Source: Elusimicrobiota bacterium
Lineage (GTDB): Bacteria > Elusimicrobiota > Elusimicrobia > Elusimicrobiales > Elusimicrobiaceae
DNA length: 64,000 nucleotides
Assembly (NCBI GenBank): GCA_029008615.1
Contig: JAQXJI010000006.1
Coordinates: forward strand, 62,001 to 126,000
Reading direction: 5' to 3'
Numbering within the stretch: the stretch's first letter is position 1; each line of letters starts with the position of its first letter. The translations under genes and the position numbers were made by a program. Below are positions 1 to 64,000 of the stretch, in pieces. Below the pieces are notes generated by a model. The model did no database searches, had not been told where the DNA came from, and saw only the letters and a program-made list of their open reading frames with translations.

Positions 1-609
1 TGCGTTATGCTTAATTATCTGGCGGGTAAAAATAAGTCTAAGGCGCAAACGGCGGGACGCACGATAGGTACCACGCATTTAATTGACAGAATTGCGGCCG
101 CACGCGGTTTAAGCGTAGCGGAAGTCAACGTCGGTTTTAAATATTTTGTTGAAGGTTTGCTTTCTGGGCGGCTTTTAATGGCGGGGGAAGAAAGCGCGGG
201 AATGTCCGTAACTAATTGGGTTACCGAAAAGGACGGTATGCTTGCGGTATTTTTACTGCTTGAGATTATGAGCGCCACCGGGCAGGATATAGCCGGCCTT
301 TACAAACAGCTTACCGAACTATACGGTAATCCCGTATATACGCGCGTTGATATGCCCGTTACTGAAGAAGTTAAAGCCAAGCTTAAGGGTTTTACGGAAG
401 AAAGCCTTTCCTATCTTAAAGAAGTCGCGGGGGAGAAAGTTCTTAAAATCCGCACGGGCGACGGCGTAAAGGTTTATTTGGAAGAGAGTTGGTTCCTTGT
501 AAGGCCTTCGGGTACGGAAGCGATAGTAAAATTTTATGCCGAAACTTTTAAAGGAGAGGAGCATTTATCCAAAATCTTGGAAGAAGGTAAAAAGGTTTTC
601 GGTATTTAA
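1..609 (+). CDS. Phosphoglucomutase/phosphomannomutase, C-terminal part (5' truncated by window)
   Basis: The frame is open from the first base, so the gene begins before the window; the ATG at position 7 is probably internal. About 202 codons remain. The GEESAGMS stretch matches the sugar-binding loop of domain III of alpha-D-phosphohexomutases, and VRPSGTEA near the end is the phosphate-binding loop of domain IV (family RPSGTEP). The enzyme interconverts hexose-1- and hexose-6-phosphates in the cytoplasm and feeds glycogen or envelope sugar synthesis. Substrate preference cannot be told without the N-terminal catalytic serine region. A terminator follows at once. Confidence 0.88.
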   Translation, partial: CVMLNYLAGKNKSKAQTAGRTIGTTHLIDRIAAARGLSVAEVNVGFKYFVEGLLSGRLLMAGEESAGMSVTNWVTEKDGMLAVFLLLEIMSATGQDIAGLYKQLTELYGNPVYTRVDMPVTEEVKAKLKGFTEESLSYLKEVAGEKVLKIRTGDGVKVYLEESWFLVRPSGTEAIVKFYAETFKGEEHLSKILEEGKKVFGI

Positions 610-631
610 AGTTTTAATAAATCGGCAAATA

Positions 632-658
632 AAAGGCCCGGCTTAAAACCGGGCCTTT
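632..658. terminator. Bidirectional Rho-independent terminator
   Basis: A 10-bp perfect stem (AAAGGCCCGG with CCGGGCCTTT) around a 7-nt loop, with T-rich sequence on one side and A-rich on the other. It lies between the convergent phosphohexomutase and the minus-strand gene ending at 677 and can serve both. Confidence 0.85.
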
Positions 659-676
659 CGTTTTGTGATATTTGTT

Positions 677-2404
677 TTATGCGTATAAACTGCCTACACT
701 GCTTCCTTTGCAGGAATGTTCTCTGGTGTTAATGTCCTCAAAGACATAAGTTTTGGGCTTGCCTCTGTAACCTTCTTCATAGACGTTTGTTACGGGTTCG
801 ATCCTCATATAATATTCGCCGTCTAAAATAAATTCCATATTATTTCCGCGCATTTCCCCAGATCTGCTGGTTCTAATATTTCCGGTGACAAAGTTGCAGT
901 CCATAAGGATTCCGTCTTTAGTGCGTATTATGCCGCTTGGGTTAACGCGATACATAGCTGGTTTATCTTTGCTTCCTATATTTTTATAATAAGTCTTTTT
1001 ATAGTAGATGAAAGCCGGCAGTTTGCTTAAATTTTGTATTAATAAAGAGGGGTTGTTATTTCTTCCCCTATCCACCAAAGAAGAAGACGCATTTATCTTA
1101 AGGGAATTGCTTTTGCCGGGCACTTGCACCCATTCGCCGTCTTGCGCTTTGTATTGGTTAAATACATTAACGTCAAATACAACGTTTTGCTGATCCGAGA
1201 ATAAATTAAATACGTCAAGCATAGCCAAATCAAATTTATAATGTACGGTGGAATACCGTAAGTAAGTGTCTACGACGCGCAGACCGTAGAGCCTTCTTAA
1301 AGCGGTTTGGTGGACGGTGTCATAAGGATCTTTGCTCCAAGCGGAGGGGATGGGATCTTTAAGCTTGCCGAAGACGTTTGTCTCTCCGTCTTTTATAAGC
1401 TTTTGCAGAAAGGCCATATTGTCTTCCAAGGCGGTAAATCTGGTCAGCATTTCTTCAAAGGAAGCGTGCACCGCGTGTAAATTGGCTTTTTCAATGGCGG
1501 CATATATCGCTATTACACCTATGAAGTTCAATATTTTTTTGCCGTAATAGGCAAATCTGGGAAGCGACCAAAAAGCCAAAGCCGAAGAAGGCGCGGCGAT
1601 TGAAACTCCGTTAAAATTCCTCAAAGCTACTAAAGTGAATATGGACATTAAAATGGCGTCGTAGCGTTTGTTTTTGTTGATGCGGTCAATCTCTTTTTGG
1701 AGCGACACAAAACTTTTATAAGCCGGGCCGTATTTTAATCTTTCGTTTATAGAGTTTAACTCTTTGGCTATTAAAGCCTGAACTTGTTTGGGCGATTTTT
1801 TAAAATCGGGGAGCTGCTCGTATGCAAGCATATCGGCAGATTGTTTGTAAAGAGCAAAAGCCTCGTTTATCTTTGCCTGCGCGCTTAATCTGCTGAAGTT
1901 TTTATCGCTGGATGGGTTGCGCGACAGTCCGGAAGCGTTAAGTTTTTTCATCAGTTCCGTGCGGCGTTGTTTTAAGTTTGCTATTTCTTTTTCTTCCTGG
2001 GATAATCTCGAGCGTTGCAAAGCTTGGTCAATCCCTTTAGATTTTTTTATGAGTCTTTCAGGTATAATAGGGCGCACCACGCGGGTATTGTCTTGTGGTG
2101 CGGTCCTTTCCAAAAGGTGCTGCCTTTGTTCGCGGTTCATTTTTTCCATTTCAAGCTTTCTGATTTTCCCGTCTATTACGTTCAGCTCATGTCTTACTGG
2201 GTCGGCCGTTTTTTGTTTTTCAACAAACTGTTTGCTTACCGTAACTTCCTTAAAATAAGGATATACCGCCGAAAGCTTTGTGGTCTGCGCGCCTACCGGA
2301 ACGCCGAAATAATCCTGAGCGGACGTTTTGCCCTGTGCCAAAGAAAGCATCGGATAGGAAAAAGTTAAAGCCGTCGCCAGCAGTAATCTGATAAATAATT
2401 TCAT
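677..2404 (-). CDS. Secreted or envelope protein of unknown function (575 aa)
   Basis: I do not recognise the family. The ATG at 2404 is preferred because GAGGTG precedes it by a good distance and the protein then opens with a typical signal peptide (MKLFIRLLL... ending near LAQ). An earlier in-frame ATG at 2491 lies upstream of the predicted -35 box and is unlikely. Residues roughly 60-260 are charged and helical, rich in Lys, Glu and Arg. Two hydrophobic stretches follow (around IFTLVALRNF and FIGVIAIYAA), then a more beta-like C-terminal half ending near a lone cysteine. It is transcribed alone from a promoter carrying the 43-bp element shared with two other genes. Role unknown. Confidence 0.8.
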   Translation of the reverse strand: MKLFIRLLLATALTFSYPMLSLAQGKTSAQDYFGVPVGAQTTKLSAVYPYFKEVTVSKQFVEKQKTADPVRHELNVIDGKIRKLEMEKMNREQRQHLLERTAPQDNTRVVRPIIPERLIKKSKGIDQALQRSRLSQEEKEIANLKQRRTELMKKLNASGLSRNPSSDKNFSRLSAQAKINEAFALYKQSADMLAYEQLPDFKKSPKQVQALIAKELNSINERLKYGPAYKSFVSLQKEIDRINKNKRYDAILMSIFTLVALRNFNGVSIAAPSSALAFWSLPRFAYYGKKILNFIGVIAIYAAIEKANLHAVHASFEEMLTRFTALEDNMAFLQKLIKDGETNVFGKLKDPIPSAWSKDPYDTVHQTALRRLYGLRVVDTYLRYSTVHYKFDLAMLDVFNLFSDQQNVVFDVNVFNQYKAQDGEWVQVPGKSNSLKINASSSLVDRGRNNNPSLLIQNLSKLPAFIYYKKTYYKNIGSKDKPAMYRVNPSGIIRTKDGILMDCNFVTGNIRTSRSGEMRGNNMEFILDGEYYMRIEPVTNVYEEGYRGKPKTYVFEDINTREHSCKGSSVGSLYA

Positions 2405-2445
2405 AAATTCACACCTCGTAAAAGCTTGTCTTTCTTTATATATTA

Positions 2446-2475
2446 ATAATAACACTAAAGAACAGAAGCCTGCAA
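2446..2475 (-). promoter_or_regulatory. Promoter of the 677-2404 gene
   Basis: On the minus strand TTGCAG (2475-2470) and TATTAT (2451-2446) are separated by 18 bp. The TTG of the -35 box is the last three bases of the conserved 43-bp element at 2473-2515. The ATG follows about 40 nt downstream with a Shine-Dalgarno sequence. Confidence 0.65.
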
Positions 2476-2515
2476 GAGCATAAAGACCCAAAAAAACTTG
2501 GGCCCTAAGTCCTAG
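2473..2515 (-). promoter_or_regulatory. Conserved 43-bp upstream element, copy A
   Basis: Read on the minus strand it begins CTAGGACTTAGGGCCC and ends GCTCTTG, where TTG starts the -35 box. It aligns without gaps to 6828-6870 and 53037-53079. GGCCCAA and TTGGGTC inside it can pair; the other copies change the arms but partly keep the symmetry. An RGGNC motif recurs at element positions 3-7, 11-15 and 27-31. I infer a binding site for an activator next to the -35 box. Confidence 0.65.
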
Positions 2516-2536
2516 GACAAGTTTTGAATAATTAAA

Positions 2537-2542
2537 TATAAT
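2537..2542 (+). promoter_or_regulatory. -10 box of purB, possible leaderless start
   Basis: A perfect TATAAT ends 8 nt before the purB ATG at 2551. AGGACA at 2514-2519 could be the -35 box with a 17-bp spacer, and it overlaps the edge of the divergent 43-bp element. Transcription would begin at or within a few bases of the ATG, leaving no room for a ribosome binding site. Confidence 0.6.
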
Positions 2543-2550
2543 AGGAATGT

Positions 2551-3927
2551 ATGATTTTAAACCCTTTGGACGGAAGATATAAAAACGCCGTTTCCGAACT
2601 GGCCCTTTTGATAGGGGAAGACGCTCTTATACTGCTTAGAATCAAAACGGAATGTCTGTATCTTTTGGCTTTAGCCGATGAAGGCGTTGTTAAACTCAGC
2701 CGCGCGCAGAGAAACAAAATTCTTTCCTTCGCAGACGGTTTGCCCGGGGCGGCGCAGACGGTAAAACAAATAGAAACCGAGGGCTTCAAAGGGGTAAAAG
2801 CCACCAGACACGACGTAAAAGCCGTGGAATATTATTTGCGTTTTCTTTTTGCCGAAAACGGGCTTAAATCTTATACTCCGTGGCTGCATTTCGCATTGAC
2901 TTCCGAGGACGTCAACAGCCTTTGCTACGCATTGATGATAAGGGACTCTTTGGAAAAAGTCCTTATCCCGGCTTTGGAGAATCTTTCGGCGGAACTGCGG
3001 AGAATGTCGCGCGAATACGCAGGGGATATCCTCTTGGCGCGCACTCACGGCCAGCCGGCCGTACCGACGACTTTCGGCAAAGAATTTAAAGTTTTCGAAT
3101 ACCGCCTTTCCCGTCAGCTTAAACAACTTAAAAAACAGCAAATTTCCTGCAAATTCGGCGGGGCGGTCGGCAATTATAACTCACATACTGCGGCTTTTGA
3201 CGGGATTGACTGGCGCGCTTTTTCCAAAAAGTTTGTAGAAAGCTTTAATGCGGAACGCAAAAGCAAAATTTTTTTGTGGGAAGTTTCCACGCAGATAGAC
3301 CCGCACGATACTTACGCGGAACTTTTTGACAATCTTCGCCGCGTAAATATGATACTTATTGACTTCGCGCAGGATATCTGGCGGTATATTTCCGACGGTC
3401 TTATAAAACAAAATGCCGTTAAAGGGGAAGTCGGTTCTTCCACAATGCCGCAAAAAGTCAACCCGATAGATTTTGAACAGGCCGAAGGCAATCTGGGATT
3501 GGCAAACGCTCTGTTTAATTTTTTTAGCGGAAAGCTTACCGTTTCCAGATTACAGAGGGATTTATCCGATTCCACGGCGCTTAGGAATATAGGCTCGGCT
3601 TTCGGTTACTCTTTGACGGCTTACAAATCTTTGCAAAAAGGGTTGGGCAGAATTAAGCCGGATGCTTCGTCCGCTTTGGCGGAATTGCGCCGCCACCCGG
3701 AAGTCGTTTCCGAGGGTGTTCAAACGCTTTTAAGGGTTTTCGGGCGGGAAGACGCATACGAAGAACTTAAAAACTTCACGCGCGGTAAAAGCGTAAGCGC
3801 GGAAGATATGGAAAATTTTATTAAAAGTTTAAATTTAACGGAGCAGCAAAAAAATAAATTGCTGGCTTTAAAGGCTGAAAAATATATCGGCCTGGCGGAA
3901 AAAATCGCAAGGAAGGTTTATTTATGA
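2551..3927 (+). CDS. purB: Adenylosuccinate lyase
   Basis: Cleaves adenylosuccinate to AMP and fumarate, and SAICAR to AICAR, in purine synthesis. At 458 aa it matches the E. coli PurB type, including the N-terminal LDGRY motif. The fumarase/aspartase superfamily signature is present as GSSTMPQKVNPIDFE (around residue 295), and a TSEDVNS motif lies near residue 115. The stop codon overlaps the purA start (ATGA), so the two AMP-forming enzymes are translationally coupled. The start has a TATAAT 8 nt upstream and no convincing Shine-Dalgarno sequence. Confidence 0.95.
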   Translation: MILNPLDGRYKNAVSELALLIGEDALILLRIKTECLYLLALADEGVVKLSRAQRNKILSFADGLPGAAQTVKQIETEGFKGVKATRHDVKAVEYYLRFLFAENGLKSYTPWLHFALTSEDVNSLCYALMIRDSLEKVLIPALENLSAELRRMSREYAGDILLARTHGQPAVPTTFGKEFKVFEYRLSRQLKQLKKQQISCKFGGAVGNYNSHTAAFDGIDWRAFSKKFVESFNAERKSKIFLWEVSTQIDPHDTYAELFDNLRRVNMILIDFAQDIWRYISDGLIKQNAVKGEVGSSTMPQKVNPIDFEQAEGNLGLANALFNFFSGKLTVSRLQRDLSDSTALRNIGSAFGYSLTAYKSLQKGLGRIKPDASSALAELRRHPEVVSEGVQTLLRVFGREDAYEELKNFTRGKSVSAEDMENFIKSLNLTEQQKNKLLALKAEKYIGLAEKIARKVYL

Positions 3928-4946
3928 TAGATATAGTATCCGGCGGACAGGCCGGCGATGAAGGAAAGGGAAAGATATCGGCGTATCTTTCTTACAAAGG
4001 CAATTACAGCTATTGCGTGCGTATCGGTGGCCCCAATGCAGGGCATACCGTTTTGCACAAAGGCAATAAATACACTTTAAAAAATATCCCTTCGGGTTTT
4101 CTTAACCCCAAGACTAAGCTTGTTCTCGGGGCGGGCGCATATACCAAGACGGACTGGCTTTTAAAAGAGGTTGAACTTACCGGCGTAAGAGACCGCCTGA
4201 TAATTGACCCTATGGCCGTACTTATAGAAGATAAACACACCGCCGCGGAAAAAGGCGACAGCCACTTTATGTCTGCCGTGGGCAGCGTAGGCACCGGGCT
4301 CGGCCAAGCCGTAAAGGAAAGAATTGAGCGCAGGAAACTTAAATTTGCCAAAGACGAGCCTTTGCTTAAAGAATTTATTAAAGACGTCCCCGAACTTTTA
4401 AACAAATCTTTAGCCGCGGGGGAAGACATCCTTGTGGAAGGCACTCAGGGCGTAAAACTTTCCCTGCTTCACGGGGAATATCCTTTTGTAACCTCCCGCG
4501 ATACAACCGCTTCCACCTTTTTGGGTGAAGCCGGTCTTGGCCCCAAAGCCGTAAGGGATTGTTGGGTTATTTTTAAGCCTTATGTAAGCCGCGTCGGCCC
4601 CGGCCCTTTGGCGACGGAAATTTTTGACGAAAAAGAACTGGAACTTTATCACGGCAAGGGCTGCGAAATCGGCAGCGTCAGTAAACGTCTTAGAAGAATA
4701 GGCCGTTTTGAAGATGACACCGCCAAAAAGGCTATTATGCTTAACACTGCCACAAAAATAGCCATAACGCATATAGACTTATTTCCCGGCAATGATGCGG
4801 GTACGGTCGGCCGTTATGAGGATTTCTCCCCCGAAGCCAGAAAGTTTTTGGATCATTTGCAATCTATATTAAAAAGCACTTATCCGTATCCTGAGCTTAA
4901 GTTGATATCCAACGGGCCGGAGCTGGAAGATATGGTAATTTTGTAA
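3924..4946 (+). CDS. purA: Adenylosuccinate synthetase, short archaeal-type
   Basis: Joins IMP and aspartate using GTP to form adenylosuccinate. The N-terminal GGQAGDEGKGK loop and NAGHTV (catalytic His region) are clear. At 340 aa it is about 90 residues shorter than usual bacterial PurA (about 430) and matches the compact archaeal form in length and local motifs: the EGTQG...LSL...YPFVTS...TAS block and the C-terminal NGPELE. It overlaps purB by 4 nt and is closed by a terminator. The compact form is probably an ancient transfer or lineage trait, not a truncation, because the C-terminal motif is intact. Confidence 0.92.
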   Translation: MIDIVSGGQAGDEGKGKISAYLSYKGNYSYCVRIGGPNAGHTVLHKGNKYTLKNIPSGFLNPKTKLVLGAGAYTKTDWLLKEVELTGVRDRLIIDPMAVLIEDKHTAAEKGDSHFMSAVGSVGTGLGQAVKERIERRKLKFAKDEPLLKEFIKDVPELLNKSLAAGEDILVEGTQGVKLSLLHGEYPFVTSRDTTASTFLGEAGLGPKAVRDCWVIFKPYVSRVGPGPLATEIFDEKELELYHGKGCEIGSVSKRLRRIGRFEDDTAKKAIMLNTATKIAITHIDLFPGNDAGTVGRYEDFSPEARKFLDHLQSILKSTYPYPELKLISNGPELEDMVIL

Positions 4947-4952
4947 TATAGT

Positions 4953-4980
4953 AAAAAGCCGCTTTAAAAGGCGGCTTTTT
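4953..4980 (+). terminator. Terminator after purBA
   Basis: A 10-bp perfect stem (AAAAAGCCGC with GCGGCTTTTT) with an 8-nt loop, followed by CTTTG, seven bases after the purA stop. Confidence 0.85.
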
Positions 4981-5002
4981 CTTTGTTTCATATAATAAAA
5001 TA

Positions 5003-5031
5003 TTGCAAAACAAGTAAAAATTGTGAATAAT
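5003..5031 (+). promoter_or_regulatory. Candidate promoter of the 5059 gene
   Basis: TTGCAA (5003-5008) and AATAAT (5026-5031) are separated by 17 bp. A TATAAT at 4991-4996 is an alternative -10 box. The ATG follows with GCGGAGGGA upstream. Confidence 0.4.
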
Positions 5032-5058
5032 GGATAAATAAGCCGCGGAGGGACTTAA

Positions 5059-6822
5059 ATGAAATCCTATGCCGTAGACAGCGTTTACGCTTTTATCATC
5101 TTTGTAGTGGCGTTTCTTATTCTGCCTTTTTTTATTCCTTATGAGGATGAAGGAGGCCGCTCGGCGCCGCTCGGCGAATATTCCATAGAAGAAGAGGAAA
5201 AGCCCGAAGTCTTTACCAGAATAGTTGACAGAGTTTCCTCATTTTACGGGTTAAAACGCAAGAAACGTCCTTATAATAAAACTTCCGTAAAGCAAGAATC
5301 CGAAAACGGAAAAACCGCTTCTTTAAAAACCCGAAATCCCGCCAAAGACGGAAAATCAGCCCCCAAAAACGGCAAAGAAGTTTCTCCGCGTGAGCATTAT
5401 TCCGATTTAAGACAATCCGGGGAAAATTCTTCAAACGGGGCTTTTAGGCCTTCTCCCCCAGATATGGCGGAACTCAACGGAAAACTTTATAAAATAATGC
5501 CTGACCATTACGGTAATAAATATGTAATTACCGGCGGTGGTCCCGTGCCTTTAAAAAACTTTTTGGCAAACGGCGGCAGAATTGTAAAACCAAATTATTC
5601 TTTTGAAAACGGCAATGCTGCGGCAGACTCCGGGAAAGTTTATACGGCAGCCGCTTATCAGAAAAATACGCGTAAGAGATTTCCCGGGCGGAACACATCC
5701 CGCGCCGAAGCCGTAAATAAAAACAGTTCCGCGCACGGCTCTCTGACCGGCTTCTCCCACGGCAGGGCTTCAATTTCCGATGTGGAAGGCGGAAGCTCAA
5801 ATTACTCGTCTTCAGGAGGCGGTCAAAATAAATTTTCCGTAGGCCCTTATGATTTTAATTCGGGAAACGGCGATTTTGACGTATTGAAAGACAATCTTAA
5901 ATCTTCATCTGGGGGATCTTCCGGCGCACGTACGGAAACCGCCGAAAGCCGTATCCCCAAAGCTTATAAACTTCAGAATATTCAGCCTATTTTAAGCGAT
6001 AAATCCATAAGCGTAACAGACGCCAAGACTGAACAGGATATTTCATTACCCTCTGACGGAACGGATGTCTCTTTTGACGAGTGGGACGAGAACCCCGCGC
6101 CGGAACCTTCTGCGGAAACACGGCAGGAGCCGCAAAATGTGATTACCCGCAAAATTGAAAAAGGCGAAGTAAGTTCCGGTTTTATTCCAAGTGACGAGTT
6201 TACCCGCCGCGCTATGACTAAGGAAATGCTTAACGGCGCTGTTTTTAAAGGTAAGGCCGGCAGTAAGAATATAGAGGTGGAAGACCCTTGGATTTTGCCT
6301 AACTCCGTAAGCAGCGGGCCCGGCGACGCATTTGTAAAAATGAATGAAACTATCCTTACGGACGAAAAACAAATAAATCTTTGGAAGGAGAGCGATAAAC
6401 AATATGCCCAAAGCAAGGAAGACATATCGGCCGTAACCAACGGAGATTCTACGGCTTTGGTAATGATTAACGGGCAAAAGGATCCTTATACAATGCTGAC
6501 AATGCCGGAAAACAGCTATTACTATCAAGTTACGGCGGGTTTGCTTAATAATAATGTCCGCAAGGCGGATAAGGGCGATTCTGTGGATTTAAATAAAATA
6601 GACAGAAATAAAACTTTGGTGGTTGTACCGGAAAAGCCTTTGGCGGAAAATCTGCGTAAAGACGGCTATAAAGTGGCTTTGTTTGAAAGCTATATAGTTA
6701 CGCCGTCTAATTTGAACAGGTTTTATCAACAAACTTACTCGGCCGTAAACGATATAGAAACCGCAAAACGGGCCGATCTTGAAGATAAAAAGAACGATAT
6801 CGCTTTGACCTTTAAAAAATAA
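5059..6822 (+). CDS. Membrane-anchored low-complexity protein, paralogue 1
   Basis: Unrecognised family. One N-terminal membrane segment (about residues 10-30, AFIIFVVAFLILPFF) is followed by an acidic patch, then a conserved-looking FYGLKRKK motif near residue 65. A long region rich in Ser, Gly, Asn and Lys (residues 70-330) is probably disordered. The more ordered C-terminal 150 residues include NKTLVVVPEKPLAENLRKDGYKV. The same plan (membrane anchor, acidic patch, YG plus basic motif, disorder, ...VVV..... small C-terminal domain) recurs in the genes at 7634 and 9667. GCGGAGGGA gives a strong ribosome site. Topology suggests anchoring in the inner membrane with the bulk outside the cytoplasm. 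Function unknown. Confidence 0.8.
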   Translation: MKSYAVDSVYAFIIFVVAFLILPFFIPYEDEGGRSAPLGEYSIEEEEKPEVFTRIVDRVSSFYGLKRKKRPYNKTSVKQESENGKTASLKTRNPAKDGKSAPKNGKEVSPREHYSDLRQSGENSSNGAFRPSPPDMAELNGKLYKIMPDHYGNKYVITGGGPVPLKNFLANGGRIVKPNYSFENGNAAADSGKVYTAAAYQKNTRKRFPGRNTSRAEAVNKNSSAHGSLTGFSHGRASISDVEGGSSNYSSSGGGQNKFSVGPYDFNSGNGDFDVLKDNLKSSSGGSSGARTETAESRIPKAYKLQNIQPILSDKSISVTDAKTEQDISLPSDGTDVSFDEWDENPAPEPSAETRQEPQNVITRKIEKGEVSSGFIPSDEFTRRAMTKEMLNGAVFKGKAGSKNIEVEDPWILPNSVSSGPGDAFVKMNETILTDEKQINLWKESDKQYAQSKEDISAVTNGDSTALVMINGQKDPYTMLTMPENSYYYQVTAGLLNNNVRKADKGDSVDLNKIDRNKTLVVVPEKPLAENLRKDGYKVALFESYIVTPSNLNRFYQQTYSAVNDIETAKRADLEDKKNDIALTFKK

Positions 6823-6827
6823 GTTTT

Positions 6828-6870
6828 TTGGGCCTTAAGGCCTATACTTTTTTAGGACTTTTAACCCTTG
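6828..6870 (+). promoter_or_regulatory. Conserved 43-bp upstream element, copy B
   Basis: Begins TTGGGCCTTAAGGCCT and ends CCCTTG, aligning without gaps to 2473-2515 (minus) and 53037-53079 (plus). The terminal TTG opens a -35-like TTGTAT (6868-6873). A weaker -10, TAAATT (6891-6896), follows 17 bp later in an AT-rich stretch. This is the most diverged of the three copies. Confidence 0.6.
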
Positions 6871-6951
6871 TATCAAAGACTTTTATTTAATAAATTTATT
6901 AATAGGAGTTTCGTTTTTTTATATTCTTTAAATGTTTGGAGAGTTTTGTTT

Positions 6952-7611
6952 ATGAAAAAAAATGTTTTTTCTTTGGCTGTTATTTTCGCTTTTATGCTGT
7001 GCGCCCTGCCCTCTTATGCCGATGTTACCGATAACTACTGCAGAATAAACGGCGTACGCTATACTATCGGTAATGTAATCGCCAAATTCGGCAACAATGC
7101 GGCCGCCGTAAAAGGCTGCTGCGCTTGCGGCACTTCACAATCGCTTTGCAATCCCGGCTATATGGAAGACTATGAAAGAACCGGCAAACACGATTATAAC
7201 CTTACCTTAATTGCGGCTAAACATAATCACTATCAATGCTTAAAATATTTGGTGGAAACTTGCAGAGGGCTTGTGGATAATTTTGCCTCTTCCAGAGATT
7301 TGGGCAGAATCCCCGAAGGGGAATATACTCAGCTTATGTATGCGGTCAAGAACGGCAATGTCGAAATGGTAAAATACCTTTTAAGTAAAGGCGCAAATGC
7401 AAACCGTAGGAATTTTTCCGGGGAAAGCGCAAAGGATATCGCTTCAAGAAAAGGAAATCAGGAAATAATCAACCTTTTAAAAAATACATCTTATACCAAT
7501 AATCTGGATCTTAAATACAAAAAAGAAATAATTGATACTCTCAGATCCATAGACTATGAAGACGAAATAGCTTTTGCAGGGCTTGAGGAATATTTTAAAG
7601 AATTAATTTAA
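6952..7611 (+). CDS. Secreted ankyrin-repeat protein
   Basis: A signal peptide (MKKNVFSLAV... to PSYA, about 23 residues) precedes a 219-aa protein. An early cysteine cluster (CCACG, with further Cys nearby) may form disulfides or bind metal. About two ankyrin repeats follow; the clearest is TQLMYAVKNGNVEMVKYLLS with KGANANRRN. The ATG at 6952 has GGAGAG upstream; an in-frame TTG at 6868 falls inside the -35 box and is rejected. It lies between two low-complexity paralogues and 22 nt before the next, so it probably shares their transcript. Its partner or target is unknown. Confidence 0.82.
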   Translation: MKKNVFSLAVIFAFMLCALPSYADVTDNYCRINGVRYTIGNVIAKFGNNAAAVKGCCACGTSQSLCNPGYMEDYERTGKHDYNLTLIAAKHNHYQCLKYLVETCRGLVDNFASSRDLGRIPEGEYTQLMYAVKNGNVEMVKYLLSKGANANRRNFSGESAKDIASRKGNQEIINLLKNTSYTNNLDLKYKKEIIDTLRSIDYEDEIAFAGLEEYFKELI

Positions 7612-7633
7612 CCGCGTTTATAAGGAGGCGGCT

Positions 7634-9619
7634 ATGAAAAATAAAAAACCGGGCAGCGTGTTTATATGGATTTTTGCCGCCTTTGCTTTGTTTTTGGCGG
7701 TTCCGTTTATCTCTCAGGAAGAAACTTCTTCATCAAAAAGCGGAAATTTATTCATAGATGACGACGGTGCTTTACCCATAGTCGGTTCGGAAAATCCTTT
7801 AGCCAAATATTTTAATAAAGTTGCGGAATTTTACGGCTTTAAAAAGAAGTCTTCTTCAAATCGCAGAAACTCTTTGGCTTCAAATGATTCTTCGGATTCA
7901 CGCGAAGACGAGGCTTTAGCCTCGGAACTCAGCGCGCTTTTTGCCGCTTCCGATAAAAATCCTTCTGCCGCAGAAGCCGCAAAACAGGGAATGTCGGCGG
8001 ACGAACTTGATGATATCCGCGCGGCTTATGCCAAGGTCGCCGCCGTATCTGTTGAAAACGGTACGGTAAAAACAAAAAGCGGTATGATCATAGAACCTTC
8101 TAAAGAAGGGTATAAACTTAACGGTACATTTTATAAAAACGGCACTTATCCTTCCCGCTCCAATCGCAGGGAAATAGAAAACGCTTTAAGCAAATTCCAT
8201 AAGGAAAACGCCGCCCGCCAGGGCCTTACGGCGGCCTATTTCCGCGCACCTGACGGCAGTTTGTCCGTCAAATATGTTTCGCCGGAATCTTTGCACGTAA
8301 ATGAAAATCCTCTTTTGGCTTCGGCTTCGTCCGGCGTTAACGATGACTATTACCGCGGGGCAAAAGTAATTTCAAGGAATTCTTCTTCCGGCGGGGGCTC
8401 TTCGGATTCTTCCTCACGCGGCGGCAGGACGAAAATATCTATGGACAATATTGAAGATGCATACGAAACTTTGTCCGCAAAAATTAAAGAAAATTTTAAC
8501 AGTTCCGATTCTTCCGATTCTGCCGAAAATCCCTCCGAAGACTCTGGCGTCAGGCAAAACCTTTCAAAGGAGCTTATCGCCAATTCAAGCAATGCGTCTA
8601 GAAGTTTGTTCGCCAAGTCGGCCCATAATGAAAAACCTAACGATATTCCCGAAGAGTATCAAAATGCGCCAAGCGTCGCATTGGCTTTTTCAAAAACGCC
8701 GATAGGTTCCCCTTCTATGGCGGAATTCCTTAACAAATACGGTATAGACGGCAATTTGAACCTAACCGAAATACAGCTTAATATAGGAGGAGGTCGTAAG
8801 AATAACTCTGCGGTTGGGCAATCCGCCAGGCAGAAAATACAAGAGATGAAAGATGAAGAAGGGCGCATAAAAGTGTTTTCCCCTGCGCCGATTCCGGAAA
8901 GGATTCTTGATAAAGAGAAAATCGACGGCGGCATTTATGTGGCTTATCCAAGGATTCCGTGGATGGAAGTCGGCGAGAACGGCCAGCCCAAAGAGGTTAA
9001 CTTCTCCGAAGTGTTTTTTAACAGAACCGGCATAGGAAATATGGTTGAGGCGATGAACAATCCCGCAAGCGGCGAGTTTTTGGACACCACCGATTTGGAA
9101 AACCGCTACACCAAACTTGACGCAAAAAGAACGGAAAATAATAAATATATCCAAATGATAGGCGCCAATGAGTCCATCAGTAAAAAAATGCCGAAAGTGG
9201 TGTTTTATTTGGGCAAAATAAGAAAAAATCCCAATAATATTATGATTGCTTCTCCGTCTTCTTTCCTCTATGTTTATGCCCCGAATATGGCACCTGATTT
9301 TGTAGCCGGGGCAAGTTCCGAAGAAGCTTATCAATCAATGGCCTCGGGCGATTTCTTAAATAAAGTAGGCGTGAAAGGCAATAATAACATTGTTGTTGTA
9401 AATGACGGGAAAGTCCGCGACACTCTGATAAAAGCCGGAGTCAAAAACGTATCCGTTATTGATGAAGAAAGGCTTTCTTCCGGCGTGCCGGAAGATATCG
9501 AATATGTTATAGACACTCTGCGGGACGTCGTTACCGAAATGGTTATGTCCGATGATGCTTTAAAGCGGGAATTTATAAAGGCGATGTCTGCCGCGGATAA
9601 AGAACTTACCGGAAAATAA
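7634..9619 (+). CDS. Membrane-anchored low-complexity protein, paralogue 2
   Basis: 661 aa with an N-terminal membrane segment (SVFIWIFAAFALFLAVPF), an acidic and Ser-rich stretch, then FYGFKKKSS near residue 75, matching the FYGLKRKK of the 5059 gene. Residues about 85-350 are rich in Ser, Asp and Asn and look disordered, with a Ser/Gly run near residue 250. The C-terminal third is more regular and contains NNNIVVVNDGKVRDTLIKAG, resembling the C-terminal motif of paralogue 1. AAGGAGG precedes the start. It follows the ankyrin gene by 22 nt. Function unknown; the family is defined here only by comparing the three neighbours by eye. Confidence 0.8.
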   Translation: MKNKKPGSVFIWIFAAFALFLAVPFISQEETSSSKSGNLFIDDDGALPIVGSENPLAKYFNKVAEFYGFKKKSSSNRRNSLASNDSSDSREDEALASELSALFAASDKNPSAAEAAKQGMSADELDDIRAAYAKVAAVSVENGTVKTKSGMIIEPSKEGYKLNGTFYKNGTYPSRSNRREIENALSKFHKENAARQGLTAAYFRAPDGSLSVKYVSPESLHVNENPLLASASSGVNDDYYRGAKVISRNSSSGGGSSDSSSRGGRTKISMDNIEDAYETLSAKIKENFNSSDSSDSAENPSEDSGVRQNLSKELIANSSNASRSLFAKSAHNEKPNDIPEEYQNAPSVALAFSKTPIGSPSMAEFLNKYGIDGNLNLTEIQLNIGGGRKNNSAVGQSARQKIQEMKDEEGRIKVFSPAPIPERILDKEKIDGGIYVAYPRIPWMEVGENGQPKEVNFSEVFFNRTGIGNMVEAMNNPASGEFLDTTDLENRYTKLDAKRTENNKYIQMIGANESISKKMPKVVFYLGKIRKNPNNIMIASPSSFLYVYAPNMAPDFVAGASSEEAYQSMASGDFLNKVGVKGNNNIVVVNDGKVRDTLIKAGVKNVSVIDEERLSSGVPEDIEYVIDTLRDVVTEMVMSDDALKREFIKAMSAADKELTGK

Positions 9620-9647
9620 TTGTTTAAACCTCGGAGTTTAATATAAT
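9620..9647 (+). promoter_or_regulatory. Candidate promoter of the 9667 gene
   Basis: TTGTTT (9620-9625) and TATAAT (9642-9647), 16 bp apart, lie in the 47-nt gap. They could give the third paralogue its own transcript. Confidence 0.4.
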
Positions 9648-9666
9648 TATTAAAGAGGAATAATTT

Positions 9667-11460
9667 ATGTCTAAAGGTTTAATTTTAAAAATAATTTTAG
9701 GCGGGTTTTTCGTATTTTTGCTTTTACCCGCTTTTTACGATGAAGAAAAACCCGCTAAGGGAAATTCTTTTAAAGATGCCTATGCTTTTAACCCCGACGG
9801 TTACGACGGGGAAGAATTACCCGTAGTGGAGCAGGAACCTTCTTCCGGGGAAAATATATTTAAAAGATACGGCAAAAGATTTAAACAAATGTACGGGCGC
9901 GCTTTTTTAGGCGCTCCGACCGAGCGTGAAGAAGCCCCGCGCGTTTATGCCGGCGCGGACAATGCCGAAGACGACGATTTGTATTACGCAATGGCAATGC
10001 TTTTTGGCGGGGATGAAGGCTCCGCTTTGCGTTCTTCTTATGAAAAGGGAAAGGACGGAAATATTAACGCTTTGCCTTCCGGGAGTTATAACGGAGGTTC
10101 TTCCTCTTTGAAGCAGACGGTACACAATAACGCTCCTGTAAAAGGCTTGTATGAAAGTTCTTCCGTTGAATCTTATGAAAACCGCTCCAGAGCCAAGCAG
10201 GTATACAGCAATGTAATGAATAAAATTGACAGAAACGCCCCTTCGCGCAAAGCCGCTTCCGCAGGCGGGGGAAATTCCGCCGCCGATGACGGGCAAAATA
10301 TGTCTTCTTCAGAAAGCGGGCGTTTGGAAGCTTTCAGAAACGGCGTTCCCGGTATGGTTTCTACCCCATCTTGGGCTGCTGATATCAGCGATTCTTTCTT
10401 AAACGGAGCAAAATTCAACCGTGTTTATACCGGCATAGCAAGCCGCAGTTCAAACAAAGGCGGTTATAACTCTGCCCGCGCCAATTCCGGCGGGACTTAC
10501 GGCGGATTCTCCAATTCCCGCGCCGAATTTACCGATGAAGATCGCAACGCTCAGGATTTGGGCGAACTTTTTATTCAAGCTTCTTCCGATATAAACGCCA
10601 AGGTTAAAGATATATCACAGGCTATACGTGATAAAGCCGCTTCCGGCGCGGGGGATTCCTCTTCCGTAGTTCCGGGGCCGGATATACAAAGGCCTGATGG
10701 CAATGGAGGTTCCTCCCAAGGCAGCGGCGGCGGAAATACCGGCGGCAATGACGGCGGAAACGGCCAAGGTGCGGGGGAAGGCGGTTCGGAAGGGATTTCC
10801 GGGGATAATTCCGGCGGTGTAAATAATCCTGATACTCCGTCTGCGGAAGACAGTAAATTTGATATTAGTAAATGGGATACCTATATGAATGGTTCTTGCC
10901 GCAATCCCGATGCTCCCAGTGTTATCGGAAGTTCGAAATGGGGACAGAACTTCGGTTCATTCTCGGGAGGGCAGGAAGATGACCAAGATAAAATTCAAGT
11001 GGAATCTTGTTCCGGCGACCCTGTCCATGTTGACAATGTTCCCGCTTTGAATGGCGAAATCTCTTCCAAACAAGTGTTGGTGGATCTGGGAGAAGTAGAA
11101 GTCGAAGGGCAGCTTTTAAGAGCCACTCCCGTTGAGGGCTCTGTGGCTGCGGCCGGGATTAAGGCTATTGGTTTCAAAAATTATATTTCGGGCACGCAGA
11201 AAATACCTTCCTCCGAAGGGGCATTCAAAGGCATTGACAAAGAAGGGTTTATTATTAACGCCAAGAATCCAAACACTATTATCCTTACGACTTCCCAGAA
11301 AATAGCCGAGGCTTATATCGGCAGGGCGGTTCTTATAAATCCCGGAGATTTGGAAAAACAGTCGGCCGTCAGGCAAATAGCCGAAAGGCTGAACAATATG
11401 GACCGGGAAACGCAGAACATTTTGGCTGCGAAAGCGGCAAGGGAAGCCGCCGCGCGGTAG
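9667..11460 (+). CDS. Membrane-anchored low-complexity protein, paralogue 3
   Basis: 597 aa with the same architecture as the genes at 5059 and 7634: N-terminal membrane helix (ILKIILGGFFVFLLLPAF), acidic patch, a YGKRF..MYGR basic motif near residue 60, then a long Ser/Gly/Asn-rich region. A strongly Gly-rich segment (about residues 335-385) looks like a flexible linker. The C-terminal domain contains NPNTIILTTSQKIAEAYIG, the counterpart of the VVV-containing motif in the other two. It is the most diverged member. AGAGGAA precedes the start. Function unknown. Confidence 0.78.
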   Translation: MSKGLILKIILGGFFVFLLLPAFYDEEKPAKGNSFKDAYAFNPDGYDGEELPVVEQEPSSGENIFKRYGKRFKQMYGRAFLGAPTEREEAPRVYAGADNAEDDDLYYAMAMLFGGDEGSALRSSYEKGKDGNINALPSGSYNGGSSSLKQTVHNNAPVKGLYESSSVESYENRSRAKQVYSNVMNKIDRNAPSRKAASAGGGNSAADDGQNMSSSESGRLEAFRNGVPGMVSTPSWAADISDSFLNGAKFNRVYTGIASRSSNKGGYNSARANSGGTYGGFSNSRAEFTDEDRNAQDLGELFIQASSDINAKVKDISQAIRDKAASGAGDSSSVVPGPDIQRPDGNGGSSQGSGGGNTGGNDGGNGQGAGEGGSEGISGDNSGGVNNPDTPSAEDSKFDISKWDTYMNGSCRNPDAPSVIGSSKWGQNFGSFSGGQEDDQDKIQVESCSGDPVHVDNVPALNGEISSKQVLVDLGEVEVEGQLLRATPVEGSVAAAGIKAIGFKNYISGTQKIPSSEGAFKGIDKEGFIINAKNPNTIILTTSQKIAEAYIGRAVLINPGDLEKQSAVRQIAERLNNMDRETQNILAAKAAREAAAR

Positions 11461-11494
11461 AATATTTTGCACCGCGTACAAACAAAAAAGGAGT

Positions 11495-12958
11495 ATGCGG
11501 CCTATAAAAATGAAATTAAAATTTGATCTTAGCAATTTGGAAGAGTTTTTGCCTAAAACATATTCCCCGGAAAGGCGGTTGAAGGCAAAAACTCTTTTCT
11601 TGAAAAAACTGGCTTTAAAAGCCCATCGATTTTACGGCGGCAAAATAACCGCCGTCCCAAAGGCCGGGCCTATACTGCCGGCTTGGTTAAGCGTTTGGTA
11701 TACTCCCGGAGTATCTTCCGTTTCCACGGCGGTAAGGGATGATAACGGCGCATCGTTTGCTTTAAGCGGACGCGGAAGCCGCGCGCTTGTGCTGAGCGAT
11801 TCCACGCGCGTTTTGGGCGACGGGGACTGTACCCCGCCCGGCGGGCTAGGGGTAATGGAAGGCAAAGCTATGCTGATGAAGTATTTGGGCGGATTTGACG
11901 CTTTTCCGCTTTGCATAAACAGCCGCGGCGCGGACGGCAAACCTTCGGCCGAAAAGATAATAGATTTCGCTAATATGGTCGCACCCTCTTTCGGCGCGAT
12001 TAATCTTGAAGACATCAGCCAACCGAATTGTTACAGAGTTTTGGACGAACTTCAAAAAACTTGTTCTATCCCCGTGTGGCACGATGACGCCCAAGGCACG
12101 GCCTGCGTTACCTGCGCGGCTTTGATAAATGCTTTGAAACTTGCGCGCAAAAAAATAAATAAAATTAAAATAGTGCTTTACGGTGCGGGCGCGGCCAACA
12201 GCACCGTCGCCAAGTACCTTATGCTTTTGGGCGCAAACGGCGGCGACATCGTGATGTTTGATTCCGTCGGAGCTTTAAGTAAAGACAGAACCGACCTCAA
12301 GAACAATCCGGATTTTTACCGCCAGTGGAATTTATGCCTTAAAACAAATAAAAACGGAGTGAAAACTCAGGAAGAAGCTTTTAAAAACGCCGATGTTCTT
12401 ATAGCTCTTTCCAAACCCGGGCCCGGCACGATTAAGCCGGAATGGATAAAGCTTATGGCTAAAAAGGCCATAGTATTTGCCTGCGCAAATCCCGTGCCGG
12501 AAATATATCCGGACGAAGCTTTGGCTGCGGGAGCTTTTATCGCCGGGAGCGGAAGGGGGGATTTCCCCAATCAGGTAAACAATTCTTTATGTTTCCCCGG
12601 GCTTTTGAAAGCCGTCCTTTTGTGCCGCGCCAAAGCCATTACCGATACAATGGCTCTTGCCGCCGCCGAAGCGATAGCGGCCTGCGCCGAGGCCAAAGGC
12701 CTTAAAAAAGAAAAAATACTGCCGGATATGTACGACCCGGAAGTCTATCCTTTACAAGTTGAAGCCGTTGTAAAGCAAGCTTTGAAAGAAGGCATCGCTC
12801 AGGTAAATATTACCCCGCAGGAAGCTTACAAACGCGCAAAAGCCGATATTAAAGCTTCCCGACGTTTAAGCGAAGCTTTGTATAAAAACGGATATATAAG
12901 GAAATTTCCTGCGGCTCTGATTAACTCTGCTTTGAAAGAAGCTTTAAAAGAAGTATGA
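11495..12958 (+). CDS. NAD(P)-dependent malic enzyme
   Basis: Oxidatively decarboxylates malate to pyruvate. Malic-enzyme N-terminal motifs are visible: TPGVSSVS, the DGD...GLGVMEGKAMLMKYLGG block and FPLCIN. The acid-base region HDDAQGTA replaces the common HDDQHGTA. A Rossmann dinucleotide site follows (GAGAANSTVAKYL, about residue 228) and a CANPVPEI motif lies near residue 328. The start is uncertain: the ATG at 11495 is only one base from GGAG, while the ATG at 11510 is 16 nt away. It leads a run with both fumarase subunits (4-nt overlap), linking pyruvate, malate and fumarate. Confidence 0.9.
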   Translation: MRPIKMKLKFDLSNLEEFLPKTYSPERRLKAKTLFLKKLALKAHRFYGGKITAVPKAGPILPAWLSVWYTPGVSSVSTAVRDDNGASFALSGRGSRALVLSDSTRVLGDGDCTPPGGLGVMEGKAMLMKYLGGFDAFPLCINSRGADGKPSAEKIIDFANMVAPSFGAINLEDISQPNCYRVLDELQKTCSIPVWHDDAQGTACVTCAALINALKLARKKINKIKIVLYGAGAANSTVAKYLMLLGANGGDIVMFDSVGALSKDRTDLKNNPDFYRQWNLCLKTNKNGVKTQEEAFKNADVLIALSKPGPGTIKPEWIKLMAKKAIVFACANPVPEIYPDEALAAGAFIAGSGRGDFPNQVNNSLCFPGLLKAVLLCRAKAITDTMALAAAEAIAACAEAKGLKKEKILPDMYDPEVYPLQVEAVVKQALKEGIAQVNITPQEAYKRAKADIKASRRLSEALYKNGYIRKFPAALINSALKEALKEV

Positions 12959-13788
12959 AAATTATTAAAGCCGAAAAACTCACTAATCTGGTAGCCGCTT
13001 TGTGTATAGAAGCGGCGCATAATCTTCCGTCCAATCAAGTAAAGCTTTTAAAGCAGGCTGTTGTGAAGGAAAAGGGACTTTCCGCCGATTTGCTTAAACT
13101 TATTTTGAAAAACGCCGAAATAGCCCGCAAGGATTTATATCCTCTTTGCCAAGATACAGGCACCGCGGTTGTATTTTTGGAAATAGGCCAAAATGTTTTT
13201 ATTGACGGCGACGTAAATAAGGCCGTTGATGACGGCGTAAGAAAAGGTTTTAAAGACGGCTATTTACGCAAATCGATAGTTTCCTGCCCTTTGTTTAAAA
13301 GGGAAAACACCAAAGACAATACCCCCGCGGTTTTGCATATTTCCTTTGTCAAAGGCGACAAAATAAAAGTAAAAGTTTTGCTTAAAGGCGGCGGGGCGGA
13401 AAATACCAGCCGCATTAAAATGTTTGCTCCTGCCGACGGTAAAAAAGAAATTGTTGATTTTATAGTTCAAACAGTAAAAGAAGCCGGGGCCAAAGCTTGC
13501 CCGCCCCTTACTTTGGGCGTAGGCATCGGCGGGGATTTTGAGCAATGCGCTTTTTTGGCGAAGAAAGCTCTTACCCGTAAATCAAAAAATAAAAATAAAC
13601 TTTACGCCGATTTGGAGGAGGAAATTCTATCCCGCGTAAACGCCCTTAAAATAGGGCCGCAGGGTTTGGGGGGGAGGGTTACGGCTCTCGCCGTATATAT
13701 TGAAACCGCGCCCTGCCATATGGCAAGCCTGCCGGTTGCGGTAAACCCCTGCTGCCACAGCCACCGCATTAAAGAGGGTGAAATATGA
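12955..13788 (+). CDS. Class I fumarate hydratase, alpha subunit
   Basis: Iron-sulfur hydro-lyase subunit (277 aa) that with the next gene interconverts malate and fumarate. The PLCQDTGT motif near residue 64 carries a cluster cysteine. ACPPLTLGVGIGG near residue 180 is the second conserved block of the family, and the NPCCHSHR tail is also Cys-rich. The start overlaps the malic enzyme stop and the stop overlaps the beta-subunit start (both ATGA). Tartrate dehydratase uses the same fold; the malic enzyme neighbour favours fumarase. Confidence 0.9.
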   Translation: MKIIKAEKLTNLVAALCIEAAHNLPSNQVKLLKQAVVKEKGLSADLLKLILKNAEIARKDLYPLCQDTGTAVVFLEIGQNVFIDGDVNKAVDDGVRKGFKDGYLRKSIVSCPLFKRENTKDNTPAVLHISFVKGDKIKVKVLLKGGGAENTSRIKMFAPADGKKEIVDFIVQTVKEAGAKACPPLTLGVGIGGDFEQCAFLAKKALTRKSKNKNKLYADLEEEILSRVNALKIGPQGLGGRVTALAVYIETAPCHMASLPVAVNPCCHSHRIKEGEI

Positions 13789-14300
13789 TAAAGATAAATC
13801 TCCCTCAGGATAAGGAAAAATTTAAAACGCTTAAAGCCGGCCAAGAAGTTTTGCTCAGCGGAACGGTTTATTCTTTAAGGGATAAAGCCCACGCAAAGAT
13901 TGTTTCCCACGGGCAAACGCCGCCTTTTTTGAAAGGGGCCGTAATTTATTATATGGGGCCTACTCCGGCGCGCCCCGGCAGGCCTTGCGGCAGCTGCGGG
14001 CCAACCACAAGCGCGCGTATGGATAAATATACGCCTACTTTAATCAAAAAAACAAGTATAATTGGTATTATAGGCAAAGGCGAACGCAACGAGGCGGCAA
14101 ATAAAAGTATGAAAGGCCGATCGGTTTATTTCCTCGCTTATGCCGGTTTGGGCGCTTTATGCGCCAAAAGCGTTTTGAAGAGTGAAGCCGTACTTTATAA
14201 AGAATTGGGGGCGGAAGCCGTATTCAAGCTGGAAGTTAAGGATTTTCCGCTTATCGTTGCCCAAGATATAAAGGGCGATAACATTTACGGAGGAATATAA
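13785..14300 (+). CDS. Class I fumarate hydratase, beta subunit
   Basis: 171 aa, the usual size of the split C-terminal subunit. LSGTVYSLRDKAH and GPTPARPGRPCGSCGPTTSARMD (in two adjacent blocks around residues 60-80) match the family's substrate-binding region. It completes the enzyme encoded upstream. The stop shares a base with the next ATG, so the metabolic genes run directly into envelope genes. Confidence 0.9.
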   Translation: MIKINLPQDKEKFKTLKAGQEVLLSGTVYSLRDKAHAKIVSHGQTPPFLKGAVIYYMGPTPARPGRPCGSCGPTTSARMDKYTPTLIKKTSIIGIIGKGERNEAANKSMKGRSVYFLAYAGLGALCAKSVLKSEAVLYKELGAEAVFKLEVKDFPLIVAQDIKGDNIYGGI

Positions 14301-14875
14301 TGAAAAAGTCATTTTTACTTTTAGCCGTTTTATGCGGAGCAATATTTTTAGGCGCGTGCAGCGGAAACAAAAAAGGCGATGCCTATGAGGAAGAACCTTA
14401 TAACAGGTCCAAAAAAGCCTCTTATGAGAATCAAATGAGGTACTCCGCCTTTATTCCGTTTATGTATGAAGATAAATTTTACGCCTATTACGCTTTGGGC
14501 AAAAAGATTTCCGGCCCGGACAATAAAGGCTGGTATGAAGCGGAATTTAAAAACGGGCCTAAAGAGGGCCAGATAATAAAAACAAAGGATATCATCCTCA
14601 AAACCCGCCCGGCAGAAGGCTATGAACTTAAAAAAGGCTTGGTTGTTTTGGTAAACCATTGGAACCCCAAAACTCAGGACGAAAACAGCCGCACCGATAT
14701 GTGGCGCAAAGGCGTAGTTTACAATTTGGATAAATTAAGCGAAGATAAAGTAATGCTTGAATTCCCTCACGACCGCAACGATTTTATGGCCACCAAAGAA
14801 GTTTACCGTCTTGATAACATCAGGCTTATACTTGAGCCGGCAAATGTAAGGGACCCCAGAATTTTCTTGGACTAA
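14300..14875 (+). CDS. Lipoprotein of unknown function (191 aa)
   Basis: The lipoprotein signal peptide ends in LGAC with Cys20 as the acylation site, followed by SGNKK. The mature part is basic and rich in Tyr, Lys and Pro, with no motif I recognise; the segment WYEAEFKNGPKEGQ may be a small SH3- or Tudor-like beta fold, but this is only an impression. It sits between fumarase and an outer-membrane barrel gene in one transcript. Confidence 0.8.
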   Translation: MKKSFLLLAVLCGAIFLGACSGNKKGDAYEEEPYNRSKKASYENQMRYSAFIPFMYEDKFYAYYALGKKISGPDNKGWYEAEFKNGPKEGQIIKTKDIILKTRPAEGYELKKGLVVLVNHWNPKTQDENSRTDMWRKGVVYNLDKLSEDKVMLEFPHDRNDFMATKEVYRLDNIRLILEPANVRDPRIFLD

Positions 14876-14878
14876 ATT

Positions 14879-15577
14879 ATGCTTAAAAAGGTATTTTATA
14901 TTTTGTCCGTGCTGTTTTTGGGCGCGGGCCCTTTGTGCGCTATGCAGAGCGACACTTACCTTGTTGATACTCCCACAGCGGAAGTTTTGGCTTTGCGGGA
15001 TTTCGGTTTAAGGACAAGGTTTTTCAGCGGCGGCGGAGTGCTTACTTATTTTGATTTTACCGTAATCAACCGCCTTAGTATAGGCGCTTCTTTTACGGTG
15101 GAACATCTTATCGGGGAAAATGAGGAAGACTTAAAACTCCTCGTTCCCGCTTTACAGCTTAAATACAGATTTTATGACGGCGATGACGTTTTGCCGGCTT
15201 TTGCCCTCGGCTTTGACAATCAAGGTTTTTATTACAATCACGATAAAGACGAGTATAAACAAAAAGCCAAAGGCGTTTATATTGCCGCGACTAAAGAAAT
15301 TTTTACGCCCGGCCTTGTATTTAACCCGGGTTTAAACGTAACCGTTGACGGTTTTGAATTTGACAAACTGGCCGGTTTCGCGTCTTTGGCTTATAATATT
15401 AAAGATGCCGTCAATTTGATGTTTGAGTGGGATAATATACATAATTTTAAAGATTCCCGCTTAAACGCCGGCGGCAGAATATATATTACGGAATATTTCG
15501 CCTTGGATTTGGCTATTCGTAACTTTAACGGCAAAGCCGAACGCATAGCCCAGCTTAAATATACTTGCAGTCTATAA
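14879..15577 (+). CDS. Outer-membrane beta-barrel-like protein
   Basis: Signal peptide (MLKKVFYILSVLFLGAGPLCA) followed by about 210 residues of alternating amphipathic strands (for example FDFTVINRLSIGASFTVEHL and LKYRFYDGDDVLPAFALGFD). This fits a small barrel or a conserved outer-membrane protein that compares healthy inner and outer strands; no specific family is recognised. The final strand ends LKYTCSL, not the usual terminal Phe. It has no clear Shine-Dalgarno sequence, consistent with coupling to the upstream gene 3 nt away. Confidence 0.65.
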   Translation: MLKKVFYILSVLFLGAGPLCAMQSDTYLVDTPTAEVLALRDFGLRTRFFSGGGVLTYFDFTVINRLSIGASFTVEHLIGENEEDLKLLVPALQLKYRFYDGDDVLPAFALGFDNQGFYYNHDKDEYKQKAKGVYIAATKEIFTPGLVFNPGLNVTVDGFEFDKLAGFASLAYNIKDAVNLMFEWDNIHNFKDSRLNAGGRIYITEYFALDLAIRNFNGKAERIAQLKYTCSL

Positions 15578-15579
15578 CT

Positions 15580-16038
15580 ATGAACGATACAAAAAAACCG
15601 TATAAACGCAGCATAATTTTTATAAAGAAGCAAATGCAGCTTAAGTTTGTATTCTTAGCTTTGCTTTTGGCTTTATTCTGCGTTATGATGTGCGTGTATG
15701 AGTTTGTCAGTCTTACGCAGACATTCTTCCGCGCTCATCCGGTTTTGCTTCAGGAACTTATTGAGCAAAGCGGCAAAATACTGCCTTTGGCTTTTATAAA
15801 ACTGATAATCTTTTTTGCCGTGGTGGCGATTTTGGCGGCTGTGCTTTCCAACAGAATAGCCGGCCCGCTTTACCGTTTTGAAAGTACCTGCCGGGAAATA
15901 GCCAAAGGAAATTATAAAGTGCGCATTCACTTGCGCGAAGGCGACGGCCTGCGCGGGCTTGAAAAAGAATTTAATCTTATGCTTGAGGCTCTGGATAAAT
16001 CGGAAAATGTGGACGGAGAACGTAAAGATGAAAAATAA
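15580..16038 (+). CDS. Two-helix membrane protein with a stand-alone HAMP domain
   Basis: 152 aa from the ATG at 15580, two bases after the upstream stop. Two membrane helices (about residues 18-40 and 66-90) flank a short periplasmic segment of about 25 residues. The second runs into a HAMP-type linker (NRIAGPLYRFESTCREIAKGNYKVRIHLREGDGLRGLEKEFNLML, split around the glycine). The protein then stops after a short charged tail: there is no kinase, methyl-accepting or cyclase output domain. It overlaps the TolC-like gene by 11 nt. It may modify another sensor or be a structural adaptor. Confidence 0.78.
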   Translation: MNDTKKPYKRSIIFIKKQMQLKFVFLALLLALFCVMMCVYEFVSLTQTFFRAHPVLLQELIEQSGKILPLAFIKLIIFFAVVAILAAVLSNRIAGPLYRFESTCREIAKGNYKVRIHLREGDGLRGLEKEFNLMLEALDKSENVDGERKDEK

Positions 16039-17332
16039 AATAATACTTTTGTTGACGGTTTTGCTTTTTTGCGCCGGTTTGGCCGACGCGCAAAAATACA
16101 GAATCAAATATTCCGCAGATGACAAAGATCCTCTTTCTTTGGAAAACGCAATCCGTTTGGCCTTGGAAAACAATTATAATCTTCTTCTTACGGAGCAGGA
16201 CGTCGTTATTTCTGAGCAGCGTTTAAAGGAGGCCAAATTCCTGTATCTTCCGGAAATCAGCTTCAACGCCGCCGCTACGGGATATAATTTGGATTCGCCG
16301 ATAGTTTTGCCCGATAATTTGGGCCTTAGATATATCGCCCCTTCCAGAAATCATAATACGGAAGATTTGTTTTACGGTGTCGGCGTTTCGGCCACGCAGT
16401 ATCTTTACACGGGCGGCAGAACTTCCAGTACGGTCAGTATGGCGAATGCCGGCCTGAAAGAAGCTATGAGCCGTTACGAAGCCGTAAAATACGCCGTAAT
16501 TTACCAAGTTAAAGAAGCATTTTTTCAGCAGTTGTTTTTACAACGCAAAGAGGCCTTGCTTAAAGATATGGTAAGCAAAGCGGAAAAATATGTAACGGGC
16601 AAAAAATATAAACAGTGGGAAAAAGTTTTGGTACAGGCCGAGCTCGCCAAAATGAACAGCAAACTTGCCGCTTTGAAGGAGGAACTTTCCTCAGCCAATT
16701 TAAAACTTATCAATGTCCTTAACAAAGAGCTTAACAGCAAGGTGGTGATTACCGGGGAATTTGACTTTAACCCCATAAACGTAGATTTGGCTAAAGCTAC
16801 TCTTTGGGCTATGGAGTTCCGCCCAGAACTTAAAAGCGCTTTGTATAAATTGGAAATGGATAATATTTCCGTAAAATTATCTTTGGCGAGGCGTTATCCG
16901 AATATTTTGCTCGGCGTCGGATATGACCGCCAGGGGGAAGACAATCTTCAGGATGAAAATATCCAAGCCACTTTGGCTTTAAAACTGCCTTTCGGTTACG
17001 ACTACGGTACGCAGCTTAAACAAAAAAGGGCCGAACAACGCCAAAGCAATCTTAAAAGGGCTGCCATAGAGGACTCAATCCGCTCCGAAGTGCTTGAGGC
17101 TTACAATAATCTTATGTTCTGGCAAAAGGAAACCGCCGTAAGGATAAGCACCTGGGATTCCATAAACAAAGAACTCGGCGATTTGAACTACGATACGCTC
17201 AGCAAAGAAGAAGCCATAAAGGTGTTCAATTATTATTATGAAGCCGGCGTTGATTACCTTGAGGGCATAAAAGAACATATGCTTGCTTTGGCCAGGTTGG
17301 AACTTGCCGTCGGGCAAGATATAAGAGAATAA
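16028..17332 (+). CDS. TolC-family outer membrane channel protein
   Basis: The ATG at 16028 gives a clean signal peptide (MKNKIILLLTVLLFCAGLADA) and 434 aa, usual for the family; GGAGA lies upstream. LSLENAIRLALENNYNLL near the N-terminus is the classic start of an outer-membrane efflux repeat, and long heptad-like helices follow in two halves. It would form the trimeric exit duct of a type I or RND system, but no membrane-fusion protein or pump lies in this operon, so its inner-membrane partner is elsewhere or unusual. Confidence 0.85.
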   Translation: MKNKIILLLTVLLFCAGLADAQKYRIKYSADDKDPLSLENAIRLALENNYNLLLTEQDVVISEQRLKEAKFLYLPEISFNAAATGYNLDSPIVLPDNLGLRYIAPSRNHNTEDLFYGVGVSATQYLYTGGRTSSTVSMANAGLKEAMSRYEAVKYAVIYQVKEAFFQQLFLQRKEALLKDMVSKAEKYVTGKKYKQWEKVLVQAELAKMNSKLAALKEELSSANLKLINVLNKELNSKVVITGEFDFNPINVDLAKATLWAMEFRPELKSALYKLEMDNISVKLSLARRYPNILLGVGYDRQGEDNLQDENIQATLALKLPFGYDYGTQLKQKRAEQRQSNLKRAAIEDSIRSEVLEAYNNLMFWQKETAVRISTWDSINKELGDLNYDTLSKEEAIKVFNYYYEAGVDYLEGIKEHMLALARLELAVGQDIRE

Positions 17333-17336
17333 TTTG

Positions 17337-18296
17337 ATGAAGTTCAAATCATTGTTTTTTATTTTTCTCGCGCTTTCCTTCTTAAATCCTTTTGCCGTCG
17401 GCGGCATAATCGGCGATAAACAGGAAAACGATATTTTGAGGGAGTTTCTTTGGCAGAATTTTATAAATCTGCCGAAAGATAAACGCCCTAAAATAGGCGT
17501 TACTCTTTCCGCCGGCAGCGTAAGGGGGTTTTCCCATATCGGCGCGTTGGAAGTTATTGAAGCCAGCGGTATGCCGATAGATTATATGTCGGGCACTTCA
17601 ATGGGGTGCATAGTCGGCTCTATGTTTGCGGCCGGCGTAAGCGAAGCCCGTATGTTGGATTTGGCCACCAATCCTAAGCTTTCCTATATTTCCAAAGATT
17701 TAAGTTTGGTCGGCGTTATAAAATATGTTTTCGGCAACAGATTGTTCTCTTCGGAGAGTTTCCAAGATTTTATAGATACGGAAATCGGTTCGGTATATTA
17801 TGAAGATTTGGCAATACCTTTCGCCTGCGTTTCCGCCGATATTAAAACGGGAGAAAAGGTTGTTTTCAGCAGCGGGCCGGTTGCGCTTGGCGTACGGGCC
17901 AGTATGAATTTACCCGGCATTTTTGCGCCGGTTGAATACAGACAGAGATATTTGGTCGACGGCGGCGTTGTTGATTATATGCCTGTCGATTTGGTAAAAG
18001 AAATGGGTGCGGACTGGGTTTTGGCGGTGTTTTCTCTGCCGGATTATTCAAAAAGCGTACCTACCACTATTTTAGGCTATATAATAAGAACCGGGGATTT
18101 AAGGGGTGCCTTCCTTACGGAAAATTCCGAAAAGAACGCCAACTTCCTTATAGAATCAAGAGTCGGGGACATTCATTCTTTTGATCCTCGCCAGTCTTTA
18201 AAAGCCGTGGAAATAGGCGCACATTCGGCGTATACTTCTTTGGACGCTATGAAAGATAATTTACTTTTATATTCGGTGGATTATGTGCTTAAATAA
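17337..18296 (+). CDS. Patatin-like phospholipase, secreted
   Basis: 319 aa from ATG 17337 with a signal peptide (LFFIFLALSFLNPFAVGG). The patatin serine-Asp dyad hydrolase signature is complete: oxyanion loop SAGSVRG (family GGGxxG/RG), nucleophile GTSMG near residue 93, and the DGG triad (VDGGVVD) near residue 207. It probably acts on phospholipids in the periplasm or at the outer membrane; unlike the RssA group it appears exported. No BamA-like C-terminal barrel is present. It lies directly after the TolC-like gene and overlaps the TPR gene by 14 nt. Confidence 0.87.
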   Translation: MKFKSLFFIFLALSFLNPFAVGGIIGDKQENDILREFLWQNFINLPKDKRPKIGVTLSAGSVRGFSHIGALEVIEASGMPIDYMSGTSMGCIVGSMFAAGVSEARMLDLATNPKLSYISKDLSLVGVIKYVFGNRLFSSESFQDFIDTEIGSVYYEDLAIPFACVSADIKTGEKVVFSSGPVALGVRASMNLPGIFAPVEYRQRYLVDGGVVDYMPVDLVKEMGADWVLAVFSLPDYSKSVPTTILGYIIRTGDLRGAFLTENSEKNANFLIESRVGDIHSFDPRQSLKAVEIGAHSAYTSLDAMKDNLLLYSVDYVLK

Positions 18297-19272
18297 ATTT
18301 TCTGTTATTATTGCCGCTTTATTGATATCCTTTCCTTTTGCGAAGGCGGAAGCTCTTTTCGGCTTCAGCGCGCGCGCCGCACAAAACGAAATGATAGAAC
18401 AAGTGCGTACGGCGTACGCCGAAGGCGATTATAAAACAGTGGAGGAGATAAGCCGCGAGTTTCTTTTAAAATATCCGTCAGCTTCAAAAAAACGCCTTAA
18501 AGACGTTTATCTTTCCCTTGGCGGGGCATATAAGGCCGAAGGCCAATATGACAAAGCTTTGTTGGTATATAACGAAGCCGTTGAGTTCCTTCCCAAAGAC
18601 GAAGACGTAAACATCGCTTTGGGCGGTATTTATCTTATAGGCGGGCTTACCGATAACGCAAAAGAAATTTACCGCAAAGTACTGGTTATAAATAAAGCCA
18701 ACAAGGACGCACTTTTGGGTTTGGCGCGCGCACATTATTATGACGGATTTTTCTCCCGCGCAACAATGTTTTTTAAAGAATACGAACAAGCTTCACAAGG
18801 GGAGGATTTATCCGCTTCTTTCTTTTATTATTACGCTATGGCTCAGTATTTTTCCAATCATTCGGATTTGGCTTTGGAACTTGCTTTTAAATCTTTATCG
18901 GCGGAAGAAACCCCGGATACGCTGCTGCTTATCGCCAAAATATATAAAAATTCCGCCGATGAAAAAAACGCTCTTAAATACCTGAATGCGGCTTTGGAAA
19001 AAGCTCCTTCCCGCGAGGATATTTACCTTACCAAAGCCCTTTGGTTTGCTTTTGACAAAGACACGGCAGCCGAGGGCGGAAAAATGGCCGACGCCGTCCT
19101 GCGAAAAGACGGGCGTGATAAATTGGCCCTTTTTATAAAATATCTTTCCTTGTTGCGTCTGGGTGCGAGTGAAGCGCAAAGTTCAATCTATCTTAAGAAA
19201 ATAACGGATTTGGAAGGGGACCAGCTTATAGATAAGTTCGCAGATAAGATTTATAAAGCGGGCAAAAAATAA
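18283..19272 (+). CDS. Exported TPR-repeat protein
   Basis: 329 aa with an N-terminal signal peptide (FSVIIAALLISFPFAKAEA). Helix-pair repeats of about 34 residues fill the mature protein; typical units are GQYDKALLVYNEAVEFLPKD and GLTDNAKEIYRKVLVIN. TPR solenoids bind partner proteins, here probably in the periplasm. It is the last gene of the malic enzyme run and overlaps patatin by 14 nt. Confidence 0.82.
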   Translation: MCLNKFSVIIAALLISFPFAKAEALFGFSARAAQNEMIEQVRTAYAEGDYKTVEEISREFLLKYPSASKKRLKDVYLSLGGAYKAEGQYDKALLVYNEAVEFLPKDEDVNIALGGIYLIGGLTDNAKEIYRKVLVINKANKDALLGLARAHYYDGFFSRATMFFKEYEQASQGEDLSASFFYYYAMAQYFSNHSDLALELAFKSLSAEETPDTLLLIAKIYKNSADEKNALKYLNAALEKAPSREDIYLTKALWFAFDKDTAAEGGKMADAVLRKDGRDKLALFIKYLSLLRLGASEAQSSIYLKKITDLEGDQLIDKFADKIYKAGKK

Positions 19273-19317
19273 TTTCTTTTTGGAATTCGCCCGCAATTTT
19301 TTTGATTGTAAAAATAA

Positions 19318-19345
19318 AACCGCCGGTCTGAAAAGGCCGACGGTT
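19318..19345. terminator. Bidirectional terminator between the long operon and pssA
   Basis: An 11-bp stem (AACCGCCGGTC with GGCCGACGGTT, one mismatch and one G-U) with a 6-nt loop and T-rich/A-rich flanks lies between convergent genes. Confidence 0.7.
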
Positions 19346-19369
19346 AATTTTTAATGTAAAATTTTTGGT

Positions 19370-20164
19370 TTAATCTTTTTTTAAAGTCATATTTTTAAAG
19401 GCTTTAAATATAACCATTATAATGCCCATAAGCGCATATAAACCGAAGATTATAAACACCATATCCTGCGGATATTTGAACAAAAAAGCTATTATTATGG
19501 CAATCAGCGCAAGTTTCGTTACGGAAATTCTCTTGCGGGGAGCGTCGGCGGAGCCTTCTTTTTTGCCTTTGAAAGCGGCATAAGGTATATTGGAAACCAT
19601 AAGCAAAGCCAAACCTATCGTAATAAAGGCCGTAAGATTATAAATGTGCGGCAAATAGGTTTGCATAAAAGGCATTACTTTGCCGTTGGCGTCGAAAGCG
19701 AATATATTGTAAGAAAGCGCAAATGACACCAAAACCGCCGCGGCCGCCGGTACCGGCAAACCGGTAAAATACTGTTTTGAGGACTTTCCGGCGTGGGCCA
19801 TAGCGTTAAATCTTGCAAGCCTTATCGCGCCGAAAAGCACGAATATAAAAGCTATTTGCGCGCCGAAAACAGTTATGTTCTGCAAAGCGACGTAATAAAT
19901 CAAAAAAGCGGGCGCGGTGCAGAAGGAAATCAAATCCGCCAAAGAATCCATTTCCACCCCGAAGGAAGATTCCGCGTTTAACATTCTTGCCACTCTTCCG
20001 TCAAATGTGTCTAAAAGCATAGCTATAAAAATCAGCCATCCGGCTTTGGAATACTGGCCGTTAATGGAAGCCATTATCGAGAAAAATCCGCAGCCTATAT
20101 TCCCCATAGTAAACAGGGACGGAATGGTAATTATTCCCGCGTGTTTTATTTTTTCCAAATTCAT
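19370..20164 (-). CDS. pssA: CDP-diacylglycerol-serine O-phosphatidyltransferase
   Basis: Makes phosphatidylserine from CDP-diacylglycerol and serine at the inner membrane. The CDP-alcohol phosphotransferase motif is present as DGRVARML...GVEMDSLAD around residues 55-77, with all the conserved Asp residues. About eight hydrophobic segments and 264 aa fit the membrane-embedded Gram-positive/archaeal-type PssA. It follows psd by one base, giving a two-gene phosphatidylethanolamine pathway. Confidence 0.92.
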   Translation of the reverse strand: MNLEKIKHAGIITIPSLFTMGNIGCGFFSIMASINGQYSKAGWLIFIAMLLDTFDGRVARMLNAESSFGVEMDSLADLISFCTAPAFLIYYVALQNITVFGAQIAFIFVLFGAIRLARFNAMAHAGKSSKQYFTGLPVPAAAAVLVSFALSYNIFAFDANGKVMPFMQTYLPHIYNLTAFITIGLALLMVSNIPYAAFKGKKEGSADAPRKRISVTKLALIAIIIAFLFKYPQDMVFIIFGLYALMGIIMVIFKAFKNMTLKKD

Positions 20165-20165
20165 A

Positions 20166-20846
20166 TTATCTCCACAGGCCCAGTACGGTTATTGCGCCTT
20201 GTACGCTTTGGCCTTCTTTTACCGTAATTCTGACTTTGTCTTTAGGCAGATAAACCGCCACTTGCGAACCAAAATAAATTATGCCCGCATAATCCCCGGC
20301 TTTAACTTTTTGCCCGGGCTTAACCCAGCATTCTATCCTTCTGGCTATCGCGCCGGTTATCTGTTCCATATAAGCAAATCTGTCCCCGTCGGCAAACTTG
20401 ATAAGGTTACGTTCGTTCTTATTGGCCTGCGGGTTGTTAGCGAAAGCGAAGCTACCTTTCGTGTAAATTACGTCTTTTACTTCGCCGTTCATTGTGGCGC
20501 GCTGTATGTGTACGTTAAAAATGGAAAGGAATATGCGTATTACCAAAACATTTTCGTCGTCTTCGGTTTTGATTGATAAGATTTTTCCGTCGGCGGGGCA
20601 GGCTATTTCGTCTTCTTTAAATACGGTCGGGCGATAAGGATCACGGAAGAAGAATGCCGTAAACAGAGCTATGATTAAATAAACTATCGCAACGATTAAA
20701 GAAAGAATCGAGCAGGTAAAATAGTAGACCGCAAAAGCGATTACGGAAAGCGTGAAAATTATTAAAGCCGTTTTTTTGCCGAGGGGATAAATGTTTTTGA
20801 CCCAACCGAAAACTTCCCCAAAAGTCCTTTTTATATCTTCCAGCAT
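20166..20846 (-). CDS. psd: Phosphatidylserine decarboxylase proenzyme, short form
   Basis: Converts phosphatidylserine to phosphatidylethanolamine. The ATG at 20846 (GAGGT upstream) gives 226 aa, the size of the short archaeal-like PSD group; the longer frame would run into the tRNA-Leu gene. Two N-terminal membrane segments precede the catalytic domain. The C-terminal YFGSQVAVYLP contains the Gly-Ser pair at which the proenzyme cleaves itself to make the pyruvoyl cofactor, and FNVHIQR contains the conserved His. It is followed one base later by pssA. Confidence 0.9.
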   Translation of the reverse strand: MLEDIKRTFGEVFGWVKNIYPLGKKTALIIFTLSVIAFAVYYFTCSILSLIVAIVYLIIALFTAFFFRDPYRPTVFKEDEIACPADGKILSIKTEDDENVLVIRIFLSIFNVHIQRATMNGEVKDVIYTKGSFAFANNPQANKNERNLIKFADGDRFAYMEQITGAIARRIECWVKPGQKVKAGDYAGIIYFGSQVAVYLPKDKVRITVKEGQSVQGAITVLGLWR

Positions 20847-20878
20847 AATACCTCGCCCGGGCGCCCACAAATTAAAAA

Positions 20879-20899
20879 ATGCCGCTTTATGGGCGGCAT
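20879..20899 (-). terminator. Terminator after tRNA-Leu
   Basis: On the minus strand ATGCCGC and GCGGCAT form a 7-bp stem followed by a run of T. Only about 30 bp separate it from the psd start, so psd may depend on read-through or on a promoter overlapping the tRNA. Confidence 0.7.
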
Positions 20900-20907
20900 A
20901 TAAAGAG

Positions 20908-20991
20908 TGGGCAGGGGGGGACTCGAACCCCCACGATCTTGCGATCAACAGATTTTAAGTCTGTCGCGTCTACCAATTCCGCCACCAGCCC
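20908..20991 (-). tRNA. tRNA-Leu (UAA)
   Basis: 84 nt without encoded CCA. Acceptor GGGCTGG pairs with the 3' side except for one U-U mismatch at the fifth pair. The anticodon arm CAGAC-TTAAAAT-CTG gives anticodon TAA. A long variable arm (around GATCGCAAGATC) and a GGTTCGAGTCC T arm confirm a class II leucine tRNA. Confidence 0.93.
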
Positions 20992-21022
20992 TTAAATAAA
21001 TTGTAAGTATATTCTAGCAAAT

Positions 21023-21424
21023 TTAATTATAAAAGGCATTAAAAAATTTAGCGCAGGATATGCTCTTTATTCCAACAGCGCGGACTCTTGCGGCCAGTTC
21101 CAAGTCGGAAGTTACCACAACGGCGCGTTTGGAATATTGTGTATAATACTCGGCCTGCTCCAGGATAATATCGTCCGCGGTGTATTCTTCCGTAAAGGAA
21201 GCGTGTACGCAAGGGGTTGCTATCGGGCCGACATTGCGGAACGAGCCGTCCAAAAACAGCCTGAATTCCGAGCCGTATAATTTATCCGAACCGAGTTCGT
21301 CCAGCCAGGAAATAAGCTCCGAAGTCAGGTTTTCTTCATTGACGTAAGCGTTGCCCGCAAGAAAGGTGCGGATAAAATTAAGCCCGTCTATAAGATAAAT
21401 TGTGGGTTTTGTGCTGCCTCTCAT
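21023..21424 (-). CDS. NYN-domain (YacP-like) putative ribonuclease
   Basis: 133 aa. The N-terminal IYLIDGLNFIRT holds the first conserved Asp and Asn of the NYN/PIN-like nuclease fold; ADDIILEQAEYY and VVTSDLELAARVRAVG supply the other acidic positions. YacP-like proteins are thought to act in RNA processing. The start ATG is 6 nt after a perfect TATAAT (21431-21436, minus strand) with no Shine-Dalgarno sequence, so the mRNA may be leaderless. Confidence 0.8.
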   Translation of the reverse strand: MRGSTKPTIYLIDGLNFIRTFLAGNAYVNEENLTSELISWLDELGSDKLYGSEFRLFLDGSFRNVGPIATPCVHASFTEEYTADDIILEQAEYYTQYSKRAVVVTSDLELAARVRAVGIKSISCAKFFNAFYN

Positions 21425-21430
21425 ATATAA

Positions 21431-21436
21431 ATTATA
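21431..21436 (-). promoter_or_regulatory. -10 box of the NYN gene, possible leaderless start
   Basis: TATAAT on the minus strand, 6 nt before the ATG at 21424. No clear -35 box and no ribosome site in between. Confidence 0.55.
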
Positions 21437-21487
21437 TAAAATCAGCGGGAGGCACGCAGAATAGGTGCAAATATCGGCAAATAAAAA

Positions 21488-21503
21488 ACCGCCCTTAGGC
21501 GGT
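21488..21503 (-). terminator. Terminator after initiator tRNA
   Basis: On the minus strand ACCGCC-taag-GGCGGT is followed by a run of six T, 16 nt beyond the tRNA 3' end. Confidence 0.8.
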
Positions 21504-21518
21504 ATGATAATAAAAACA

Positions 21519-21592
21519 TTGCGGGGGCAGGATTTGAACCTGCGATCTCAAGGTTATGGGCCTTGCGAGATACCGGGCTTCTCTACCCCGCA
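21519..21592 (-). tRNA. Initiator tRNA-fMet (CAU), with C at position 33
   Basis: 74 nt without encoded CCA. It aligns along its whole length to the E. coli initiator. Hallmarks: A11-U24 in the D stem and a weak first pair (U1 facing A72) instead of a strong G-C. The anticodon stem is CAAGG/CCTTG, so only two of the three usual G-C pairs remain. The loop reads CCCATAA, meaning C at position 33 where bacterial tRNAs almost always carry U. Confidence 0.9.
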
Positions 21593-21665
21593 ATATTATT
21601 ATACATAATAAGGCCCTCTTTTGCAAATCGCGCTGAATTTTGCCGTCCGTTTGGATAGGTTCGGC

Positions 21666-21986
21666 TCAGACAAGGCTCCTGTAATATTCTCCCCATTTTG
21701 CCATTTCCTTTAAGACAGGGGCAAGCGTTTGCCCTAAAGGCGAAAGGGAATATTCCACCCTCGGGGGAACTTCCGGGTATGCTTTTCTTTTTACAAGTTT
21801 ATTTTCCTCCAATTCACGCAGATTGTCGGTAAGAACTTTTTGAGAACAACCCACGCTTTTTTGCAGCTGTCCAAAGCGTTTAACGCCGCAGAGCAAATCC
21901 CTTATAATAAGTATTTTCCATTTGTTTCCTATAAGCTGTAAAACTATTGCCACCGGGCAGGGCGGAAGCATTTTTTTGTTAATCAT
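21666..21986 (-). CDS. HxlR-family transcriptional regulator
   Basis: 106 aa winged-helix protein. The N-terminal CPVAIVLQLIGNKWKILIIRDL with Cys10 and the block FGQLQKSVGCSQKVLTDNLRELEENKLVKRK are typical of the family; the wing is PPRVEYSLSPLG. HxlR proteins often sense electrophiles or oxidants through that N-terminal Cys. It is divergent from the cupin gene at 22107, which is its probable target. Confidence 0.92.
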   Translation of the reverse strand: MINKKMLPPCPVAIVLQLIGNKWKILIIRDLLCGVKRFGQLQKSVGCSQKVLTDNLRELEENKLVKRKAYPEVPPRVEYSLSPLGQTLAPVLKEMAKWGEYYRSLV

Positions 21987-22013
21987 AAAAACCTCTTTTG
22001 TATTGATATAGTT

Positions 22014-22042
22014 ACTTTTTTAATACTACATTACAAAAAAGT
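22014..22042. promoter_or_regulatory. Inverted repeat between hxlR-type gene and cupin, candidate operator
   Basis: ACTTTTTT (22014-22021) and AAAAAAGT (22035-22042) form an 8-bp inverted repeat in the divergent intergenic region, just upstream of the cupin -35 box. I infer a binding site for the adjacent HxlR regulator. Confidence 0.45.
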
Positions 22043-22048
22043 GCCTAC

Positions 22049-22076
22049 TTTACATTTTTCCTGTAAAAAATATAGC
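22049..22076 (+). promoter_or_regulatory. Promoter of the cupin gene
   Basis: TTTACA (22049-22054) and TATAGC (22071-22076), 16 bp apart, with AAGGAGG and the ATG downstream. Confidence 0.45.
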
Positions 22077-22106
22077 ATATTGTAACAAGAAAATAAAGGA
22101 GGTCTT

Positions 22107-22544
22107 ATGAAGGAAATCATTATTAAAAATTATAAAGAAGAAAAAGGCGCTCAGCAGGGGGAAGGTAAAAATAAATTTACGGTAAAGTCCGTAATCCCCG
22201 CGGAAGCCGTAAATAAATGTTCGGCTAATTTTGTGGAAGTTGAACCCGGCAATACCGCTTACGGATATCATTGGCACGAAGCCAACGAAGAAGTGTTTTA
22301 CATCATCAGCGGGGAAGCTTCCGTAAAAACCGAAAACGGGGAAATCCGCTTGAAACAAGGCGACGCGATTTTCTTCCCGGCGGACGTGAAAGGCTCGCAC
22401 GTAATATCAAATCCGTCCGAAACGGAAAAACTAGTTTATTTGGATTTCGGCACGGCGAACAGGCCCGATATCGTACATTTTACGGGTACTCAAAGCGGTA
22501 TGGCCGTATCCGAAGACGGAAAACTCTATATGTTTGGCAAATAG
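22107..22544 (+). CDS. Cupin-domain protein
   Basis: 145 aa with a single small beta barrel. The first cupin motif GYHWHEANEEVFYIISGEASV supplies two His and one Glu metal ligands; the second is around GDAIFFPADVKGSHVISN. The precise activity is unknown; such proteins include isomerases, dioxygenases and sugar-binding sensors. AAGGAGG precedes the ATG. Divergent from the HxlR regulator, it probably belongs to a small stress- or metabolite-inducible unit. Confidence 0.87.
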   Translation: MKEIIIKNYKEEKGAQQGEGKNKFTVKSVIPAEAVNKCSANFVEVEPGNTAYGYHWHEANEEVFYIISGEASVKTENGEIRLKQGDAIFFPADVKGSHVISNPSETEKLVYLDFGTANRPDIVHFTGTQSGMAVSEDGKLYMFGK

Positions 22545-22558
22545 TTGAGGTCCGTTTT

Positions 22559-23419
22559 TTATTTCTTTATACCCAAAAACGCCTTTATGACGGGTTTTGA
22601 TATAAAAGAAATAAGATGAAAACCAAATACCAAAATATTGGACAGCCCGGCTTTAAAAAAGTAAGAAGCCGGGTTGTTCTTTTTGTATAAATCTTTTATC
22701 GCCCGCCTAAGCTTTTTTTGCCCGGCGTCATTGCCGAGGCTTTTCATAGTATAGCTGCTTTGCGTTAAACGCCAAAGCGTAAGTTCTTTACCGATAAAAT
22801 GGAATTTGTGTTTAAAGGAAAGCCTTGCCCAAAGCCAATAATCCTCTTGCGGCGGATAGGGCGCGTCAAAACCGTGTTCTTCCGCCAAGTCCGTTTTTAG
22901 CGTTACGCAGGAAAAAGTCGGTATCGGATTAAAAGAAAAAAGCGGAAAATTCAAATTGTACTTGTTTGAAAACGGATTTAAAATCTTTAAATAAACTTCC
23001 GCCGCTTTATTAAACAGCGTTAATTTTTTTACGCGGTTTTTATCGTCGAAGCATTTAACTTTATTAAAAATAATTTCCGCTTCGGGATTTTTGCGTATAT
23101 AATTAACTTTTTCTTTAAGGTAATCTTTATCCCAAATATCGTCGCACTCAAGAAAGGCGACATATTCCGTTTTTACGCAAGCCAGAGCTTTTTGAAGAGT
23201 TTGGGGAAGCCCCTTATTTATGCCGCCCGGGTGGCGAAACAGTTTTATTCTGTTGTCCGCCTCGGAATATCGGCGGATAATCTCTGCGGAAGAGTCTTTT
23301 GAGCCATCGTCAAAAACTATAAGCCGCCAATTTTTGTATGTTTGGGCCAGTACGGAGTCTAAAGTTTGTTCTATCGTATCTTGGCAGTTGTAAGAAGCCG
23401 TTATTATTGAAATTTCCAT
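22559..23419 (-). CDS. Family 2 glycosyltransferase
   Basis: 286 aa GT-A enzyme. SIITASYNCQDTIEQTLDSVLAQTY at the N-terminus and VFDDGSKDSS (nucleotide-binding DDGS) are diagnostic; the DxD-like acidic pair is in ECDDIWD near residue 97. It would transfer a sugar from a nucleotide donor on the cytoplasmic face. Its start overlaps the flippase-like gene by 16 nt, suggesting joint work in surface polysaccharide or lipid-linked glycan synthesis. Confidence 0.9.
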   Translation of the reverse strand: MEISIITASYNCQDTIEQTLDSVLAQTYKNWRLIVFDDGSKDSSAEIIRRYSEADNRIKLFRHPGGINKGLPQTLQKALACVKTEYVAFLECDDIWDKDYLKEKVNYIRKNPEAEIIFNKVKCFDDKNRVKKLTLFNKAAEVYLKILNPFSNKYNLNFPLFSFNPIPTFSCVTLKTDLAEEHGFDAPYPPQEDYWLWARLSFKHKFHFIGKELTLWRLTQSSYTMKSLGNDAGQKKLRRAIKDLYKKNNPASYFFKAGLSNILVFGFHLISFISKPVIKAFLGIKK

Positions 23420-24897
23420 TTTATCCCCGCAATCTTTTTAAATTCCGAAAGTTCCCCCGTCAAGTATAAAACCGCGGCGTTTACTAAGACGAAAAACGAG
23501 CCGTTTATAAATATTTTTATAAAGACGTTTCCCTCATAAAAACTAAAAATCCATTTCCCCAAAAAGGCGCACGCAAAGGAAATCGCAATCATTTTTATAA
23601 TCCACAGTATATGTTTACCGTAAGGTATAAAAGGCGCAAACCGGCGAAGCGTGATAATATTCATCAAAGTCATTATAGCGTACATTGCCAAAAACAAAAC
23701 GGGATAGGCGTAAGCCCCGTAATATTTTACGCCCGCTATAAACAACGCCGTAAAAATAAGAGCCAAAACAAGGTATCGGGGGGTTACTTCCTTAATAATT
23801 CTAAGTGCGGCGAAAGTGTTGGATATATTGTTGTTAAGCCCGATAAACGGCACCGCCATTATGAACATAGCCAGGAATTTTGCCGTATTGTGTGCGTCCT
23901 GCAATGTAAAACCGCCCCTTTTAAAAAACATTATTATTATGTCTTCGGCAAACATACAGGTAAACACGCAGAAGGGGACTAAAAGCAGCATAGTAAATTT
24001 ATCGGTTTTTATAATCGTTTGCGCCATTTGTTCAAATTGATTTTTGGCGGCTTCGCAGGTAAATTTTACTTTCGCCACATTGTTTATTTTGGAAGTTAAA
24101 ATATCTGTCGGACTGTCGGAGAGCATTCTGGAATAATTTACCGCGCTTACCATACCGGCCTGCGTTGAAGAAATCATAAAAATAGGGGCGTAAAGCACGG
24201 CCGCCCAAGCAAAAGCCGAAGGTTGGGAATAAGCGAAGTTTATTAAAAATTTTCTGTTGATTTCGGGTTTGCCAGGTTTAAAAATCCACCCTGTTTTGCG
24301 GCGCAAAATATACAAGCAGAACAAAATTTGTATCCAATAGGCGGAAATATAGCCAAGGAACATCGCTTCCAAATTTTTAAAAGCCAGCAAAAAAATCAGC
24401 GGCAGCAAAGTATTAAGCGGCGTAAGAAAGTAAATCCCGAACAGGCGGAAGCTTTCGCTTAGTGCAGTTAAATACGTCATTATGAAAAAAGAAAAAAAGT
24501 ATACGCAGCTTAAAAACATCAAACTGCCGGCTTGGGCGGTTTCCTCGTGGGAAAAAGACGATATAAAACCCAGTATTTCCGCAGGAAATAAATAAGCCGC
24601 CGTACAAAATATTAAAGCGGCGGCGGCGTAAATATACAAAAAGAAATTTGCCAAATCAAAAGCGGATTTTAAAGATTTTTCCCTCTGGTGCATAAACTCC
24701 GGCAGAACCAAGGAAATGTTTATGGAGGAAAGCCACCCTGTAATTACCGCGCAGATGAGAATCAAGTAAAAATAAATATCGGTTTTTACTGTTGCGCCGA
24801 AGTAAAACGCCAGCAAAAGGCTGCTCAGGAAGGAAAATACTTTGCCGGCCACCGTAGCGGCGACGGAGAGCGCGGCTCCTTTTTTATAATTCTCCAT
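23404..24897 (-). CDS. MurJ/MVF-like lipid-linked glycan flippase
   Basis: 497 aa with about 14 hydrophobic helices. The start KGAALSVAATVAGKVFSFLSSLLLAFYFGATVKTD (in two parts) matches the first helices of MviN/MurJ proteins, including AFYFG. True MurJ for lipid II is possible, but coupling to a glycosyltransferase suggests a surface-polysaccharide flippase. The ATG at 24897 follows a perfect TATAAT by 7 nt with no ribosome site; it is divergent from gatB with only 21 bp between starts. Confidence 0.8.
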   Translation of the reverse strand: MENYKKGAALSVAATVAGKVFSFLSSLLLAFYFGATVKTDIYFYLILICAVITGWLSSINISLVLPEFMHQREKSLKSAFDLANFFLYIYAAAALIFCTAAYLFPAEILGFISSFSHEETAQAGSLMFLSCVYFFSFFIMTYLTALSESFRLFGIYFLTPLNTLLPLIFLLAFKNLEAMFLGYISAYWIQILFCLYILRRKTGWIFKPGKPEINRKFLINFAYSQPSAFAWAAVLYAPIFMISSTQAGMVSAVNYSRMLSDSPTDILTSKINNVAKVKFTCEAAKNQFEQMAQTIIKTDKFTMLLLVPFCVFTCMFAEDIIIMFFKRGGFTLQDAHNTAKFLAMFIMAVPFIGLNNNISNTFAALRIIKEVTPRYLVLALIFTALFIAGVKYYGAYAYPVLFLAMYAIMTLMNIITLRRFAPFIPYGKHILWIIKMIAISFACAFLGKWIFSFYEGNVFIKIFINGSFFVLVNAAVLYLTGELSEFKKIAGIKWKFQ

Positions 24898-24904
24898 ATT
24901 TGAT

Positions 24905-24910
24905 ATTATA
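24905..24910 (-). promoter_or_regulatory. -10 box of the flippase gene
   Basis: TATAAT on the minus strand, 7 nt before the ATG at 24897; it overlaps the gatB -10 on the other strand. Confidence 0.55.
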
Positions 24911-24912
24911 TT
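24907..24912 (+). promoter_or_regulatory. -10 box of gatB
   Basis: TATATT, 6 nt before the gatB ATG. TATTAT at 24904-24909 is an alternative. No Shine-Dalgarno sequence fits between it and the ATG. Confidence 0.5.
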
Positions 24913-24918
24913 AAATAT

Positions 24919-26358
24919 ATGAAACAAGAATTTGAACCAGTAATCGGGCTGGAAATCCACGTCCAGCTTGCAACAAAAAGTAAAATGTTCTGCGCTTGTC
25001 CAAGCGGCGCCAAGGCCGATATGCGGCCCAATACGGCTTTATGCCCTCTTTGCAGCGGGCAGCCGGGCGTATTGCCGGTTATCAATAAAGAGGCCGTCCT
25101 ATTGGCCTTAAAAGCCGGGTTGGGCATAAACGCCAAAATCAATAAGACTTCGGTTTTTGCGCGCAAAAATTATTTTTATCCTGATTTGCCAAAAGGCTAT
25201 CAAATTTCCCAAGACGATAAACCCATAATACAATTCGGTTCCGTGGATATCGAAACGGAAGACGGTCAAACAAAAAAAATTAATATTACCCGCGCCCATT
25301 TGGAAGAAGACGCGGGCAAATCCACCCACGAAAGCGGAGCTTCTTTGATAGATTTAAACCGCGCCGGCGTGCCTTTGCTGGAAATCGTTTCCGAGCCTGA
25401 TATGCGCAGCCCGCAGGAAGCTTACAATTACCTTACCGCTCTTAAAAAAATAATGCAATGGTTGGAAGTTTCCAACTGCGATATGGAAAAGGGCGAACTT
25501 CGCGTGGACGTAAATCTTTCTTTAAGGCCGAAGGGAACGGAAAAATTCGGCACAAGAATAGAGATAAAAAATCTTAACTCTTTTAAAGCCGTAAAGGACG
25601 CTTTGACTTACGAAATCAAACGCCAAAGCGAACTTTTAAACGACGGCGGAACCGTTACCCAGCAGACTATGCTTTGGGATGAAGCCGCCGGCGTTACGCA
25701 CGTTATGCGCAGTAAAGAAACGGCTCAGGAATACAGATACTTCCCCGAGCCTGATTTGCCGCCATTGGTAATAAGCGAAGAAATGCTTGAAAGCGTCAAA
25801 TCGGCTATGCCGGTTTTGCCTGCCGCAAAGCGCGCTTATTATGAAAATGAACTCGGCCTTAACGCGTATGACTCCAAACTTATAACCGGCAGCCGCGCAC
25901 TTTGCGACTATTTCGAGCAAGTCCTTAAAGCGGGGGCTCAGCCCAAAAACGCCGTCAACTGGATAGGTACGGATCTTTTGGGCAAACTTAACGCCGCCGG
26001 CAAAGAAATATCCGAAAGCCCGGTAAAAGCCGCCGATTTGGCCGCCTTGATAAACTATATCCAAAGCGGGAAAATCTCTTCCAAAATGGCGAAGGAAATC
26101 TTCGTAAAAGCTTTTGAAAGCGGCAAGAGCGTCAAAGAACTTGTGGAAAGTTCCGGGGCTTCGCAGATAAGCGATGAATCCGCGCTTGAAGCTTGGGCCA
26201 AAGAAGCTTTGGCCGCCAACCCCAAAGCCGCCGCCGATGTTAAAGCCGGCAACGGCAAAGCTATAGGCGCATTGGTCGGCGCCGTGATGAGGATGTCGAA
26301 GGGGAAGGCGAATCCGGCGGTGCTGAACAAGATATTTATGAAGCTTATCAACGGGTAG
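24919..26358 (+). CDS. gatB: Asp-tRNA(Asn)/Glu-tRNA(Gln) amidotransferase subunit B
   Basis: Glutamyl-tRNA kinase and transamidase subunit of GatCAB. At 479 aa it has full length. The N-terminal FEPVIGLEIHVQL and CPLCSGQPGVLPVIN motifs (with Cys residues of the zinc site) and YFYPDLPKGYQISQ are diagnostic; the C-terminal YqeY-like tail (KANPAVLNKIFMKLI) is intact. The gene stands alone here, with gatA and gatC elsewhere. It starts 21 bp from the divergent flippase gene without a ribosome site. Confidence 0.96.
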   Translation: MKQEFEPVIGLEIHVQLATKSKMFCACPSGAKADMRPNTALCPLCSGQPGVLPVINKEAVLLALKAGLGINAKINKTSVFARKNYFYPDLPKGYQISQDDKPIIQFGSVDIETEDGQTKKINITRAHLEEDAGKSTHESGASLIDLNRAGVPLLEIVSEPDMRSPQEAYNYLTALKKIMQWLEVSNCDMEKGELRVDVNLSLRPKGTEKFGTRIEIKNLNSFKAVKDALTYEIKRQSELLNDGGTVTQQTMLWDEAAGVTHVMRSKETAQEYRYFPEPDLPPLVISEEMLESVKSAMPVLPAAKRAYYENELGLNAYDSKLITGSRALCDYFEQVLKAGAQPKNAVNWIGTDLLGKLNAAGKEISESPVKAADLAALINYIQSGKISSKMAKEIFVKAFESGKSVKELVESSGASQISDESALEAWAKEALAANPKAAADVKAGNGKAIGALVGAVMRMSKGKANPAVLNKIFMKLING

Positions 26359-26364
26359 GGCGTA

Positions 26365-26732
26365 TTTCCTCGTGTTAAGTTAGGCGTTCGCGGCTGGCAA
26401 TTTTCCATATTTGGGGAAATTTAAGTTTTTTCTTCGCTTAAATACCGCGGCGGCTTTGCCGCCATCGTTCTAGGTATTCTGCGCTTAGAATAAAACTTAA
26501 ATTTCCCTCAAATCTGAAAAACCACGCCGCTTACATTTTCTCAGGCTGTTTCCTTATGTTAAGTTGCGTTGGTTAGACTGGCAGGCTTTAATATTTGGCA
26601 GGATTTGTGTTTTTTCGTCAGTCGGATACTTCGCGCCCTTTGGGCGCATTATACTTAGTACACCGCGCGCGGAAGAAAATTAAAACTTACTTTAAATCTT
26701 AAAGCCCACGCCGATTAAATGCTCGCACAGCT
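26365..26732. repeat. Tandem duplication of a fold-back element (two diverged copies, 184-bp period)
   Basis: Copy 1 starts at 26365 and copy 2 at 26549. Both begin TTTCCT followed by GTTAAGTT and end with a CCACGCCG block (26522 and 26706), exactly 184 bp apart, so there is no net indel although the interiors differ a lot. Each copy is a long hairpin. In copy 1 the perfect 16-bp arms are 26414-26429 and 26492-26507, with an inner GGCGGC-ttt-GCCGCC hairpin. In copy 2 the inner hairpin is GCGCCC-ttt-GGGCGC. I see no coding frame. It could be a MITE-like insertion or a small RNA family, at the edge of the accessory stretch. Confidence 0.7.
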
Positions 26733-26792
26733 TTACTCGCCTGATATTAAAAGCTGCCATATTTTAACCAAGTGCCTTTAAATCAGCAATAT

Positions 26793-26824
26793 AAAAAAGC
26801 CTTTCTTTTCAGAAAGGCTTTTTT
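26793..26824. terminator. Bidirectional terminator
   Basis: A 14-bp perfect stem (AAAAAAGCCTTTCT with AGAAAGGCTTTTTT) around a 4-nt loop. It could end both gatB-side transcripts and the minus-strand accessory operon. Confidence 0.85.
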
Positions 26825-26999
26825 GTGTTACAACGAATGGAATATGTCTTATAAAGCGGAGATACATATAAGCCAAATAGACTTTAAAAATATCTCCGTC
26901 ATATACGGAAGCTAAACTGACTTTATAAAGATTTTAGGTTTTGCCGTTAGCACAAGCAGCCGATATGGGTAAAAACATATACTTATAACCCCCAAAAGA
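26825..26999. other. Intergenic stretch with no gene recognised
   Basis: Nothing coding is visible. The only structure noted is a short inverted repeat, GGAGATA (26858-26864) with TATCTCC (26891-26897). This is the gatB-proximal border of the AT-rich accessory genes; no direct repeat or tRNA remnant that would mark an attachment site was found by eye. Confidence 0.4.
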
Positions 27000-27782
27000 T
27001 TACTGAATGTTTTCTGCTTGAATATATATATCATAGTCATTGGAATATTGTTCTACAGTTCCAACTATACGCCATCGTTTTCCCTGACAAACAGGGTCAT
27101 TCTTTGTAAACCATTGGATGGTATTTTTAGGAGTTGTGTTATAAAATACTGATACTGATGAACCATCAGCACAACCAGAACTAAATGCTGTTATTTCTTT
27201 TCGATTCCTATTGACACTGGAAGAAAGTGAGGCGAGAACACTTACTCTTTTTCCAATAAAATTATATTTGTCAGAAATAATTTCATTAATTGTAGTTTGA
27301 ATGGGTTTATGGCTTTCTTCATAAATATAATTTTTAAGTTGTTCATAGCGTTCTGTTGAAAGTCCATTTTTAATGCTTTGTAGAGTCAGACGAGCTGTTT
27401 TCCAATGATGTTTTTGAATTGCATTATTGATTTTATTGATTCCGTCGTCAATGCGTTGCAGTTCACTTGCTTTTTCGGTGGCTTGCTTTGCATAGGACTG
27501 AGCTTGTGCTGTGTAAGGAGACTGCGGAAATTTCTGTCCAAAAACTTTAAAATCATTTGCTACTTCTTGCCACTGTTGTTTATCACTGGCACTATTAAAT
27601 TTATCAACAGCAGATGAAAAAAATCCTTGATCGGTTTCTTTCAATGAGCTAATTTCTTCTTGCAATTGAGCGATTGTATTTTTGAGTTGTTGGTTTTCCG
27701 TTTTCAAGTTATTAATTTCTTTTTTTCCACAACCATTTAATAACATACAACTTATACAACAAATAAATAATATTTTTTTCAT
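27000..27782 (-). CDS. Lipoprotein with coiled coil and possible OB-fold
   Basis: 260 aa. The lipobox LLNGC puts the acylated Cys at residue 18. Residues 22-50 form a clear coiled coil (NNLKTENQQLKNTIAQLQEE). The C-terminal third, GKRVSVLASLSSSV ... GKRWRIVGTVEQYSNDYDIYIQA, has the pattern of a small beta barrel resembling an OB-fold. No known family recognised. GGAGG precedes the start. It is the last gene of the accessory minus-strand run and is AT-richer than the flanks by eye. A role in the envelope is inferred only from the signal peptide. Confidence 0.75.
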   Translation of the reverse strand: MKKILFICCISCMLLNGCGKKEINNLKTENQQLKNTIAQLQEEISSLKETDQGFFSSAVDKFNSASDKQQWQEVANDFKVFGQKFPQSPYTAQAQSYAKQATEKASELQRIDDGINKINNAIQKHHWKTARLTLQSIKNGLSTERYEQLKNYIYEESHKPIQTTINEIISDKYNFIGKRVSVLASLSSSVNRNRKEITAFSSGCADGSSVSVFYNTTPKNTIQWFTKNDPVCQGKRWRIVGTVEQYSNDYDIYIQAENIQ

Positions 27783-27814
27783 TTTATTTCCTCCGATTCT
27801 TGTAGCACTATTTC

Positions 27815-28564
27815 TTACGTTGAATTATTTGTTTTACGGTAAGATTTCTTCTTAGTAAACCGTCTAGATATCTTTAGATCCTTAAATTGCGGTATCAATT
27901 TTTTGATTTGTTTTGCCAAATCTTCCTCTTTAATTGTAATACCTTCGGCTTTTTTAATTTGCTTAGAAAGCATAGTTAAAACATTCTCGCTGATTAAAGC
28001 GCAGCCTAAACATTCACAGGATAAGGCTTTCTGTTTTTCTAACAATTTCTCTCTTAATTGCTTGCTGACGGCTTCGGCACAAAAAGGATAAAGTTTATTC
28101 CGATCCTGTTTACAGTTCCGTATTTCCAGTATATTTTCTATTTCATAGACTTTTGTATGTTGTGGTTGCTCATTCCCTTTTTGGAACACATAGTATATAA
28201 CCCAGGAAAGACCGTTCGTTAAGATTCCCCAATTTGAGTTTGTGGTACAACAATATCCTTTGAGTTGGCTTAACCACTTGTCTTTATACAGGTTTTCTTT
28301 CATACTTTTGCACTCGCAGATCCAAATGAACTGATTTTTATCATTTTTAATAACAAAGTCCGTTTCTTGCTGTGCGCCTGTTCTTTCTTGGTTGTATATA
28401 GAGAACTCATCATATCCGAACAGGTGGATTAAAAATTTTTTGCATAAATCTTCTACCGCACTTTCATTATTATTCTGTTTTTGAATAACCCTCAAGCTCT
28501 TTTTAAGTTCATTCAAATACTTGCATATACGAGCGTCTACTCTCTTCGTTATGGTTATTTTCAT
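27815..28564 (-). CDS. Type I restriction HsdR N-terminal-like nuclease-domain protein
   Basis: 249 aa. The segment QETDFVIKNDKNQFIWICECKSM near residues 85-107 has the PD-(D/E)xK layout (Asp, then E-x-K within a beta strand) seen in HsdR_N domains. An upstream conserved-looking ESAVEDLCKKFLIHLFGYD block also fits. There is no helicase motor, so it is not a full restriction subunit. The C-terminus is Lys-rich and carries two close cysteines (CECLGC). Such stand-alone proteins occur in mobile elements and defence islands. GGAGGAG precedes the ATG. Confidence 0.7.
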   Translation of the reverse strand: MKITITKRVDARICKYLNELKKSLRVIQKQNNNESAVEDLCKKFLIHLFGYDEFSIYNQERTGAQQETDFVIKNDKNQFIWICECKSMKENLYKDKWLSQLKGYCCTTNSNWGILTNGLSWVIYYVFQKGNEQPQHTKVYEIENILEIRNCKQDRNKLYPFCAEAVSKQLREKLLEKQKALSCECLGCALISENVLTMLSKQIKKAEGITIKEEDLAKQIKKLIPQFKDLKISRRFTKKKSYRKTNNST

Positions 28565-28578
28565 TTCTCCTCCATAAA

Positions 28579-28779
28579 TTAATCAACATTTCCTTTTTTG
28601 TTATCTGTTTTTTGTGTTATAGGTAATGCAGGAACTGCTAGTAAATATAAATACGGAACCAATGGCGATAAAAATATAGAAGAGATAAATACAGCTAGGC
28701 CGCTTCTATTTTTCTCACTCGCAATCATTGTATTCATTAATATCAATATAATCCAAAATAAGATACATATTTCTTCCAT
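28579..28779 (-). CDS. Small membrane protein (66 aa)
   Basis: Start chosen at 28779, where GGAG is well placed; the earlier in-frame ATG would overlap the upstream gene. Two hydrophobic helices (ICILFWIILILMNTMIA and SGLAVFISSIFLSPLVPYLYLLAV) are followed by a short charged tail. No family recognised. It sits one base after the 73-aa gene and 14 nt before the nuclease-like gene, so all are probably cotranscribed. Confidence 0.65.
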   Translation of the reverse strand: MEEICILFWIILILMNTMIASEKNRSGLAVFISSIFLSPLVPYLYLLAVPALPITQKTDNKKGNVD

Positions 28780-28780
28780 T

Positions 28781-29002
28781 TTATTTCTCCTTTTGTTTTT
28801 CTGATATATTTTTGAAAATATAATAATCGGAATAATCATCCGTTAAATTGATGTCTTTTCCAGTTAATTTTTTAATATCTCCAGCGATATCAGTTGATAA
28901 TTGGGCTTTTTGTAAAAATATTTTTAATTGTGCCTCTGAAATAATCCAAGAATTTATGGGTTTGTGCTGTTTAATTTGTATACAATGAATCAGTTTCTCC
29001 AT
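28781..29002 (-). CDS. Small cytoplasmic protein of unknown function (73 aa)
   Basis: AGGAG lies 6 nt upstream of the ATG. The protein is hydrophilic, with a probable helical core (ISEAQLKIFLQKAQLSTDIAG) and a Lys-rich end; no motif recognised. Its place between a zinc-ribbon gene and a membrane-protein gene in a compact run supports it being real. Confidence 0.62.
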   Translation of the reverse strand: MEKLIHCIQIKQHKPINSWIISEAQLKIFLQKAQLSTDIAGDIKKLTGKDINLTDDYSDYYIFKNISEKQKEK

Positions 29003-29049
29003 ATATTACTCCTATCAAAACATAGGGGAGAACTGGCTCCCCTATAGCA

Positions 29050-29175
29050 TTAGTGGATTTCTCTGAATAAAGTATTTCCACAAGAACACTTAAATCCTGC
29101 TGGGGGAAACGCATTAATTCCCTCAAAGGTATAGACTTGATTACAGCGTGAACATTTCCAATGTTTAATAGCCAT
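29050..29175 (-). CDS. 41-residue zinc-ribbon protein
   Basis: A very short gene: ATG at 29175 preceded by AAGGAG, stop at 29050-29052. The product starts MAIKHWKCSRCNQVYTF and has Cys8-x2-Cys11 and Cys30-x-Cys32, a compact four-Cys zinc site. The reading in the overlapping frame (28971-29231) lacks a ribosome site and is probably a shadow. It is the first gene of the accessory minus-strand run, about 55 nt after the terminator of the structured RNA. It could be a nucleic-acid-binding or redox regulator; the function is unknown. Confidence 0.72.
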   Translation of the reverse strand: MAIKHWKCSRCNQVYTFEGINAFPPAGFKCSCGNTLFREIH

Positions 29176-29230
29176 TTCTCCTTGTTATTTTTTATTTCGG
29201 GCTCAAAGATAACAAAAGCAAAATCGGGCA

Positions 29231-29443
29231 AATAAAAACGGCTGTTATATTTGAGCCAGCTCTAATAACCCAAATAATAACAGCCGTGGTTTGCCGTCCT
29301 GTGGGGCGACAAACACTCGGCACAAAACAACCGGGTAATTAGTCCGTTTGCCTTGTGCCTAAAACGACTGTTTTTGGATTAGAGCTGTGCCGTCGGTATC
29401 CCAACAGCGCACCGTATTCTTCATACGGTTCCAAAAACAGATT
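29231..29443 (-). ncRNA. Structured RNA with a loop-to-internal-strand pseudoknot (novel candidate)
   Basis: Read on the minus strand from a predicted start near 29443. Helices seen: P1 29430-29440 with 29368-29378 (11 bp); P2 29423-29428 with 29412-29417; P3 29409-29412 plus 29401-29405 with 29387-29390 plus 29392-29396 (GATA loop); P4 29353-29359 with 29319-29325 (7 bp); P5 29307-29314 with 29289-29296 (8 bp, one wobble); P6 29277-29286 with 29239-29248 (10 bp), extended by 29267-29275 with 29249-29257. P6 is followed by TTTTTATT and acts as a terminator. Its 9-nt loop (29258-29266) is the perfect complement of 29378-29386, giving a pseudoknot. I match it to no RNA class I know. It could be a free-standing RNA or a leader attenuating the downstream accessory genes. 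Confidence 0.72.
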
Positions 29444-29449
29444 AAATTG

Positions 29450-29478
29450 TATATAAGCCGCGTTTAAGGCTTATTCAA
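29450..29478 (-). promoter_or_regulatory. Promoter of the structured RNA
   Basis: On the minus strand TTGAAT (29478-29473) and TATATA (29455-29450) are 17 bp apart. The predicted start falls just before helix P1, which supports the RNA boundary. Confidence 0.55.
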
Positions 29479-29593
29479 AATTAAACTCCTAAAAACTAAA
29501 TATAATTTATTATAAAAATTTTGTTTGGCTTTGTCATCTTATACAAAAAATGTGCCGTACGGATTTAAAAGAATTTATATGCTTATAGGTACT

Positions 29594-29899
29594 TTAATAA
29601 ATCGGCATATTAAGCAGGGAAAGGTAAATATCTGCCACTTGTTTTAAGGCTTTGACAAAACTGTAAGAAAACCAAATAAATAATATTATCATTATTGCGG
29701 AAAATACTATTTTGGTCCATTTCCCTATAACCGGCGAACGCAAGACAAAATATAAAGCGAATGGCCCTATAAATAAATATAAAAGCCAAACGCCCCAAGC
29801 TTTATAATAAAAAGATATATGCCTGCCTTGGCCGGCCCCGCAATATTTGCAGTAATTGTCGAAGTCGCCTATATCGGTTTTGCATTTCCAGCAAATCAC
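29594..29899 (-). CDS. Zinc-ribbon membrane protein (101 aa)
   Basis: An N-terminal zinc ribbon, CWKC (Cys3, Cys6) and CKYC (Cys17, Cys20), is followed by two membrane helices (VWLLYLFIGPFALYFVL and IVFSAIMIILFIWFSY). Small zinc-ribbon membrane proteins are common and mostly uncharacterised. The ATG overlaps the rel stop (ATGA), so it is the last gene of the lpxB-rel operon. Confidence 0.8.
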   Translation of the reverse strand: MICWKCKTDIGDFDNYCKYCGAGQGRHISFYYKAWGVWLLYLFIGPFALYFVLRSPVIGKWTKIVFSAIMIILFIWFSYSFVKALKQVADIYLSLLNMPIY

Positions 29900-31341
29900 A
29901 GTTCTATGCCTCTTGTTCTTAAGAAAGTCTTTATTTTGGAGCGCGCCCTTGCGGTTTTTGCGGCGTCAAGCCATTGCGGCTTTGGCTCTACGTTTTTGCG
30001 GGTTTGTATTTCTATGATGTCGCCGCTTTTAAGAGGGCTGTTCATTTTAACCATTTTCCCGTTAACAAGTGCGCCGCTGTAATGGTCGCCTATTTCCGTA
30101 TGCACCAGGTAAGCAAAATCCAAAGGGGTGGCGCGTTCGGGCAGAACTTTAACGTCGCCCTTCGGCGTAAATACGAAAATCTGGTTAAGGTTGATATCGG
30201 TCTGGAAGCTTTCCAAAAATTCTCTGGGTGCGGTTAAATCTCTCTGCCATTCTATCCATTGGCGTATCCAGTTTAGTTTTTCATCAAGGTTCGGGTCAGC
30301 TTTCGTACCCAATTTATAACGCCAATGCGCGGCGATACCGTATTCGCAGGTGCGGTGCATATCCTCGGTTCTTATTTGCACTTCAACAAGAGTACCCTCA
30401 AAAAATACCGTAGTGTGTATACTTTGGTACATATTCATTTTAGGCATAGCGATGTAATCGGTAAAACTTCCTGCCAAGGGTTTAAAATTGGCGTGAAGCG
30501 CGCCCAAAGCTCTGTAACAGTCAAGGACGGTATCCGTAATTATGCGCACGCCCAACAAATCTTGTATTTGGTCAAAGGTGGAATCCTGCTTGCGCATTTT
30601 CCTAAAAATTGAATAATAGTTTTTTACGCGGGAAAGCAGCCTGTGCGGTATTTGGTCTTTATCAAGTACGGCGTCCAAAGCGTTTTTAAAGGAAGCGAGT
30701 TTTTTATCCAAATTGGCCTTTTTTCTGTTTACGCCAGCAACTATCTGTTTAAAATCTTCCGGGAACAAATATTTAAAAGAAAGGTCTTCAAGTTCGTTTT
30801 TAATGCTGAACATACCAAGGCGCTGGGCCAAAGGCGCGTAGAGGTTTAAGGTTTCAAGGGCTTTTTCTTTCTGCCTTTTGGCCGGTAGAGCGTCAAGCGT
30901 TTTCATATTATGGGTGCGGTCGGCCAGTTTTATAAGAATAATGCGCATATCGTTTGATACGGCTATAAGCATTTTGCGCCAGTTTTCTACGGTTTCTTCG
31001 TCGGTGGAAGTGTTTTCCAAACTGTCTATTTTGGTAAGGCCGGCCACCATATTGGCTATTTCTTTATTAAAATTTACTTCAATATCTTTAACGGTGGTTT
31101 CGGTGTCTTCCACAGTGTCGTGCAAAAGCGCGGCGGAAATCGTATCTGCGTCAAGCTTGTGTTCCAAAAGGATTTTAGCCACTTCGCAGCAATGAATAAA
31201 AAACGGCTCGCCGGTAAGCCTTTTTTGGTTTTCGTGGGCCTTTTTCGCAAAGAAATAGGCCTTCTCAATCATAGCCGTATCGTGATTGGGATTATATTCC
31301 TTAAAACCCGCGATAATTTCTTCTAAATAATGATCGTCCAT
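29896..31341 (-). CDS. rel: RelA/SpoT-type (p)ppGpp synthetase/hydrolase lacking C-terminal regulatory domains
   Basis: 481 aa. The HD hydrolase domain is intact by eye (FIHCCEVAKIL, ALLHDTVEDT, LADRTHNM). The synthetase domain follows (DLLGVRIITD, GSFTDYIAMPK, YQSIHTTV, VEVQIRTEDMH). A TGS domain (IFVFTPKGDVKVLPE...) ends near residue 450, and the protein stops about 30 residues later. Usual long Rel proteins of over 700 aa continue with helical, zinc-finger and ACT domains. No frameshift explains the end, since the next gene overlaps the stop. It may therefore not respond to ribosomes in the usual way. Confidence 0.88.
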   Translation of the reverse strand: MDDHYLEEIIAGFKEYNPNHDTAMIEKAYFFAKKAHENQKRLTGEPFFIHCCEVAKILLEHKLDADTISAALLHDTVEDTETTVKDIEVNFNKEIANMVAGLTKIDSLENTSTDEETVENWRKMLIAVSNDMRIILIKLADRTHNMKTLDALPAKRQKEKALETLNLYAPLAQRLGMFSIKNELEDLSFKYLFPEDFKQIVAGVNRKKANLDKKLASFKNALDAVLDKDQIPHRLLSRVKNYYSIFRKMRKQDSTFDQIQDLLGVRIITDTVLDCYRALGALHANFKPLAGSFTDYIAMPKMNMYQSIHTTVFFEGTLVEVQIRTEDMHRTCEYGIAAHWRYKLGTKADPNLDEKLNWIRQWIEWQRDLTAPREFLESFQTDINLNQIFVFTPKGDVKVLPERATPLDFAYLVHTEIGDHYSGALVNGKMVKMNSPLKSGDIIEIQTRKNVEPKPQWLDAAKTARARSKIKTFLRTRGIEL

Positions 31342-31343
31342 AA

Positions 31344-32492
31344 TTACTCTTGCGGGAAGACTTCCTCTATTATCATTTTGGCCGCCCTTGCCGCTACGCC
31401 CGGCTCGCCGAGTTCGCTTCTGAGCTTAAGCAGCTGCGCGCGCATTTTGTTGTAAGCGTTTTCATTGCCGATAACAGAGCATACTTCCTGCGCAATCGCT
31501 TTTGCGTTTGCGTCTTTCTGTATAAATTCTTTTACAACACCTTTTTTGCTCAAAATATTGACCAAAGATATATAAGGAACTTTGATAATCATTTTGGCTA
31601 TTTGATAAGTAACCCAGCCGGTTTTATAAACCACCAGCATCGGCAGGCCCAAAAGGGCGTTTTCCAAGGTGGCGGTTCCGGAACAGGTTATTACAAAATC
31701 CATTTCGCTTCTGGCGGCGTAATCCGTTTCGCGGACGATTTCAACGCCGTCGTGACGCTGCCCCAAAAGTTCAAACAGGCGTTCGTCGCTGACTTCCGGC
31801 ACCGCAAACAAATAAGCCTTTGCGTTGGGGAAGGAGCGCCTGATTTCCTTAAAAGCCTGATAAAAAAGTTTAGTGTGTTTTTCTATTTCCCTGGGGCGGC
31901 TTCCCGGCAAAAGGCCGATTTTCCATTCTTTGGTATTGTCGCCTTTAAAGGGATTGTTTTTGGGGGCGGGTATTTTATCCAAGAGGGGATTGCCCAAAAA
32001 TACGGCGTCGCCGCCCAAATCTGTATAAATTTTCTTTTCAAAAGGGAATATCACGAACATTTTTTTGGCTAAACGCACTATGCTTCTTGCGCGATATTCG
32101 CGGCTTGCCCAAACCTGCGGGCAAACATAATAGTAAGCGGGAATGTTTCTGTGTTTGGCGATTCCCAAAACCTGATGGTTAAAGCCGTAAAAGTCGACGG
32201 TAATTACGCAGGCAGGGTTCTTTTCGTTGATGTAATTTTTAATCATATTCATCAAACGGACCCACATCGGCAGCTTTTTGAAAGGCTCCACAAAGCCGCT
32301 TGCGCCGCGCGCCACTAAATTATAAAGGAATTTATCGCTAGCCGCTTTCATTCTTTCCCCGCCGATAGCCGTTACGGTGATATCGGGGGCGAAAGCCTTA
32401 AGCTCCTTAATTAAATTGGAAGCGTGTACGTCGCCGGATATGTCCCCGGCCACAACAAGAATATTTTTGCTGTTGGGTATTATATGTGGCAT
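31344..32492 (-). CDS. lpxB: Lipid-A-disaccharide synthase
   Basis: Joins UDP-diacylglucosamine and lipid X at the inner membrane in lipid A synthesis. 382 aa; VVAGDISGDVHASNLI (family GExSGD region), GGERM, and YYVCPQVWASREYRARSI are typical, and LLPGSRPREIEKH is the conserved GSR motif of the C-terminal domain. It follows the oxidoreductase gene by 2 nt and precedes rel by 2 nt. This is direct evidence for an LPS outer membrane. Confidence 0.94.
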   Translation of the reverse strand: MPHIIPNSKNILVVAGDISGDVHASNLIKELKAFAPDITVTAIGGERMKAASDKFLYNLVARGASGFVEPFKKLPMWVRLMNMIKNYINEKNPACVITVDFYGFNHQVLGIAKHRNIPAYYYVCPQVWASREYRARSIVRLAKKMFVIFPFEKKIYTDLGGDAVFLGNPLLDKIPAPKNNPFKGDNTKEWKIGLLPGSRPREIEKHTKLFYQAFKEIRRSFPNAKAYLFAVPEVSDERLFELLGQRHDGVEIVRETDYAARSEMDFVITCSGTATLENALLGLPMLVVYKTGWVTYQIAKMIIKVPYISLVNILSKKGVVKEFIQKDANAKAIAQEVCSVIGNENAYNKMRAQLLKLRSELGEPGVAARAAKMIIEEVFPQE

Positions 32493-32494
32493 AG

Positions 32495-33559
32495 TTATTT
32501 ACCGCTTCCCCTTTTTAAATTGCCCAAGCTTTCGTCTAAAGCTATTTTGGCCGCCGTGCCGATTTCCTGCACCAAATGCATAGGGCCGTGTTTTTCTTCT
32601 TCCGTGCCTTGCGGCACATTATAGCGTTTTATTTCGTCTATGATTTTTAAAGCGATTAACAAAGCTTTGCTGCCCTTTTCTCCGCTGGGGCCTGGCGTTT
32701 TATCGTTCTTAATGCAATCTACGAAGTGTAAAATTTCGGAAGTTATGGGCATTTGTTTGTCAACTGCGGGGTAAATTACGTCTATATCGTTTAAGGATTT
32801 TATTACGGGTACTTTCTTTTTGTAAATCTTTACCCTGGCGTTCATAAAGTCTACCGAGATATAAGCGTTTTCCTGATATAAATTCATATAGCGGGAGCGT
32901 TCAAAACTGGCCCTGCTTGCCGTAACGTCGGCGGTGCAGCCGTTGGCGAATTTAAGGCGTACGTTGGCGATGTCTTCGTGCGCGGAAAACGCGCTTAAGC
33001 CCACCGCGTCTATGGATACGACGTCGGATTTAAGCATAGTAAGCAAAAGGTCGATATCGTGAATCATAAGGTCAAGCACGACGCCGATATTTGCCATTCT
33101 GGGGTCATAAGGCCCAAGGCGTTTTATGGCGATAAATTTAGGGTCTTTTATATATTTGAAAGCTTCCAATACGGCGGGGTTAAATCTTTCCACGTGGCCT
33201 ATCTGCAAAATTACGTTTTTTTCGTGCGCTTTCGCGATGAGTTCCCTCGCCTGCTCCATTGTGGAGGCTATCGGTTTTTCCATAAGGGTGTTTACTTTAT
33301 GTTCAAGGCAGTACATACCTATTTTGTGGTGCAGTTCCGTAGGGGCGGCGACTATTACCGCGTCCACCTGCGGTATTAAATCTTCATAGCGGGTATAAGC
33401 CGTGGAATTATATTCCCAGGCAAGTTTTTGCGCACGCATAGGGTCCCTGTCGCAAACGCCGACTAGTTCTATGCCGCTCATTTTGGATAATGTTCTTACG
33501 TGAAAAGTGCCTATTTTACCGGCGCCGATAACGCCGAATTTTATTTTTGTATCGCTCAT
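32495..33559 (-). CDS. Gfo/Idh/MocA-family oxidoreductase
   Basis: 354 aa. The Rossmann motif GVIGAGKIGTFHVRTL lies at residue 8 and the family EKP motif at MEKPIAS near residue 93. These enzymes use NAD(P) to oxidise or reduce sugar hydroxyls. The partner lpxB 2 nt downstream suggests a nucleotide sugar of the lipid A pathway, as with GnnA, which oxidises UDP-GlcNAc; the aminotransferase that would prove this is not in the window. A TATAAT at 33581-33586 (minus) and GAGGT precede the gene. Confidence 0.88.
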   Translation of the reverse strand: MSDTKIKFGVIGAGKIGTFHVRTLSKMSGIELVGVCDRDPMRAQKLAWEYNSTAYTRYEDLIPQVDAVIVAAPTELHHKIGMYCLEHKVNTLMEKPIASTMEQARELIAKAHEKNVILQIGHVERFNPAVLEAFKYIKDPKFIAIKRLGPYDPRMANIGVVLDLMIHDIDLLLTMLKSDVVSIDAVGLSAFSAHEDIANVRLKFANGCTADVTASRASFERSRYMNLYQENAYISVDFMNARVKIYKKKVPVIKSLNDIDVIYPAVDKQMPITSEILHFVDCIKNDKTPGPSGEKGSKALLIALKIIDEIKRYNVPQGTEEEKHGPMHLVQEIGTAAKIALDESLGNLKRGSGK

Positions 33560-33647
33560 ATAAAATACCTCGTATTTTTCATTATAGCATTTAGGGCAAG
33601 CCGACCGTAAACAATTTTGCCCGAAAACGGGGCTTATATATATTTGT

Positions 33648-33653
33648 TATAAT
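33648..33653 (+). promoter_or_regulatory. Extended -10 of ndk, possible leaderless start
   Basis: TGTTATAAT (TG at 33645-33646, TATAAT at 33648-33653) lies 7 nt before the ndk ATG at 33661. No ribosome site is present. Confidence 0.6.
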
Positions 33654-33660
33654 GAATTAT

Positions 33661-34107
33661 ATGAAAGAAAGAACTTTAATTTTAATCAAACCCGACGCCA
33701 TAAGCAAAAAACTTACGGGCGTTATTTTGGATCGTTTTTTCCATTTGGGCCTTGAAATGAAAGGCGCAAAAGTGAGAGAAATGACGGAAGAACTCGCCCG
33801 CGAGCATTATTCCAACTTAGCCGGCAAACCTTTTTTGCCGAGCGTAATTTCTTTTATGCGCGGCGATTTAAACGGCATAACCGATCACCGCATTTACGCT
33901 TTTGTTTTTGAAGGCGAAGACGCCATATCAAAAGTGCGCGCCGCTTTGGGGGCGACAGACCCCGCCAAAGCCGAACCTTGGACTATAAGGGGCGCTTTCG
34001 GCTGCTTTAAAGACGGCGTAATGCAAAACTGCGTACACGCTTCCGGCTGTAAGGAAGACGCCGAAAGGGAGATAAACCTTTGGTTTAAACCCGGGGAAGT
34101 ATTGTAA
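33661..34107 (+). CDS. ndk: Nucleoside diphosphate kinase
   Basis: Phosphorylates NDPs at the expense of ATP. The ATG at 33661 (MKERTLILIKPDA) fits the conserved family start; an in-frame ATG at 33652 overlaps the -10 box. 148 aa. The active-site region reads NCVHASGCKEDAEREI, with the phosphohistidine in VHAS where the family has HGSD, so the Ser-Asp after the His is altered. The stop shares a base with the next ATG. Confidence 0.93.
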   Translation: MKERTLILIKPDAISKKLTGVILDRFFHLGLEMKGAKVREMTEELAREHYSNLAGKPFLPSVISFMRGDLNGITDHRIYAFVFEGEDAISKVRAALGATDPAKAEPWTIRGAFGCFKDGVMQNCVHASGCKEDAEREINLWFKPGEVL

Positions 34108-34937
34108 TGCGGTTTAAAATTCCGCTTATTTGTATTGTTTTGACGCTTTTATCCTGCGCTAGTTTCGCGCAGGATAAAGCCGTTTTGCAAACCGAAGACC
34201 GTTGGAAGCTTGAAGCTTTATACAATCCTTCCGAAAACGGCAAATATGTAATACTCCTGCACGATTTGGGCAGACGCAAAGAGGATTTCCCCTCTTTCAG
34301 TAAGGCTTTATCCGGCGCCGGTTTCGGATATTTAAGCGTAGATTTAAGGGGCCACGGTCGCAGTACGAACATAAATATACAGAAAAATTTTAAAAAGACC
34401 GGCGCGGATAATGAATTTAATAAAATGAACCGCGATGTTGACGCCGCAGTCGCTTATTTAAAAGCCAAAGGCGCGTCCGAAGGCAATATTTTTATTTTGG
34501 GCGCGGGGCTTGGCGCAAACGTCGCGGCAAAATCCTTGCCCTTCCACCCAAGGATAGGCGGCGTAGTTTTGCTTACGCCTTCCCTTAAGAACAGGGACGT
34601 CCTTTCTATGAGCGGCATAAAAACTTTTAAAGGGCCTGTGTTTATAGGCGTTTCCTCTACGGACAGAAAACAATTTATGGAAGCCAGCTTTATAAGAAAC
34701 GCGGCTTATTTGGCGTCCGGCAAAGGCAAAGTAACTTTTATGACGGCTTATAATTTAAAAGGCGTCGATATGCTGGACAGATATCTTACCCAAGAAGTGC
34801 TCCAATGGCTTAAAACGCCTCAGCTGCCGGAAATCTTGCCCGATTCCGTTTCTATGGAAGAGGACTACGGCGGCGAACCCATAAACGAAGGTTCCCTGGG
34901 TATGACTATGGGCGAAGTTCTGAAATCTTTGGATTAA
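34107..34937 (+). CDS. Exported alpha/beta-hydrolase-fold protein lacking the catalytic serine
   Basis: 276 aa with an N-terminal export signal that could be a lipobox (LLSC, Cys17) or a normal cleavage site after FAQ. The core fold is clear: YVILLHDLGRR (oxyanion loop), YLSVDLRGHGRS, and the strand-loop-helix at GNIFILGAGLGANVAAKSL. That nucleophile elbow should read G-x-S-x-G but has Gly134 where Ser belongs. I see no obvious catalytic His near the C-terminus. It may be a binding protein or pseudoenzyme. It is coupled to ndk. Confidence 0.8.
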   Translation: MRFKIPLICIVLTLLSCASFAQDKAVLQTEDRWKLEALYNPSENGKYVILLHDLGRRKEDFPSFSKALSGAGFGYLSVDLRGHGRSTNINIQKNFKKTGADNEFNKMNRDVDAAVAYLKAKGASEGNIFILGAGLGANVAAKSLPFHPRIGGVVLLTPSLKNRDVLSMSGIKTFKGPVFIGVSSTDRKQFMEASFIRNAAYLASGKGKVTFMTAYNLKGVDMLDRYLTQEVLQWLKTPQLPEILPDSVSMEEDYGGEPINEGSLGMTMGEVLKSLD

Positions 34938-34940
34938 CTT

Positions 34941-35852
34941 ATGAAGAAAATTCTCCCTCCGGCGCAAAAAAAGCTTATTCCCCAAACGGAAGAGTTTAAT
35001 GCCCAAACGGTTGATTTTAGTTTTGCCGGGCCTTTAAAAATGTTCGACAAAATGCAGAGGGAGAATTTAAACGCAGTAAAAGCCGTCGCCAAAGCAAAAA
35101 AACAAATAACCGCCGCGGCCCGGCTGACGGCGCAAGCTTATCAAAACAAAAGCAAAATAATTTTTATCGGTGCGGGAACAAGCGGCAGACTTGGAGTATT
35201 GGAAGCGGCGGAATGCCCGCCCACTTTCAGTGTGGATTATGACGTTTTTACCGCGGTTATCGCGGGCGGCAAACAGGCCGTTTTCAAAGCCGCCGAAGGT
35301 GCGGAAGACGATTTTTTGCAAGGTCAAAAAGATTTCCTTAAAAAAGCCAAGAAGGGCGATATCCTTATCGCCATAGCCGCCAGCGGAAGAACGCCTTATG
35401 TCTTGGGCGCGCTTAAAGCCGCAAGAGAGAACGGACACAAAACGGTTTTTATTTCCTGCAGCGATACAGCCGATACTTCCGACGCGGATATTTTTATTTA
35501 TTTGCCTACGGGCGCGGAAGTTGTTTCCGGCTCTACAAGGCTTAAAGCCGCCACTGCCACAAAATGCGCGCTTAATATGATTACGACGATAGCGATGGCT
35601 TTAAGCGGTAAAGTCTATAAAAATTTAATGGTGGACGTAAAAGCTTCCAACGATAAACTTAGAAACAGGGCCGTGCGCCTTATAGCTAAGGGGGCCGAAA
35701 CAGAAGAATCACAAGCCTTTGCTTTGGCAAAGAAAACGGGCTATAATGTAAAGGCGGCCATAGTAATGGCGAAACTGGGCGTTAGCTTTAAAAAAGCGCA
35801 GGCTTTGCTTGCACAAGAAAAAGGTTTCTTGGATAAAGTTATCAATGAATAG
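34941..35852 (+). CDS. murQ: N-acetylmuramic acid 6-phosphate etherase
   Basis: Removes the lactyl ether from MurNAc-6-phosphate to give GlcNAc-6-phosphate. 303 aa, the family length; IFIGAGTSGRLGVLEAAECPPTF (about residue 73) is the diagnostic SIS-domain motif and ASGRTPYVLGAL lies near residue 149. It overlaps anmK by 8 nt and heads a muropeptide recycling set with anmK and nagZ. Confidence 0.95.
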   Translation: MKKILPPAQKKLIPQTEEFNAQTVDFSFAGPLKMFDKMQRENLNAVKAVAKAKKQITAAARLTAQAYQNKSKIIFIGAGTSGRLGVLEAAECPPTFSVDYDVFTAVIAGGKQAVFKAAEGAEDDFLQGQKDFLKKAKKGDILIAIAASGRTPYVLGALKAARENGHKTVFISCSDTADTSDADIFIYLPTGAEVVSGSTRLKAATATKCALNMITTIAMALSGKVYKNLMVDVKASNDKLRNRAVRLIAKGAETEESQAFALAKKTGYNVKAAIVMAKLGVSFKKAQALLAQEKGFLDKVINE

Positions 35853-36936
35853 AAAAAACGTCAAGGCTTTAGGTTTGATGAGCGGCACTTCCGCCGACGG
35901 CCTTACCTTGTGCTTTTTTGACATATCAGCAAAAAAAACGATTTGCTTCAAAAATTACCCTTATAATATTAAACTGCAAAACAAAATACTTCGCGCGAAA
36001 GATTTTACCGTTCCAGCCCTTTCCGAACTTAATTTTGAACTTGGCCGGCTTTACGCAAAAACGGCGTTAAAATTTGTCAAAGAATTTAATATCCGCAAAA
36101 AAGATATCGCCGCAATAGGTTCGCACGGGCAGACTGTTTGGCACGGGCCTCGCGCAAAGGTGCCCAATACTTTGCAAATCGGCGAAGCTTCTTTTTTGGC
36201 GGAAGCTTTTAAGGGCATTCCGGTAGTTTACAATTTCCGCCCCGCGGATATCGCCGCCGGCGGAAGCGGAGCTCCTTTGGTGCCGGTTTTCGACAAATAC
36301 ATTTGCGGCGGCAAAAAAGCAATGCTTTTAAATATAGGCGGAATATCCAATATAACGGTATGCGCCGGTAAAAAAATATACGGGTTTGATATAGGCCCGG
36401 GCAACAGCTTGAGCGACGCCGCCGTCAATATCTTGAGCAAAGGCAAAAAAACTTATGATAAAGACGGGAAAATAGCGGCTTCTTTCAAGCCCGACGTCAA
36501 AAAAGCGGAAGAGCTTTGCCGTATGTTTATAGGTTCTAAGCCGCTGGTATCTTTGGAAAGAAGCCTTCTTGCCGAGCCTTTTATAAACAAATATTTCCCC
36601 AAACTTGAACTTAAAGACGTATCCACCTTAAACTATCTTACCGCGCTTATAATTGCAAAAAGCGTAAAAAATTTTATACTTAATAAAGACGACGTTAAAA
36701 ATCTTTATCTTTGCGGCGGCGGCGTTTACAATAAAACGCTTGCGCTTAATCTGGCGGCTTTGCTGCCGGGCATTAAAATAGGAAGTACGGCCGATATCGG
36801 CCTTCATCCTTTGGCTAAAGAAGCGGCGGCTTTTGCGTATTTGGCTTGGCTTTCCTTAAACGGGAAGCCGGGGGGGTGTACGTCAGCTACGGGCGCAAAG
36901 CGCGCGGCCGTTTTAGGGTGCGTGATAAAACAATGA
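35845..36936 (+). CDS. anmK: Anhydro-N-acetylmuramic acid kinase
   Basis: Opens and phosphorylates 1,6-anhydro-MurNAc to MurNAc-6-phosphate, the substrate of MurQ. Start taken at ATG 35845, giving LGLMSGTSADGL at the N-terminus, the family's phosphate motif; 363 aa. GSHGQTVWHGP and ADIAAGGSGAPLVP are further conserved blocks. It overlaps murQ by 8 nt and nagZ by 4 nt. Confidence 0.94.
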   Translation: MNRKNVKALGLMSGTSADGLTLCFFDISAKKTICFKNYPYNIKLQNKILRAKDFTVPALSELNFELGRLYAKTALKFVKEFNIRKKDIAAIGSHGQTVWHGPRAKVPNTLQIGEASFLAEAFKGIPVVYNFRPADIAAGGSGAPLVPVFDKYICGGKKAMLLNIGGISNITVCAGKKIYGFDIGPGNSLSDAAVNILSKGKKTYDKDGKIAASFKPDVKKAEELCRMFIGSKPLVSLERSLLAEPFINKYFPKLELKDVSTLNYLTALIIAKSVKNFILNKDDVKNLYLCGGGVYNKTLALNLAALLPGIKIGSTADIGLHPLAKEAAAFAYLAWLSLNGKPGGCTSATGAKRAAVLGCVIKQ

Positions 36937-38360
36937 ATACCAATCGTTTGATACACGCCGGATTTTGGTTCGGCAAAAGCGACGTTAAAGAAGCCGTTAA
37001 ACTGGCGGAAGCGGGCGTAGGCGGTTTCTGCATTTATTTCGGTACAACCAAAGAGGTTAAAGAACTGGTTTCGCTTTTGCGCCAAGCCGCGCCCGGCAAT
37101 TTGATAATCAGCGCGGATTATGAATACGGTTTGGGCCGCTGGCATAAAGACGTGCCTTTTCTCCCATCAAATATTTCAATCGGAGCTGCCGGCAAGGAAG
37201 ATTTGTCTTATAAAAAAGGTTTGATTACGGCGCGCCAGGCAAGGGAGATTGGCGTAGACTGGGTTTTTGCGCCTAATGTGGATTTGGCCGATACCGCCGG
37301 CAATCCGATAGTAAATACGCGCTCTTTCGGCAAAGATCCCGCTTTGGTTGCGGCTATGGCGCGGGCCTTTATGCTTGGTCTGGCCGACGGCGGATGCCTT
37401 AACTGTTTAAAACATTTCCCGGGCCACGGTTCAACGCTTTCAGACAGCCACCTTTCTCTGCCTGCGGTAAACAAAAGCAAAGAGGATTTGTTTTCCGCCG
37501 AGCTTATCCCTTACGAAAAACTTTTAATGAAGGCCGACGCAATAATGATAGCGCATTTGCTTATACCCGCCCTGGACGCCGCAAACCCCGCGTCATTTTC
37601 CGCGTCGGTTATTCAAGGCCTTTTAAGGAAGGAACTGCGTTATAAAGGTTTGATAATTACTGACGCTTTGGTTATGAAGGCAACCGGCGGGCTTGACCCC
37701 GTGGACGCTTTCAAGGCGGGGGCGGACATACTTTTATGTCCCGATGATCCTTTTGCCCTTATGCCCAAACTGAAAGCGGAAATAATGAAAGACAGAAACC
37801 TTATAGACCGCGCAATAAGCGCGATAAGCGAGCAGGAAATGATGTCCGTAAAACTTAAAGCCGCCAAGGATTTTATGTGTAAAGACTGCGCCGAGGAAGC
37901 CGAAAAATTATCCGCGGAAACCGCCCGCTTCGGCGTCTGCCTTAATGGGGAGAATATAATTTTAAAACCCGGCAAAAATATCCGTTTTATGGAGCCCGAT
38001 TCCCAATCAAAAGGGGAGCGGCAATTCCCCGTTTTTTATGAAACTCTTGAAGCCGCCGGCATCAAATTAAAGCCGTACAAAGAGGGGGAACGCTGTGATA
38101 TCCTTCTTATAGCTTCCGCGGCGGATTATGCGGCTTTCAGCGGTAAAATCAATTTTACGCCGGAACAAAAAAACTTCATAAACAAAGCGGCACAGAAAGC
38201 AGGTAAGAGCGTTTTGATTTCTTTCGGCAGTCCTTTCTTAAATGAAGGCGTAAAGGTTGATTCTTTCCTTATGGCGGGGACTAAAACTTCCGCTTTCCAA
38301 AAAACTTGCGCCGAAATTCTTTTGGGCAAAGCCGAAGCCAAAGGCAAAATGCCCGTTTAA
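36933..38360 (+). CDS. nagZ: Beta-N-acetylhexosaminidase, GH3 (NagZ-type)
   Basis: Releases GlcNAc from GlcNAc-anhydroMurNAc peptides. From ATG 36933 the protein has 475 aa. The catalytic-loop motif KHFPGHGSTLSDSH near residue 165 and the nucleophile strand LIITDALVM near residue 246 are visible. After the TIM barrel (about 330 residues) there is an extra domain of about 140 residues absent from the 340-residue E. coli enzyme. No signal peptide is seen, so it acts in the cytoplasm with AnmK and MurQ. Confidence 0.92.
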   Translation: MNTNRLIHAGFWFGKSDVKEAVKLAEAGVGGFCIYFGTTKEVKELVSLLRQAAPGNLIISADYEYGLGRWHKDVPFLPSNISIGAAGKEDLSYKKGLITARQAREIGVDWVFAPNVDLADTAGNPIVNTRSFGKDPALVAAMARAFMLGLADGGCLNCLKHFPGHGSTLSDSHLSLPAVNKSKEDLFSAELIPYEKLLMKADAIMIAHLLIPALDAANPASFSASVIQGLLRKELRYKGLIITDALVMKATGGLDPVDAFKAGADILLCPDDPFALMPKLKAEIMKDRNLIDRAISAISEQEMMSVKLKAAKDFMCKDCAEEAEKLSAETARFGVCLNGENIILKPGKNIRFMEPDSQSKGERQFPVFYETLEAAGIKLKPYKEGERCDILLIASAADYAAFSGKINFTPEQKNFINKAAQKAGKSVLISFGSPFLNEGVKVDSFLMAGTKTSAFQKTCAEILLGKAEAKGKMPV

Positions 38361-38413
38361 TCCCGATTGTAATTTGCCAACAGCTGCGTCAAATTCATTG
38401 GGGTTGCGTTTTG

Positions 38414-38419
38414 TATAAT
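38414..38419 (+). promoter_or_regulatory. -10 box of the AlkD-like gene, possible leaderless start
   Basis: TATAAT ends 6 nt before the ATG at 38426; no ribosome site between. Confidence 0.55.
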
Positions 38420-38425
38420 TAGGAT

Positions 38426-39118
38426 ATGAATTTAAAAGAAATAGATTTGTTCTTAAAACAAAATTCAGATGAAAAAGCGCGTCAATTTTCCGCTTCTTTA
38501 ATCCCCGGGGCTAATTTGTTGGGAGTAAAACTGCCAGTGCTGCGTAAACTTGCGGCCGAAATCGCAAAAGGCGATTGGGAGGAGTTTTTCCTCTACGCGC
38601 CGGAAGAATATACCGAGTACGTAATGCTTAAAGGCTTTTTGCTCGGCCATATCAAAGACATCAAAACTCTTCTTAAATATCTTAAACTCTATATACCCAA
38701 GATTAATAATTGGGCCGTTTGCGACAGCCCTTTAAGCAGCCTTAAACTGATAAAAAAACATCAGGCGGAAGTCTGGCGGTTTATTCAGCCTTATGTTAAG
38801 GATAAACGCGAGTATTACGCCCGCGCGGCGGCTTGCCTGCTTATGGATTTTTTCGTTGACGAAGTTTATATAGACAGAACTTTACTCGCCCTGAGGGAAA
38901 TTAAAGCCGAGGGATATTACCGCCAAATGGCGGTGGCTTGGGCAGTAAGCGTTTGCTATGTAAAATTCCCGGAGAAGACCGAATCTTTGCTTAAAAACAA
39001 TGATTTTGACGACTTTACCCACAATAAGGCCATAAGCAAAATAAGGGATTCTTTTAGGGTAAGCAAAGAGGATAAAGAACGTCTTAAAAGCTTAAGGCGA
39101 AAGCGGCGGTCTTTTTAG
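38426..39118 (+). CDS. AlkD-like DNA alkylation repair protein
   Basis: 230 aa, all-helical HEAT-like repeats. LGVKLPVLRKLAAEIAKG near residue 32, NNWAVCDSPLSSLK (family W-D motif) near residue 92 and the DFFVDEVYIDRTL region match AlkD proteins, which excise bulky cationic alkylated bases. The Trp-Ala-Val-x-Asp arrangement contains the catalytic Asp. Start: a TATAAT lies 6 nt upstream and there is no Shine-Dalgarno sequence. Confidence 0.87.
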   Translation: MNLKEIDLFLKQNSDEKARQFSASLIPGANLLGVKLPVLRKLAAEIAKGDWEEFFLYAPEEYTEYVMLKGFLLGHIKDIKTLLKYLKLYIPKINNWAVCDSPLSSLKLIKKHQAEVWRFIQPYVKDKREYYARAAACLLMDFFVDEVYIDRTLLALREIKAEGYYRQMAVAWAVSVCYVKFPEKTESLLKNNDFDDFTHNKAISKIRDSFRVSKEDKERLKSLRRKRRSF

Positions 39119-39124
39119 TAGAAT
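39119..39124 (+). promoter_or_regulatory. -10 box of ispH, possible leaderless start
   Basis: TAGAAT ends 6 nt before the ATG at 39131 and begins directly after the upstream stop codon. Confidence 0.5.
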
Positions 39125-39130
39125 ATATGT

Positions 39131-40822
39131 ATGAAAGATAAGAATCACGGCGTAACGGTTGCCCCCGGCGCGGGTTTTTGCCCCGGTGTCAAAAAAGCCA
39201 TAGACTGCGTTTTGCGGCTTGAAGCTTCCGGCAAGAAGCCCATTTACACGATAGGCCCGCTTATACACAATAAGCAGGTTACGGATATGCTTGGGGAAAA
39301 GGGCATATCATCAATAGACAAACTTGAAGAGGCCAAAGATAAAAACGGCGTATTGGTTATACGCGCGCACGGAATTACGCCGGAGTTCCAAAAAGAAGTG
39401 GAATCGCAGGGAATGGAAGTTGTGGATTCCACCTGCCCGCTTGTAAAGAAAGTTCATAATGTAATAGACGAATACGCCAAGCAGGGCTATTATACGGTTA
39501 TAGTCGGCGACGGCGGGCACGCGGAAGTGATAGGCCTTTTGGGATATACGCGCGGAAAGGGATATGTAATAGCCAATGCCGAGGAGGCCGAAAAGCTGCC
39601 TCACTTTGACAAAGTAAACATAGTTTCCCAGACGACCCAAAAAGAAGAAACTTTTTTTAAAGCCGCCGAAGCGGTAAAGAAAAAAGCTGATATCTGCCAA
39701 ATCAACAATACCATTTGTCAGCCTACAAAACAGCGTCAAAAAGAAACTTTGGAGCTTGCCAAAACCGCCGATTTGGTTATAGTCGTCGGCGGCAAACACA
39801 GCGCAAATACCGCGCGCCTTGCAAAAATTTGCGGGGAATTATGCCCCAAAGTCTTGCACGTTGAAAGCGAGGAAGAAATCCGTAAAGAGGACGTTCTCCC
39901 TCCCGAACATATTTTTATTACGGCCGGCGCGTCCACCCCTAACTGGGTTATAGACAATGTTTCCACCAGAGTAAAAAACCTTAGGAAAGAAGCTTCTTCT
40001 TTTTCGGAGCTGCTTGCCAAAATTTGGGATTTTACCGTAAAAAGCTCTTTGTATACTTCTTTTGCGGCGGCTTGTCTTACTTATGTCTGTATGAAGCTTT
40101 CCGGCGCGCATAACGACCTTAAACTTTATCTGCTTTCGCTTCTTTTTGTGTTTACTTTAACTCTCGCAAACAAAACTCCGCAGGATATGCCTTCAAAAGC
40201 CAAACGCTGGTTTTATATTCCTGTTATCTTGGGCGGGATTTTAACTTTTCTCACCGCTCTTAATTACGGGGTTTGCGTTTGGCTGCCCACTTTAATTTTA
40301 TTGATACTGGGTGCGGCGGCTTATCCGTTCAGAAGCAAAATCACTTTATTCTCCCGTCTGCCCGGCACTAAGGATATAATAACGGCTTTGGGTTGGTGTT
40401 TTGTTTGCATTTACGCGCCGGCGGCAAGCCAGGGCCTTTTGATGAGCAAATCCGCCTGGCTGGCTTTTACTTACGGGCTATTGTTGGTTTTTATCCGCTC
40501 CGTAATTTTAAGTATAGGGGCGGAGCGCAAAGATATTATGCTTGGCAAAGAAAGTTTTTATAAAGCTTTCGGCCTTAACGCCACAAAAGCGGCGATAGGG
40601 ATTATAATAATCGCTTTGACGGCGGTTCTTGTACAGCTTTTGATAATGGGCTGGAAGAGCGGACTTGTTTTTATGCTGCTTTTAGGCCAGATTTATACCA
40701 TAGCGATAGCGGTTTATTTCTACACCAAGAAAACTCCGCGCACAACGCTGAGCGAGACTTTTATAGACGGTCAATTCCTTGTTTTGGCCGTTTTGACGTA
40801 TCTCGCGGTTAAGTTGTTTTAG
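39131..40822 (+). CDS. ispH: IspH (HMBPP reductase) fused to a UbiA-like membrane domain
   Basis: 563 aa. Residues 1 to about 290 are a complete IspH, the last MEP-pathway enzyme making IPP and DMAPP: iron-sulfur cysteines in GFCPGVKKA (Cys17), DSTCPLV and NTICQPT, plus RAHG and the THSAN-type GGKHSANT. A linker leads to about 270 residues with eight or nine membrane helices. SIGAERKDIMLGKESFYKAFG resembles the second Asp-rich motif of UbiA prenyltransferases, but the first Asp motif is not clear. The fusion would place isoprenoid supply at a membrane enzyme. The domain identity is an inference. Leaderless-type start. Confidence 0.85.
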   Translation: MKDKNHGVTVAPGAGFCPGVKKAIDCVLRLEASGKKPIYTIGPLIHNKQVTDMLGEKGISSIDKLEEAKDKNGVLVIRAHGITPEFQKEVESQGMEVVDSTCPLVKKVHNVIDEYAKQGYYTVIVGDGGHAEVIGLLGYTRGKGYVIANAEEAEKLPHFDKVNIVSQTTQKEETFFKAAEAVKKKADICQINNTICQPTKQRQKETLELAKTADLVIVVGGKHSANTARLAKICGELCPKVLHVESEEEIRKEDVLPPEHIFITAGASTPNWVIDNVSTRVKNLRKEASSFSELLAKIWDFTVKSSLYTSFAAACLTYVCMKLSGAHNDLKLYLLSLLFVFTLTLANKTPQDMPSKAKRWFYIPVILGGILTFLTALNYGVCVWLPTLILLILGAAAYPFRSKITLFSRLPGTKDIITALGWCFVCIYAPAASQGLLMSKSAWLAFTYGLLLVFIRSVILSIGAERKDIMLGKESFYKAFGLNATKAAIGIIIIALTAVLVQLLIMGWKSGLVFMLLLGQIYTIAIAVYFYTKKTPRTTLSETFIDGQFLVLAVLTYLAVKLF

Positions 40823-40843
40823 TTTTAAGGAGCGTAGAATTAT

Positions 40844-41959
40844 ATGAAAATAAGAAGAATCGGCGTACTTACCGCCGGCGGAGACTGCCCCGGCCTTAAC
40901 GCAGTAGTGAGAGGCGTAGCCAAACACGCGATTAACTGCGGCATAGAAGTGTTGGGTTTTAAGAACGGTTTTGACGGCCTTGTAAAAAATCAATTTATGG
41001 TGTTGGACGCAAAAGCCGTGTCGGGTATACTCACCCGCGGCGGAACTATCCTCGGCACCAGCAATTTAGCCAATCCTTTTAAATATACTTTGCCGCCGAT
41101 AGGCACCCCGGAAGATCCGAAAGATGTTTCTTCTTTGGTGCTCCATACTATTAAGAGCAATAAAGTGGACGCTTTGGTAACGATAGGCGGGGACGGTACG
41201 CTTTCAATGTCGCAGAAGTTTATAGAGCTCGGCGTGCCGATAGTCGGCGTGCCCAAAACGATAGACAACGACCTTTCCGCGACGGATTTTACTTTCGGTT
41301 TTGATTCGGCCTTAAGCGTCGCCACCGACGCCGTGGACAGAATACACACTACGGCCGAATCTCATCACCGCGTAATGATTTTGGAAACAATGGGCCGTTA
41401 TGCCGGTTGGATAGCTTTGCGCTCCTGCATAGCGGGCGGCGGGGATATTTGTTTAATTCCGGAAATTCCTTATTCCGATGATGCCATAGTTCAAGCCATT
41501 GAAGACAGACAGAGAGAAGGCAAAACTTTCAGCATTATAGTGGCGGCGGAAGGCGCGGTAAACGAAAAAGGCGAAATGGCCGTAAAAAGCACTGTCGCAG
41601 GTTCTACCGATCCTATCAGGCTCGGCGGAATCAGCGGTAAAATCGCCGCTATGGTGGAAGAACGCCTTAAAGTGGAATGCCGCGTAGTAGTGTTGGGGCA
41701 TTTACAGAGAGGCGGTACGCCTACGGCTTTTGACAGATGGCTTTCAACGCGTTTCGGTACGGAAGCCGTGGAACTGATTTTGCAGGGGAAAACGGGCTAT
41801 ATGGTGGCTTTAAGAGGAACCGAAATCGTAAGCGTACCTGTAAAAGAAGCCGTCTCAAAGCTTAAACGGGTCGACCCGAACGGCGAAGAAGTCCGCGCCG
41901 CTTTGGCGGTGGGTACAAGCTTCGGCTCAAATAAAGTCGGCGAAAAATGCGGGGTATAA
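40844..41959 (+). CDS. pfkA: 6-phosphofructokinase
   Basis: Phosphorylates fructose-6-phosphate. 371 aa; GVLTAGGDCPGLNAVVRG and PKTIDNDLSATDFTFGFDSA are diagnostic. The phosphoryl-donor site reads GGDG, which favours ATP, yet the second discriminating position is Lys (VPKTIDND), as in the mixed/long subfamily and PPi enzymes. I predict ATP, with PPi use not excluded. AAGGAG precedes the start and rlmB follows without a gap. Confidence 0.92.
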   Translation: MKIRRIGVLTAGGDCPGLNAVVRGVAKHAINCGIEVLGFKNGFDGLVKNQFMVLDAKAVSGILTRGGTILGTSNLANPFKYTLPPIGTPEDPKDVSSLVLHTIKSNKVDALVTIGGDGTLSMSQKFIELGVPIVGVPKTIDNDLSATDFTFGFDSALSVATDAVDRIHTTAESHHRVMILETMGRYAGWIALRSCIAGGGDICLIPEIPYSDDAIVQAIEDRQREGKTFSIIVAAEGAVNEKGEMAVKSTVAGSTDPIRLGGISGKIAAMVEERLKVECRVVVLGHLQRGGTPTAFDRWLSTRFGTEAVELILQGKTGYMVALRGTEIVSVPVKEAVSKLKRVDPNGEEVRAALAVGTSFGSNKVGEKCGV

Positions 41960-42706
41960 ATGGAAAGAATAGATAAAGAACAATTAATTTTCGGTATTCA
42001 CCCGATAAGAGAGGCTTTGAAAGGCAGAAAACGCCAAATAATACAGCTTTATATTATTGAAAACAAAAAACAAAGCAGAGCGATTGAAGACGTAATCCGC
42101 TTGGCCAAGACCAACAATGTAAAGATAAAAAGTATGGAAGAGCGGCTTATGAATAATTTGGCCGGCGGCGCAAATCACCAAGGCGTAATAGCGCGCGCCG
42201 AACCGCTTAAGCTTATGCGTCTTACCAACGCTTTGTATGAATCTTCCGGCAATAAAAAGGATTTATGGCTAGCTATAGACGAAGTTACCGACCCGCAAAA
42301 TCTGGGCTCTATGCTCAGAAGCGCGGCCTGCTTAGGGTTCAGCACCGTGATTTTACCGCAAAGAAGGAGCGTCGGCATTACCGCTACGGTTCATAAAGTG
42401 GCTTGCGGAGCGCTTGAAACTTTAAGAATAGTGGAAGTTACAAACCTTACCACCGCTCTTTTGGATCTTAAAGACGAAGGATTTTGGATTTACGGCGCGG
42501 ATATGGACGGCAAAAGCATTAAAACTATGGATTATGCATATCCTGCTGTGCTCGTAATAGGTTCGGAAGGCACGGGCCTCAGGCTTAAAACCAAAGAACA
42601 TTGCGATGAAGTCATCAGCATTCCCCAAAAAGGCGGCGTAAGCAGTTTAAATGCGGCCGCTGCCGGGGCTATAATAATGTATGATATGGCTTCCAAAATA
42701 AAATAG
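41960..42706 (+). CDS. rlmB: 23S rRNA 2'-O-methyltransferase RlmB-type (SpoU family)
   Basis: 248 aa. The N-terminal substrate-binding domain (FGIHPIREALKGRKRQI) is followed by a SPOUT knot: EVTDPQNLGSMLRSAACLGFSTV (motif 1, with the catalytic Arg), VIGSEGTGL (motif 2) and the SSLNAAAAGAIIMYDM motif 3. The closest role is methylation of G2251 in 23S rRNA. It begins on the base after the pfkA stop. Confidence 0.9.
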   Translation: MERIDKEQLIFGIHPIREALKGRKRQIIQLYIIENKKQSRAIEDVIRLAKTNNVKIKSMEERLMNNLAGGANHQGVIARAEPLKLMRLTNALYESSGNKKDLWLAIDEVTDPQNLGSMLRSAACLGFSTVILPQRRSVGITATVHKVACGALETLRIVEVTNLTTALLDLKDEGFWIYGADMDGKSIKTMDYAYPAVLVIGSEGTGLRLKTKEHCDEVISIPQKGGVSSLNAAAAGAIIMYDMASKIK

Positions 42707-42729
42707 TTTTGTTTTGTTCGGAAAAATAA

Positions 42730-42755
42730 AACCCCCGGCTTTTGGGCCGGGGGTT
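42730..42755. terminator. Bidirectional terminator after rlmB
   Basis: AACCCCCGGC and GCCGGGGGTT form a 10-bp stem with a 6-nt loop between convergent genes. Confidence 0.85.
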
Positions 42756-42771
42756 AATGTTTGTAAAAGGG

Positions 42772-43536
42772 CTAAATCGCCAATTTGAGGTTTAAACCCA
42801 AAGTGTAATTTTCGTCCATATGGTCAATATTTTCGTAAGTGCCGAAAGCCGTTACGCCTATTCTTGACGGAATGGGATTTATGTCCAAGCGTGCGGTAAG
42901 ATAATAACCTTTATAATAATTCTCGCCGCCCATATCATAAGCTCTGTAACCGGCTTCGCCGCCAAGGCCGACTATGTCCATAACGTCAAATATCGCAAAA
43001 GCTTTGATATCGCCGTTATAAACTTTATCGTCTTTGCCGAGGCTCATCATTTTTGAACCGAGGCCGTCCCAATAATCCAGGCCGCCTATCGCGCCCAAAT
43101 AGAATACGCCCAAATCCGCGCCTGCGCGCGCAAAGAAGCCGTATTTATCCGTACCGTCGGCCATACCGCCTTCGTTGAAGTCGTCAAAAGCGTCAAATTC
43201 TATGCGGCCGCCCAAGTCTATATCAAGGCCGATATTCCAAAGCCTTAATACGGCAAAAACGCCCGGATTGGTAAAATCTTTCCTGTCCAAATTGTCTGAT
43301 TTGGCGTAACCTATATAACCGCCGATTTGAAGCCTGTCGGTAAGCCCGAAAGAAAGGGCCTCGCGAGCGGAATATATTTTATTGCTTGCGCCGTCAGTGG
43401 TGTTGTTGAAAGTCGCAAGCGTATCCGATAAAATCTGCCCCTGCGCGGGCATAAATAAAGGATTGGTTACGGCTTTGGCTGAAGCGTTGGCCGCAAAAAG
43501 GGCCAGAAGCAGAGCCGCAAACAGTGTTTTTTTCAT
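42772..43536 (-). CDS. Outer-membrane beta-barrel protein
   Basis: 254 aa with a signal peptide (MKKTLFAALLLALFAANASA). The mature part is a series of alternating amphipathic strands rich in Tyr, Gly and Asp (RLQIGGYIGYAKSD, GFFARAGADLGVFYLGAIGGLDYWD, YLTARLDINPIPSRIGVTAFGTY). The last strand, YTLGLNLKLAI, ends in a hydrophobic residue. Probably a small porin or assembly-type barrel; no precise family. AGGAGGA precedes the start, and the gene is monocistronic. Confidence 0.78.
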   Translation of the reverse strand: MKKTLFAALLLALFAANASAKAVTNPLFMPAQGQILSDTLATFNNTTDGASNKIYSAREALSFGLTDRLQIGGYIGYAKSDNLDRKDFTNPGVFAVLRLWNIGLDIDLGGRIEFDAFDDFNEGGMADGTDKYGFFARAGADLGVFYLGAIGGLDYWDGLGSKMMSLGKDDKVYNGDIKAFAIFDVMDIVGLGGEAGYRAYDMGGENYYKGYYLTARLDINPIPSRIGVTAFGTYENIDHMDENYTLGLNLKLAI

Positions 43537-43654
43537 TTGTTTCCTCCTGATAACAAGATTATGTTTTTATTATGCCAAAATCATAATAAATAAGCAAAAT
43601 TTAGTATTATATTTAAAAGGTCGTTAAGGCCTTGTTTCTTCTTACGGAACTGTT

Positions 43655-46600
43655 ATGTATTTAAAAGCGATAGAAATTATCGGTTTCAAATCTTTTGCGG
43701 ATAAAGTAAGGCTCAACTTTGAGCCGGGCGTATCTTGCATAGTCGGCCCGAACGGCTGCGGAAAATCAAACGTAATTGATTCCGTGCGCTGGGCGATAGG
43801 GGAAATGTCCTGGAAGTCCCTGCGCTCCGGTTCTATGGTGGACATAATTTTTAACGGCACCAGGAAAAGGCCTCCCTTAAATATGGCGCAGGTCAATATG
43901 GTGTTTGACAATGCTTCCAAAAAACTCCCGATAGATTTTAACGAAGTTACGGTATCTCGCAAAATTTACCGCTCCGGCGAGAGCGAATATTTCTTAAACC
44001 GCGTACAATGCCGTCTTAAAGACATCAGGGAAATGTTCCTTGATACCGGCATCGGCGGGGAAGGTTACGCAATTATAGACCAAGGTTCCGTAAACCAACT
44101 TTTGGAGTCTACCCCGGAACAAAGACGCGAAATGTTTGAAGAAGTCGCCGGAGTATCAAAATACAAAGCCAAAAGGGAAGAGGCCGTTCGCAAACTTGAA
44201 CGCGTGGATATAGATATCGCGCGCCTGAGCGACACTTTGGCACTTATAGCCGAGCAAATAAAAAAGCTGGACAGCGAAGCCCGCAAAGCCAGGCTTTACC
44301 AAAAATACAGAGAAGAACTTAAAGAGAGCGAAATAGCGCTTTCTTTGGAAAATATTAAAAATCACGACGCGGAAATACAGACAGCCGCCGCGCAGCTTGA
44401 ACCGATTTTAAAAGAAATTGAAGATTCCAACAATGCAGTTTCGGCCTTGGAAGGGCAAGTGGCGGCTTTGGATTTGAACCTTACCCACAAACAAAAAGAA
44501 CTCAGCCAGTTTAACGAGAATATTTCTTCGGCCAAATATCAAATAGGTCTTTTGGAAGGGGCAATACAGAATTGCCAAAACCTTTCCGGCGAGCTTACTT
44601 TGCAAATGAAAACTTCCGAAGCGGAAAAGGAAATAAGCCTTGCCCGCCTGGCGGAACTCGGCCCCGCGTTGGAAGAACTTAAAAACAAGATAAAAAGCGC
44701 GGAAGAAGAATACGCCCCTTTGCAGGAAAAATATAATCAAAAATACGCGCAGGTTACCGCTAATGAGCAAGCTTTGAAAGAAGCTCAGAACCAAGTGGAA
44801 AGGGCCTCGGCGGAAGCTTCGGAAATATCGCAAAAGCAGTTGGAACTTTCCGGCAAAATCGCTTTGGAAGAATCTTCCTGCTCGCACGAAGAAGCCAACC
44901 TGATAAATTTGGAAAGGACTTTGCAGTCCCAGCGGGAAAGAGCCTCCTCTTTGGCTAAAGAAGCCGAACGCATTGAATCCGCTTTGAGCGGAAAAGAAAC
45001 TTTGGTTTTGTCCTTAAAGGAAAATCAAAGAAAAGCGGAAGCCGCTTTGGGAGAACTTAGGTTGAAAATCCGCTCTTTGGAAGATAAACTGAACAATTTG
45101 CGCGGCAAAAGGGCTTCTTTAAACGCCAAAATGCAAATGATACAAACTCAGGGTAAAAACGATCCCTACTGGGTCGGCACCAAGCTTGTGGAAGAAAGCG
45201 GTATCGCCGGCATAAAAGGTACTTTAAGGAAATATCTTAAATTTAAAGAAGAATATTCTTTAAACGTGGAAGAGGCTTTCGGCAAATTTTTGGATTCAGT
45301 CTTGGCGGACGATTTATCCTGCGTAAAAAACGCGATAGCTTTGCTTAAAAAACACGGCAAAGCCAGATGCAGATTTATAATTTTATCTTCCGTTCCCAAA
45401 GCCGTTGAAGGCAAATCGTTAATAGAAGGCGCTTCTTTAAAAAGCCTTTTGGAATACCCCGCGGAACTTGCCGGATTGGTGGAATATATAAGTTCCTCTT
45501 ATAACGCCGAAGGCGGCGAAGTTGCCGGCGGATTTTGGATTTCCGGCGGTGCGGCGGGTGTTAAATCGCCGGAAGCTTACTGGGGGGAAGAGGAATCGGC
45601 CAAAAAAGAGTTAAAGCAAATTTCCCAAGAAGAAGACTCTTTAAATAAAGAGCTTGATTCGGCCAATACCGATTTGGCCCGTACCGAAAGCGAACTTAAA
45701 AACTTGCGCGCGAAATATCAGGAAGAAAGCATATCTTTAAACTCTTTGAAAAACGACGCCGCTCTGCACCGCCGCACTTTAAGCGACATTGAACAAACCA
45801 ACGAACAAATAACTAAAAATAAGGCGGAGGTTTCCGCCCGTATGGCTTTGCGCAGGGAAAAGGCCGCTCAAATGAAACTCAGCCTAACCGATTTGACTTC
45901 AACCTGCGAGCAAGCCAAAAACAATGTAGAAGCCGCGCGCGCGAAACGCGAAGCTTTGCAAAAAGAAGAACAGGCTTTAAAGATTGAAATAGAACAAGCC
46001 AATGCCAGATTATACGAAGCCAAAATAAAAAAGAACAATTTGGAACTTGATTTGAAAACCGCCTCTTCCGAGGAACAATCATTAAAAGAAGCCCAAAGCA
46101 AAAGGGTGGAAAGCCTGCTTAAAGCCGGCGAGAGAATAAAAACTTTGGAAGCAGAAAAGCTTTCTTCCCAAGCCAAGTTGGCGGCTCAGCGCGATTCTTT
46201 GGCAGCTTTGGAAATTGCCGAAAACAAAATGCGCGGGGATTTGAACGCAATTAAAACGGACTATGATTCCAAAAATACCGCTTTAAACAAATATAAAACC
46301 AGAATAAACGAACTTACTTTAAAAGCGCACGATTTGGAAAACACTCTTTCCAACCATCGCCGCCAAAAGACGGCCGTAATAAACAATTTGTTGGAATCCT
46401 GGAACATAACCCAACAGGAAGCGCAAATGAAATGGGGCGACGTTAAAGTTGATTATGAGCGTGTCAAAATGATGCGAAAACGCATAGAGAATATGGGCGC
46501 GGTAAATATGACCGCACCCGAAGAATACGACGCACTTACCCAACGCAACGATTTCCTTAAAAAACAGATAGAGGACTTAAATTCCGCCAAGCGCGATTTA

Positions 46601-47131
46601 AAATCGGCCATAACCAAAATCAACGCGACTACAAGGGAGAATTTCAAATATACTTTTGAGCAGGTAAGAACGCACTTTAAAAACATTTATCAAACATTAT
46701 TTGTCGGCGGGGAAGCGGAACTTATACTGACAAATCCGGAAAATCTGCTTGAAACGGGTATAGAAATAATTGTTCAGCCGCCCGGCAAAAAACTTTTGAA
46801 TATTTCCGCTCTTTCCGGCGGGGAGAAAGCCCTTACGGTAGTTTCGCTTTTATTTGCTTTCTTTACGCATAATCCTTCGCCTTTCTGTATTTTGGACGAA
46901 GCCGACGCCCCGCTTGACGAGGCCAATGTGGAAAGATTTACGAATCTTATAAAAGAATTTTCCAAGAAGACGCAGTTTATAGTAGTAACGCATAATAAAC
47001 GCACTATGGAAGCGGCCCAAATGTTATACGGCGTAACTATGGAGGAGAGCGGCGTTTCCAAAGTCCTTTCGCTTAATTTGAAAGATCAGGATGCCCGCAC
47101 CAGAAGGCTGGTGTCCGCCGCGTCGGAATAA
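43655..47131 (+). CDS. smc: Chromosome segregation SMC ATPase
   Basis: 1158 aa. The Walker A motif GPNGCGKSNVIDS is at residue 31, and a long coiled coil runs to about residue 500. The hinge domain spans about residues 500-650. A second coiled coil follows, then the ABC signature LSGGEKAL near residue 1053 and Walker B CILDEADAPLDEANV near residue 1078. It forms the ATP-driven DNA-organising ring with ScpA and ScpB, which are not in the window. The start ATG has only a weak GGA upstream. Confidence 0.96.
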   Translation: MYLKAIEIIGFKSFADKVRLNFEPGVSCIVGPNGCGKSNVIDSVRWAIGEMSWKSLRSGSMVDIIFNGTRKRPPLNMAQVNMVFDNASKKLPIDFNEVTVSRKIYRSGESEYFLNRVQCRLKDIREMFLDTGIGGEGYAIIDQGSVNQLLESTPEQRREMFEEVAGVSKYKAKREEAVRKLERVDIDIARLSDTLALIAEQIKKLDSEARKARLYQKYREELKESEIALSLENIKNHDAEIQTAAAQLEPILKEIEDSNNAVSALEGQVAALDLNLTHKQKELSQFNENISSAKYQIGLLEGAIQNCQNLSGELTLQMKTSEAEKEISLARLAELGPALEELKNKIKSAEEEYAPLQEKYNQKYAQVTANEQALKEAQNQVERASAEASEISQKQLELSGKIALEESSCSHEEANLINLERTLQSQRERASSLAKEAERIESALSGKETLVLSLKENQRKAEAALGELRLKIRSLEDKLNNLRGKRASLNAKMQMIQTQGKNDPYWVGTKLVEESGIAGIKGTLRKYLKFKEEYSLNVEEAFGKFLDSVLADDLSCVKNAIALLKKHGKARCRFIILSSVPKAVEGKSLIEGASLKSLLEYPAELAGLVEYISSSYNAEGGEVAGGFWISGGAAGVKSPEAYWGEEESAKKELKQISQEEDSLNKELDSANTDLARTESELKNLRAKYQEESISLNSLKNDAALHRRTLSDIEQTNEQITKNKAEVSARMALRREKAAQMKLSLTDLTSTCEQAKNNVEAARAKREALQKEEQALKIEIEQANARLYEAKIKKNNLELDLKTASSEEQSLKEAQSKRVESLLKAGERIKTLEAEKLSSQAKLAAQRDSLAALEIAENKMRGDLNAIKTDYDSKNTALNKYKTRINELTLKAHDLENTLSNHRRQKTAVINNLLESWNITQQEAQMKWGDVKVDYERVKMMRKRIENMGAVNMTAPEEYDALTQRNDFLKKQIEDLNSAKRDLKSAITKINATTRENFKYTFEQVRTHFKNIYQTLFVGGEAELILTNPENLLETGIEIIVQPPGKKLLNISALSGGEKALTVVSLLFAFFTHNPSPFCILDEADAPLDEANVERFTNLIKEFSKKTQFIVVTHNKRTMEAAQMLYGVTMEESGVSKVLSLNLKDQDARTRRLVSAASE

Positions 47132-47181
47132 GCTTTGCGCTTATTGACGAATTCGGCAAAATAAAGTCTAATAGGAGCAGT

Positions 47182-47922
47182 ATGAAATACGCCGTACTTT
47201 CAGACGTACATTCTAATTACGAAGCGCTTGACGTCGTTTTACACAAAGTAGATGAAATCGGCGTGGACGGATACGCTTTTTGCGGCGATTTGATAGGTTA
47301 CGGCCCCGATCCGGAAGAATGCTGCCAACGCCTTATGAAGGTAAAAAATCTGATTGCGGTTATGGGCAATCACGATATGAGCCTTTTCAGGGAAGATTTT
47401 TTTAACTGGTTCAGCGATTACGCCAAACAGTCAATGCTTTATACCGCCAAACAGCTGAGCCAAAAATCGCAGGAATTTATAAAAACTTTCGCCAAGGAAT
47501 ACCACGGCAAGGATTTTTCTATGGTGCACGGTTCTTTTTTGGATCCTTTCCGCGATTATCTGCTTACGGCGGAGCAGTTCGTACTTAATTTGGATAAATG
47601 GAAAGGCAATTTGTGTTTTGTGGGGCACAGCCACGTTCCTTTTATTATGAGCTATAAAAGCAATCATATGCCGCAGATAGATTTGTTTTTGGGTTCCGAC
47701 GTTACTTTAAAACTTTTGCCAGGCATAAGATATATGATAAATCCCGGTTCGATAGGCCAGCCGCGCGACACCAACGAAAAGGCCTCTTTCGGTATTTTTG
47801 ACACTAAGGAGCAAACTTTCCGTCTTATACGTTTGCCCTATGATATAAAATCCGTACAGGATAAAATAGAAAGCCGCGGCTTGCCGACGATACTTTCCAC
47901 CCGTCTTAAGCAGGGTAAGTAG
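47182..47922 (+). CDS. Metallophosphoesterase (YfcE/MJ0936-like)
   Basis: 246 aa calcineurin-like phosphodiesterase. The metal-binding motifs appear in order: LSDVHSNYEAL, CGDLIGYGPDP, MGNHD, MVHGS, and VGHSHVPF. The group hydrolyses phosphodiesters in vitro; the natural substrate is unknown. AGGAG precedes the ATG. Confidence 0.9.
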   Translation: MKYAVLSDVHSNYEALDVVLHKVDEIGVDGYAFCGDLIGYGPDPEECCQRLMKVKNLIAVMGNHDMSLFREDFFNWFSDYAKQSMLYTAKQLSQKSQEFIKTFAKEYHGKDFSMVHGSFLDPFRDYLLTAEQFVLNLDKWKGNLCFVGHSHVPFIMSYKSNHMPQIDLFLGSDVTLKLLPGIRYMINPGSIGQPRDTNEKASFGIFDTKEQTFRLIRLPYDIKSVQDKIESRGLPTILSTRLKQGK

Positions 47923-47976
47923 CGATATGGAAAGCCCCGCAGATATGGGGGCATAGAAAATAATTTAAAATTAGTG

Positions 47977-48005
47977 TTGCATTTAAAAAATATATTTGTT
48001 AATAT
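47977..48005 (+). promoter_or_regulatory. Promoter of tRNA-Ala
   Basis: TTGCAT (47977-47982) and TAATAT (48000-48005), 17 bp apart; the tRNA begins 8 nt after the -10 box. Confidence 0.6.
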
Positions 48006-48013
48006 ATATGTAC

Positions 48014-48089
48014 GGGCCTGTAGCTCAGCTGGGAGAGCGCCTGCATGGCATGCAGGAGGTCATCGGTTCGATCCCGTTCAGGTCCACCA
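48014..48089 (+). tRNA. tRNA-Ala (GGC), CCA encoded
   Basis: 76 nt including CCA. Acceptor GGGCCTG pairs with CAGGTCC, the third pair being a G-U wobble, the classic alanine neighbourhood. The anticodon arm is CCTGC-ATGGCAT-GCAGG, anticodon GGC. The T stem has one mismatch. Unlike the Leu and fMet genes in this window, its CCA end is encoded. Confidence 0.95.
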
Positions 48090-48097
48090 GATTTATA

Positions 48098-48126
48098 AAC
48101 CGCCGCTTTTGCGGCGGTTCTTTTTT
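48098..48126 (+). terminator. Terminator after tRNA-Ala
   Basis: AACCGCCGC-tttt-GCGGCGGTT (9 bp) followed by CTTTTTTTG. Confidence 0.88.
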
Positions 48127-48213
48127 TGTCTTGTAAAACTTTCCGTTTGGGGTGTTTTTTCCAGTTTTATTCCTTTAAAATTTCGCTTTAAGCTTGCGCG
48201 TTTATTTTTATTC

Positions 48214-48243
48214 TTGACAATGTTCCCATTAAGTAGGAAAATA
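48214..48243 (+). promoter_or_regulatory. Promoter of the lipoprotein operon
   Basis: A perfect TTGACA (48214-48219) is followed 17-18 bp later by a weak AT-rich -10 (GAAAAT or AAAATA). Confidence 0.5.
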
Positions 48244-48274
48244 GAGGATATATCATTTTTATTAAGGAGATAAA

Positions 48275-48868
48275 ATGAAGAAACTTCTAATCGCATTTTT
48301 AGTTCTTCCTTTTTTGCTGGCTTGCGGCACCAAGGTTGAACGTATGGACGTTGACACGACAAAAGATTTAAGCGGTAAATGGAACGATACAGATTCCCGC
48401 CTCGTTGCCGAAACGATGATTCAGGAATGCCTTAACGGCGGTTGGTACGCCAAAGCTTTAAGGGAATCCAAAGGCAAAGAGCCAGTAGTAATAGTCGGTA
48501 CCGTAAACAACGATACTATGGAACATATTAATACCGGCGCTTTTATTGAGGAACTGCAAAGGGCTTTAATCAACAGCGGCAAAGTGGAATTTGTGGCCAG
48601 CTCTTCCGAACGCGGCGAAATCCGTCAGGAAAGGCTTGAACAGGACGAATACGCTTCCGAATCAACCAGAAAAGCTTTCGGGCAGGAAGTCGGCGCGGAT
48701 TATATGTTAAGCGGCGTACTCAGCTCAATAGTGGATCAGGAAGGCAGAAAGTCCGTAGTGTTTTATCAGGTAAACTTGAAACTTATCAATATCGAAACCA
48801 ATAAAATACTTTGGAACGGCCAAAAACAAATCAAAAAATATGTAGCAAAGAAATCTCTTAAATTATAA
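48275..48868 (+). CDS. lpoB: LpoB-like penicillin-binding-protein activator lipoprotein
   Basis: 197 aa. The lipobox LLAC places the lipidated Cys at residue 17. The LpoB/CsgG-like core is recognisable by VVIVGTVNNDTMEHINTGAFIEELQRAL and VGADYMLSGVLSSI. LpoB reaches from the outer membrane through the peptidoglycan to switch on PBP1b. The next two genes encode the COG3014-like and LPP20-like lipoproteins that accompany LpoB-like genes in some other bacteria, as I recall it. AAGGAGA precedes the start. Confidence 0.83.
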   Translation: MKKLLIAFLVLPFLLACGTKVERMDVDTTKDLSGKWNDTDSRLVAETMIQECLNGGWYAKALRESKGKEPVVIVGTVNNDTMEHINTGAFIEELQRALINSGKVEFVASSSERGEIRQERLEQDEYASESTRKAFGQEVGADYMLSGVLSSIVDQEGRKSVVFYQVNLKLINIETNKILWNGQKQIKKYVAKKSLKL

Positions 48869-48873
48869 ATACT

Positions 48874-50184
48874 ATGAAAGCCCGGCTTGCTCTTTTAATA
48901 ATTGCCATAGGCGTATTAACTGCGTGCGCCGGGCCTTCTTTGCGCTATAAAAAGGACGTACTTTCCAAAATGGATTCCGGCCAGTTCGAAAAGGCCGAAA
49001 AAATAATAGAAGAAAACAGAAAGAAATCTTACGGATCCAAAAACGCCGTCCTGTATTATTTGGACTTAAGCACCCAACAAAGCGCGCGTTATGATTCCCG
49101 CGCCAGCCTCAGTTCGCTTACCAACGCCGGTGATATTACCGAAGAACTTTTTACCAAAAGCGTCAGCGCGTCTGTCGGTACGATTATTATAAACGATAAT
49201 ACCGTCGCCTATGTCCCGCCTTTGTTTGAACGCTCTTTAATGTATTTTTACCGCGCGGCGGATTATATTTCATTGGGAAGCCCCAGGGAAGCTTTGGTGG
49301 AAGCCAACAGGGCCGTATTTATGTTGGACAGAAACCGCGAAGCCAAACCCAAAGATCTGTATAACGACGACGCCTTCGTGCAGTATTTTTCAAGTATGAT
49401 TTATGAAGACAACGGCAAAATTTCCGATGCGAGAATAGCGCGCTACAATGCCAAAAACGCTTATGAAAGGCAAGCTTCATCTTCCGCTTCAATGCCTTAT
49501 TTTCCCCTTCCGTATGATTACGCTAACAAAGGCGAAGCCGTAATTTTCCACTATAACGGCAAAGTGCCGTTGAAAGTTTCCAACAGCGTTATGTTTGCGT
49601 GGGACGACATTTGGTTCGCGGTGGAAGGCAACAGCGATTTGGCGGGTACCAGCCAAGGCCTTATAAATGCCGTGTATGCAGGCGCTTTCGGCAATTCCAT
49701 AACGGTAAGCTTTCCGGAATATGTCGATGTTCCTTACGATATAAAATATTCCGAGGTTTCCGCAGACGGAGGCCCCGCCGTAAGAACTCAGCTTGTAAGC
49801 GACATCGCGTGGCAGGCCAAGCAAAATTTAAAACAGGATAAAGCGGCCATATTTACGCGCAGTATAACGCGCGCCGTAACGAAATATATACTTAGCGTTC
49901 AGGCCCGGCACGTCGCGGAAAAGAATATGGGCGAAGACGCCGGCTTTTTGGTCGGTTCTTTAATGAGCATATTTTCCAACGTAACGGAAAAAGCCGATAC
50001 TCGTTCTTGGTTCACTCTCCCGGCGGAAATAAGAATGGCCAGCCTTTTCCTGCCGCCCGGCACACATAATATCAAAATCAGATTTATGAGCGGAAACGGG
50101 CAAACTATTGACGAATACGTCTTTGAAAATGTACAAATTATTAAAGGGAAGAGAACATATTTATATAACAGAACTTCCAAATAA
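48874..50184 (+). CDS. COG3014-like lipoprotein with TPR-type N-terminus
   Basis: 436 aa. The lipobox LTAC puts Cys at residue 18. The N-terminal half has TPR-like helices (SGQFEKAEKIIEENRK, GSPREALVEANRAVF). The C-terminal half is beta-rich and ends GNGQTIDEYVFENVQIIKGKRTYLYNRT, typical of this uncharacterised lipoprotein group. It lies 5 nt after the LpoB-like gene. Presumed role in coordinating envelope synthesis; this is inferred from context. Confidence 0.78.
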   Translation: MKARLALLIIAIGVLTACAGPSLRYKKDVLSKMDSGQFEKAEKIIEENRKKSYGSKNAVLYYLDLSTQQSARYDSRASLSSLTNAGDITEELFTKSVSASVGTIIINDNTVAYVPPLFERSLMYFYRAADYISLGSPREALVEANRAVFMLDRNREAKPKDLYNDDAFVQYFSSMIYEDNGKISDARIARYNAKNAYERQASSSASMPYFPLPYDYANKGEAVIFHYNGKVPLKVSNSVMFAWDDIWFAVEGNSDLAGTSQGLINAVYAGAFGNSITVSFPEYVDVPYDIKYSEVSADGGPAVRTQLVSDIAWQAKQNLKQDKAAIFTRSITRAVTKYILSVQARHVAEKNMGEDAGFLVGSLMSIFSNVTEKADTRSWFTLPAEIRMASLFLPPGTHNIKIRFMSGNGQTIDEYVFENVQIIKGKRTYLYNRTSK

Positions 50185-50193
50185 GGAGAAAAA

Positions 50194-51120
50194 ATGAAAA
50201 AACTCGCTTTTCTTTTATGCGCGGCAGTATTATTTTCGGCTTGCGCTTCAAACAGAAATATTTTAAATGAGAAAATGGCCAAGTACCCGGCGGATAAATA
50301 TCTGACGAAAATCGCTTCCGGCCAGACTAAGAAAGAAGCCAAAGACGCCGCCGTGGCGGAACTTTCCAAATTGTTTGACGGCCTCGCTCAGGACGATTCT
50401 TCGCAAATACGCAGGGATAATATAATGTCCCAGATAAAAGCCGCGCAGTGGTGGAAAAATCGCCAAAATAAAAAATATTACGCAATAGCCGTGTTGGAAA
50501 GGGAGCCCGCTCTTGAAGTAATAAAACCTTATTATGCCCCGATAGACGGGCAGCTTAATAATATGGCCGCCAAAATAGCGGGAGAAAGCGATAAATTCGT
50601 AAAGCTTAAATATGCGGTCGAAATGCCGGCAATTCTTGCCAAAAGGGAAAAACTTGACGCCGAGTATCGCAGAATTTCTTTTGACGGTTCGGCCTACAAT
50701 GAAGAAAATTTATATTCCTATAAAAGCATTTACAATAAAACTTTTTACGATATAAAAATAAATGCGGTTCTTACCGGCGCGGACGATATAACGGTAAAAA
50801 CCTATCTTATCGACGCTTTAAACGAACTCGGTTTCGGCGTAGGCGAGAACCTTCAAACTTATGATATAGAACTTGCGATGGATACGCGGATAGACAAATA
50901 CGCTTCTTCCACCTTAGACGGGCTTTATTGGAGCACGGCAACTGCTACCGTCGCTTTAAAAGATATGGCGACAAAAGGCATTTTCGCCACTTTCAGCGAA
51001 ACGGAAAGAGTCGGCTCTGCACGCGGCGAGGAAGCTAAAAGACGCAGCTTGGTTGCGGCCGGCAAAAAATGCGCGCCGATAATAAAAAGCAAACTTATAG
51101 ATTATATACAGAAAAAATAG
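50194..51120 (+). CDS. LPP20-family lipoprotein
   Basis: 308 aa with lipobox FSAC (Cys17). The block YLTKIASGQTKKEAKDAAVAELSKLF near residues 35-60 is the LPP20 core, and the duplicated C-terminal half carries a second SHS2-like pattern (YDIKINAVLTGADDITVKTYL). AAGGAG precedes the start. Third member of the lipoprotein trio. Confidence 0.78.
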   Translation: MKKLAFLLCAAVLFSACASNRNILNEKMAKYPADKYLTKIASGQTKKEAKDAAVAELSKLFDGLAQDDSSQIRRDNIMSQIKAAQWWKNRQNKKYYAIAVLEREPALEVIKPYYAPIDGQLNNMAAKIAGESDKFVKLKYAVEMPAILAKREKLDAEYRRISFDGSAYNEENLYSYKSIYNKTFYDIKINAVLTGADDITVKTYLIDALNELGFGVGENLQTYDIELAMDTRIDKYASSTLDGLYWSTATATVALKDMATKGIFATFSETERVGSARGEEAKRRSLVAAGKKCAPIIKSKLIDYIQKK

Positions 51121-51131
51121 GAGATTCAACA

Positions 51132-51818
51132 ATGAAGAATATTTTAATTTTATCCCTTTTCGCTTTACTGGCTTTGCCTGTTTGCGCACAGGAACAGGCG
51201 GCCTCAAGCGCGGCGGACGCTTCCGGGGAAAAAGTTTTATATTCTCTCGGTTATTTGCTGGGCGAAAACCTTAAAAACAATCTCCTTTTAAACAACGAAG
51301 ACGATTTTAAAGCCGTATCTCAAGGCTTAAGGGACGCGCTTTTAAACAGAAATTCCCAAACTGATTTGGAAGATTACAAACCGCTTGTCGAAAAAAGATA
51401 CCGCGACGACACCACCGCCGTAATAAACAAACGCAAAATCGAACAGGACGAATTTTTAAAAGAAGCCAAAAAAGACAAAAAGAACCAAACTTTATCCAAC
51501 GGGGTGGTAATGCGGATAAACAAAAAAGGCAAAGGCAAAACGCCTAAAGCCTCAAGCTTGGTAAAAGTACATTATGAAGGCAAACTGCTTGACGGTACGG
51601 AATTTGACAGTTCAATTAAAAGAGGCAAACCGGCCGAGTTCCCGCTTAACGGCGTAATACCGTGTTGGACTTCCGCCCTTCAGGAGATGAAAGCCGGCTC
51701 CAAAGCCACTTTATATTGCCCGCCGGATACGGCTTACGGTAATGCCCAGGCCGGCCCTATACAGCCCGGTTCTTTGTTGATTTTCGACGTAGAATTATTG
51801 GACGTTATAGATAAATGA
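51132..51818 (+). CDS. FKBP-type peptidyl-prolyl isomerase, Mip-like, periplasmic
   Basis: 228 aa from ATG 51132, with signal peptide MKNILILSLFALLALPVCA. An N-terminal helical dimerisation domain (YSLGYLLGENLKNN...) is followed by a complete FKBP domain: VKVHYEGKLLDGTEFDSS and the GVIPCWTSALQEMKAGSKATLYCPPDTAYG block. It accelerates proline isomerisation of exported proteins. It overlaps the next gene by 4 nt. Confidence 0.92.
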   Translation: MKNILILSLFALLALPVCAQEQAASSAADASGEKVLYSLGYLLGENLKNNLLLNNEDDFKAVSQGLRDALLNRNSQTDLEDYKPLVEKRYRDDTTAVINKRKIEQDEFLKEAKKDKKNQTLSNGVVMRINKKGKGKTPKASSLVKVHYEGKLLDGTEFDSSIKRGKPAEFPLNGVIPCWTSALQEMKAGSKATLYCPPDTAYGNAQAGPIQPGSLLIFDVELLDVIDK

Positions 51819-52459
51819 ACTTGAAGTCTAAAATATATATAGGGATAATAATTTTTTCGCTGGCGGTTATAGCGGCGGTGCTTTCGGCGCGGCGCATACA
51901 GAGCGTCTGGTTTCCGCCGGATAAATCCGCCGAAAGCGAAACTGCGGATGAAGAGGGCTATTATCCTTTTGCCGAAGGGAGCGGAACTTTGCCCGAAGAT
52001 TCCTCACAGCTGCCCAATCGTATGATGATAGCGGTGGAGGGGGAGGATGCTTATGTGCCCGAAAAGCAAATGCAAAAGCCGTTTTTCGGCGGGCAGATAG
52101 ATTTGCCGGCTTTGGCTAAAGAGCAGGAAGCCTATATCAATTCCGGCGCAGCGAAGAAAGCTTCAATAGATCAGGAAGAATTTAAAAACAAAGAAGAATT
52201 GCAGGCGGATTTTGAGGTATACGCCCAAGATCCTCTTTTAAAACAATTTGTGGCCGATATGCAAAAGGCTATGGGCGAGGATATGTTAAATCGCCCTATT
52301 TCGCCGGAGGAAATGACGGAAAAAATATTAAATAATCCACAAATGCAAAAAATTTTGCTTCAATATAGTAAGAACCCTAAATTAATGCAAATGGCCGATG
52401 AGGCTTTTAGAAAAGCCCAAGCCTCGCAAAATGCAGCGGCCGCGGCCAAGAGCAAATAA
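51815..52459 (+). CDS. Membrane-anchored protein of unknown function (214 aa)
   Basis: One N-terminal helix (IYIGIIIFSLAVIAAVLSA) is followed by a hydrophilic, acidic and Ala/Lys-rich region. Helical pieces such as DPLLKQFVADMQKAMGEDM and ILNNPQMQKILLQYSKNPKLMQMADEA recall STI1-like helices with NP/Met repeats, but the match is weak. The start overlaps the FKBP stop, suggesting a linked envelope chaperone role. Confidence 0.7.
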   Translation: MNLKSKIYIGIIIFSLAVIAAVLSARRIQSVWFPPDKSAESETADEEGYYPFAEGSGTLPEDSSQLPNRMMIAVEGEDAYVPEKQMQKPFFGGQIDLPALAKEQEAYINSGAAKKASIDQEEFKNKEELQADFEVYAQDPLLKQFVADMQKAMGEDMLNRPISPEEMTEKILNNPQMQKILLQYSKNPKLMQMADEAFRKAQASQNAAAAAKSK

Positions 52460-52477
52460 ATTACAGGAGAATAAAAT

Positions 52478-52972
52478 ATGGGTGTTTTTATAGCCGTAAT
52501 AATAATTTTGGTTTTGATTTTATATGCAGTTAAAGATTTGTTGGCGGAGAAAGATTTTGCTTCTTGGATTAATATTGCGCTGACTTCGCTGGTGCTTTTT
52601 ACAGTTATTCTTTCCATCTTTATGATTTTAAACAAAGGGGAGAAAACAAATAATTCCTCTCCTGCGGAAAATAATAATAACAAACCGGCTGCGGAAGCCG
52701 CTCAGGAAAAACCCGCGGAAGAAAAGAGCGATGAGGAAGTAATGCTTGAAATCGCCGAAGAGTATACTCTTATAGAAAACGATTACAGAAAGAGTAACCC
52801 CAGCGCTCAGGATTATGAAGAAGTCGCTTCCAACTACATAAAACAGAAATACAAATTTACGGATGAAGAGTGGAGCAGTTTTATGCAGCACGCCAAAGAA
52901 ACAGGTTTGTTTGATAAAGCAAGAGCCAAAATAAGCGGCGACGGAGAGATAGACTATTTGATTGCAAAATAA
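52478..52972 (+). CDS. Two-helix membrane protein with acidic soluble tail (164 aa)
   Basis: Two N-terminal membrane helices (VFIAVIIILVLILYAV and IALTSLVLFTVILSIFMIL) are followed by an Asn/Glu/Lys-rich linker and a helical tail (EEVMLEIAEEYTLIENDYRK). No family recognised. AGGAG precedes the start; a strong terminator follows. Confidence 0.7.
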   Translation: MGVFIAVIIILVLILYAVKDLLAEKDFASWINIALTSLVLFTVILSIFMILNKGEKTNNSSPAENNNNKPAAEAAQEKPAEEKSDEEVMLEIAEEYTLIENDYRKSNPSAQDYEEVASNYIKQKYKFTDEEWSSFMQHAKETGLFDKARAKISGDGEIDYLIAK

Positions 52973-52981
52973 AATCCGGTA

Positions 52982-53007
52982 AAAAGCCCTCCGAAAGGAG
53001 GGCTTTT
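52982..53007 (+). terminator. Terminator after the lipoprotein/FKBP operon
   Basis: AAAAGCCCTCC and GGAGGGCTTTT form an 11-bp stem closed by a GAAA tetraloop. Confidence 0.9.
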
Positions 53008-53036
53008 AATTTGTATTTTCCGCTTGATAAAAACGA

Positions 53037-53079
53037 TTAGGACATAAGGCCCATAACTGCGTGGGCCTTTCTTCTCTTG
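53037..53079 (+). promoter_or_regulatory. Conserved 43-bp upstream element, copy C
   Basis: Begins TTAGGACATAAGGCCC and ends TCTCTTG; aligns without gaps to 2473-2515 (minus) and 6828-6870. AGGCCCA (53047-53053) and TGGGCCT form a perfect 7-bp inverted repeat. It lies after a complete terminator, so it is not itself the terminator of the previous operon. It overlaps the -35 box. Confidence 0.68.
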
Positions 53080-53106
53080 TGCGGCGTTAGGTGCAATAAT
53101 TATAAT
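53077..53106 (+). promoter_or_regulatory. Promoter of the 53134 gene
   Basis: TTGTGC (53077-53082) and a perfect TATAAT (53101-53106), 18 bp apart, exactly as in the 677-2404 gene. The predicted leader is about 20 nt and contains CGGAGGGA. Confidence 0.7.
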
Positions 53107-53133
53107 ATTAATATATTCTTGTCGGAGGGACAG

Positions 53134-54150
53134 ATGTCAGTTAAAAAAATTACGGCAATTTTAAGTTTTGTTTTTTTTGCGTCTTTTGGCGGGGCGTATG
53201 ATTTTAATTCTTTTTTGGAGCAAAACGGTGAACGTTCGGCTTCGCTTGACGCCGGGATTAAGGCTTTGTTTCCCGGGGCCGGGGCTAAAGACGTAAATTA
53301 TAAATATAATTATTCTCCGATAGTTTTTGAAATTGACACCCTCTATCAGCAGCATCTTTACTGCGATTATGAAGACGGACAAAAGATAAACCTGGATTAT
53401 AAAAACGCCGGTTTTTTCGGCTCTTCCGCCGGGGAATATCACGCCAAATGTTACGGTACTTTAATTAACAAAGATTTTATGATTACCCATAAAAATTGTT
53501 TGCAAATGCCTGTCGACAAAGAATACACTATCCCCGAAAGCACCGTTAATTTGGCTGAATATGAACCTATAAATACAAAGTTTAAAAAAGACGGACGCGA
53601 GCTTGTTTATAACAGGAAAAACAGCAAGAAGTTCAATAATTATTGGATTGATAAAAAAAGCGGAGCGGTTTTGCTTAAAGTAAGCGATTTATGCTTGCAG
53701 CAGGCAAATGCGCCGGCCAATGTCTGTTTGAAATTATGGGAATGGGCGACAGAGCCCGAAGCTCAAAATTTTACCGTAAATAGCAATTACGGCACGATAA
53801 TTTTATCCGACATAAGCCCCAAAGACAATATTCAAAATGCTTTGTCGGGCAAAGTGTTCTTCAATCATAAAGGGGAAAAGAAGGCGGCAGTCAAAGCCGC
53901 GCGCGGTTTGCTTACCCTCAAAGGCAAAGCCGAAAGAAGCTTTGTCGGCGAACCTGTTTTTTATAAGGCGGACGGCAGTAAAAATATTTTTGTGGGGATA
54001 AAAACGCCGAGCAATATCAATAATTGGGAGTATACCAAATCCGACAGCTACGCTTTATTTTCTCACGATTTTACCAAAATGATTAAGAAGAATGTTAATA
54101 CGGGCGGAGTCAGGCTGACTAAGGATTTGAAAGGGCAAACTTTACTTTAG
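53134..54150 (+). CDS. Secreted trypsin-fold (S1-like) protein with all three catalytic positions lost
   Basis: 338 aa from ATG 53134 (CGGAGGGA upstream); an in-frame TTG at 53077 lies in the -35 box and is rejected. A signal peptide (ITAILSFVFFASFGGA) leads. Cys106 and Cys122 in CYGTLINKDFMITHKNC are 16 residues apart, exactly as the Cys42-Cys58 bridge of chymotrypsin, but the His57 position is Asn121. SGAVLLKV matches DIALLKL with Gly for Asp102. FVGEPVF matches GDSGGPVF with Val271 for Ser195. The fold assignment is from motifs only. Probably a binding or decoy protein. Confidence 0.68.
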   Translation: MSVKKITAILSFVFFASFGGAYDFNSFLEQNGERSASLDAGIKALFPGAGAKDVNYKYNYSPIVFEIDTLYQQHLYCDYEDGQKINLDYKNAGFFGSSAGEYHAKCYGTLINKDFMITHKNCLQMPVDKEYTIPESTVNLAEYEPINTKFKKDGRELVYNRKNSKKFNNYWIDKKSGAVLLKVSDLCLQQANAPANVCLKLWEWATEPEAQNFTVNSNYGTIILSDISPKDNIQNALSGKVFFNHKGEKKAAVKAARGLLTLKGKAERSFVGEPVFYKADGSKNIFVGIKTPSNINNWEYTKSDSYALFSHDFTKMIKKNVNTGGVRLTKDLKGQTLL

Positions 54151-54172
54151 CCGAACTTACAATTTGATATAT

Positions 54173-54197
54173 AAGCCCCGCTTTTGCGGGGCTTTTT
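54173..54197. terminator. Bidirectional terminator
   Basis: AAGCCCCGC-tttt-GCGGGGCTT (9 bp) followed by TTT, between convergent genes. Confidence 0.85.
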
Positions 54198-54231
54198 AAT
54201 CGGAGCGTTATTTTGGCAAATCGGCTTGCCT

Positions 54232-54837
54232 TCACAAAGCTTTAATTATTTCCGCCATTTGTTTAAAAGCGCGGAAACGGTGGCTGATTTTATTTTTTTC
54301 TTCCGCCGTCATTTCCGCCATAGTTTTTCCGACTTCCGTTACAAGGAAAAGCGGATCATAGCCAAAGCCGTTTTCCCCTTTGTACTCCTGCGTGATAAGG
54401 CCTTCAACCTTGCCTTCTTTAAATATTATTTCGCCGTTGGGCAAAGCAAGCGCAGCCACCGTGGTAAAGCTTGCGCTTCTTTGGGAGTCTTTAAAAGGCG
54501 AAAGTTCTCTTAAAAGTTTTTCATTGTTTGCGGGATAGTCGGCTCTGTCGCTATGGGCGTAACGCGCGCTGTGCACACCGGGTGCTCCGTTTAAAGCGTC
54601 TACCGTAAGGCCGGTGTCGTCCGCTAAACTGATAAGCCCCGTTTGTTTCAAGCCGTAAGCGGCTTTTAATGCGGCGTTTTCTTTAAGAGTCAGCCCGGTT
54701 TCCTCCGGCTCAAGAATGCTCGGAAAATCCTTAAAGGACAAATAAATTATCTCTTCGCCTTTATTGTTTTTTTTCGGCAATATTTTTAACAATTCGGCCG
54801 CTTTGTGTTTGTTATGAGTGGATAAAAGTATTTTCAT
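54232..54837 (-). CDS. rdgB: Non-canonical purine NTP pyrophosphatase (RdgB/HAM1)
   Basis: Hydrolyses dITP, ITP and XTP to keep them out of nucleic acids. 201 aa; the N-terminal STHNKHKAAELLKIL (family T-x-N-x-x-K), the SLADDTGLTVDALNGAPGVHSARYA block and GFGYDPLF are diagnostic. Its ATG sits directly after the T tract of a hairpin that follows valS, so expression may depend on read-through. Confidence 0.94.
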   Translation of the reverse strand: MKILLSTHNKHKAAELLKILPKKNNKGEEIIYLSFKDFPSILEPEETGLTLKENAALKAAYGLKQTGLISLADDTGLTVDALNGAPGVHSARYAHSDRADYPANNEKLLRELSPFKDSQRSASFTTVAALALPNGEIIFKEGKVEGLITQEYKGENGFGYDPLFLVTEVGKTMAEMTAEEKNKISHRFRAFKQMAEIIKAL

Positions 54838-54848
54838 AAGTTAAAAAT

Positions 54849-54868
54849 CCCCGCCTAAAAAGGCGGGG
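54849..54868 (-). terminator. Hairpin between valS and rdgB
   Basis: CCCCGCCT and AGGCGGGG form an 8-bp stem followed on the minus strand by ATTTTTA, 4-5 nt before the rdgB ATG. Looks like a terminator or attenuator in a 38-nt gap. Confidence 0.7.
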
Positions 54869-54875
54869 AAAATAT

Positions 54876-57584
54876 TTAGTTTAAGTCCTCTTTCGCGGCC
54901 TTGATTTGCTGCGCTCTTAACAGCATTTGTTCAAGTTCGCTTTTTGCTTTTTCTACCTGCTCCTTGGGCGCGTTCTTTACGAAGTTTTCGTTCCCGAGCA
55001 TTCTCTTGCGGTTGTTTATGCCGTTTTCAATTACGGAGAGTTCCTTATCCAAGCGGGCCTTTTCTTTTTCAAAATCAATCAGGCCTTCAAGCGGAATATA
55101 AACAGTCGCGGTGCCGTAAACGCCAGTAGCGGTTTGCTTGGGCTTTGCAATGTCGGAGCCGGTCTGCAAAGTTTCTATTTTGGCCATACTGGAAATATAG
55201 TTTTGATATTTTCTTATAACGGCCAAGTCTTTCTCGTCCGGTGTGTTTAAAAGAACTTTAATCTTAAGCCCCGGCGGTACGTTAAACTGTGCTCTTATCG
55301 TTCTTATCTGCCCTGTTACGCCTTGCAAAAGGGCCATTTCGGCTTCGGCTTCTTTATCCTCAAGCACGGGATTAAAGGCGGGGTAGTCTTCCTCTATTAA
55401 AAATTCTTTATGGCCTTTTATGTATTTTTTAAGGCTCATAGCTATTTCTTCCGTGATAAAAGGCATCATCGGGTGCAGAGCCTTTAAAGTGCCGTAAAGA
55501 ATATTTATCAATATGGAAATAACTTCTTTTTTGCCTTCGCCTTCAAAACGCTGTTTGGCAAGTTCAATATACCAATCGCAGAAGTCGCCCCACAGGAAGT
55601 GATATAAAGTGTCCGCGGCGGCGGCCATATTGTATTTTTTAATTTCGTCCGCGGCTTGCTTCATCGCGCCGTTATAGCGGGAAATTATCCAGCGGTCGCA
55701 AAGTTCTTTCGGTTCCGTCGGCAGCTGAAGCGGGCCCTCAATACCTTCTCCGTTCATTTGAATAAAGCGGGAAGCGTTATAAATCTTGTTGCAGAAGTTC
55801 CTTGCGCCGATAATGCTTTCTTCGCCGTAGGGGATATCTTTGCCGAGCACAGATTGGGAAAGCAGGGAAAACCTTACCGCGTCCGCGCCGTATTTTTGCG
55901 TTAAATCCAACGGATCGACGACATTTCCCAAAGATTTGGACATTTTCTTACCCGTTTTATCCCTGACGATGCCGTTTAAGAGTACGTCTTTAAACGGAAC
56001 TTTGCCTTCAAACTCAAGGCCCATCATTATCATTCTGGCGACCCAAAGATAAATAATTTCATATCCGGTTACGAGAATGCTTGTAGGGTAATAATATTTA
56101 AGGTCTTTGGTTTGTTCCGGCCAGCCGAAGACTGACATCGGCCACAAAGCGGAGGAAAACCAAGTATCCAGAACGTCGGGGTCTTGCACGGTGTCGTGGC
56201 TTGCACAATGCGGGCAGGCCGGCTGAGTAAAGGAAATTATCGGTTTTGCGCCGTCTTCAAAAGAAACTTTTGAAAGCTGCTCTTTGCCTTGTTTGTCAGT
56301 GATAAAAGTCAAGCCTTTTTCACTGCAATGGCGGCAGTACCAAACTGGTATTCTGTGTCCCCACCAAATCTGCCTGGAAATGCACCAATCCTGAATGTTT
56401 TTTAGCCAATTCGTCAAAGGGCCTTTCCAGTTTGCGGGGTGGAATTTTACTTCGTCGTTTTCGACGGCTTTTAAAGCGTTTTTCGCCAAATCGTCCATTT
56501 TGACGAACCATTGTTCGCTTAAATAAGGCTCAATGGCGTTATGGCAGCGATAGCAGGTGCTTACGGCGTTATTGTATTTTTCTTCTTTAACCAATAATCC
56601 GGCGGCTTCCAAATCTTTTACGGTTTCTTTGCGGCAGAGATCTCTGTCCATACCCAGATATTTTTCCGGCAGGTTAATCATCTTGCCTTTATCGGATATT
56701 ACGCAAATAATTTCAAGGTTGTGGCGTTGACCGACTTCATAATCCACAGGGTCGTGCGCGGGCGTAATTTTAAGCGCGCCGGTGCCGAAGTCCATTTCGA
56801 CGGCTTCGTCGGCGATTATGGGGATAAGCCTGCCCGTTAAAGGTATTTGAACCTTTTTGCCGATTACGTTTTTATATCTTTCGTCTTTGGGGTTTACCGC
56901 TATGGCGGCGTCGGCGAAAATGGTTTCCGGCCTGGTCGTCGCTATGACTATACCGTCGGATCCGTCTTCCATTTTGTAATGCAAATGCCAAAGTTTGCCG
57001 GCGTGTTGTTCGTGTTCGACTTCAATGTCGGAAAGCGCGGTGGAACAGCGTACGCACCAGTTAATCATACGTTTGCCGCGGTAAATGTATTTTTTATCCC
57101 AAAGATTTTTAAAGCTCGCGTAAACGGATTTTGCGCGATCTTCGTCCATAGTAAAGCGGATATTGCTTTGGTCAAGGGCCCAGCCCATTTTTTCAAATTG
57201 ATTGTAAATGGCGTTGCCGCATTCTTTATACCAATCCCATACGGTTTGGACGAATTTTTCTCTGCCCAAATCGTGGCGGGAAAGTTTTTGTTCTTTGGAA
57301 AGTTTCTTTTCAATTACGTTCTGGGTGGCTATGCCGCCGTGGTCGGTGCCGGGAACCCAGTTGGCGCATTCGCCGTTCATACGGTGGAAACGTATCAAAG
57401 TGTCCTGCAAAGTGTTGTTAAGCCCGTGGCCCATATGCAAAGCGCCGGTTATGTTAGGCGGCGGTATTACTATTACATAAGGTTTTTTGTTTTCGTCTAC
57501 TTCGGCTTTAAAAACGTGTTTTTCCTTCCATAAATTTGATATTTTTTGTTCAACTTCTTTAGGGTCATAAGCTTTTGGCAACAT
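54876..57584 (-). CDS. valS: Valyl-tRNA synthetase
   Basis: 902 aa class I synthetase. The HIGH motif is at PPPNITGALHMGHGLNN (about residue 39), the CP1 editing domain spans about 190-340, and KMSKS is present as GKKMSKSLGNV near residue 530. The C-terminal coiled-coil arm (FEKEKARLDKELSVIENGINNRKRM) is intact. GAGGAA precedes the start. Confidence 0.97.
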   Translation of the reverse strand: MLPKAYDPKEVEQKISNLWKEKHVFKAEVDENKKPYVIVIPPPNITGALHMGHGLNNTLQDTLIRFHRMNGECANWVPGTDHGGIATQNVIEKKLSKEQKLSRHDLGREKFVQTVWDWYKECGNAIYNQFEKMGWALDQSNIRFTMDEDRAKSVYASFKNLWDKKYIYRGKRMINWCVRCSTALSDIEVEHEQHAGKLWHLHYKMEDGSDGIVIATTRPETIFADAAIAVNPKDERYKNVIGKKVQIPLTGRLIPIIADEAVEMDFGTGALKITPAHDPVDYEVGQRHNLEIICVISDKGKMINLPEKYLGMDRDLCRKETVKDLEAAGLLVKEEKYNNAVSTCYRCHNAIEPYLSEQWFVKMDDLAKNALKAVENDEVKFHPANWKGPLTNWLKNIQDWCISRQIWWGHRIPVWYCRHCSEKGLTFITDKQGKEQLSKVSFEDGAKPIISFTQPACPHCASHDTVQDPDVLDTWFSSALWPMSVFGWPEQTKDLKYYYPTSILVTGYEIIYLWVARMIMMGLEFEGKVPFKDVLLNGIVRDKTGKKMSKSLGNVVDPLDLTQKYGADAVRFSLLSQSVLGKDIPYGEESIIGARNFCNKIYNASRFIQMNGEGIEGPLQLPTEPKELCDRWIISRYNGAMKQAADEIKKYNMAAAADTLYHFLWGDFCDWYIELAKQRFEGEGKKEVISILINILYGTLKALHPMMPFITEEIAMSLKKYIKGHKEFLIEEDYPAFNPVLEDKEAEAEMALLQGVTGQIRTIRAQFNVPPGLKIKVLLNTPDEKDLAVIRKYQNYISSMAKIETLQTGSDIAKPKQTATGVYGTATVYIPLEGLIDFEKEKARLDKELSVIENGINNRKRMLGNENFVKNAPKEQVEKAKSELEQMLLRAQQIKAAKEDLN

Positions 57585-57724
57585 AATAATTCCTCTTATT
57601 TTTAATTTGCGTAATGTGACTCTACGCCTTTACTCCTATATTTTACAATTTTAGAAGGCTTGTATTTTAATTAAAATCCGCGAGCGGCTTGGAAAAATAA
57701 CTTTTTTTTGTAAGAATATAAAGT

Positions 57725-58015
57725 ATGAAATATAAAGAATACGATAACCCCGAAGTTATAGAGCCTGAAATTTTAGATGAAAACGGCAGAAAAATCAGTA
57801 CGGAACGCGAGCCTGTTCAAGAAACCGTAAAAAGAGAACTTAACCCTTTGCGCCGCACTTTAATGGCTGTTTTGGGGTCGGTTTCGGCTTTGCTCAGCGG
57901 GTTTATGATGCTTTGCGTTTTTGCGGTTGTTTTTGTTTTTATGGCCGTACCTATGCTTATCTTAAGCCTTTTCGGCAAAAAGCCGAACGTCAAAGTATTT
58001 AAATATAAAATTTAA
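57725..58015 (+). CDS. Small single-helix membrane protein (96 aa)
   Basis: A hydrophilic N-terminus (about 45 residues) is followed by one long hydrophobic segment (GSVSALLSGFMMLCVFAVVFVFMAVPMLILSLF) and a short basic tail. No family recognised. There is no Shine-Dalgarno sequence; AAGAAT lies 7 nt before the ATG and could be a weak -10 box, as in the leaderless genes. Confidence 0.6.
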   Translation: MKYKEYDNPEVIEPEILDENGRKISTEREPVQETVKRELNPLRRTLMAVLGSVSALLSGFMMLCVFAVVFVFMAVPMLILSLFGKKPNVKVFKYKI

Positions 58016-58029
58016 AAAATTTTGATGTT

Positions 58030-58410
58030 TTATTGAGTAATTTCAATTAAATTGTTTTCCGGATCGGCCGCCAAACTTTCATAATAGCCGTCGCCGGTTG
58101 TGCGCGGCCCGCTTATTATTTTAAAGCCGTCTTCTTTAAGTTGTTGGGTAAGAATGTTTACCGCCTCTTTTGAGCCTGCGGAAAAAGCCAAATGGGTGTA
58201 GCCGAAGCCCTCGTTTAAATTATTGCGCTTAAGGCCGGGTTTGTTCATAATTTCCAGCCTTGCGCCGTCTTCAAAATATAAAAAATAAGTTTTCAGCCCG
58301 GTGGTTTTGTTGTGATACAAATCACCCGCCTTTGCCTGAAAATATTTTACGTAAAAATCTTTCATTCTTTCCAAGTCTTCAACGTAAAGAGCCAAATGTT
58401 CTATCTTCAT
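58030..58410 (-). CDS. VOC-superfamily (glyoxalase/dioxygenase-like) protein
   Basis: 126 aa with the paired beta-alpha-beta-beta-beta modules of the family. Candidate metal ligands are in EHLALYVEDLERMKDFY (His), ARLEIMNK (Glu), YTHLAFSAG (His) and NLIEITQ (Glu), the usual order for a glyoxalase-type site. Substrate unknown. A TATAAT lies 12 nt before the ATG on the minus strand, with no ribosome site. Confidence 0.87.
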   Translation of the reverse strand: MKIEHLALYVEDLERMKDFYVKYFQAKAGDLYHNKTTGLKTYFLYFEDGARLEIMNKPGLKRNNLNEGFGYTHLAFSAGSKEAVNILTQQLKEDGFKIISGPRTTGDGYYESLAADPENNLIEITQ

Positions 58411-58447
58411 AAATTTTCTGTTATTATATTCTGTTTCGCCGCCGGGA

Positions 58448-59182
58448 TTATCCCCATTTGGTGTAAATCGCCGCGATGTCCTTGCCGTCGGAGGGGCGTT
58501 TTATCATATGCCAATATGCATTCTGCCCGGCTTCGTGTGCGGAAACCGTCAGTTTGTCGCCCAAGCGCACTTCCGCTTTATAGTGAATGATAATTTCCTC
58601 AAGGATTTTATTGTCTGAAACCTCTTGCGGCGCGCTTTGTACGGCCCAAGCCGAGAAGTGGCTGTTGTTGACGTGATTATTGCAGTCTAAATCCTCAAGG
58701 CGCGCCGTAAGTTCAAAAAAATTTACTTCCGGGCCGAGCTCGCTTTCGCGCGGGGCCTTTTCCATAGAAGCTTCCATTATCGGCGCGGGGTTTTTATCGT
58801 TCATATCAATAAGGCCTTGCGGAGAACGCGTTATTTTGCGTTTGGATAAATCCATAATAAGCCACCAGCTTACGCCTTTTGCTATATGCTCGCCCTTTTC
58901 GTTGAATAAAATAAAATCCCTCCTGCTTTGTATTTTGTCGGAATAGCAATGCCAGGTTTTAACTTTTATTTTTTGCGTACCTTCGACGGGTTTTAACAGT
59001 TTCATCTGTACTTTCGTAATAATCCAGGCCACGCCGTTTACGGAAAGTTCTTCCCAGCCGTAAGAAAGATTATGGGCGTCCAAACAGGCCGCCTCCTGAA
59101 AATAATTTTGCAGCACCCAAACGGGTATTTTACCCTGCGGGTTCATTTCGTGATATCTGATTTTAAAAGTTTCTTCGTGCAT
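58448..59182 (-). CDS. Acyl-ACP thioesterase
   Basis: 244 aa, a double hot-dog fold of the FatA/FatB group. The N-terminal FKIRYHEMNPQGKIPVWVLQNYFQEAA and the second-domain DLDCNNHVNNSHFSAWAVQS (the N-x-H-x-N catalytic region) are clear. It releases free fatty acids from acyl-ACP. AGGGGGC precedes the ATG. Confidence 0.87.
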   Translation of the reverse strand: MHEETFKIRYHEMNPQGKIPVWVLQNYFQEAACLDAHNLSYGWEELSVNGVAWIITKVQMKLLKPVEGTQKIKVKTWHCYSDKIQSRRDFILFNEKGEHIAKGVSWWLIMDLSKRKITRSPQGLIDMNDKNPAPIMEASMEKAPRESELGPEVNFFELTARLEDLDCNNHVNNSHFSAWAVQSAPQEVSDNKILEEIIIHYKAEVRLGDKLTVSAHEAGQNAYWHMIKRPSDGKDIAAIYTKWG

Positions 59183-59209
59183 ATGGCCCCCTTTAATTTA
59201 TTTTATCAA

Positions 59210-59238
59210 AAAAGCCCTCCTGTAAGAGGAGGGCTTTT
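59210..59238 (-). terminator. Terminator after the alcohol dehydrogenase gene
   Basis: AAAAGCCCTCCT and AGGAGGGCTTTT form a 12-bp stem with a 5-nt loop, in the gap between alcohol dehydrogenase and thioesterase. Confidence 0.85.
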
Positions 59239-59254
59239 AAAGCTGCAAGGCTTT

Positions 59255-60469
59255 TTATTTGGTATACGGGAGCAGGGATTCTTTATAAATAGCCCGTACT
59301 CTTTCTTTTGTGCCTTCGTTGGGGGCCATACTTAAGAGCAGGCCCAACGACGGAGTGGTAAAAGCAAGTTCCGTCATTTTATCCACGTCTTCCTCGTGGA
59401 AGCCTTCGTCTTTAAGTTTTGCCGTCGCTCCTACCGAGAACAGCCATTTTTCCACGGCTTTGGCCGCATCATCGGCCTGACAGGGACATCCGCTTAAACC
59501 CGGGGCGAGGGGCTCCAGTATGGCGGCTAAAGTATGGGATTTTTCGGGATAAATGTATTTTATCACCGCCGGCAAAAGCATAGCCAGCCCCAAACCGTGG
59601 GTAAGATTCGGGTTGACCGCGCTTAAAGGATGTTCCAAAGCGTGCGTATAATGCAAAAGTCCGTTATCAAAGCTGACGCCCGCTATCAATGCGGCGTAGG
59701 CCAGGAAGTAACGGGCTTCAAGATTGCCGGGTTCTTTTAAAGCTATGGGCAGATAATGCGCCACAAGCTTTACAACTGAAAGAGCCAAATCTATCGCAAA
59801 CGGGGAAGCCGCTTTGCTGGTGGAAGCTTCAACGACGTGGTTTACTGCGTCGATTGAAACGTAACGGGTCTGATTTTCCGAAAGATTCGCCATTAAAGCC
59901 GGGTCGTCGATAGAGTACATCGGGTAAATGCAGTCGTAAGCGATTGCGGGCTTAAAATTCTTTTCAAGAATCGTTACGACGGCGAAGCGGTTGGCTTCGC
60001 TGCCGGTGCCGTGCGTAAGGTTTATGGCGATAATCGGCGCGGCCTTTTCCGGAGCAAATTTAAACTCGTAAAGTTCTTCGGCGGTTTTACCGGGGTTTTC
60101 CATTAAAATGGCTACGCTTTTGCCCGCGTCTATGGCAGAACCTCCGCCTATGGCCAACATAGCTTTCGCGCCGAATTCTTTTGCCATTTTTGCGGCTTCG
60201 TTTACCTGATGAGTATTCGGATTCGGTGTAACCCCGTCATAGTGAACATAGGTTATTGAGTTGTTTTTCAACGCGGCCTGAACATAATCCCAAGCGCCGG
60301 TTTTTTTATAAGCGCCTCTGCCGGTAACTATTATAAGTTTATCAAGGCCTTTGGCTTTTAAGTCTTTTGCTATATCTTCTATTTTTTTGATTGCGCCGAC
60401 TCCGAAATATACGGTCGTGCGCACGCGGATTTCTTTTACTTCGTTGATGTTAATGTCTTTTTCCCACAT
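59255..60469 (-). CDS. Iron-containing (group III) alcohol dehydrogenase
   Basis: 404 aa. The NAD(P)-binding GGGSAIDAGKSVAI near residue 112 and the metal ligands in DAVNHVVEAS and LLHYTHALEHPLSAVNPNLTHGLGLAMLLP are complete. It probably reduces aldehydes to alcohols in fermentation, or butanol-type substrates; the exact one cannot be read from sequence. AAGGGGG precedes the ATG. Confidence 0.92.
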   Translation of the reverse strand: MWEKDININEVKEIRVRTTVYFGVGAIKKIEDIAKDLKAKGLDKLIIVTGRGAYKKTGAWDYVQAALKNNSITYVHYDGVTPNPNTHQVNEAAKMAKEFGAKAMLAIGGGSAIDAGKSVAILMENPGKTAEELYEFKFAPEKAAPIIAINLTHGTGSEANRFAVVTILEKNFKPAIAYDCIYPMYSIDDPALMANLSENQTRYVSIDAVNHVVEASTSKAASPFAIDLALSVVKLVAHYLPIALKEPGNLEARYFLAYAALIAGVSFDNGLLHYTHALEHPLSAVNPNLTHGLGLAMLLPAVIKYIYPEKSHTLAAILEPLAPGLSGCPCQADDAAKAVEKWLFSVGATAKLKDEGFHEEDVDKMTELAFTTPSLGLLLSMAPNEGTKERVRAIYKESLLPYTK

Positions 60470-60560
60470 ACATCCCCCTTATTTGTTTTTCAGTATATAT
60501 TATAGGCTTGCCGGCCAACTTATCAAGCGTATAACTTAGGAAGAGCACCCGGAAAGCCGT

Positions 60561-61316
60561 TTAAAAAAACGTCATTATAAAGGAAAGTATCATCCCGGAA
60601 GAATACCCCGCCACATTGGCAAACAGCGTCAGCCCGAACAGTTCTGTATAGATGGATTTCTTCCTGAAGAACAACGATAATAAGGCAAATTCAATAAGGA
60701 AAGCCGTCAGCCATAAAATTCCGTCGCTCTGAAAATAGTTTGACAGAACAAACCAGTTCAGGGGAATGGTAACGGCGTTTAAAACGGAGAAACAAAATAT
60801 CACTCCGGCCGGCAGCTTATTCATAAATATGAAGATTGCCGCCGCGGATATTTCGATAAAGAAAACGAACAACATTGAAAGCAGTATATAGCTTTTTGGC
60901 AGCTTATCCGGCGCTGTTTCGGAATTTGCCGCGCTTGCTTTTAAAGCGTCGGGAGTAACTGTTATTTGTATGGAGTTTTTCCTGCCGGCAGGTGTTTTAA
61001 AAACGGCTGATTCCCTCACGGAGCCGTCTTCAAATTGAATTATGAGTTTTTGATAAGGAGCAAACTCATAAGAAACCGCGTGGCAGGCTGCTTCTTCGCA
61101 TTCAAGTTTTTGTATGCCGAAGCGCCCCAAAGGTTTGGGGGAAAGACATTGATTGTCCTCGCATTGCAGCTGTTCGCTGTGCGCGGGGAGAATTTTAAGC
61201 GGATTGACACCTTCAAATTTAAAAGAATAATTTATTTGTTCCGCCGGGGCTATATCAGCCTTGGAGTTTAAGGAAAAAGCGATTAAAGCGATAAAGACAA
61301 AAAACAGTTTTTTCAT
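60561..61316 (-). CDS. Exported membrane protein of unknown function (251 aa)
   Basis: Start at 61316, with GAGGCGG upstream and a signal peptide (LFFVFIALIAFSLNSKA). The N-terminal half is a soluble domain with four Cys in two pairs (CEDNQC, CEEAAC), probably disulfides outside the cytoplasm. The C-terminal half has four membrane helices. No family recognised. Confidence 0.72.
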   Translation of the reverse strand: MKKLFFVFIALIAFSLNSKADIAPAEQINYSFKFEGVNPLKILPAHSEQLQCEDNQCLSPKPLGRFGIQKLECEEAACHAVSYEFAPYQKLIIQFEDGSVRESAVFKTPAGRKNSIQITVTPDALKASAANSETAPDKLPKSYILLSMLFVFFIEISAAAIFIFMNKLPAGVIFCFSVLNAVTIPLNWFVLSNYFQSDGILWLTAFLIEFALLSLFFRKKSIYTELFGLTLFANVAGYSSGMILSFIMTFF

Positions 61317-61370
61317 ATTGGGCCGCCTCATATTTTGTATCATAAATATTATATATAAAAGGAGGCCGAA

Positions 61371-62561
61371 ATGGATTTAAAAAAATATGCCGACGTGATG
61401 ATTTTCGCTTTAAAATCATCCCGTAAAGGGGGAAAGTTCAAACCGGGGGAGAATATTCTTGTAAGTTACGATATGCCCGCCTTGCCGCTTGCCGAAGAAA
61501 TTTACGCCAAACTTATTGAGGGCGGCTTTAACGTGATTTTAAGGCCTTACGCCACTGAAAAAATGGCTAAAATACTTTACACCAAAGGCAGCGACAAACA
61601 AATAAAATTTATGCCGGAATGGGAGAAACTTTTTACCGAAAATCTTAACGGCCTTATAGCGTTAAGAGCCCCGCAGGATTTGGCAAATTTAAAAGATGTC
61701 GACACCAAAAAAATAGCTTTGGCGACAATCGCCAGAAAGCCGATACGAGAAATTATGGACGTCAGGGAAGAACGCGGATTGTTTTCTTGGACTTTGGCCA
61801 ATTACCCTACCGAAGGTTTGGCAAAGCAGGCCGGTTTAAGTTTAAAACAGTATGAAGCGCAAATCGCCAAAGCCTGTTTCTTGAACGAGAAAAACCCCGC
61901 CAAAAAATTTGCGGAAGTTACCGCCGAAATCAACGAAGTTTCCAAAAGGCTTTCTTCTTTGCCGATAGTTAAATTAAGAACTCAGTCCGAAAATATGGAC
62001 TTGGAGATACTTTTGGGTGAAAAACGCCGTTTTATAAGCGGAGGCGGGTGCAATGTTCCCTCTTTTGAGATTTTTACTTCCCCGGATTGGCGCGGTACGC
62101 GCGGGGTCTACTTCAGCGATTTAATGAGTTTCCGCAACGGCAATTACGTCAAAGACATCCGCCTGGAATTTAAAGCCGGTCGCGTGATTAAAGCGACGGC
62201 GGGGCAGGGGGAAGATTTCCTTAAAAAAATGCTTTCCCTGGACCGTGGCGCAAGCCAGATAGGGGAATATTCTTTGACTGATACGCGCTTTTCCAAAATA
62301 GACCGCTTTATGGCCGATACTTTGTATGACGAGAACTTCGGCGGTGCTTACGGCAACAGCCATATAGCTTTGGGTTCCAGTTACAGCGATACTTTCAGCG
62401 GCAATTTGTCCAAACTTGATAAGAAGCTTAAAAAACAGCTTGGTTTTAACGAGTCCGCATTGCATTGGGATTTGGTAAACACGCAAAATAAATTGGTTAC
62501 CGCAACATTAAAAAACGGAAAACATTTAACAATTTATGAAAAGGGCCGTTTTTTGGTCTGA
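61371..62561 (+). CDS. M29-family aminopeptidase
   Basis: 396 aa metallopeptidase of the AmpS/PepS group, releasing N-terminal residues from peptides. Likely ligands of the di-metal site are in PSFEIFTSP (Glu), GEYSLTD (Glu), YGNSHIALGSSY (His), HWDLV (His and Asp), matching family order with small changes (a longer GGAYGNSHIALG loop). No signal peptide, so cytoplasmic. AGGAGG precedes the ATG. Confidence 0.87.
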   Translation: MDLKKYADVMIFALKSSRKGGKFKPGENILVSYDMPALPLAEEIYAKLIEGGFNVILRPYATEKMAKILYTKGSDKQIKFMPEWEKLFTENLNGLIALRAPQDLANLKDVDTKKIALATIARKPIREIMDVREERGLFSWTLANYPTEGLAKQAGLSLKQYEAQIAKACFLNEKNPAKKFAEVTAEINEVSKRLSSLPIVKLRTQSENMDLEILLGEKRRFISGGGCNVPSFEIFTSPDWRGTRGVYFSDLMSFRNGNYVKDIRLEFKAGRVIKATAGQGEDFLKKMLSLDRGASQIGEYSLTDTRFSKIDRFMADTLYDENFGGAYGNSHIALGSSYSDTFSGNLSKLDKKLKKQLGFNESALHWDLVNTQNKLVTATLKNGKHLTIYEKGRFLV

Positions 62562-62611
62562 TTGCGGAAAAATTGCTTAAAAAAATACCCTAAAAACACT
62601 AAAAAAATTGT

Positions 62612-62644
62612 GCTTGTCCACAGTCTTGACAACTGTGGACAAGC
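62612..62644 (+). terminator. Terminator-like hairpin whose arms resemble DnaA boxes
   Basis: GCTTGTCCACAG (62612-62623) and CTGTGGACAAGC (62633-62644) make a 12-bp perfect stem with a 9-nt loop, followed by TTTTGTTTT. The arms contain TTGTCCACA and its reverse, each one base from a DnaA box. Confidence 0.75.
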
Positions 62645-62708
62645 TTTTGTTTTATCGTCGGAGAATTACTTGTTGATAATACTTAAAAAAGTAAATCTTA
62701 GACGAGGT

Positions 62709-62737
62709 TTGAAATATTCTTGAAACTTATGTAGAAT
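62709..62737 (+). promoter_or_regulatory. Promoter of nrdD
   Basis: TTGAAA (62709-62714) and TAGAAT (62732-62737), 17 bp apart. The predicted leader is about 105 nt. Confidence 0.6.
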
Positions 62738-62800
62738 TTTGTAAGCAAACAGCTTAAAACGGCCGGTTTTTATGGTTTCGGAAGTTAAACCTATCAACCT

Positions 62801-62809
62801 TTATCCACA
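62801..62809 (+). promoter_or_regulatory. DnaA box in the nrdD leader
   Basis: A perfect TTATCCACA, 39 nt before the nrdD ATG. Together with the near-matches in the upstream hairpin it may link nrdD to DnaA, as known for nrdAB in E. coli. Confidence 0.45.
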
Positions 62810-62848
62810 ATATGTGCCGCTGTTAAAAACTTTTAAGAGGAAAATGTT

Positions 62849-64000
62849 ATGCCAAATAACGAGATTTTGTTAAAAATTATCAAAAGGGACGGTTCAACCC
62901 AGCTTTTTGATTCAAAAAAAATTACAAACGCCATTTATAAAGCCGGGCAAACCACCAATGAATTTGACCTTGAAACCTCCAAAAAGCTTACAATCAGGGT
63001 AGTCAATATTCTGCAGCAGCTTTATTCAGAAATAACCCCCAGCGTGGAAAATATACAGGACGTTGTGGAAGATGTGCTTTTGACTTCCAATTTCCACAAA
63101 ACGGCGAAAGCCTATATCTTGTACAGGGATCAGCGCGCAAGAGCGAGGGAAATTTCTTCCAAATTCAATGTGGAATTGGTTGACCAATATTTGCAGAAGC
63201 TTGACTGGCAGGTTAACGAGAACAGCAATATGGGCTATTCTCTGCAGGGTTTGAACAATTACGTTTCTTCCGAAATTACAAAAATTTATTGGCTTAACAA
63301 AATTTACCCGGAAAACGTAAAAAAGATGCACACCTCCGGCGATATCCATTTGCACGACTTGGGCCTTTTGGGCGCCTATTGCGTCGGTTGGGACTTGCAG
63401 GATTTGCTTATCAGCGGTTTTAAAGGCGTTGCCGGCAAAGCCGAATCCAAACCGGCCAAACATTTAAGGACGGCTTTGGGGCAGATAGTAAACTTTTTCT
63501 ATACTTTGCAGGGCGAAAGCGCCGGCGCACAGGCCTTCTCCAACTTTGACACTTTGCTTGCGCCTTTTATCTACTATGACAAGCTCAGCTATCAGGAAGT
63601 AAAACAGGCTTTGCAGGAATTTTTGTTTAACGTAAACGTCCCTACCAGAGTAGGCTTTCAAACGCCTTTTACAAACGTAACTTTGGATTTTAACGTACCT
63701 TCTTATTTTAAAGATCAGGGCGTTATCATCGGCGGGCAGATACAAGATAGAAAATATGGGGAATTCCAGAAAGAAATGGATATGTTTAATAAGGCCTTTC
63801 TTGAAATTATGCTTGAAGGCGACGCCAAAGGCCGCGTATTTACTTTCCCTATCCCCACTTACAATATAACGAAAGATTTTGACTGGGATAATCCCTCTTA
63901 TCAGCCCCTTTGGGAAATGACGGCCAAATACGGTATTCCTTATTTTGCTAATTTCGTCAATTCCGATATGAACCCTGAAGACGCGCGCTCTATGTGCTGC
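62849..64000 (+). CDS. nrdD: Anaerobic ribonucleoside-triphosphate reductase, N-terminal 384 residues (runs off window)
   Basis: Reduces ribonucleotides to deoxyribonucleotides under anaerobic conditions using a glycyl radical. ATG 62849 has AAGAGG 8 nt upstream and the frame stays open to the window end. An ATP-cone regulatory domain fills the first 95 residues (IIKRDGSTQLFDSKKITNAI). The catalytic domain follows: GDIHLHDLG, AGAQAFSNFDTLLAPF, and NPEDARSMCC at the edge, containing the conserved Cys of the family. The glycyl radical site and any nrdG lie beyond the window. Confidence 0.95.
   Translation, partial: MPNNEILLKIIKRDGSTQLFDSKKITNAIYKAGQTTNEFDLETSKKLTIRVVNILQQLYSEITPSVENIQDVVEDVLLTSNFHKTAKAYILYRDQRARAREISSKFNVELVDQYLQKLDWQVNENSNMGYSLQGLNNYVSSEITKIYWLNKIYPENVKKMHTSGDIHLHDLGLLGAYCVGWDLQDLLISGFKGVAGKAESKPAKHLRTALGQIVNFFYTLQGESAGAQAFSNFDTLLAPFIYYDKLSYQEVKQALQEFLFNVNVPTRVGFQTPFTNVTLDFNVPSYFKDQGVIIGGQIQDRKYGEFQKEMDMFNKAFLEIMLEGDAKGRVFTFPIPTYNITKDFDWDNPSYQPLWEMTAKYGIPYFANFVNSDMNPEDARSMCC

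What the first reader, a model, noticed from the sequence alone, without database searches (positions are those of the whole stretch)
29231..29478. Undescribed structured RNA with six helices, own promoter and terminator, and a perfect loop pseudoknot
On the minus strand about 210 nt can fold into P1 (11 bp), two enclosed hairpins, two more stem-loops (P4, P5) and a terminal hairpin P6 with a T tract. The P6 loop (29258-29266) is exactly the 9-nt complement of 29378-29386, which lies between P1 and P3, so a pseudoknot would tie the RNA's end to its start. A -35/-10 pair with a 17-bp spacer places the start right before P1. Nothing here matches tmRNA, 6S, RNase P, SRP or riboswitch classes I know. 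It could be a trans-acting RNA or a leader that attenuates the five downstream accessory genes.
Basis: partly seen in the sequence, partly recalled or inferred. Interest (0 to 1): 0.86.

Follow-up and report, generated by a model that had tools for sequence, protein, structure and literature searches.

The report
Gene-private RNA attenuator of surface genes
A previously uncatalogued RNA switch sits just in front of changeable surface, pilin and DNA-defence genes in gut Elusimicrobiota (up to 129 copies in one genome), and each copy carries its own matched short code that lets it fold either into a transcription stop or into a read-through form.

Summary
The structured RNA is real (fold z = -8.4) and matches no Rfam family. 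It belongs to a large family: 83 of 90 genomes of the window's family carry it, as do at least 14 genomes of one family in a distant part of the same phylum, with up to 129 copies per genome. It is not a free-standing RNA with a pseudoknot but a 5' leader. Each copy has a terminator (P6 plus T tract), and most have a same-strand gene starting about 25-75 nt later. Strand 2 (9-nt code plus P1 3' strand) pairs with strand 3 (P6 5' arm plus loop), which excludes P1 and the terminator. RNAalifold chooses this helix unprompted. In 223 of 233 copies the transcript folds as antiterminator before the P6 3' arm is made and as terminator afterwards. Two unusual features: the code is private to each copy (114 of 114 distinct in one genome) and can change in both arms together; the P4 loop holds a 6-nt palindrome that changes yet stays palindromic, suggesting kissing-loop dimers. 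Genes behind it are mostly type IV prepilins. The signal that throws the switch is unknown.

The parts
29509..29537 (-). promoter: -35 ATGACA (29537-29532), 17 bp, -10 TATAAT (29514-29509); predicted start near 29502
   Evidence: 11 of 12 consensus matches; TTTTTATAATAA conserved in close relatives; start position inferred
29453..29474 (-). P0 hairpin ATAAGCC..GGCTTAT, present in the window-type copies, absent from most pilin-type copies
   Evidence: sequence and fold
29440..29450 (-). conserved unpaired ACAATTT before P1
   Evidence: alignments A1, A2
29430..29440 (-). strand 1: P1 5' strand CTGTTTTTGGA
   Evidence: 98.7% of cells paired with 29378-29368
29389..29428 (-). P2 (29428-29412) and P3 (29409-29389) hairpins inside P1
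   Evidence: covary in 96 copies
29378..29386 (-). code arm A (AGCTCTAAT), 5' half of strand 2
   Evidence: complement of 29266-29258; 9 covarying pairs
29365..29378 (-). rest of strand 2: TCCAAAAACAGTCG; pairs with strand 1 (P1) or with strand 3 (antiterminator, 29372-29365 with 29286-29279)
   Evidence: 99.3% of cells paired in the 8-bp antiterminator helix; linker after CAG is TCG, CCG or CTG in 94 of 96 copies
29319..29359 (-). P4 hairpin; apical loop AC-TAATTA-C holds the 6-nt palindrome 29341-29336 (putative kissing-dimer site)
   Evidence: P4 covaries; palindrome test
29289..29314 (-). P5 hairpin
   Evidence: covaries
29238..29287 (-). P6 terminator hairpin; strand 3 = CGGCTGTT (29286-29279) through the code loop; strand 4 = 3' arm
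29258..29266 (-). code arm B (ATTAGAGCT), P6 loop
29234..29238 (-). T tract of the intrinsic terminator
   Evidence: sequence; T-rich in relatives
29050..29175 (-). first gene under the leader: 41-aa zinc-ribbon-like protein (CxxC..CxC), ribosome-binding site AAGGAG at 29183-29178
   Evidence: sequence; no Pfam family above its cut-off
28781..28999 (-). second gene, 72 aa; its homologue follows a leader of the same family in a genome of a distant family of the phylum (L139)
   Evidence: 31% identity, E 4e-09
27000..28839 (-). three further co-directional genes, one (27815-28564) with a type I restriction HSDR_N_2 domain, also found behind another leader (L045)
   Evidence: Pfam

Best explanation
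It is the 5' leader of an accessory operon and works as a transcription attenuator. Strand 1 (P1 5') pairs with strand 2 (P1 3'), and strand 3 (P6 5') with strand 4 (P6 3'), to give the terminator fold, gene off. Alternatively strand 2, extended by its 9-nt code, pairs with strand 3, extended by the P6 loop, to give an antiterminator of about 17-24 bp that encloses P4 and P5, gene on. Before the P6 3' arm is transcribed the antiterminator is the more stable fold; afterwards the terminator is. The outcome should therefore depend on how fast strand 3 captures strand 2 from P1 relative to polymerase, and on whatever stabilises P1-P2-P3. Shown: two mutually exclusive folds with covariation, terminator, close same-strand genes, large copy number. 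Inferred: direction of control and stochastic or signal-set switching. Further inferred, least certain: leaders dimerise through the palindromic P4 loop, so a terminated leader could act on nascent leaders that carry the same code, giving gene-private feedback.
For: Unprompted RNAalifold consensus of 96 copies is the antiterminator. Code helix: all 9 pairs covary, 359 double-changed cells against 110 in shuffles and at most 111 in slid controls; the adjoining 8-bp helix is 99.3% paired. P6 5' arm CGGCTGTT is invariant in 94 of 96 copies while its P6 partner varies by G-U changes, as expected if it has a second partner. P2-P6 all covary. Bistability: antiterminator when truncated and terminator when complete in 223 of 233 copies (window). 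A compact subfamily with different letters keeps the same architecture: matched arms in 31 of 32 copies by my search, antiterminator 97.2% paired. T tract to start codon: median 41 nt in G045, 21-25 nt in most compact pilin leaders, leaving little room for a separate promoter. P4 palindromes: 42 of 77 distinct loops against 9.8 expected (maximum 19 in 500 shuffles); P5 1 of 36, P2/P3 0 of 81; commonest layout 2+6+1 nt.
Against: No transcript data. No sensor, ligand or protein partner identified. RNAfold ignores pseudoknots and kinetics. By the energy-difference measure the complete RNA does not favour the terminator in about 11-19% of copies, and 8 of 32 compact copies fold as antiterminator when complete. 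Codes are not more orthogonal than random: cross-complementarity is about that of the shuffled null, so avoidance of cross-talk is not demonstrated. P4 dimerisation rests on sequence only. In the distant family genes start farther away (median 85 nt).
Confidence: 0.82

Rival explanations
1. Metabolite riboswitch: the P1-P2-P3 domain binds a small ligand (for pili, for example a cyclic dinucleotide) and uses the terminator/antiterminator switch as its expression platform.
For: Leader position, expression-platform anatomy, conserved unpaired ACAATTT; a pilin-rich regulon.
Against: P2 and P3 vary freely in length and sequence, with no compact invariant core beyond P1; genes controlled range over pilins, methylases and glycosyltransferases; a riboswitch does not need a private code in each copy.
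Confidence: 0.2
2. Free small RNA or RNA dimer acting in trans; the downstream genes have their own promoters and the terminator simply ends the RNA.
For: Own promoter and strong terminator; P4 palindrome predicts dimers.
Against: In most copies the start codon follows the T tract by 21-50 nt with the ribosome-binding site inside; conserved antiterminator alternative.
Confidence: 0.1
3. Pseudoknotted RNA: the code pairs while P1 and P6 stay intact.
For: The 9-bp code pairing itself is certain.
Against: Code duplex median 10 bp against a P6 loop of 6-7 nt, with 3-4 code nucleotides inside the P6 stem; the adjoining 8-bp strand 2:3 helix would be unexplained.
Confidence: 0.1
4. DNA-level element: inverted repeats used for cassette movement or inversion, with the RNA folding secondary.
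For: Promoter, leader and gene move as a unit (L045 and L071 share the unit at about 97% in unrelated upstream flanks); same leader-methylase pair in distant families; both code arms change together.
Against: Covariation in helices P2-P6 and terminator anatomy are RNA features; no recombinase or inverted form was seen, though neither was searched for systematically.
Confidence: 0.12

Closest known systems
Streptococcus gallolyticus pil1 leader: pilus phase variation by an attenuation-like mechanism (PMC3894217)
   Same: Heterogeneous pilus expression set by a premature stem-loop terminator in the leader (abstract).
   Different: There a leader peptide of variable length and the ribosome destabilise the terminator; here no conserved leader peptide was seen, there is an explicit antiterminator, and one genome holds over 100 copies.
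Transcription-attenuation leaders with strand exchange 1:2, 3:4 against 2:3 (trp type; my knowledge)
   Same: Same four-strand logic.
   Different: Strand 2:3 pairing carries a sequence private to each copy; no sensor identified.
Retroviral dimer-initiation stem-loop (HIV-1 DIS; my knowledge)
   Same: About 9-nt apical loop with two 5' and one 3' flanking nucleotides round a 6-nt palindrome.
   Different: Bacterial leader; many different palindromes, none shown to dimerise.
T-box and riboswitch terminator/antiterminator platforms (my knowledge)
   Same: Leader, terminator, antiterminator.
   Different: No Rfam match.
Plasmid antisense copy-control RNAs (my knowledge)
   Same: Fast-changing self-matched loops give private specificity.
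   Different: Chromosomal leaders, cis arms in one transcript.

Membership tests
Any Rfam 15 family | Covariance-model score at or above gathering | tested here: not met
   No match to the leader in the window or to the leaders in six other loci
Transcription attenuator leaders (mechanistic class) | Intrinsic terminator upstream of a co-directional gene with little or no room for another promoter | tested here: met
Transcription attenuator leaders (mechanistic class) | Conserved antiterminator mutually exclusive with the terminator | tested here: met
Transcription attenuator leaders (mechanistic class) | Regulated read-through in response to a signal | not testable with these tools
   needs transcription assays
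Ribosome-mediated attenuators | Conserved leader peptide | tested here: inconclusive
   By inspection only: AGGAG motif upstream of P0 in window-type copies without a conserved start codon; pilin-type copies appear to start at ACAATTT
Riboswitch | Invariant ligand-binding core and ligand response | tested here: inconclusive
   P2/P3 vary freely; ligand not testable
Kissing-loop dimer RNAs (DIS type) | Self-complementary apical loop conserved as a palindrome | tested here: met
Kissing-loop dimer RNAs (DIS type) | Dimer formation | not testable with these tools
   needs native gels

The most novel reading that the evidence does not exclude
A gene-private RNA feedback system. Dozens to over a hundred leaders in one cell each carry their own matched code; leaders dimerise through the palindromic P4 loop, and a terminated leader invades nascent leaders with the same code, so each pilin or surface gene is set on or off independently: an RNA-based counterpart of contingency loci, with codes rewritten by recombination among copies.
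Probability: 0.25. Interest if true: 0.92.

Novelty: new variant of a known kind. Interest (0 to 1): 0.82.

Why it matters
If right, uncultured gut bacteria of one phylum control a very large set of pilin and surface genes (129 leaders in a 1.7-Mb genome) with one RNA design in which specificity is written as a short self-complementary code instead of a protein-binding site. It raises directly testable questions: how two code arms about 110 nt apart change together, whether leaders dimerise, and whether expression of the pilin repertoire is stochastic and exclusive. The matched code arms also offer natural compensatory series for studying co-transcriptional strand exchange.

Tried and rejected
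Rfam at low threshold: only chance hits. Exact 20-mer scan of genome contigs: none. Phage and plasmid collections: no match; the one viral-contig hit and the Muricauda and Draconibacterium hits of the pattern scan were not matched by the profile. Orthogonality of codes beyond chance: not found. A downstream TTTGAGCC lock pairing with the P6 3' arm, seen in this window, is hardly commoner than in shuffles over the whole family. A first -10 box count was spoiled by TACAAT inside the leader start and was redone. Two structure counts failed on string length. The first Pfam scan of the 41-aa gene used a shifted frame; repeated correctly. The automatic arm search named a wrong segment for L263. The founding E. 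minutum genome paper is not held, so its pilin statements were not used.

Full report
Observation. The 9-nt match between 29386-29378 and 29266-29258 is exact. Rfam has nothing for it.

Family. A DNA search found copies in most genomes of the same genus and of a sister genus, often many per genome. An anchored pattern over 84,980 species genomes returned 76 stretches, and those confirmed by profile came from records labelled Elusimicrobia, Elusimicrobiaceae, Elusimicrobiales, Elusimicrobiota or simply 'uncultured bacterium', many from rumen, gut and faeces. A covariance model built from 96 copies (A2) found it in 83 of 90 genomes of the window's family and in at least 14 genomes of one other family in a distant part of the phylum, E down to 1e-48. 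Copy number: 7 in the window's own genome, 49 and 129 in two relatives. A compact subfamily with one hairpin in place of P4 and P5 occurs in further genera, including sister genera in which the long form was not found.

It is a leader. In the first set of copies the downstream same-strand start codon usually lies 30-100 nt after the T tract, preceded by a ribosome-binding site; in the 129-copy genome the median gap is 41 nt with 10-90% range 35-49, and in most compact pilin leaders it is 21-25 nt. A separate promoter hardly fits there, so the gene should be read only by passing the terminator. -10 boxes cluster at fixed distances upstream of the leader.

The pairing is an antiterminator. Without being told, the alignment fold chose strand 2 (code plus P1 3' strand) with strand 3 (P6 5' arm plus loop) over P1 and P6. 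The nine code pairs all covary and exceed every control. The next eight pairs are 99.3% complete and nearly invariant, and the trinucleotide after the P1 strand, which P1 does not use, is TCG, CCG or CTG in 94 of 96 copies, each able to pair with CGG of P6. The P6 5' arm is invariant while its terminator partner drifts by G-U. The compact copies, whose P1 and antiterminator letters differ (GATTATT..AATAATC instead of CTGTTTTT..AAAAACAG), keep all pairings. The code partner reaches into the P6 stem in 185 of 233 copies, so full code pairing and an intact P6 exclude each other. Folding shows the expected switch: for the window, truncated RNA prefers the antiterminator by about 10 kcal/mol and complete RNA the terminator by about 4; the same holds qualitatively in 223 of 233 copies.

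Two unusual features. First, the code is private. In the 129-copy genome 114 of 114 examined junction cores differ, self duplex mean 10.4 bp against 5.6 between copies. It evolves faster than the other helices: at 80-85% identity elsewhere, code identity is 42% while P3-P5 keep 68-79%. L045 and L107 sit at the same site (650 bp upstream essentially identical), share their downstream gene at about 98%, yet both arms are replaced and each version matches itself. L002 is a natural mismatched chimera. I cannot explain the concerted change; recombination among copies followed by inverted-repeat correction is a guess. Codes are not more distinct than random draws would be. Second, the P4 loop holds a 6-nt palindrome in 163 of 240 copies, of over a dozen kinds (TAATTA, TTATAA, TTCGAA, TCATGA, TTGCAA, CTGCAG, CTCGAG, CAGCTG, CTATAG and others); 42 of 77 distinct loops against 9.8 expected, and almost none in P2, P3 or P5 loops. 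The commonest layout is two nucleotides, palindrome, one nucleotide. This is the signature of a kissing-loop homodimer; dimerisation itself is inferred.

Genes. Of 247 distinct downstream proteins 184 are prepilin-like. In the 129-copy genome 112 of 114 are prepilins by inspection; in the parts of that genome read, 109 of 180 prepilin motifs have the leader. The rest are glycosyltransferases, LicD, pyruvyl transferase, outer-membrane and lipoproteins, an EcoRI-type methylase, HSDR_N proteins, a PLD/Snf2 helicase and a nuclease homologue. Such a list, pilins, surface sugars and restriction-modification, is typical of phase-variable loci (my knowledge). In the window's own genome the leaders precede accessory genes, and the pilin genes listed do not coincide with the leader sites listed. 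The leader plus methylase pair (65% protein identity) and a leader plus a homologue of the window's second gene occur in the distant family as well, so units appear to move horizontally.

How it most likely works. Off is the default of the finished RNA and on the default of the nascent RNA before P6 is complete, so each transcription event is a race. What biases it (protein, ligand, dimer, polymerase speed) is not known. I give 0.82 to the attenuator and 0.25 to private feedback through dimers.

Limits. No expression data, no pseudoknot-aware energies, short calibration of the models, metagenome-assembled genomes, taxonomic names of the genome set withheld.

Noticed in passing
L045:1892-2106 and L107:2843-3057: Same genomic site in near-identical strains, but both code arms of the leader are replaced by a different self-matching code.
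   Followed up: partly
L002:249-466: Natural chimera: junction code of one leader type with loop code of another, arms not complementary.
   Followed up: partly
L164-L218 (genome G045): At least 180 prepilin-like motifs in about 1 Mb; 71 lack the leader and many of these lie divergently right next to a leader.
   Followed up: partly
L239:1501-1682, L240, L146, L147, L148, L158: Compact ~175-nt relatives of the leader with one hairpin instead of P4 and P5, in other genera; the model R2 made from them matches 93 of 341 genomes of the phylum (long and compact forms together).
   Followed up: yes
window 29207-29197: TTTGAGCC downstream of the terminator is complementary to GGCTCAAA of the P6 3' arm; present in a few close copies, not clearly above chance in the family.
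   Followed up: yes
window 29490-29476: AGGAG motif upstream of P0 in window-type leaders without a consistent start codon after it.
   Followed up: partly
window 29594-29899 and 29896-31341: Upstream same-strand genes: a small zinc-ribbon protein and a RelA/SpoT-type HD + synthetase + TGS protein.
   Followed up: no
L173:8927-9032: Rfam STnc490 hit (64 bits, cut-off 56) in a rumen Elusimicrobiota contig near a leader-pilin unit; probably spurious.
   Followed up: no

What the first reader, a model, noticed from the sequence alone, without database searches (positions are those of the whole stretch)
53037..53106. A 43-bp element fused to the -35 box marks a three-gene regulon of exported proteins
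53037-53079, 6828-6870 and 2515-2473 (minus) align over 43 bp with no gaps, although the genes they serve are unrelated. Conserved blocks: (C/T)T(A/G)GG(A/C)C, then TA(A/G)GGCC(C/T)A, then T(A/G)GG.C(C/T)TTT, then C(T/C)CTTG. The final TTG is the start of the -35 box in each, and the -10 box is 17-18 bp further. RGGNC recurs at element positions 3, 11 and 27. The downstream genes all encode signal-peptide proteins: an unknown 575-aa protein, an ankyrin protein and a degenerate trypsin-fold protein. This is what an activator site with fixed promoter geometry looks like.
Basis: partly seen in the sequence, partly recalled or inferred. Interest (0 to 1): 0.82.

Follow-up and report, generated by a model that had tools for sequence, protein, structure and literature searches.

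The report
Class-wide operator for exported-protein genes
The 43-bp element is a real DNA switch, two regulator-binding sites exactly 24 bp apart that end in the promoter, found in front of genes for exported proteins in nearly all sampled members of one Elusimicrobiota class and probably read by a conserved, unstudied two-component regulator.

Summary
The three 43-bp copies belong to a family with 15 or more sites in this genome. Sites occur in 52 of 56 sampled genomes of the same class and in none of 63 from other classes of the phylum (probably Elusimicrobiota). The "conserved blocks" are two tandem 16-bp palindromes, TRGGNC-N4-GRCCYA, with dyads exactly 24 bp apart. The proximal one has a degraded right half that runs into the TTG of the -35; a -10 follows 17-18 bp later. 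There is no RNA covariation. In loci fetched after the models were built, 31 of 43 sites with a gene precede a predicted signal-peptide gene, and 8 more a signal plus a later helix (background 26% and 10%). The site resembles the DosR box. The best regulator candidate is a NarL/DosR-type response regulator encoded with two histidine kinases beside Flp/Tad pilin genes. An orthologue is present in every site-bearing genome of that sample and in no other; it keeps DosR's three DNA-contact residues; and it is exceptionally diverged in the one same-genus genome with almost no sites. Activation and regulator identity are inferred, not shown.

The parts
53037..53079 (+). Element copy 1: palindrome P1 53038-53053, palindrome P2 53062-53077, TTG of the -35 at 53077-53079
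   Evidence: Sequence; model match in C6:115037-115080; palindrome columns from the 55-site logo
53101..53106 (+). Predicted -10 box TATAAT, 18 bp after the -35 hexamer
   Evidence: Sequence
53134..54150 (+). Target gene 1: 338-aa signal-peptide protein, no Pfam family; paralogue at C23 also carries the element
6828..6870 (+). Element copy 2: P1 6829-6844, P2 6853-6868, TTG 6868-6870
   Evidence: Sequence; model match in C6:68828-68871
6891..6896 (+). Predicted -10 box TAAATT, 17 bp after the -35 hexamer
   Evidence: Sequence
6952..7611 (+). Target gene 2: 219-aa signal-peptide protein with ankyrin repeats
   Evidence: Pfam Ank_2 3e-23
2473..2515 (-). Element copy 3 (read 2515 to 2473): P1 2514-2499, P2 2490-2475, TTG 2475-2473
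   Evidence: Sequence; model match in C6:64473-64515
2446..2451 (-). Predicted -10 box TATTAT, 18 bp after the -35 hexamer
   Evidence: Sequence
677..2404 (-). Target gene 3: 575-aa signal-peptide protein of unknown family; a paralogue at C7 also has the element

Best explanation
The element is a double-stranded DNA operator fused to a sigma-70-type promoter. Two dimers of a NarL/DosR-type response regulator would bind two tandem palindromes 24 bp apart, with dyads at about -42.5 and -66.5 from the inferred transcription start. The proximal dimer overlaps the weak -35 and would recruit RNA polymerase as a class II activator. The target set is almost entirely genes for exported proteins. The most likely regulator is a 221-aa response regulator ('class B', G000:C10:6411-7076 minus, outside the window) encoded after a dCache histidine kinase and a receiver-histidine-kinase hybrid and before Flp/TadG/TadE-like pilin genes, so a signal at the cell envelope would switch on a set of exported proteins. 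Shown computationally: the motif, its spacing and promoter geometry, its target class, its distribution, and the co-occurrence and co-divergence with class B. Inferred: binding by class B, control by phosphorylation, activation rather than repression, and the start-site positions.
For: Logo of 55 sites gives two palindromes with contact-like conservation. Palindrome pairs sit exactly 24 bp apart 45 times, next commonest spacing 5 times; permuted matrices give none. -10 at 17-18 bp in 30 of 55. No RNA covariation beyond shuffles. Targets in later-fetched loci: 31 of 43 signal-peptide plus 8 signal-plus-helix, against 26% and 10% background. Present in 52 of 56 genomes of the class, 0 of 63 in other classes. 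Class B orthologue (215 bits or more) in all 52 site-bearing genomes, none above 150 bits in the other 67. G009 has one half-element and a class B only 61% identical (other same-family orthologues aligned 85-97%, another family 64-70%), branch 1.55 against median 0.027, while its PurB is ordinary. Class B keeps the equivalents of DosR K179, K182, N183 (PMC5999986), and the site resembles TTSGGGACTWWAGTCCCSAA (PMC2275270). OmpR-type regulators are absent from three site-rich genomes.
Against: No site lies near any GerE regulator locus examined, so no autoregulation. Co-occurrence of class B and sites is confounded by shared ancestry. G009 keeps the K-K-N triad although it lost nearly all sites, is 83% complete in 240 contigs, and also lacks class A. 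Other unlisted DNA-binding proteins were not surveyed exhaustively. A few sites face housekeeping genes (dnaX, recG), explained here only by the near-palindromic element being read on both strands. No expression, start-site or binding data.
Confidence: 0.58

Rival explanations
1. The operator and exported-protein regulon are as described, but a different DNA-binding protein reads it: the class A NarL-type regulator or a helix-turn-helix protein not surveyed here.
For: No genetic linkage of the sites to class B; class A is also missing from G009, which has almost no sites.
Against: Class A-like regulators are not universal: G018 and G080 carry sites but show only one GerE or class B-like match, the class B orthologue, above threshold in the case of G018 and one match at 1e-10 in G080. 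Class A lacks the DosR-type contact residues. OmpR-type and RHH_1 proteins are absent from several site-rich genomes.
Confidence: 0.3
2. The same operator serves repression: a dimer on P2 would occlude the -35 and keep exported-protein genes off until a signal arrives.
For: P2 overlaps the -35, which is compatible with occlusion.
Against: The -35 is reduced to TTG, as at promoters that need an activator; the palindromes lie upstream of the -35 rather than over the -10 or start; the inferred P2 dyad near -42.5 is a class II activator position (established knowledge of LuxR- and CRP-type promoters).
Confidence: 0.2
3. The element is an RNA structure (hairpin, terminator or leader) rather than a protein-binding DNA site.
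For: The inner arms can fold as GGCC(T/C)A / T(A/G)GGNC in single copies.
Against: Pairing and covariation do not exceed shuffles across 39 sequences; the element is upstream of its own -35 and -10; no Rfam match.
Confidence: 0.02
4. The copies are a dispersed repeat (REP-like or mobile) that happens to lie upstream of genes.
For: Dozens of copies per genome.
Against: Conservation is confined to contact-like positions and flanks differ; copies sit at a fixed distance from a -10 and ahead of exported-protein genes, including orthologous targets in different species.
Confidence: 0.01

Closest known systems
DosR/DevR regulon of Mycobacterium tuberculosis (DosR box TTSGGGACTWWAGTCCCSAA)
   Same: Palindromic box of two G-rich half-sites around a 4-bp A/T core, many scattered single-gene targets, NarL/LuxR-type response regulator; class B aligns with DevR over its whole length and keeps K179/K182/N183 equivalents (PMC2275270, PMC5999986)
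   Different: Half-site is TRGGNC rather than GGGAC; a rigid 24-bp tandem with the proximal box degraded into the -35; targets are exported proteins, not a hypoxia set; different kinases and pilin neighbours; no experimental binding
VraR and related NarL-family regulators of cell-envelope stress
   Same: Best sequence matches in the PDB, receiver plus GerE-type helix-turn-helix over the full length
   Different: VraR has T where class B and DosR have N in the recognition helix; its known sites are not of the TRGGNC type (from memory)
GerE of Bacillus (half-site TRGGYY) and LuxR-type lux boxes centred at -42.5
   Same: Half-site text and class II position are alike (from memory, a lead and not a test)
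   Different: Single-domain or quorum-sensing regulators; no fixed 24-bp tandem of this kind

Membership tests
Regulon with a shared operator | Same site upstream of many unlinked genes at fixed promoter distance | tested here: met
Regulon with a shared operator | Targets share a property beyond chance | tested here: met
   31 of 43 signal-peptide genes plus 8 signal-plus-helix against 26% and 10% background, p about 3e-10 for the first; predictor is a simple rule
Regulon with a shared operator | Transcription starts just after the predicted -10 and depends on the site | not testable with these tools
   No transcript data available
NarL/DosR-type (GerE, PF00196) response-regulator operator | Palindrome of short G-rich half-sites about one helical turn apart | tested here: met
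   TRGGNC-N4-GRCCYA in 55 sites
NarL/DosR-type (GerE, PF00196) response-regulator operator | Matching regulator encoded in every genome with the site | tested here: met
   52 of 52, and 0 of 67 without sites at the same score; confounded by phylogeny
NarL/DosR-type (GerE, PF00196) response-regulator operator | Regulator binds the site | not testable with these tools
   Needs footprint or gel shift
DosR regulon proper | GGGAC half-sites as in TTSGGGACTWWAGTCCCSAA | tested here: not met
   Half-site is T(A/G)GGNC; resemblance only, so it is not filed as a DosR regulon
Structured RNA element | Compensatory covariation in the stem | tested here: not met
   No excess over shuffles; no Rfam hit at the site
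MetJ-like 8-bp repeat operator (ribbon-helix-helix) | Ribbon-helix-helix regulator in all genomes with the site | tested here: not met
   RHH_1 not found in 6 of 10 site-bearing genomes
OmpR-type response-regulator operator | OmpR-type regulator in all genomes with the site | tested here: not met
   None in G001, G048, G034, which have 27, 39 and 45 matches

The most novel reading that the evidence does not exclude
A single ancestral two-component system, encoded beside Flp/Tad pilin genes, controls a rapidly renewed set of lineage-specific exported proteins across most of a bacterial class through a rigid tandem operator: a master switch for the secreted interface of these bacteria, with targets replaced freely while the switch stays fixed.
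Probability: 0.4. Interest if true: 0.8.

Novelty: new member of a known kind. Interest (0 to 1): 0.62.

Why it matters
Searches of the open literature held here found no description of this motif or of such a regulon in Elusimicrobiota (the library is incomplete). A class-wide operator with a named candidate regulator gives a ready list of co-regulated exported proteins, most without a known family, and marks them as one functional set. That makes the question of how these bacteria deploy their secreted proteins directly testable in a culturable relative.

Tried and rejected
RNA hairpin or terminator reading: rejected for lack of covariation and because the element is upstream of its own -35. 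Rfam: only tRNAs in the window. MetJ-like 8-bp repeat reading (ribbon-helix-helix): the spacing can be written that way, but RHH_1 was not found in 6 of 10 site-bearing genomes. OmpR-type regulator: absent from three genomes rich in sites. Sigma-54 activators: reported absent from Elusimicrobium minutum (PMC3162934), and the promoter looks sigma-70-like. Autoregulation as a pointer to the regulator: no site near the GerE regulator loci examined. Trypsin fold of the protein at 53134: no Pfam family and a low-confidence model (pLDDT 45), so no fold search was run.

Full report
Observation. The three copies exist where stated, align without gaps over 43 bp at 28-30 identities, and end in TTG with a -10 hexamer 17-18 bp further. 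A degenerate pattern finds 9 places in the whole 1.66-Mb genome with up to 3 mismatches and none when read backwards. A matrix from the seven best copies finds 14 hits at 14 bits or more in 407 kb, against a mean of 0.5 for column-shuffled matrices. The element is real and far from chance.

Size of the family. A sequence-only model from seven copies finds further copies in the genome, and those not used for training lie about 30-110 bp ahead of genes that begin with a signal peptide. The same holds in other species of the genus and order. A second model from 39 copies was run over 119 genomes of the phylum. Matches at E<=0.01 occur in 52 genomes, all in the same class (52 of 56 sampled), with 2-46 per genome, and in none of the 63 genomes of other classes. 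Because the element is near-palindromic, some sites are counted on both strands. The nearest named relative of a window protein is an Elusimicrobiota genome, so the phylum is probably Elusimicrobiota; this is an inference.

Anatomy. The logo of 55 sites shows two tandem 16-bp palindromes. P1 is TRGGNC-N4-GRCCYA. P2 is TRGGNC-YTTT-TNCYCT, with a degraded right half that runs directly into TTG. Across the loci fetched, palindrome pairs sit exactly 24 bp apart in 45 cases; the next spacing is 48 bp with 5; permuted matrices give none at 24. A few sites have three copies at a 24-bp period. The best -10 lies 17-18 bp after the -35 hexamer in 30 of 55 sites. If the start is about 7 bp after the -10, the P2 dyad is near -42.5 and the P1 dyad near -66.5. 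An 18-bp pattern for P2 plus TTG hits 15 times in this genome and 12 times in G048, with no control hits in either, and some of these have no P1, for example C7:13893 and C7:15529.

DNA, not RNA. The inner arms can pair as a hairpin, but across 39 sequences pairing and covariation do not clearly exceed shuffles, nor for the dyads themselves. The element also lies upstream of the promoter it is fused to. Rfam finds only tRNAs in the window.

Targets. A simple rule% of genes in the 407-kb sample signal-peptide proteins and a further 10% proteins with an N-terminal signal plus a later helix. In the own genome and genus, 46 of 51 sites at 20 bits or more with a gene downstream precede a signal-peptide gene, training sites included. 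In loci fetched after the models, mostly from genomes not used to build them, 31 of 43 do, plus 8 of the second class (p about 3e-10 for the first figure; two loci were fetched twice). At least two of the four exceptions read like signal peptides by eye. Almost all targets tested in this genome have no Pfam family; the exceptions are an ankyrin protein, an OmpA-family lipoprotein and a protein with a glutaminase-like domain. Orthologous targets in different species keep the element.

Which regulator. The palindrome resembles the DosR box TTSGGGACTWWAGTCCCSAA (PMC2275270), which suggested a NarL-type regulator. The genus has two such response regulators, class A and class B. Class B is encoded after a dCache histidine kinase and a receiver-kinase hybrid and before Flp/TadG/TadE-like pilin genes, an order largely kept in another family of the order. 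In the 119-genome sample every site-bearing genome has a class B orthologue at 215 bits or more and no other genome exceeds 150 bits. This is confounded by phylogeny. A partly independent sign comes from G009, in the same genus, which has one half-element only. Its class B is 61% identical to ours, against 85-97% for the other same-family orthologues aligned and 64-70% for another family, and it sits on a branch of 1.55 against a median end branch of 0.027. Its PurB is not unusual (59%, against 57% in G048), and its other operon proteins are not below the other family's values. Class B keeps the residues aligned with DosR K179, K182 and N183 (PMC5999986), which class A and class C lack. OmpR-type regulators and RHH_1 proteins are missing from several site-rich genomes. 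No site lies near the regulator loci examined, so the link remains circumstantial.

Verdict. I rate the operator and exported-protein regulon as well supported computationally (about 0.93), class B as the regulator at about 0.6, and activation rather than repression at about 0.75. The kind of system is known; this member is new as far as the open literature held here shows, and its class-wide reach with mostly unknown exported targets makes it worth experimental work.

Noticed in passing
L190 17482-17527; L175 12471-12516; L182 10439-10484: Elements shared by divergent genes: the near-palindromic array carries a CAAGG/CCTTG (-35-like) end on each side, as in a bidirectional promoter; at L175 the opposite gene is dnaX.
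   Followed up: partly
G000:C7:13893 and 15529 (L175 3891, 5527); G009:C47:14479 (L292): P2-only versions (TRGGNC-N4-NNCYCTTG plus -10) ahead of signal-peptide genes, so the distal palindrome may be dispensable.
   Followed up: partly
L245 1502; L281 803; L051 1475; L249 1479: Three palindromes in a row at an exact 24-bp period in other families of the class.
   Followed up: no
L222 4567-12556: The candidate regulator's operon (dCache kinase, receiver-kinase hybrid, NarL regulator) is followed by a small Flp-pilin-like ORF and TadG- and TadE-like genes, which suggests a link between Tad pilus biogenesis and the exported-protein regulon.
   Followed up: partly
window 677-2404; L018; L047: Otherwise dissimilar exported targets share a short motif (A/Q)DNTRVVRP after the N-terminal region, of unknown meaning.
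   Followed up: no
L024 1578-2726: An exported target with a glutaminase-like domain (Gln_deamidase_2, 3e-7) in its C-terminal part.
   Followed up: no
G046, G063, G107, G078: Four genomes of three families in the same class have neither the element nor a class B orthologue; whether this is loss or prior absence was not resolved.
   Followed up: no
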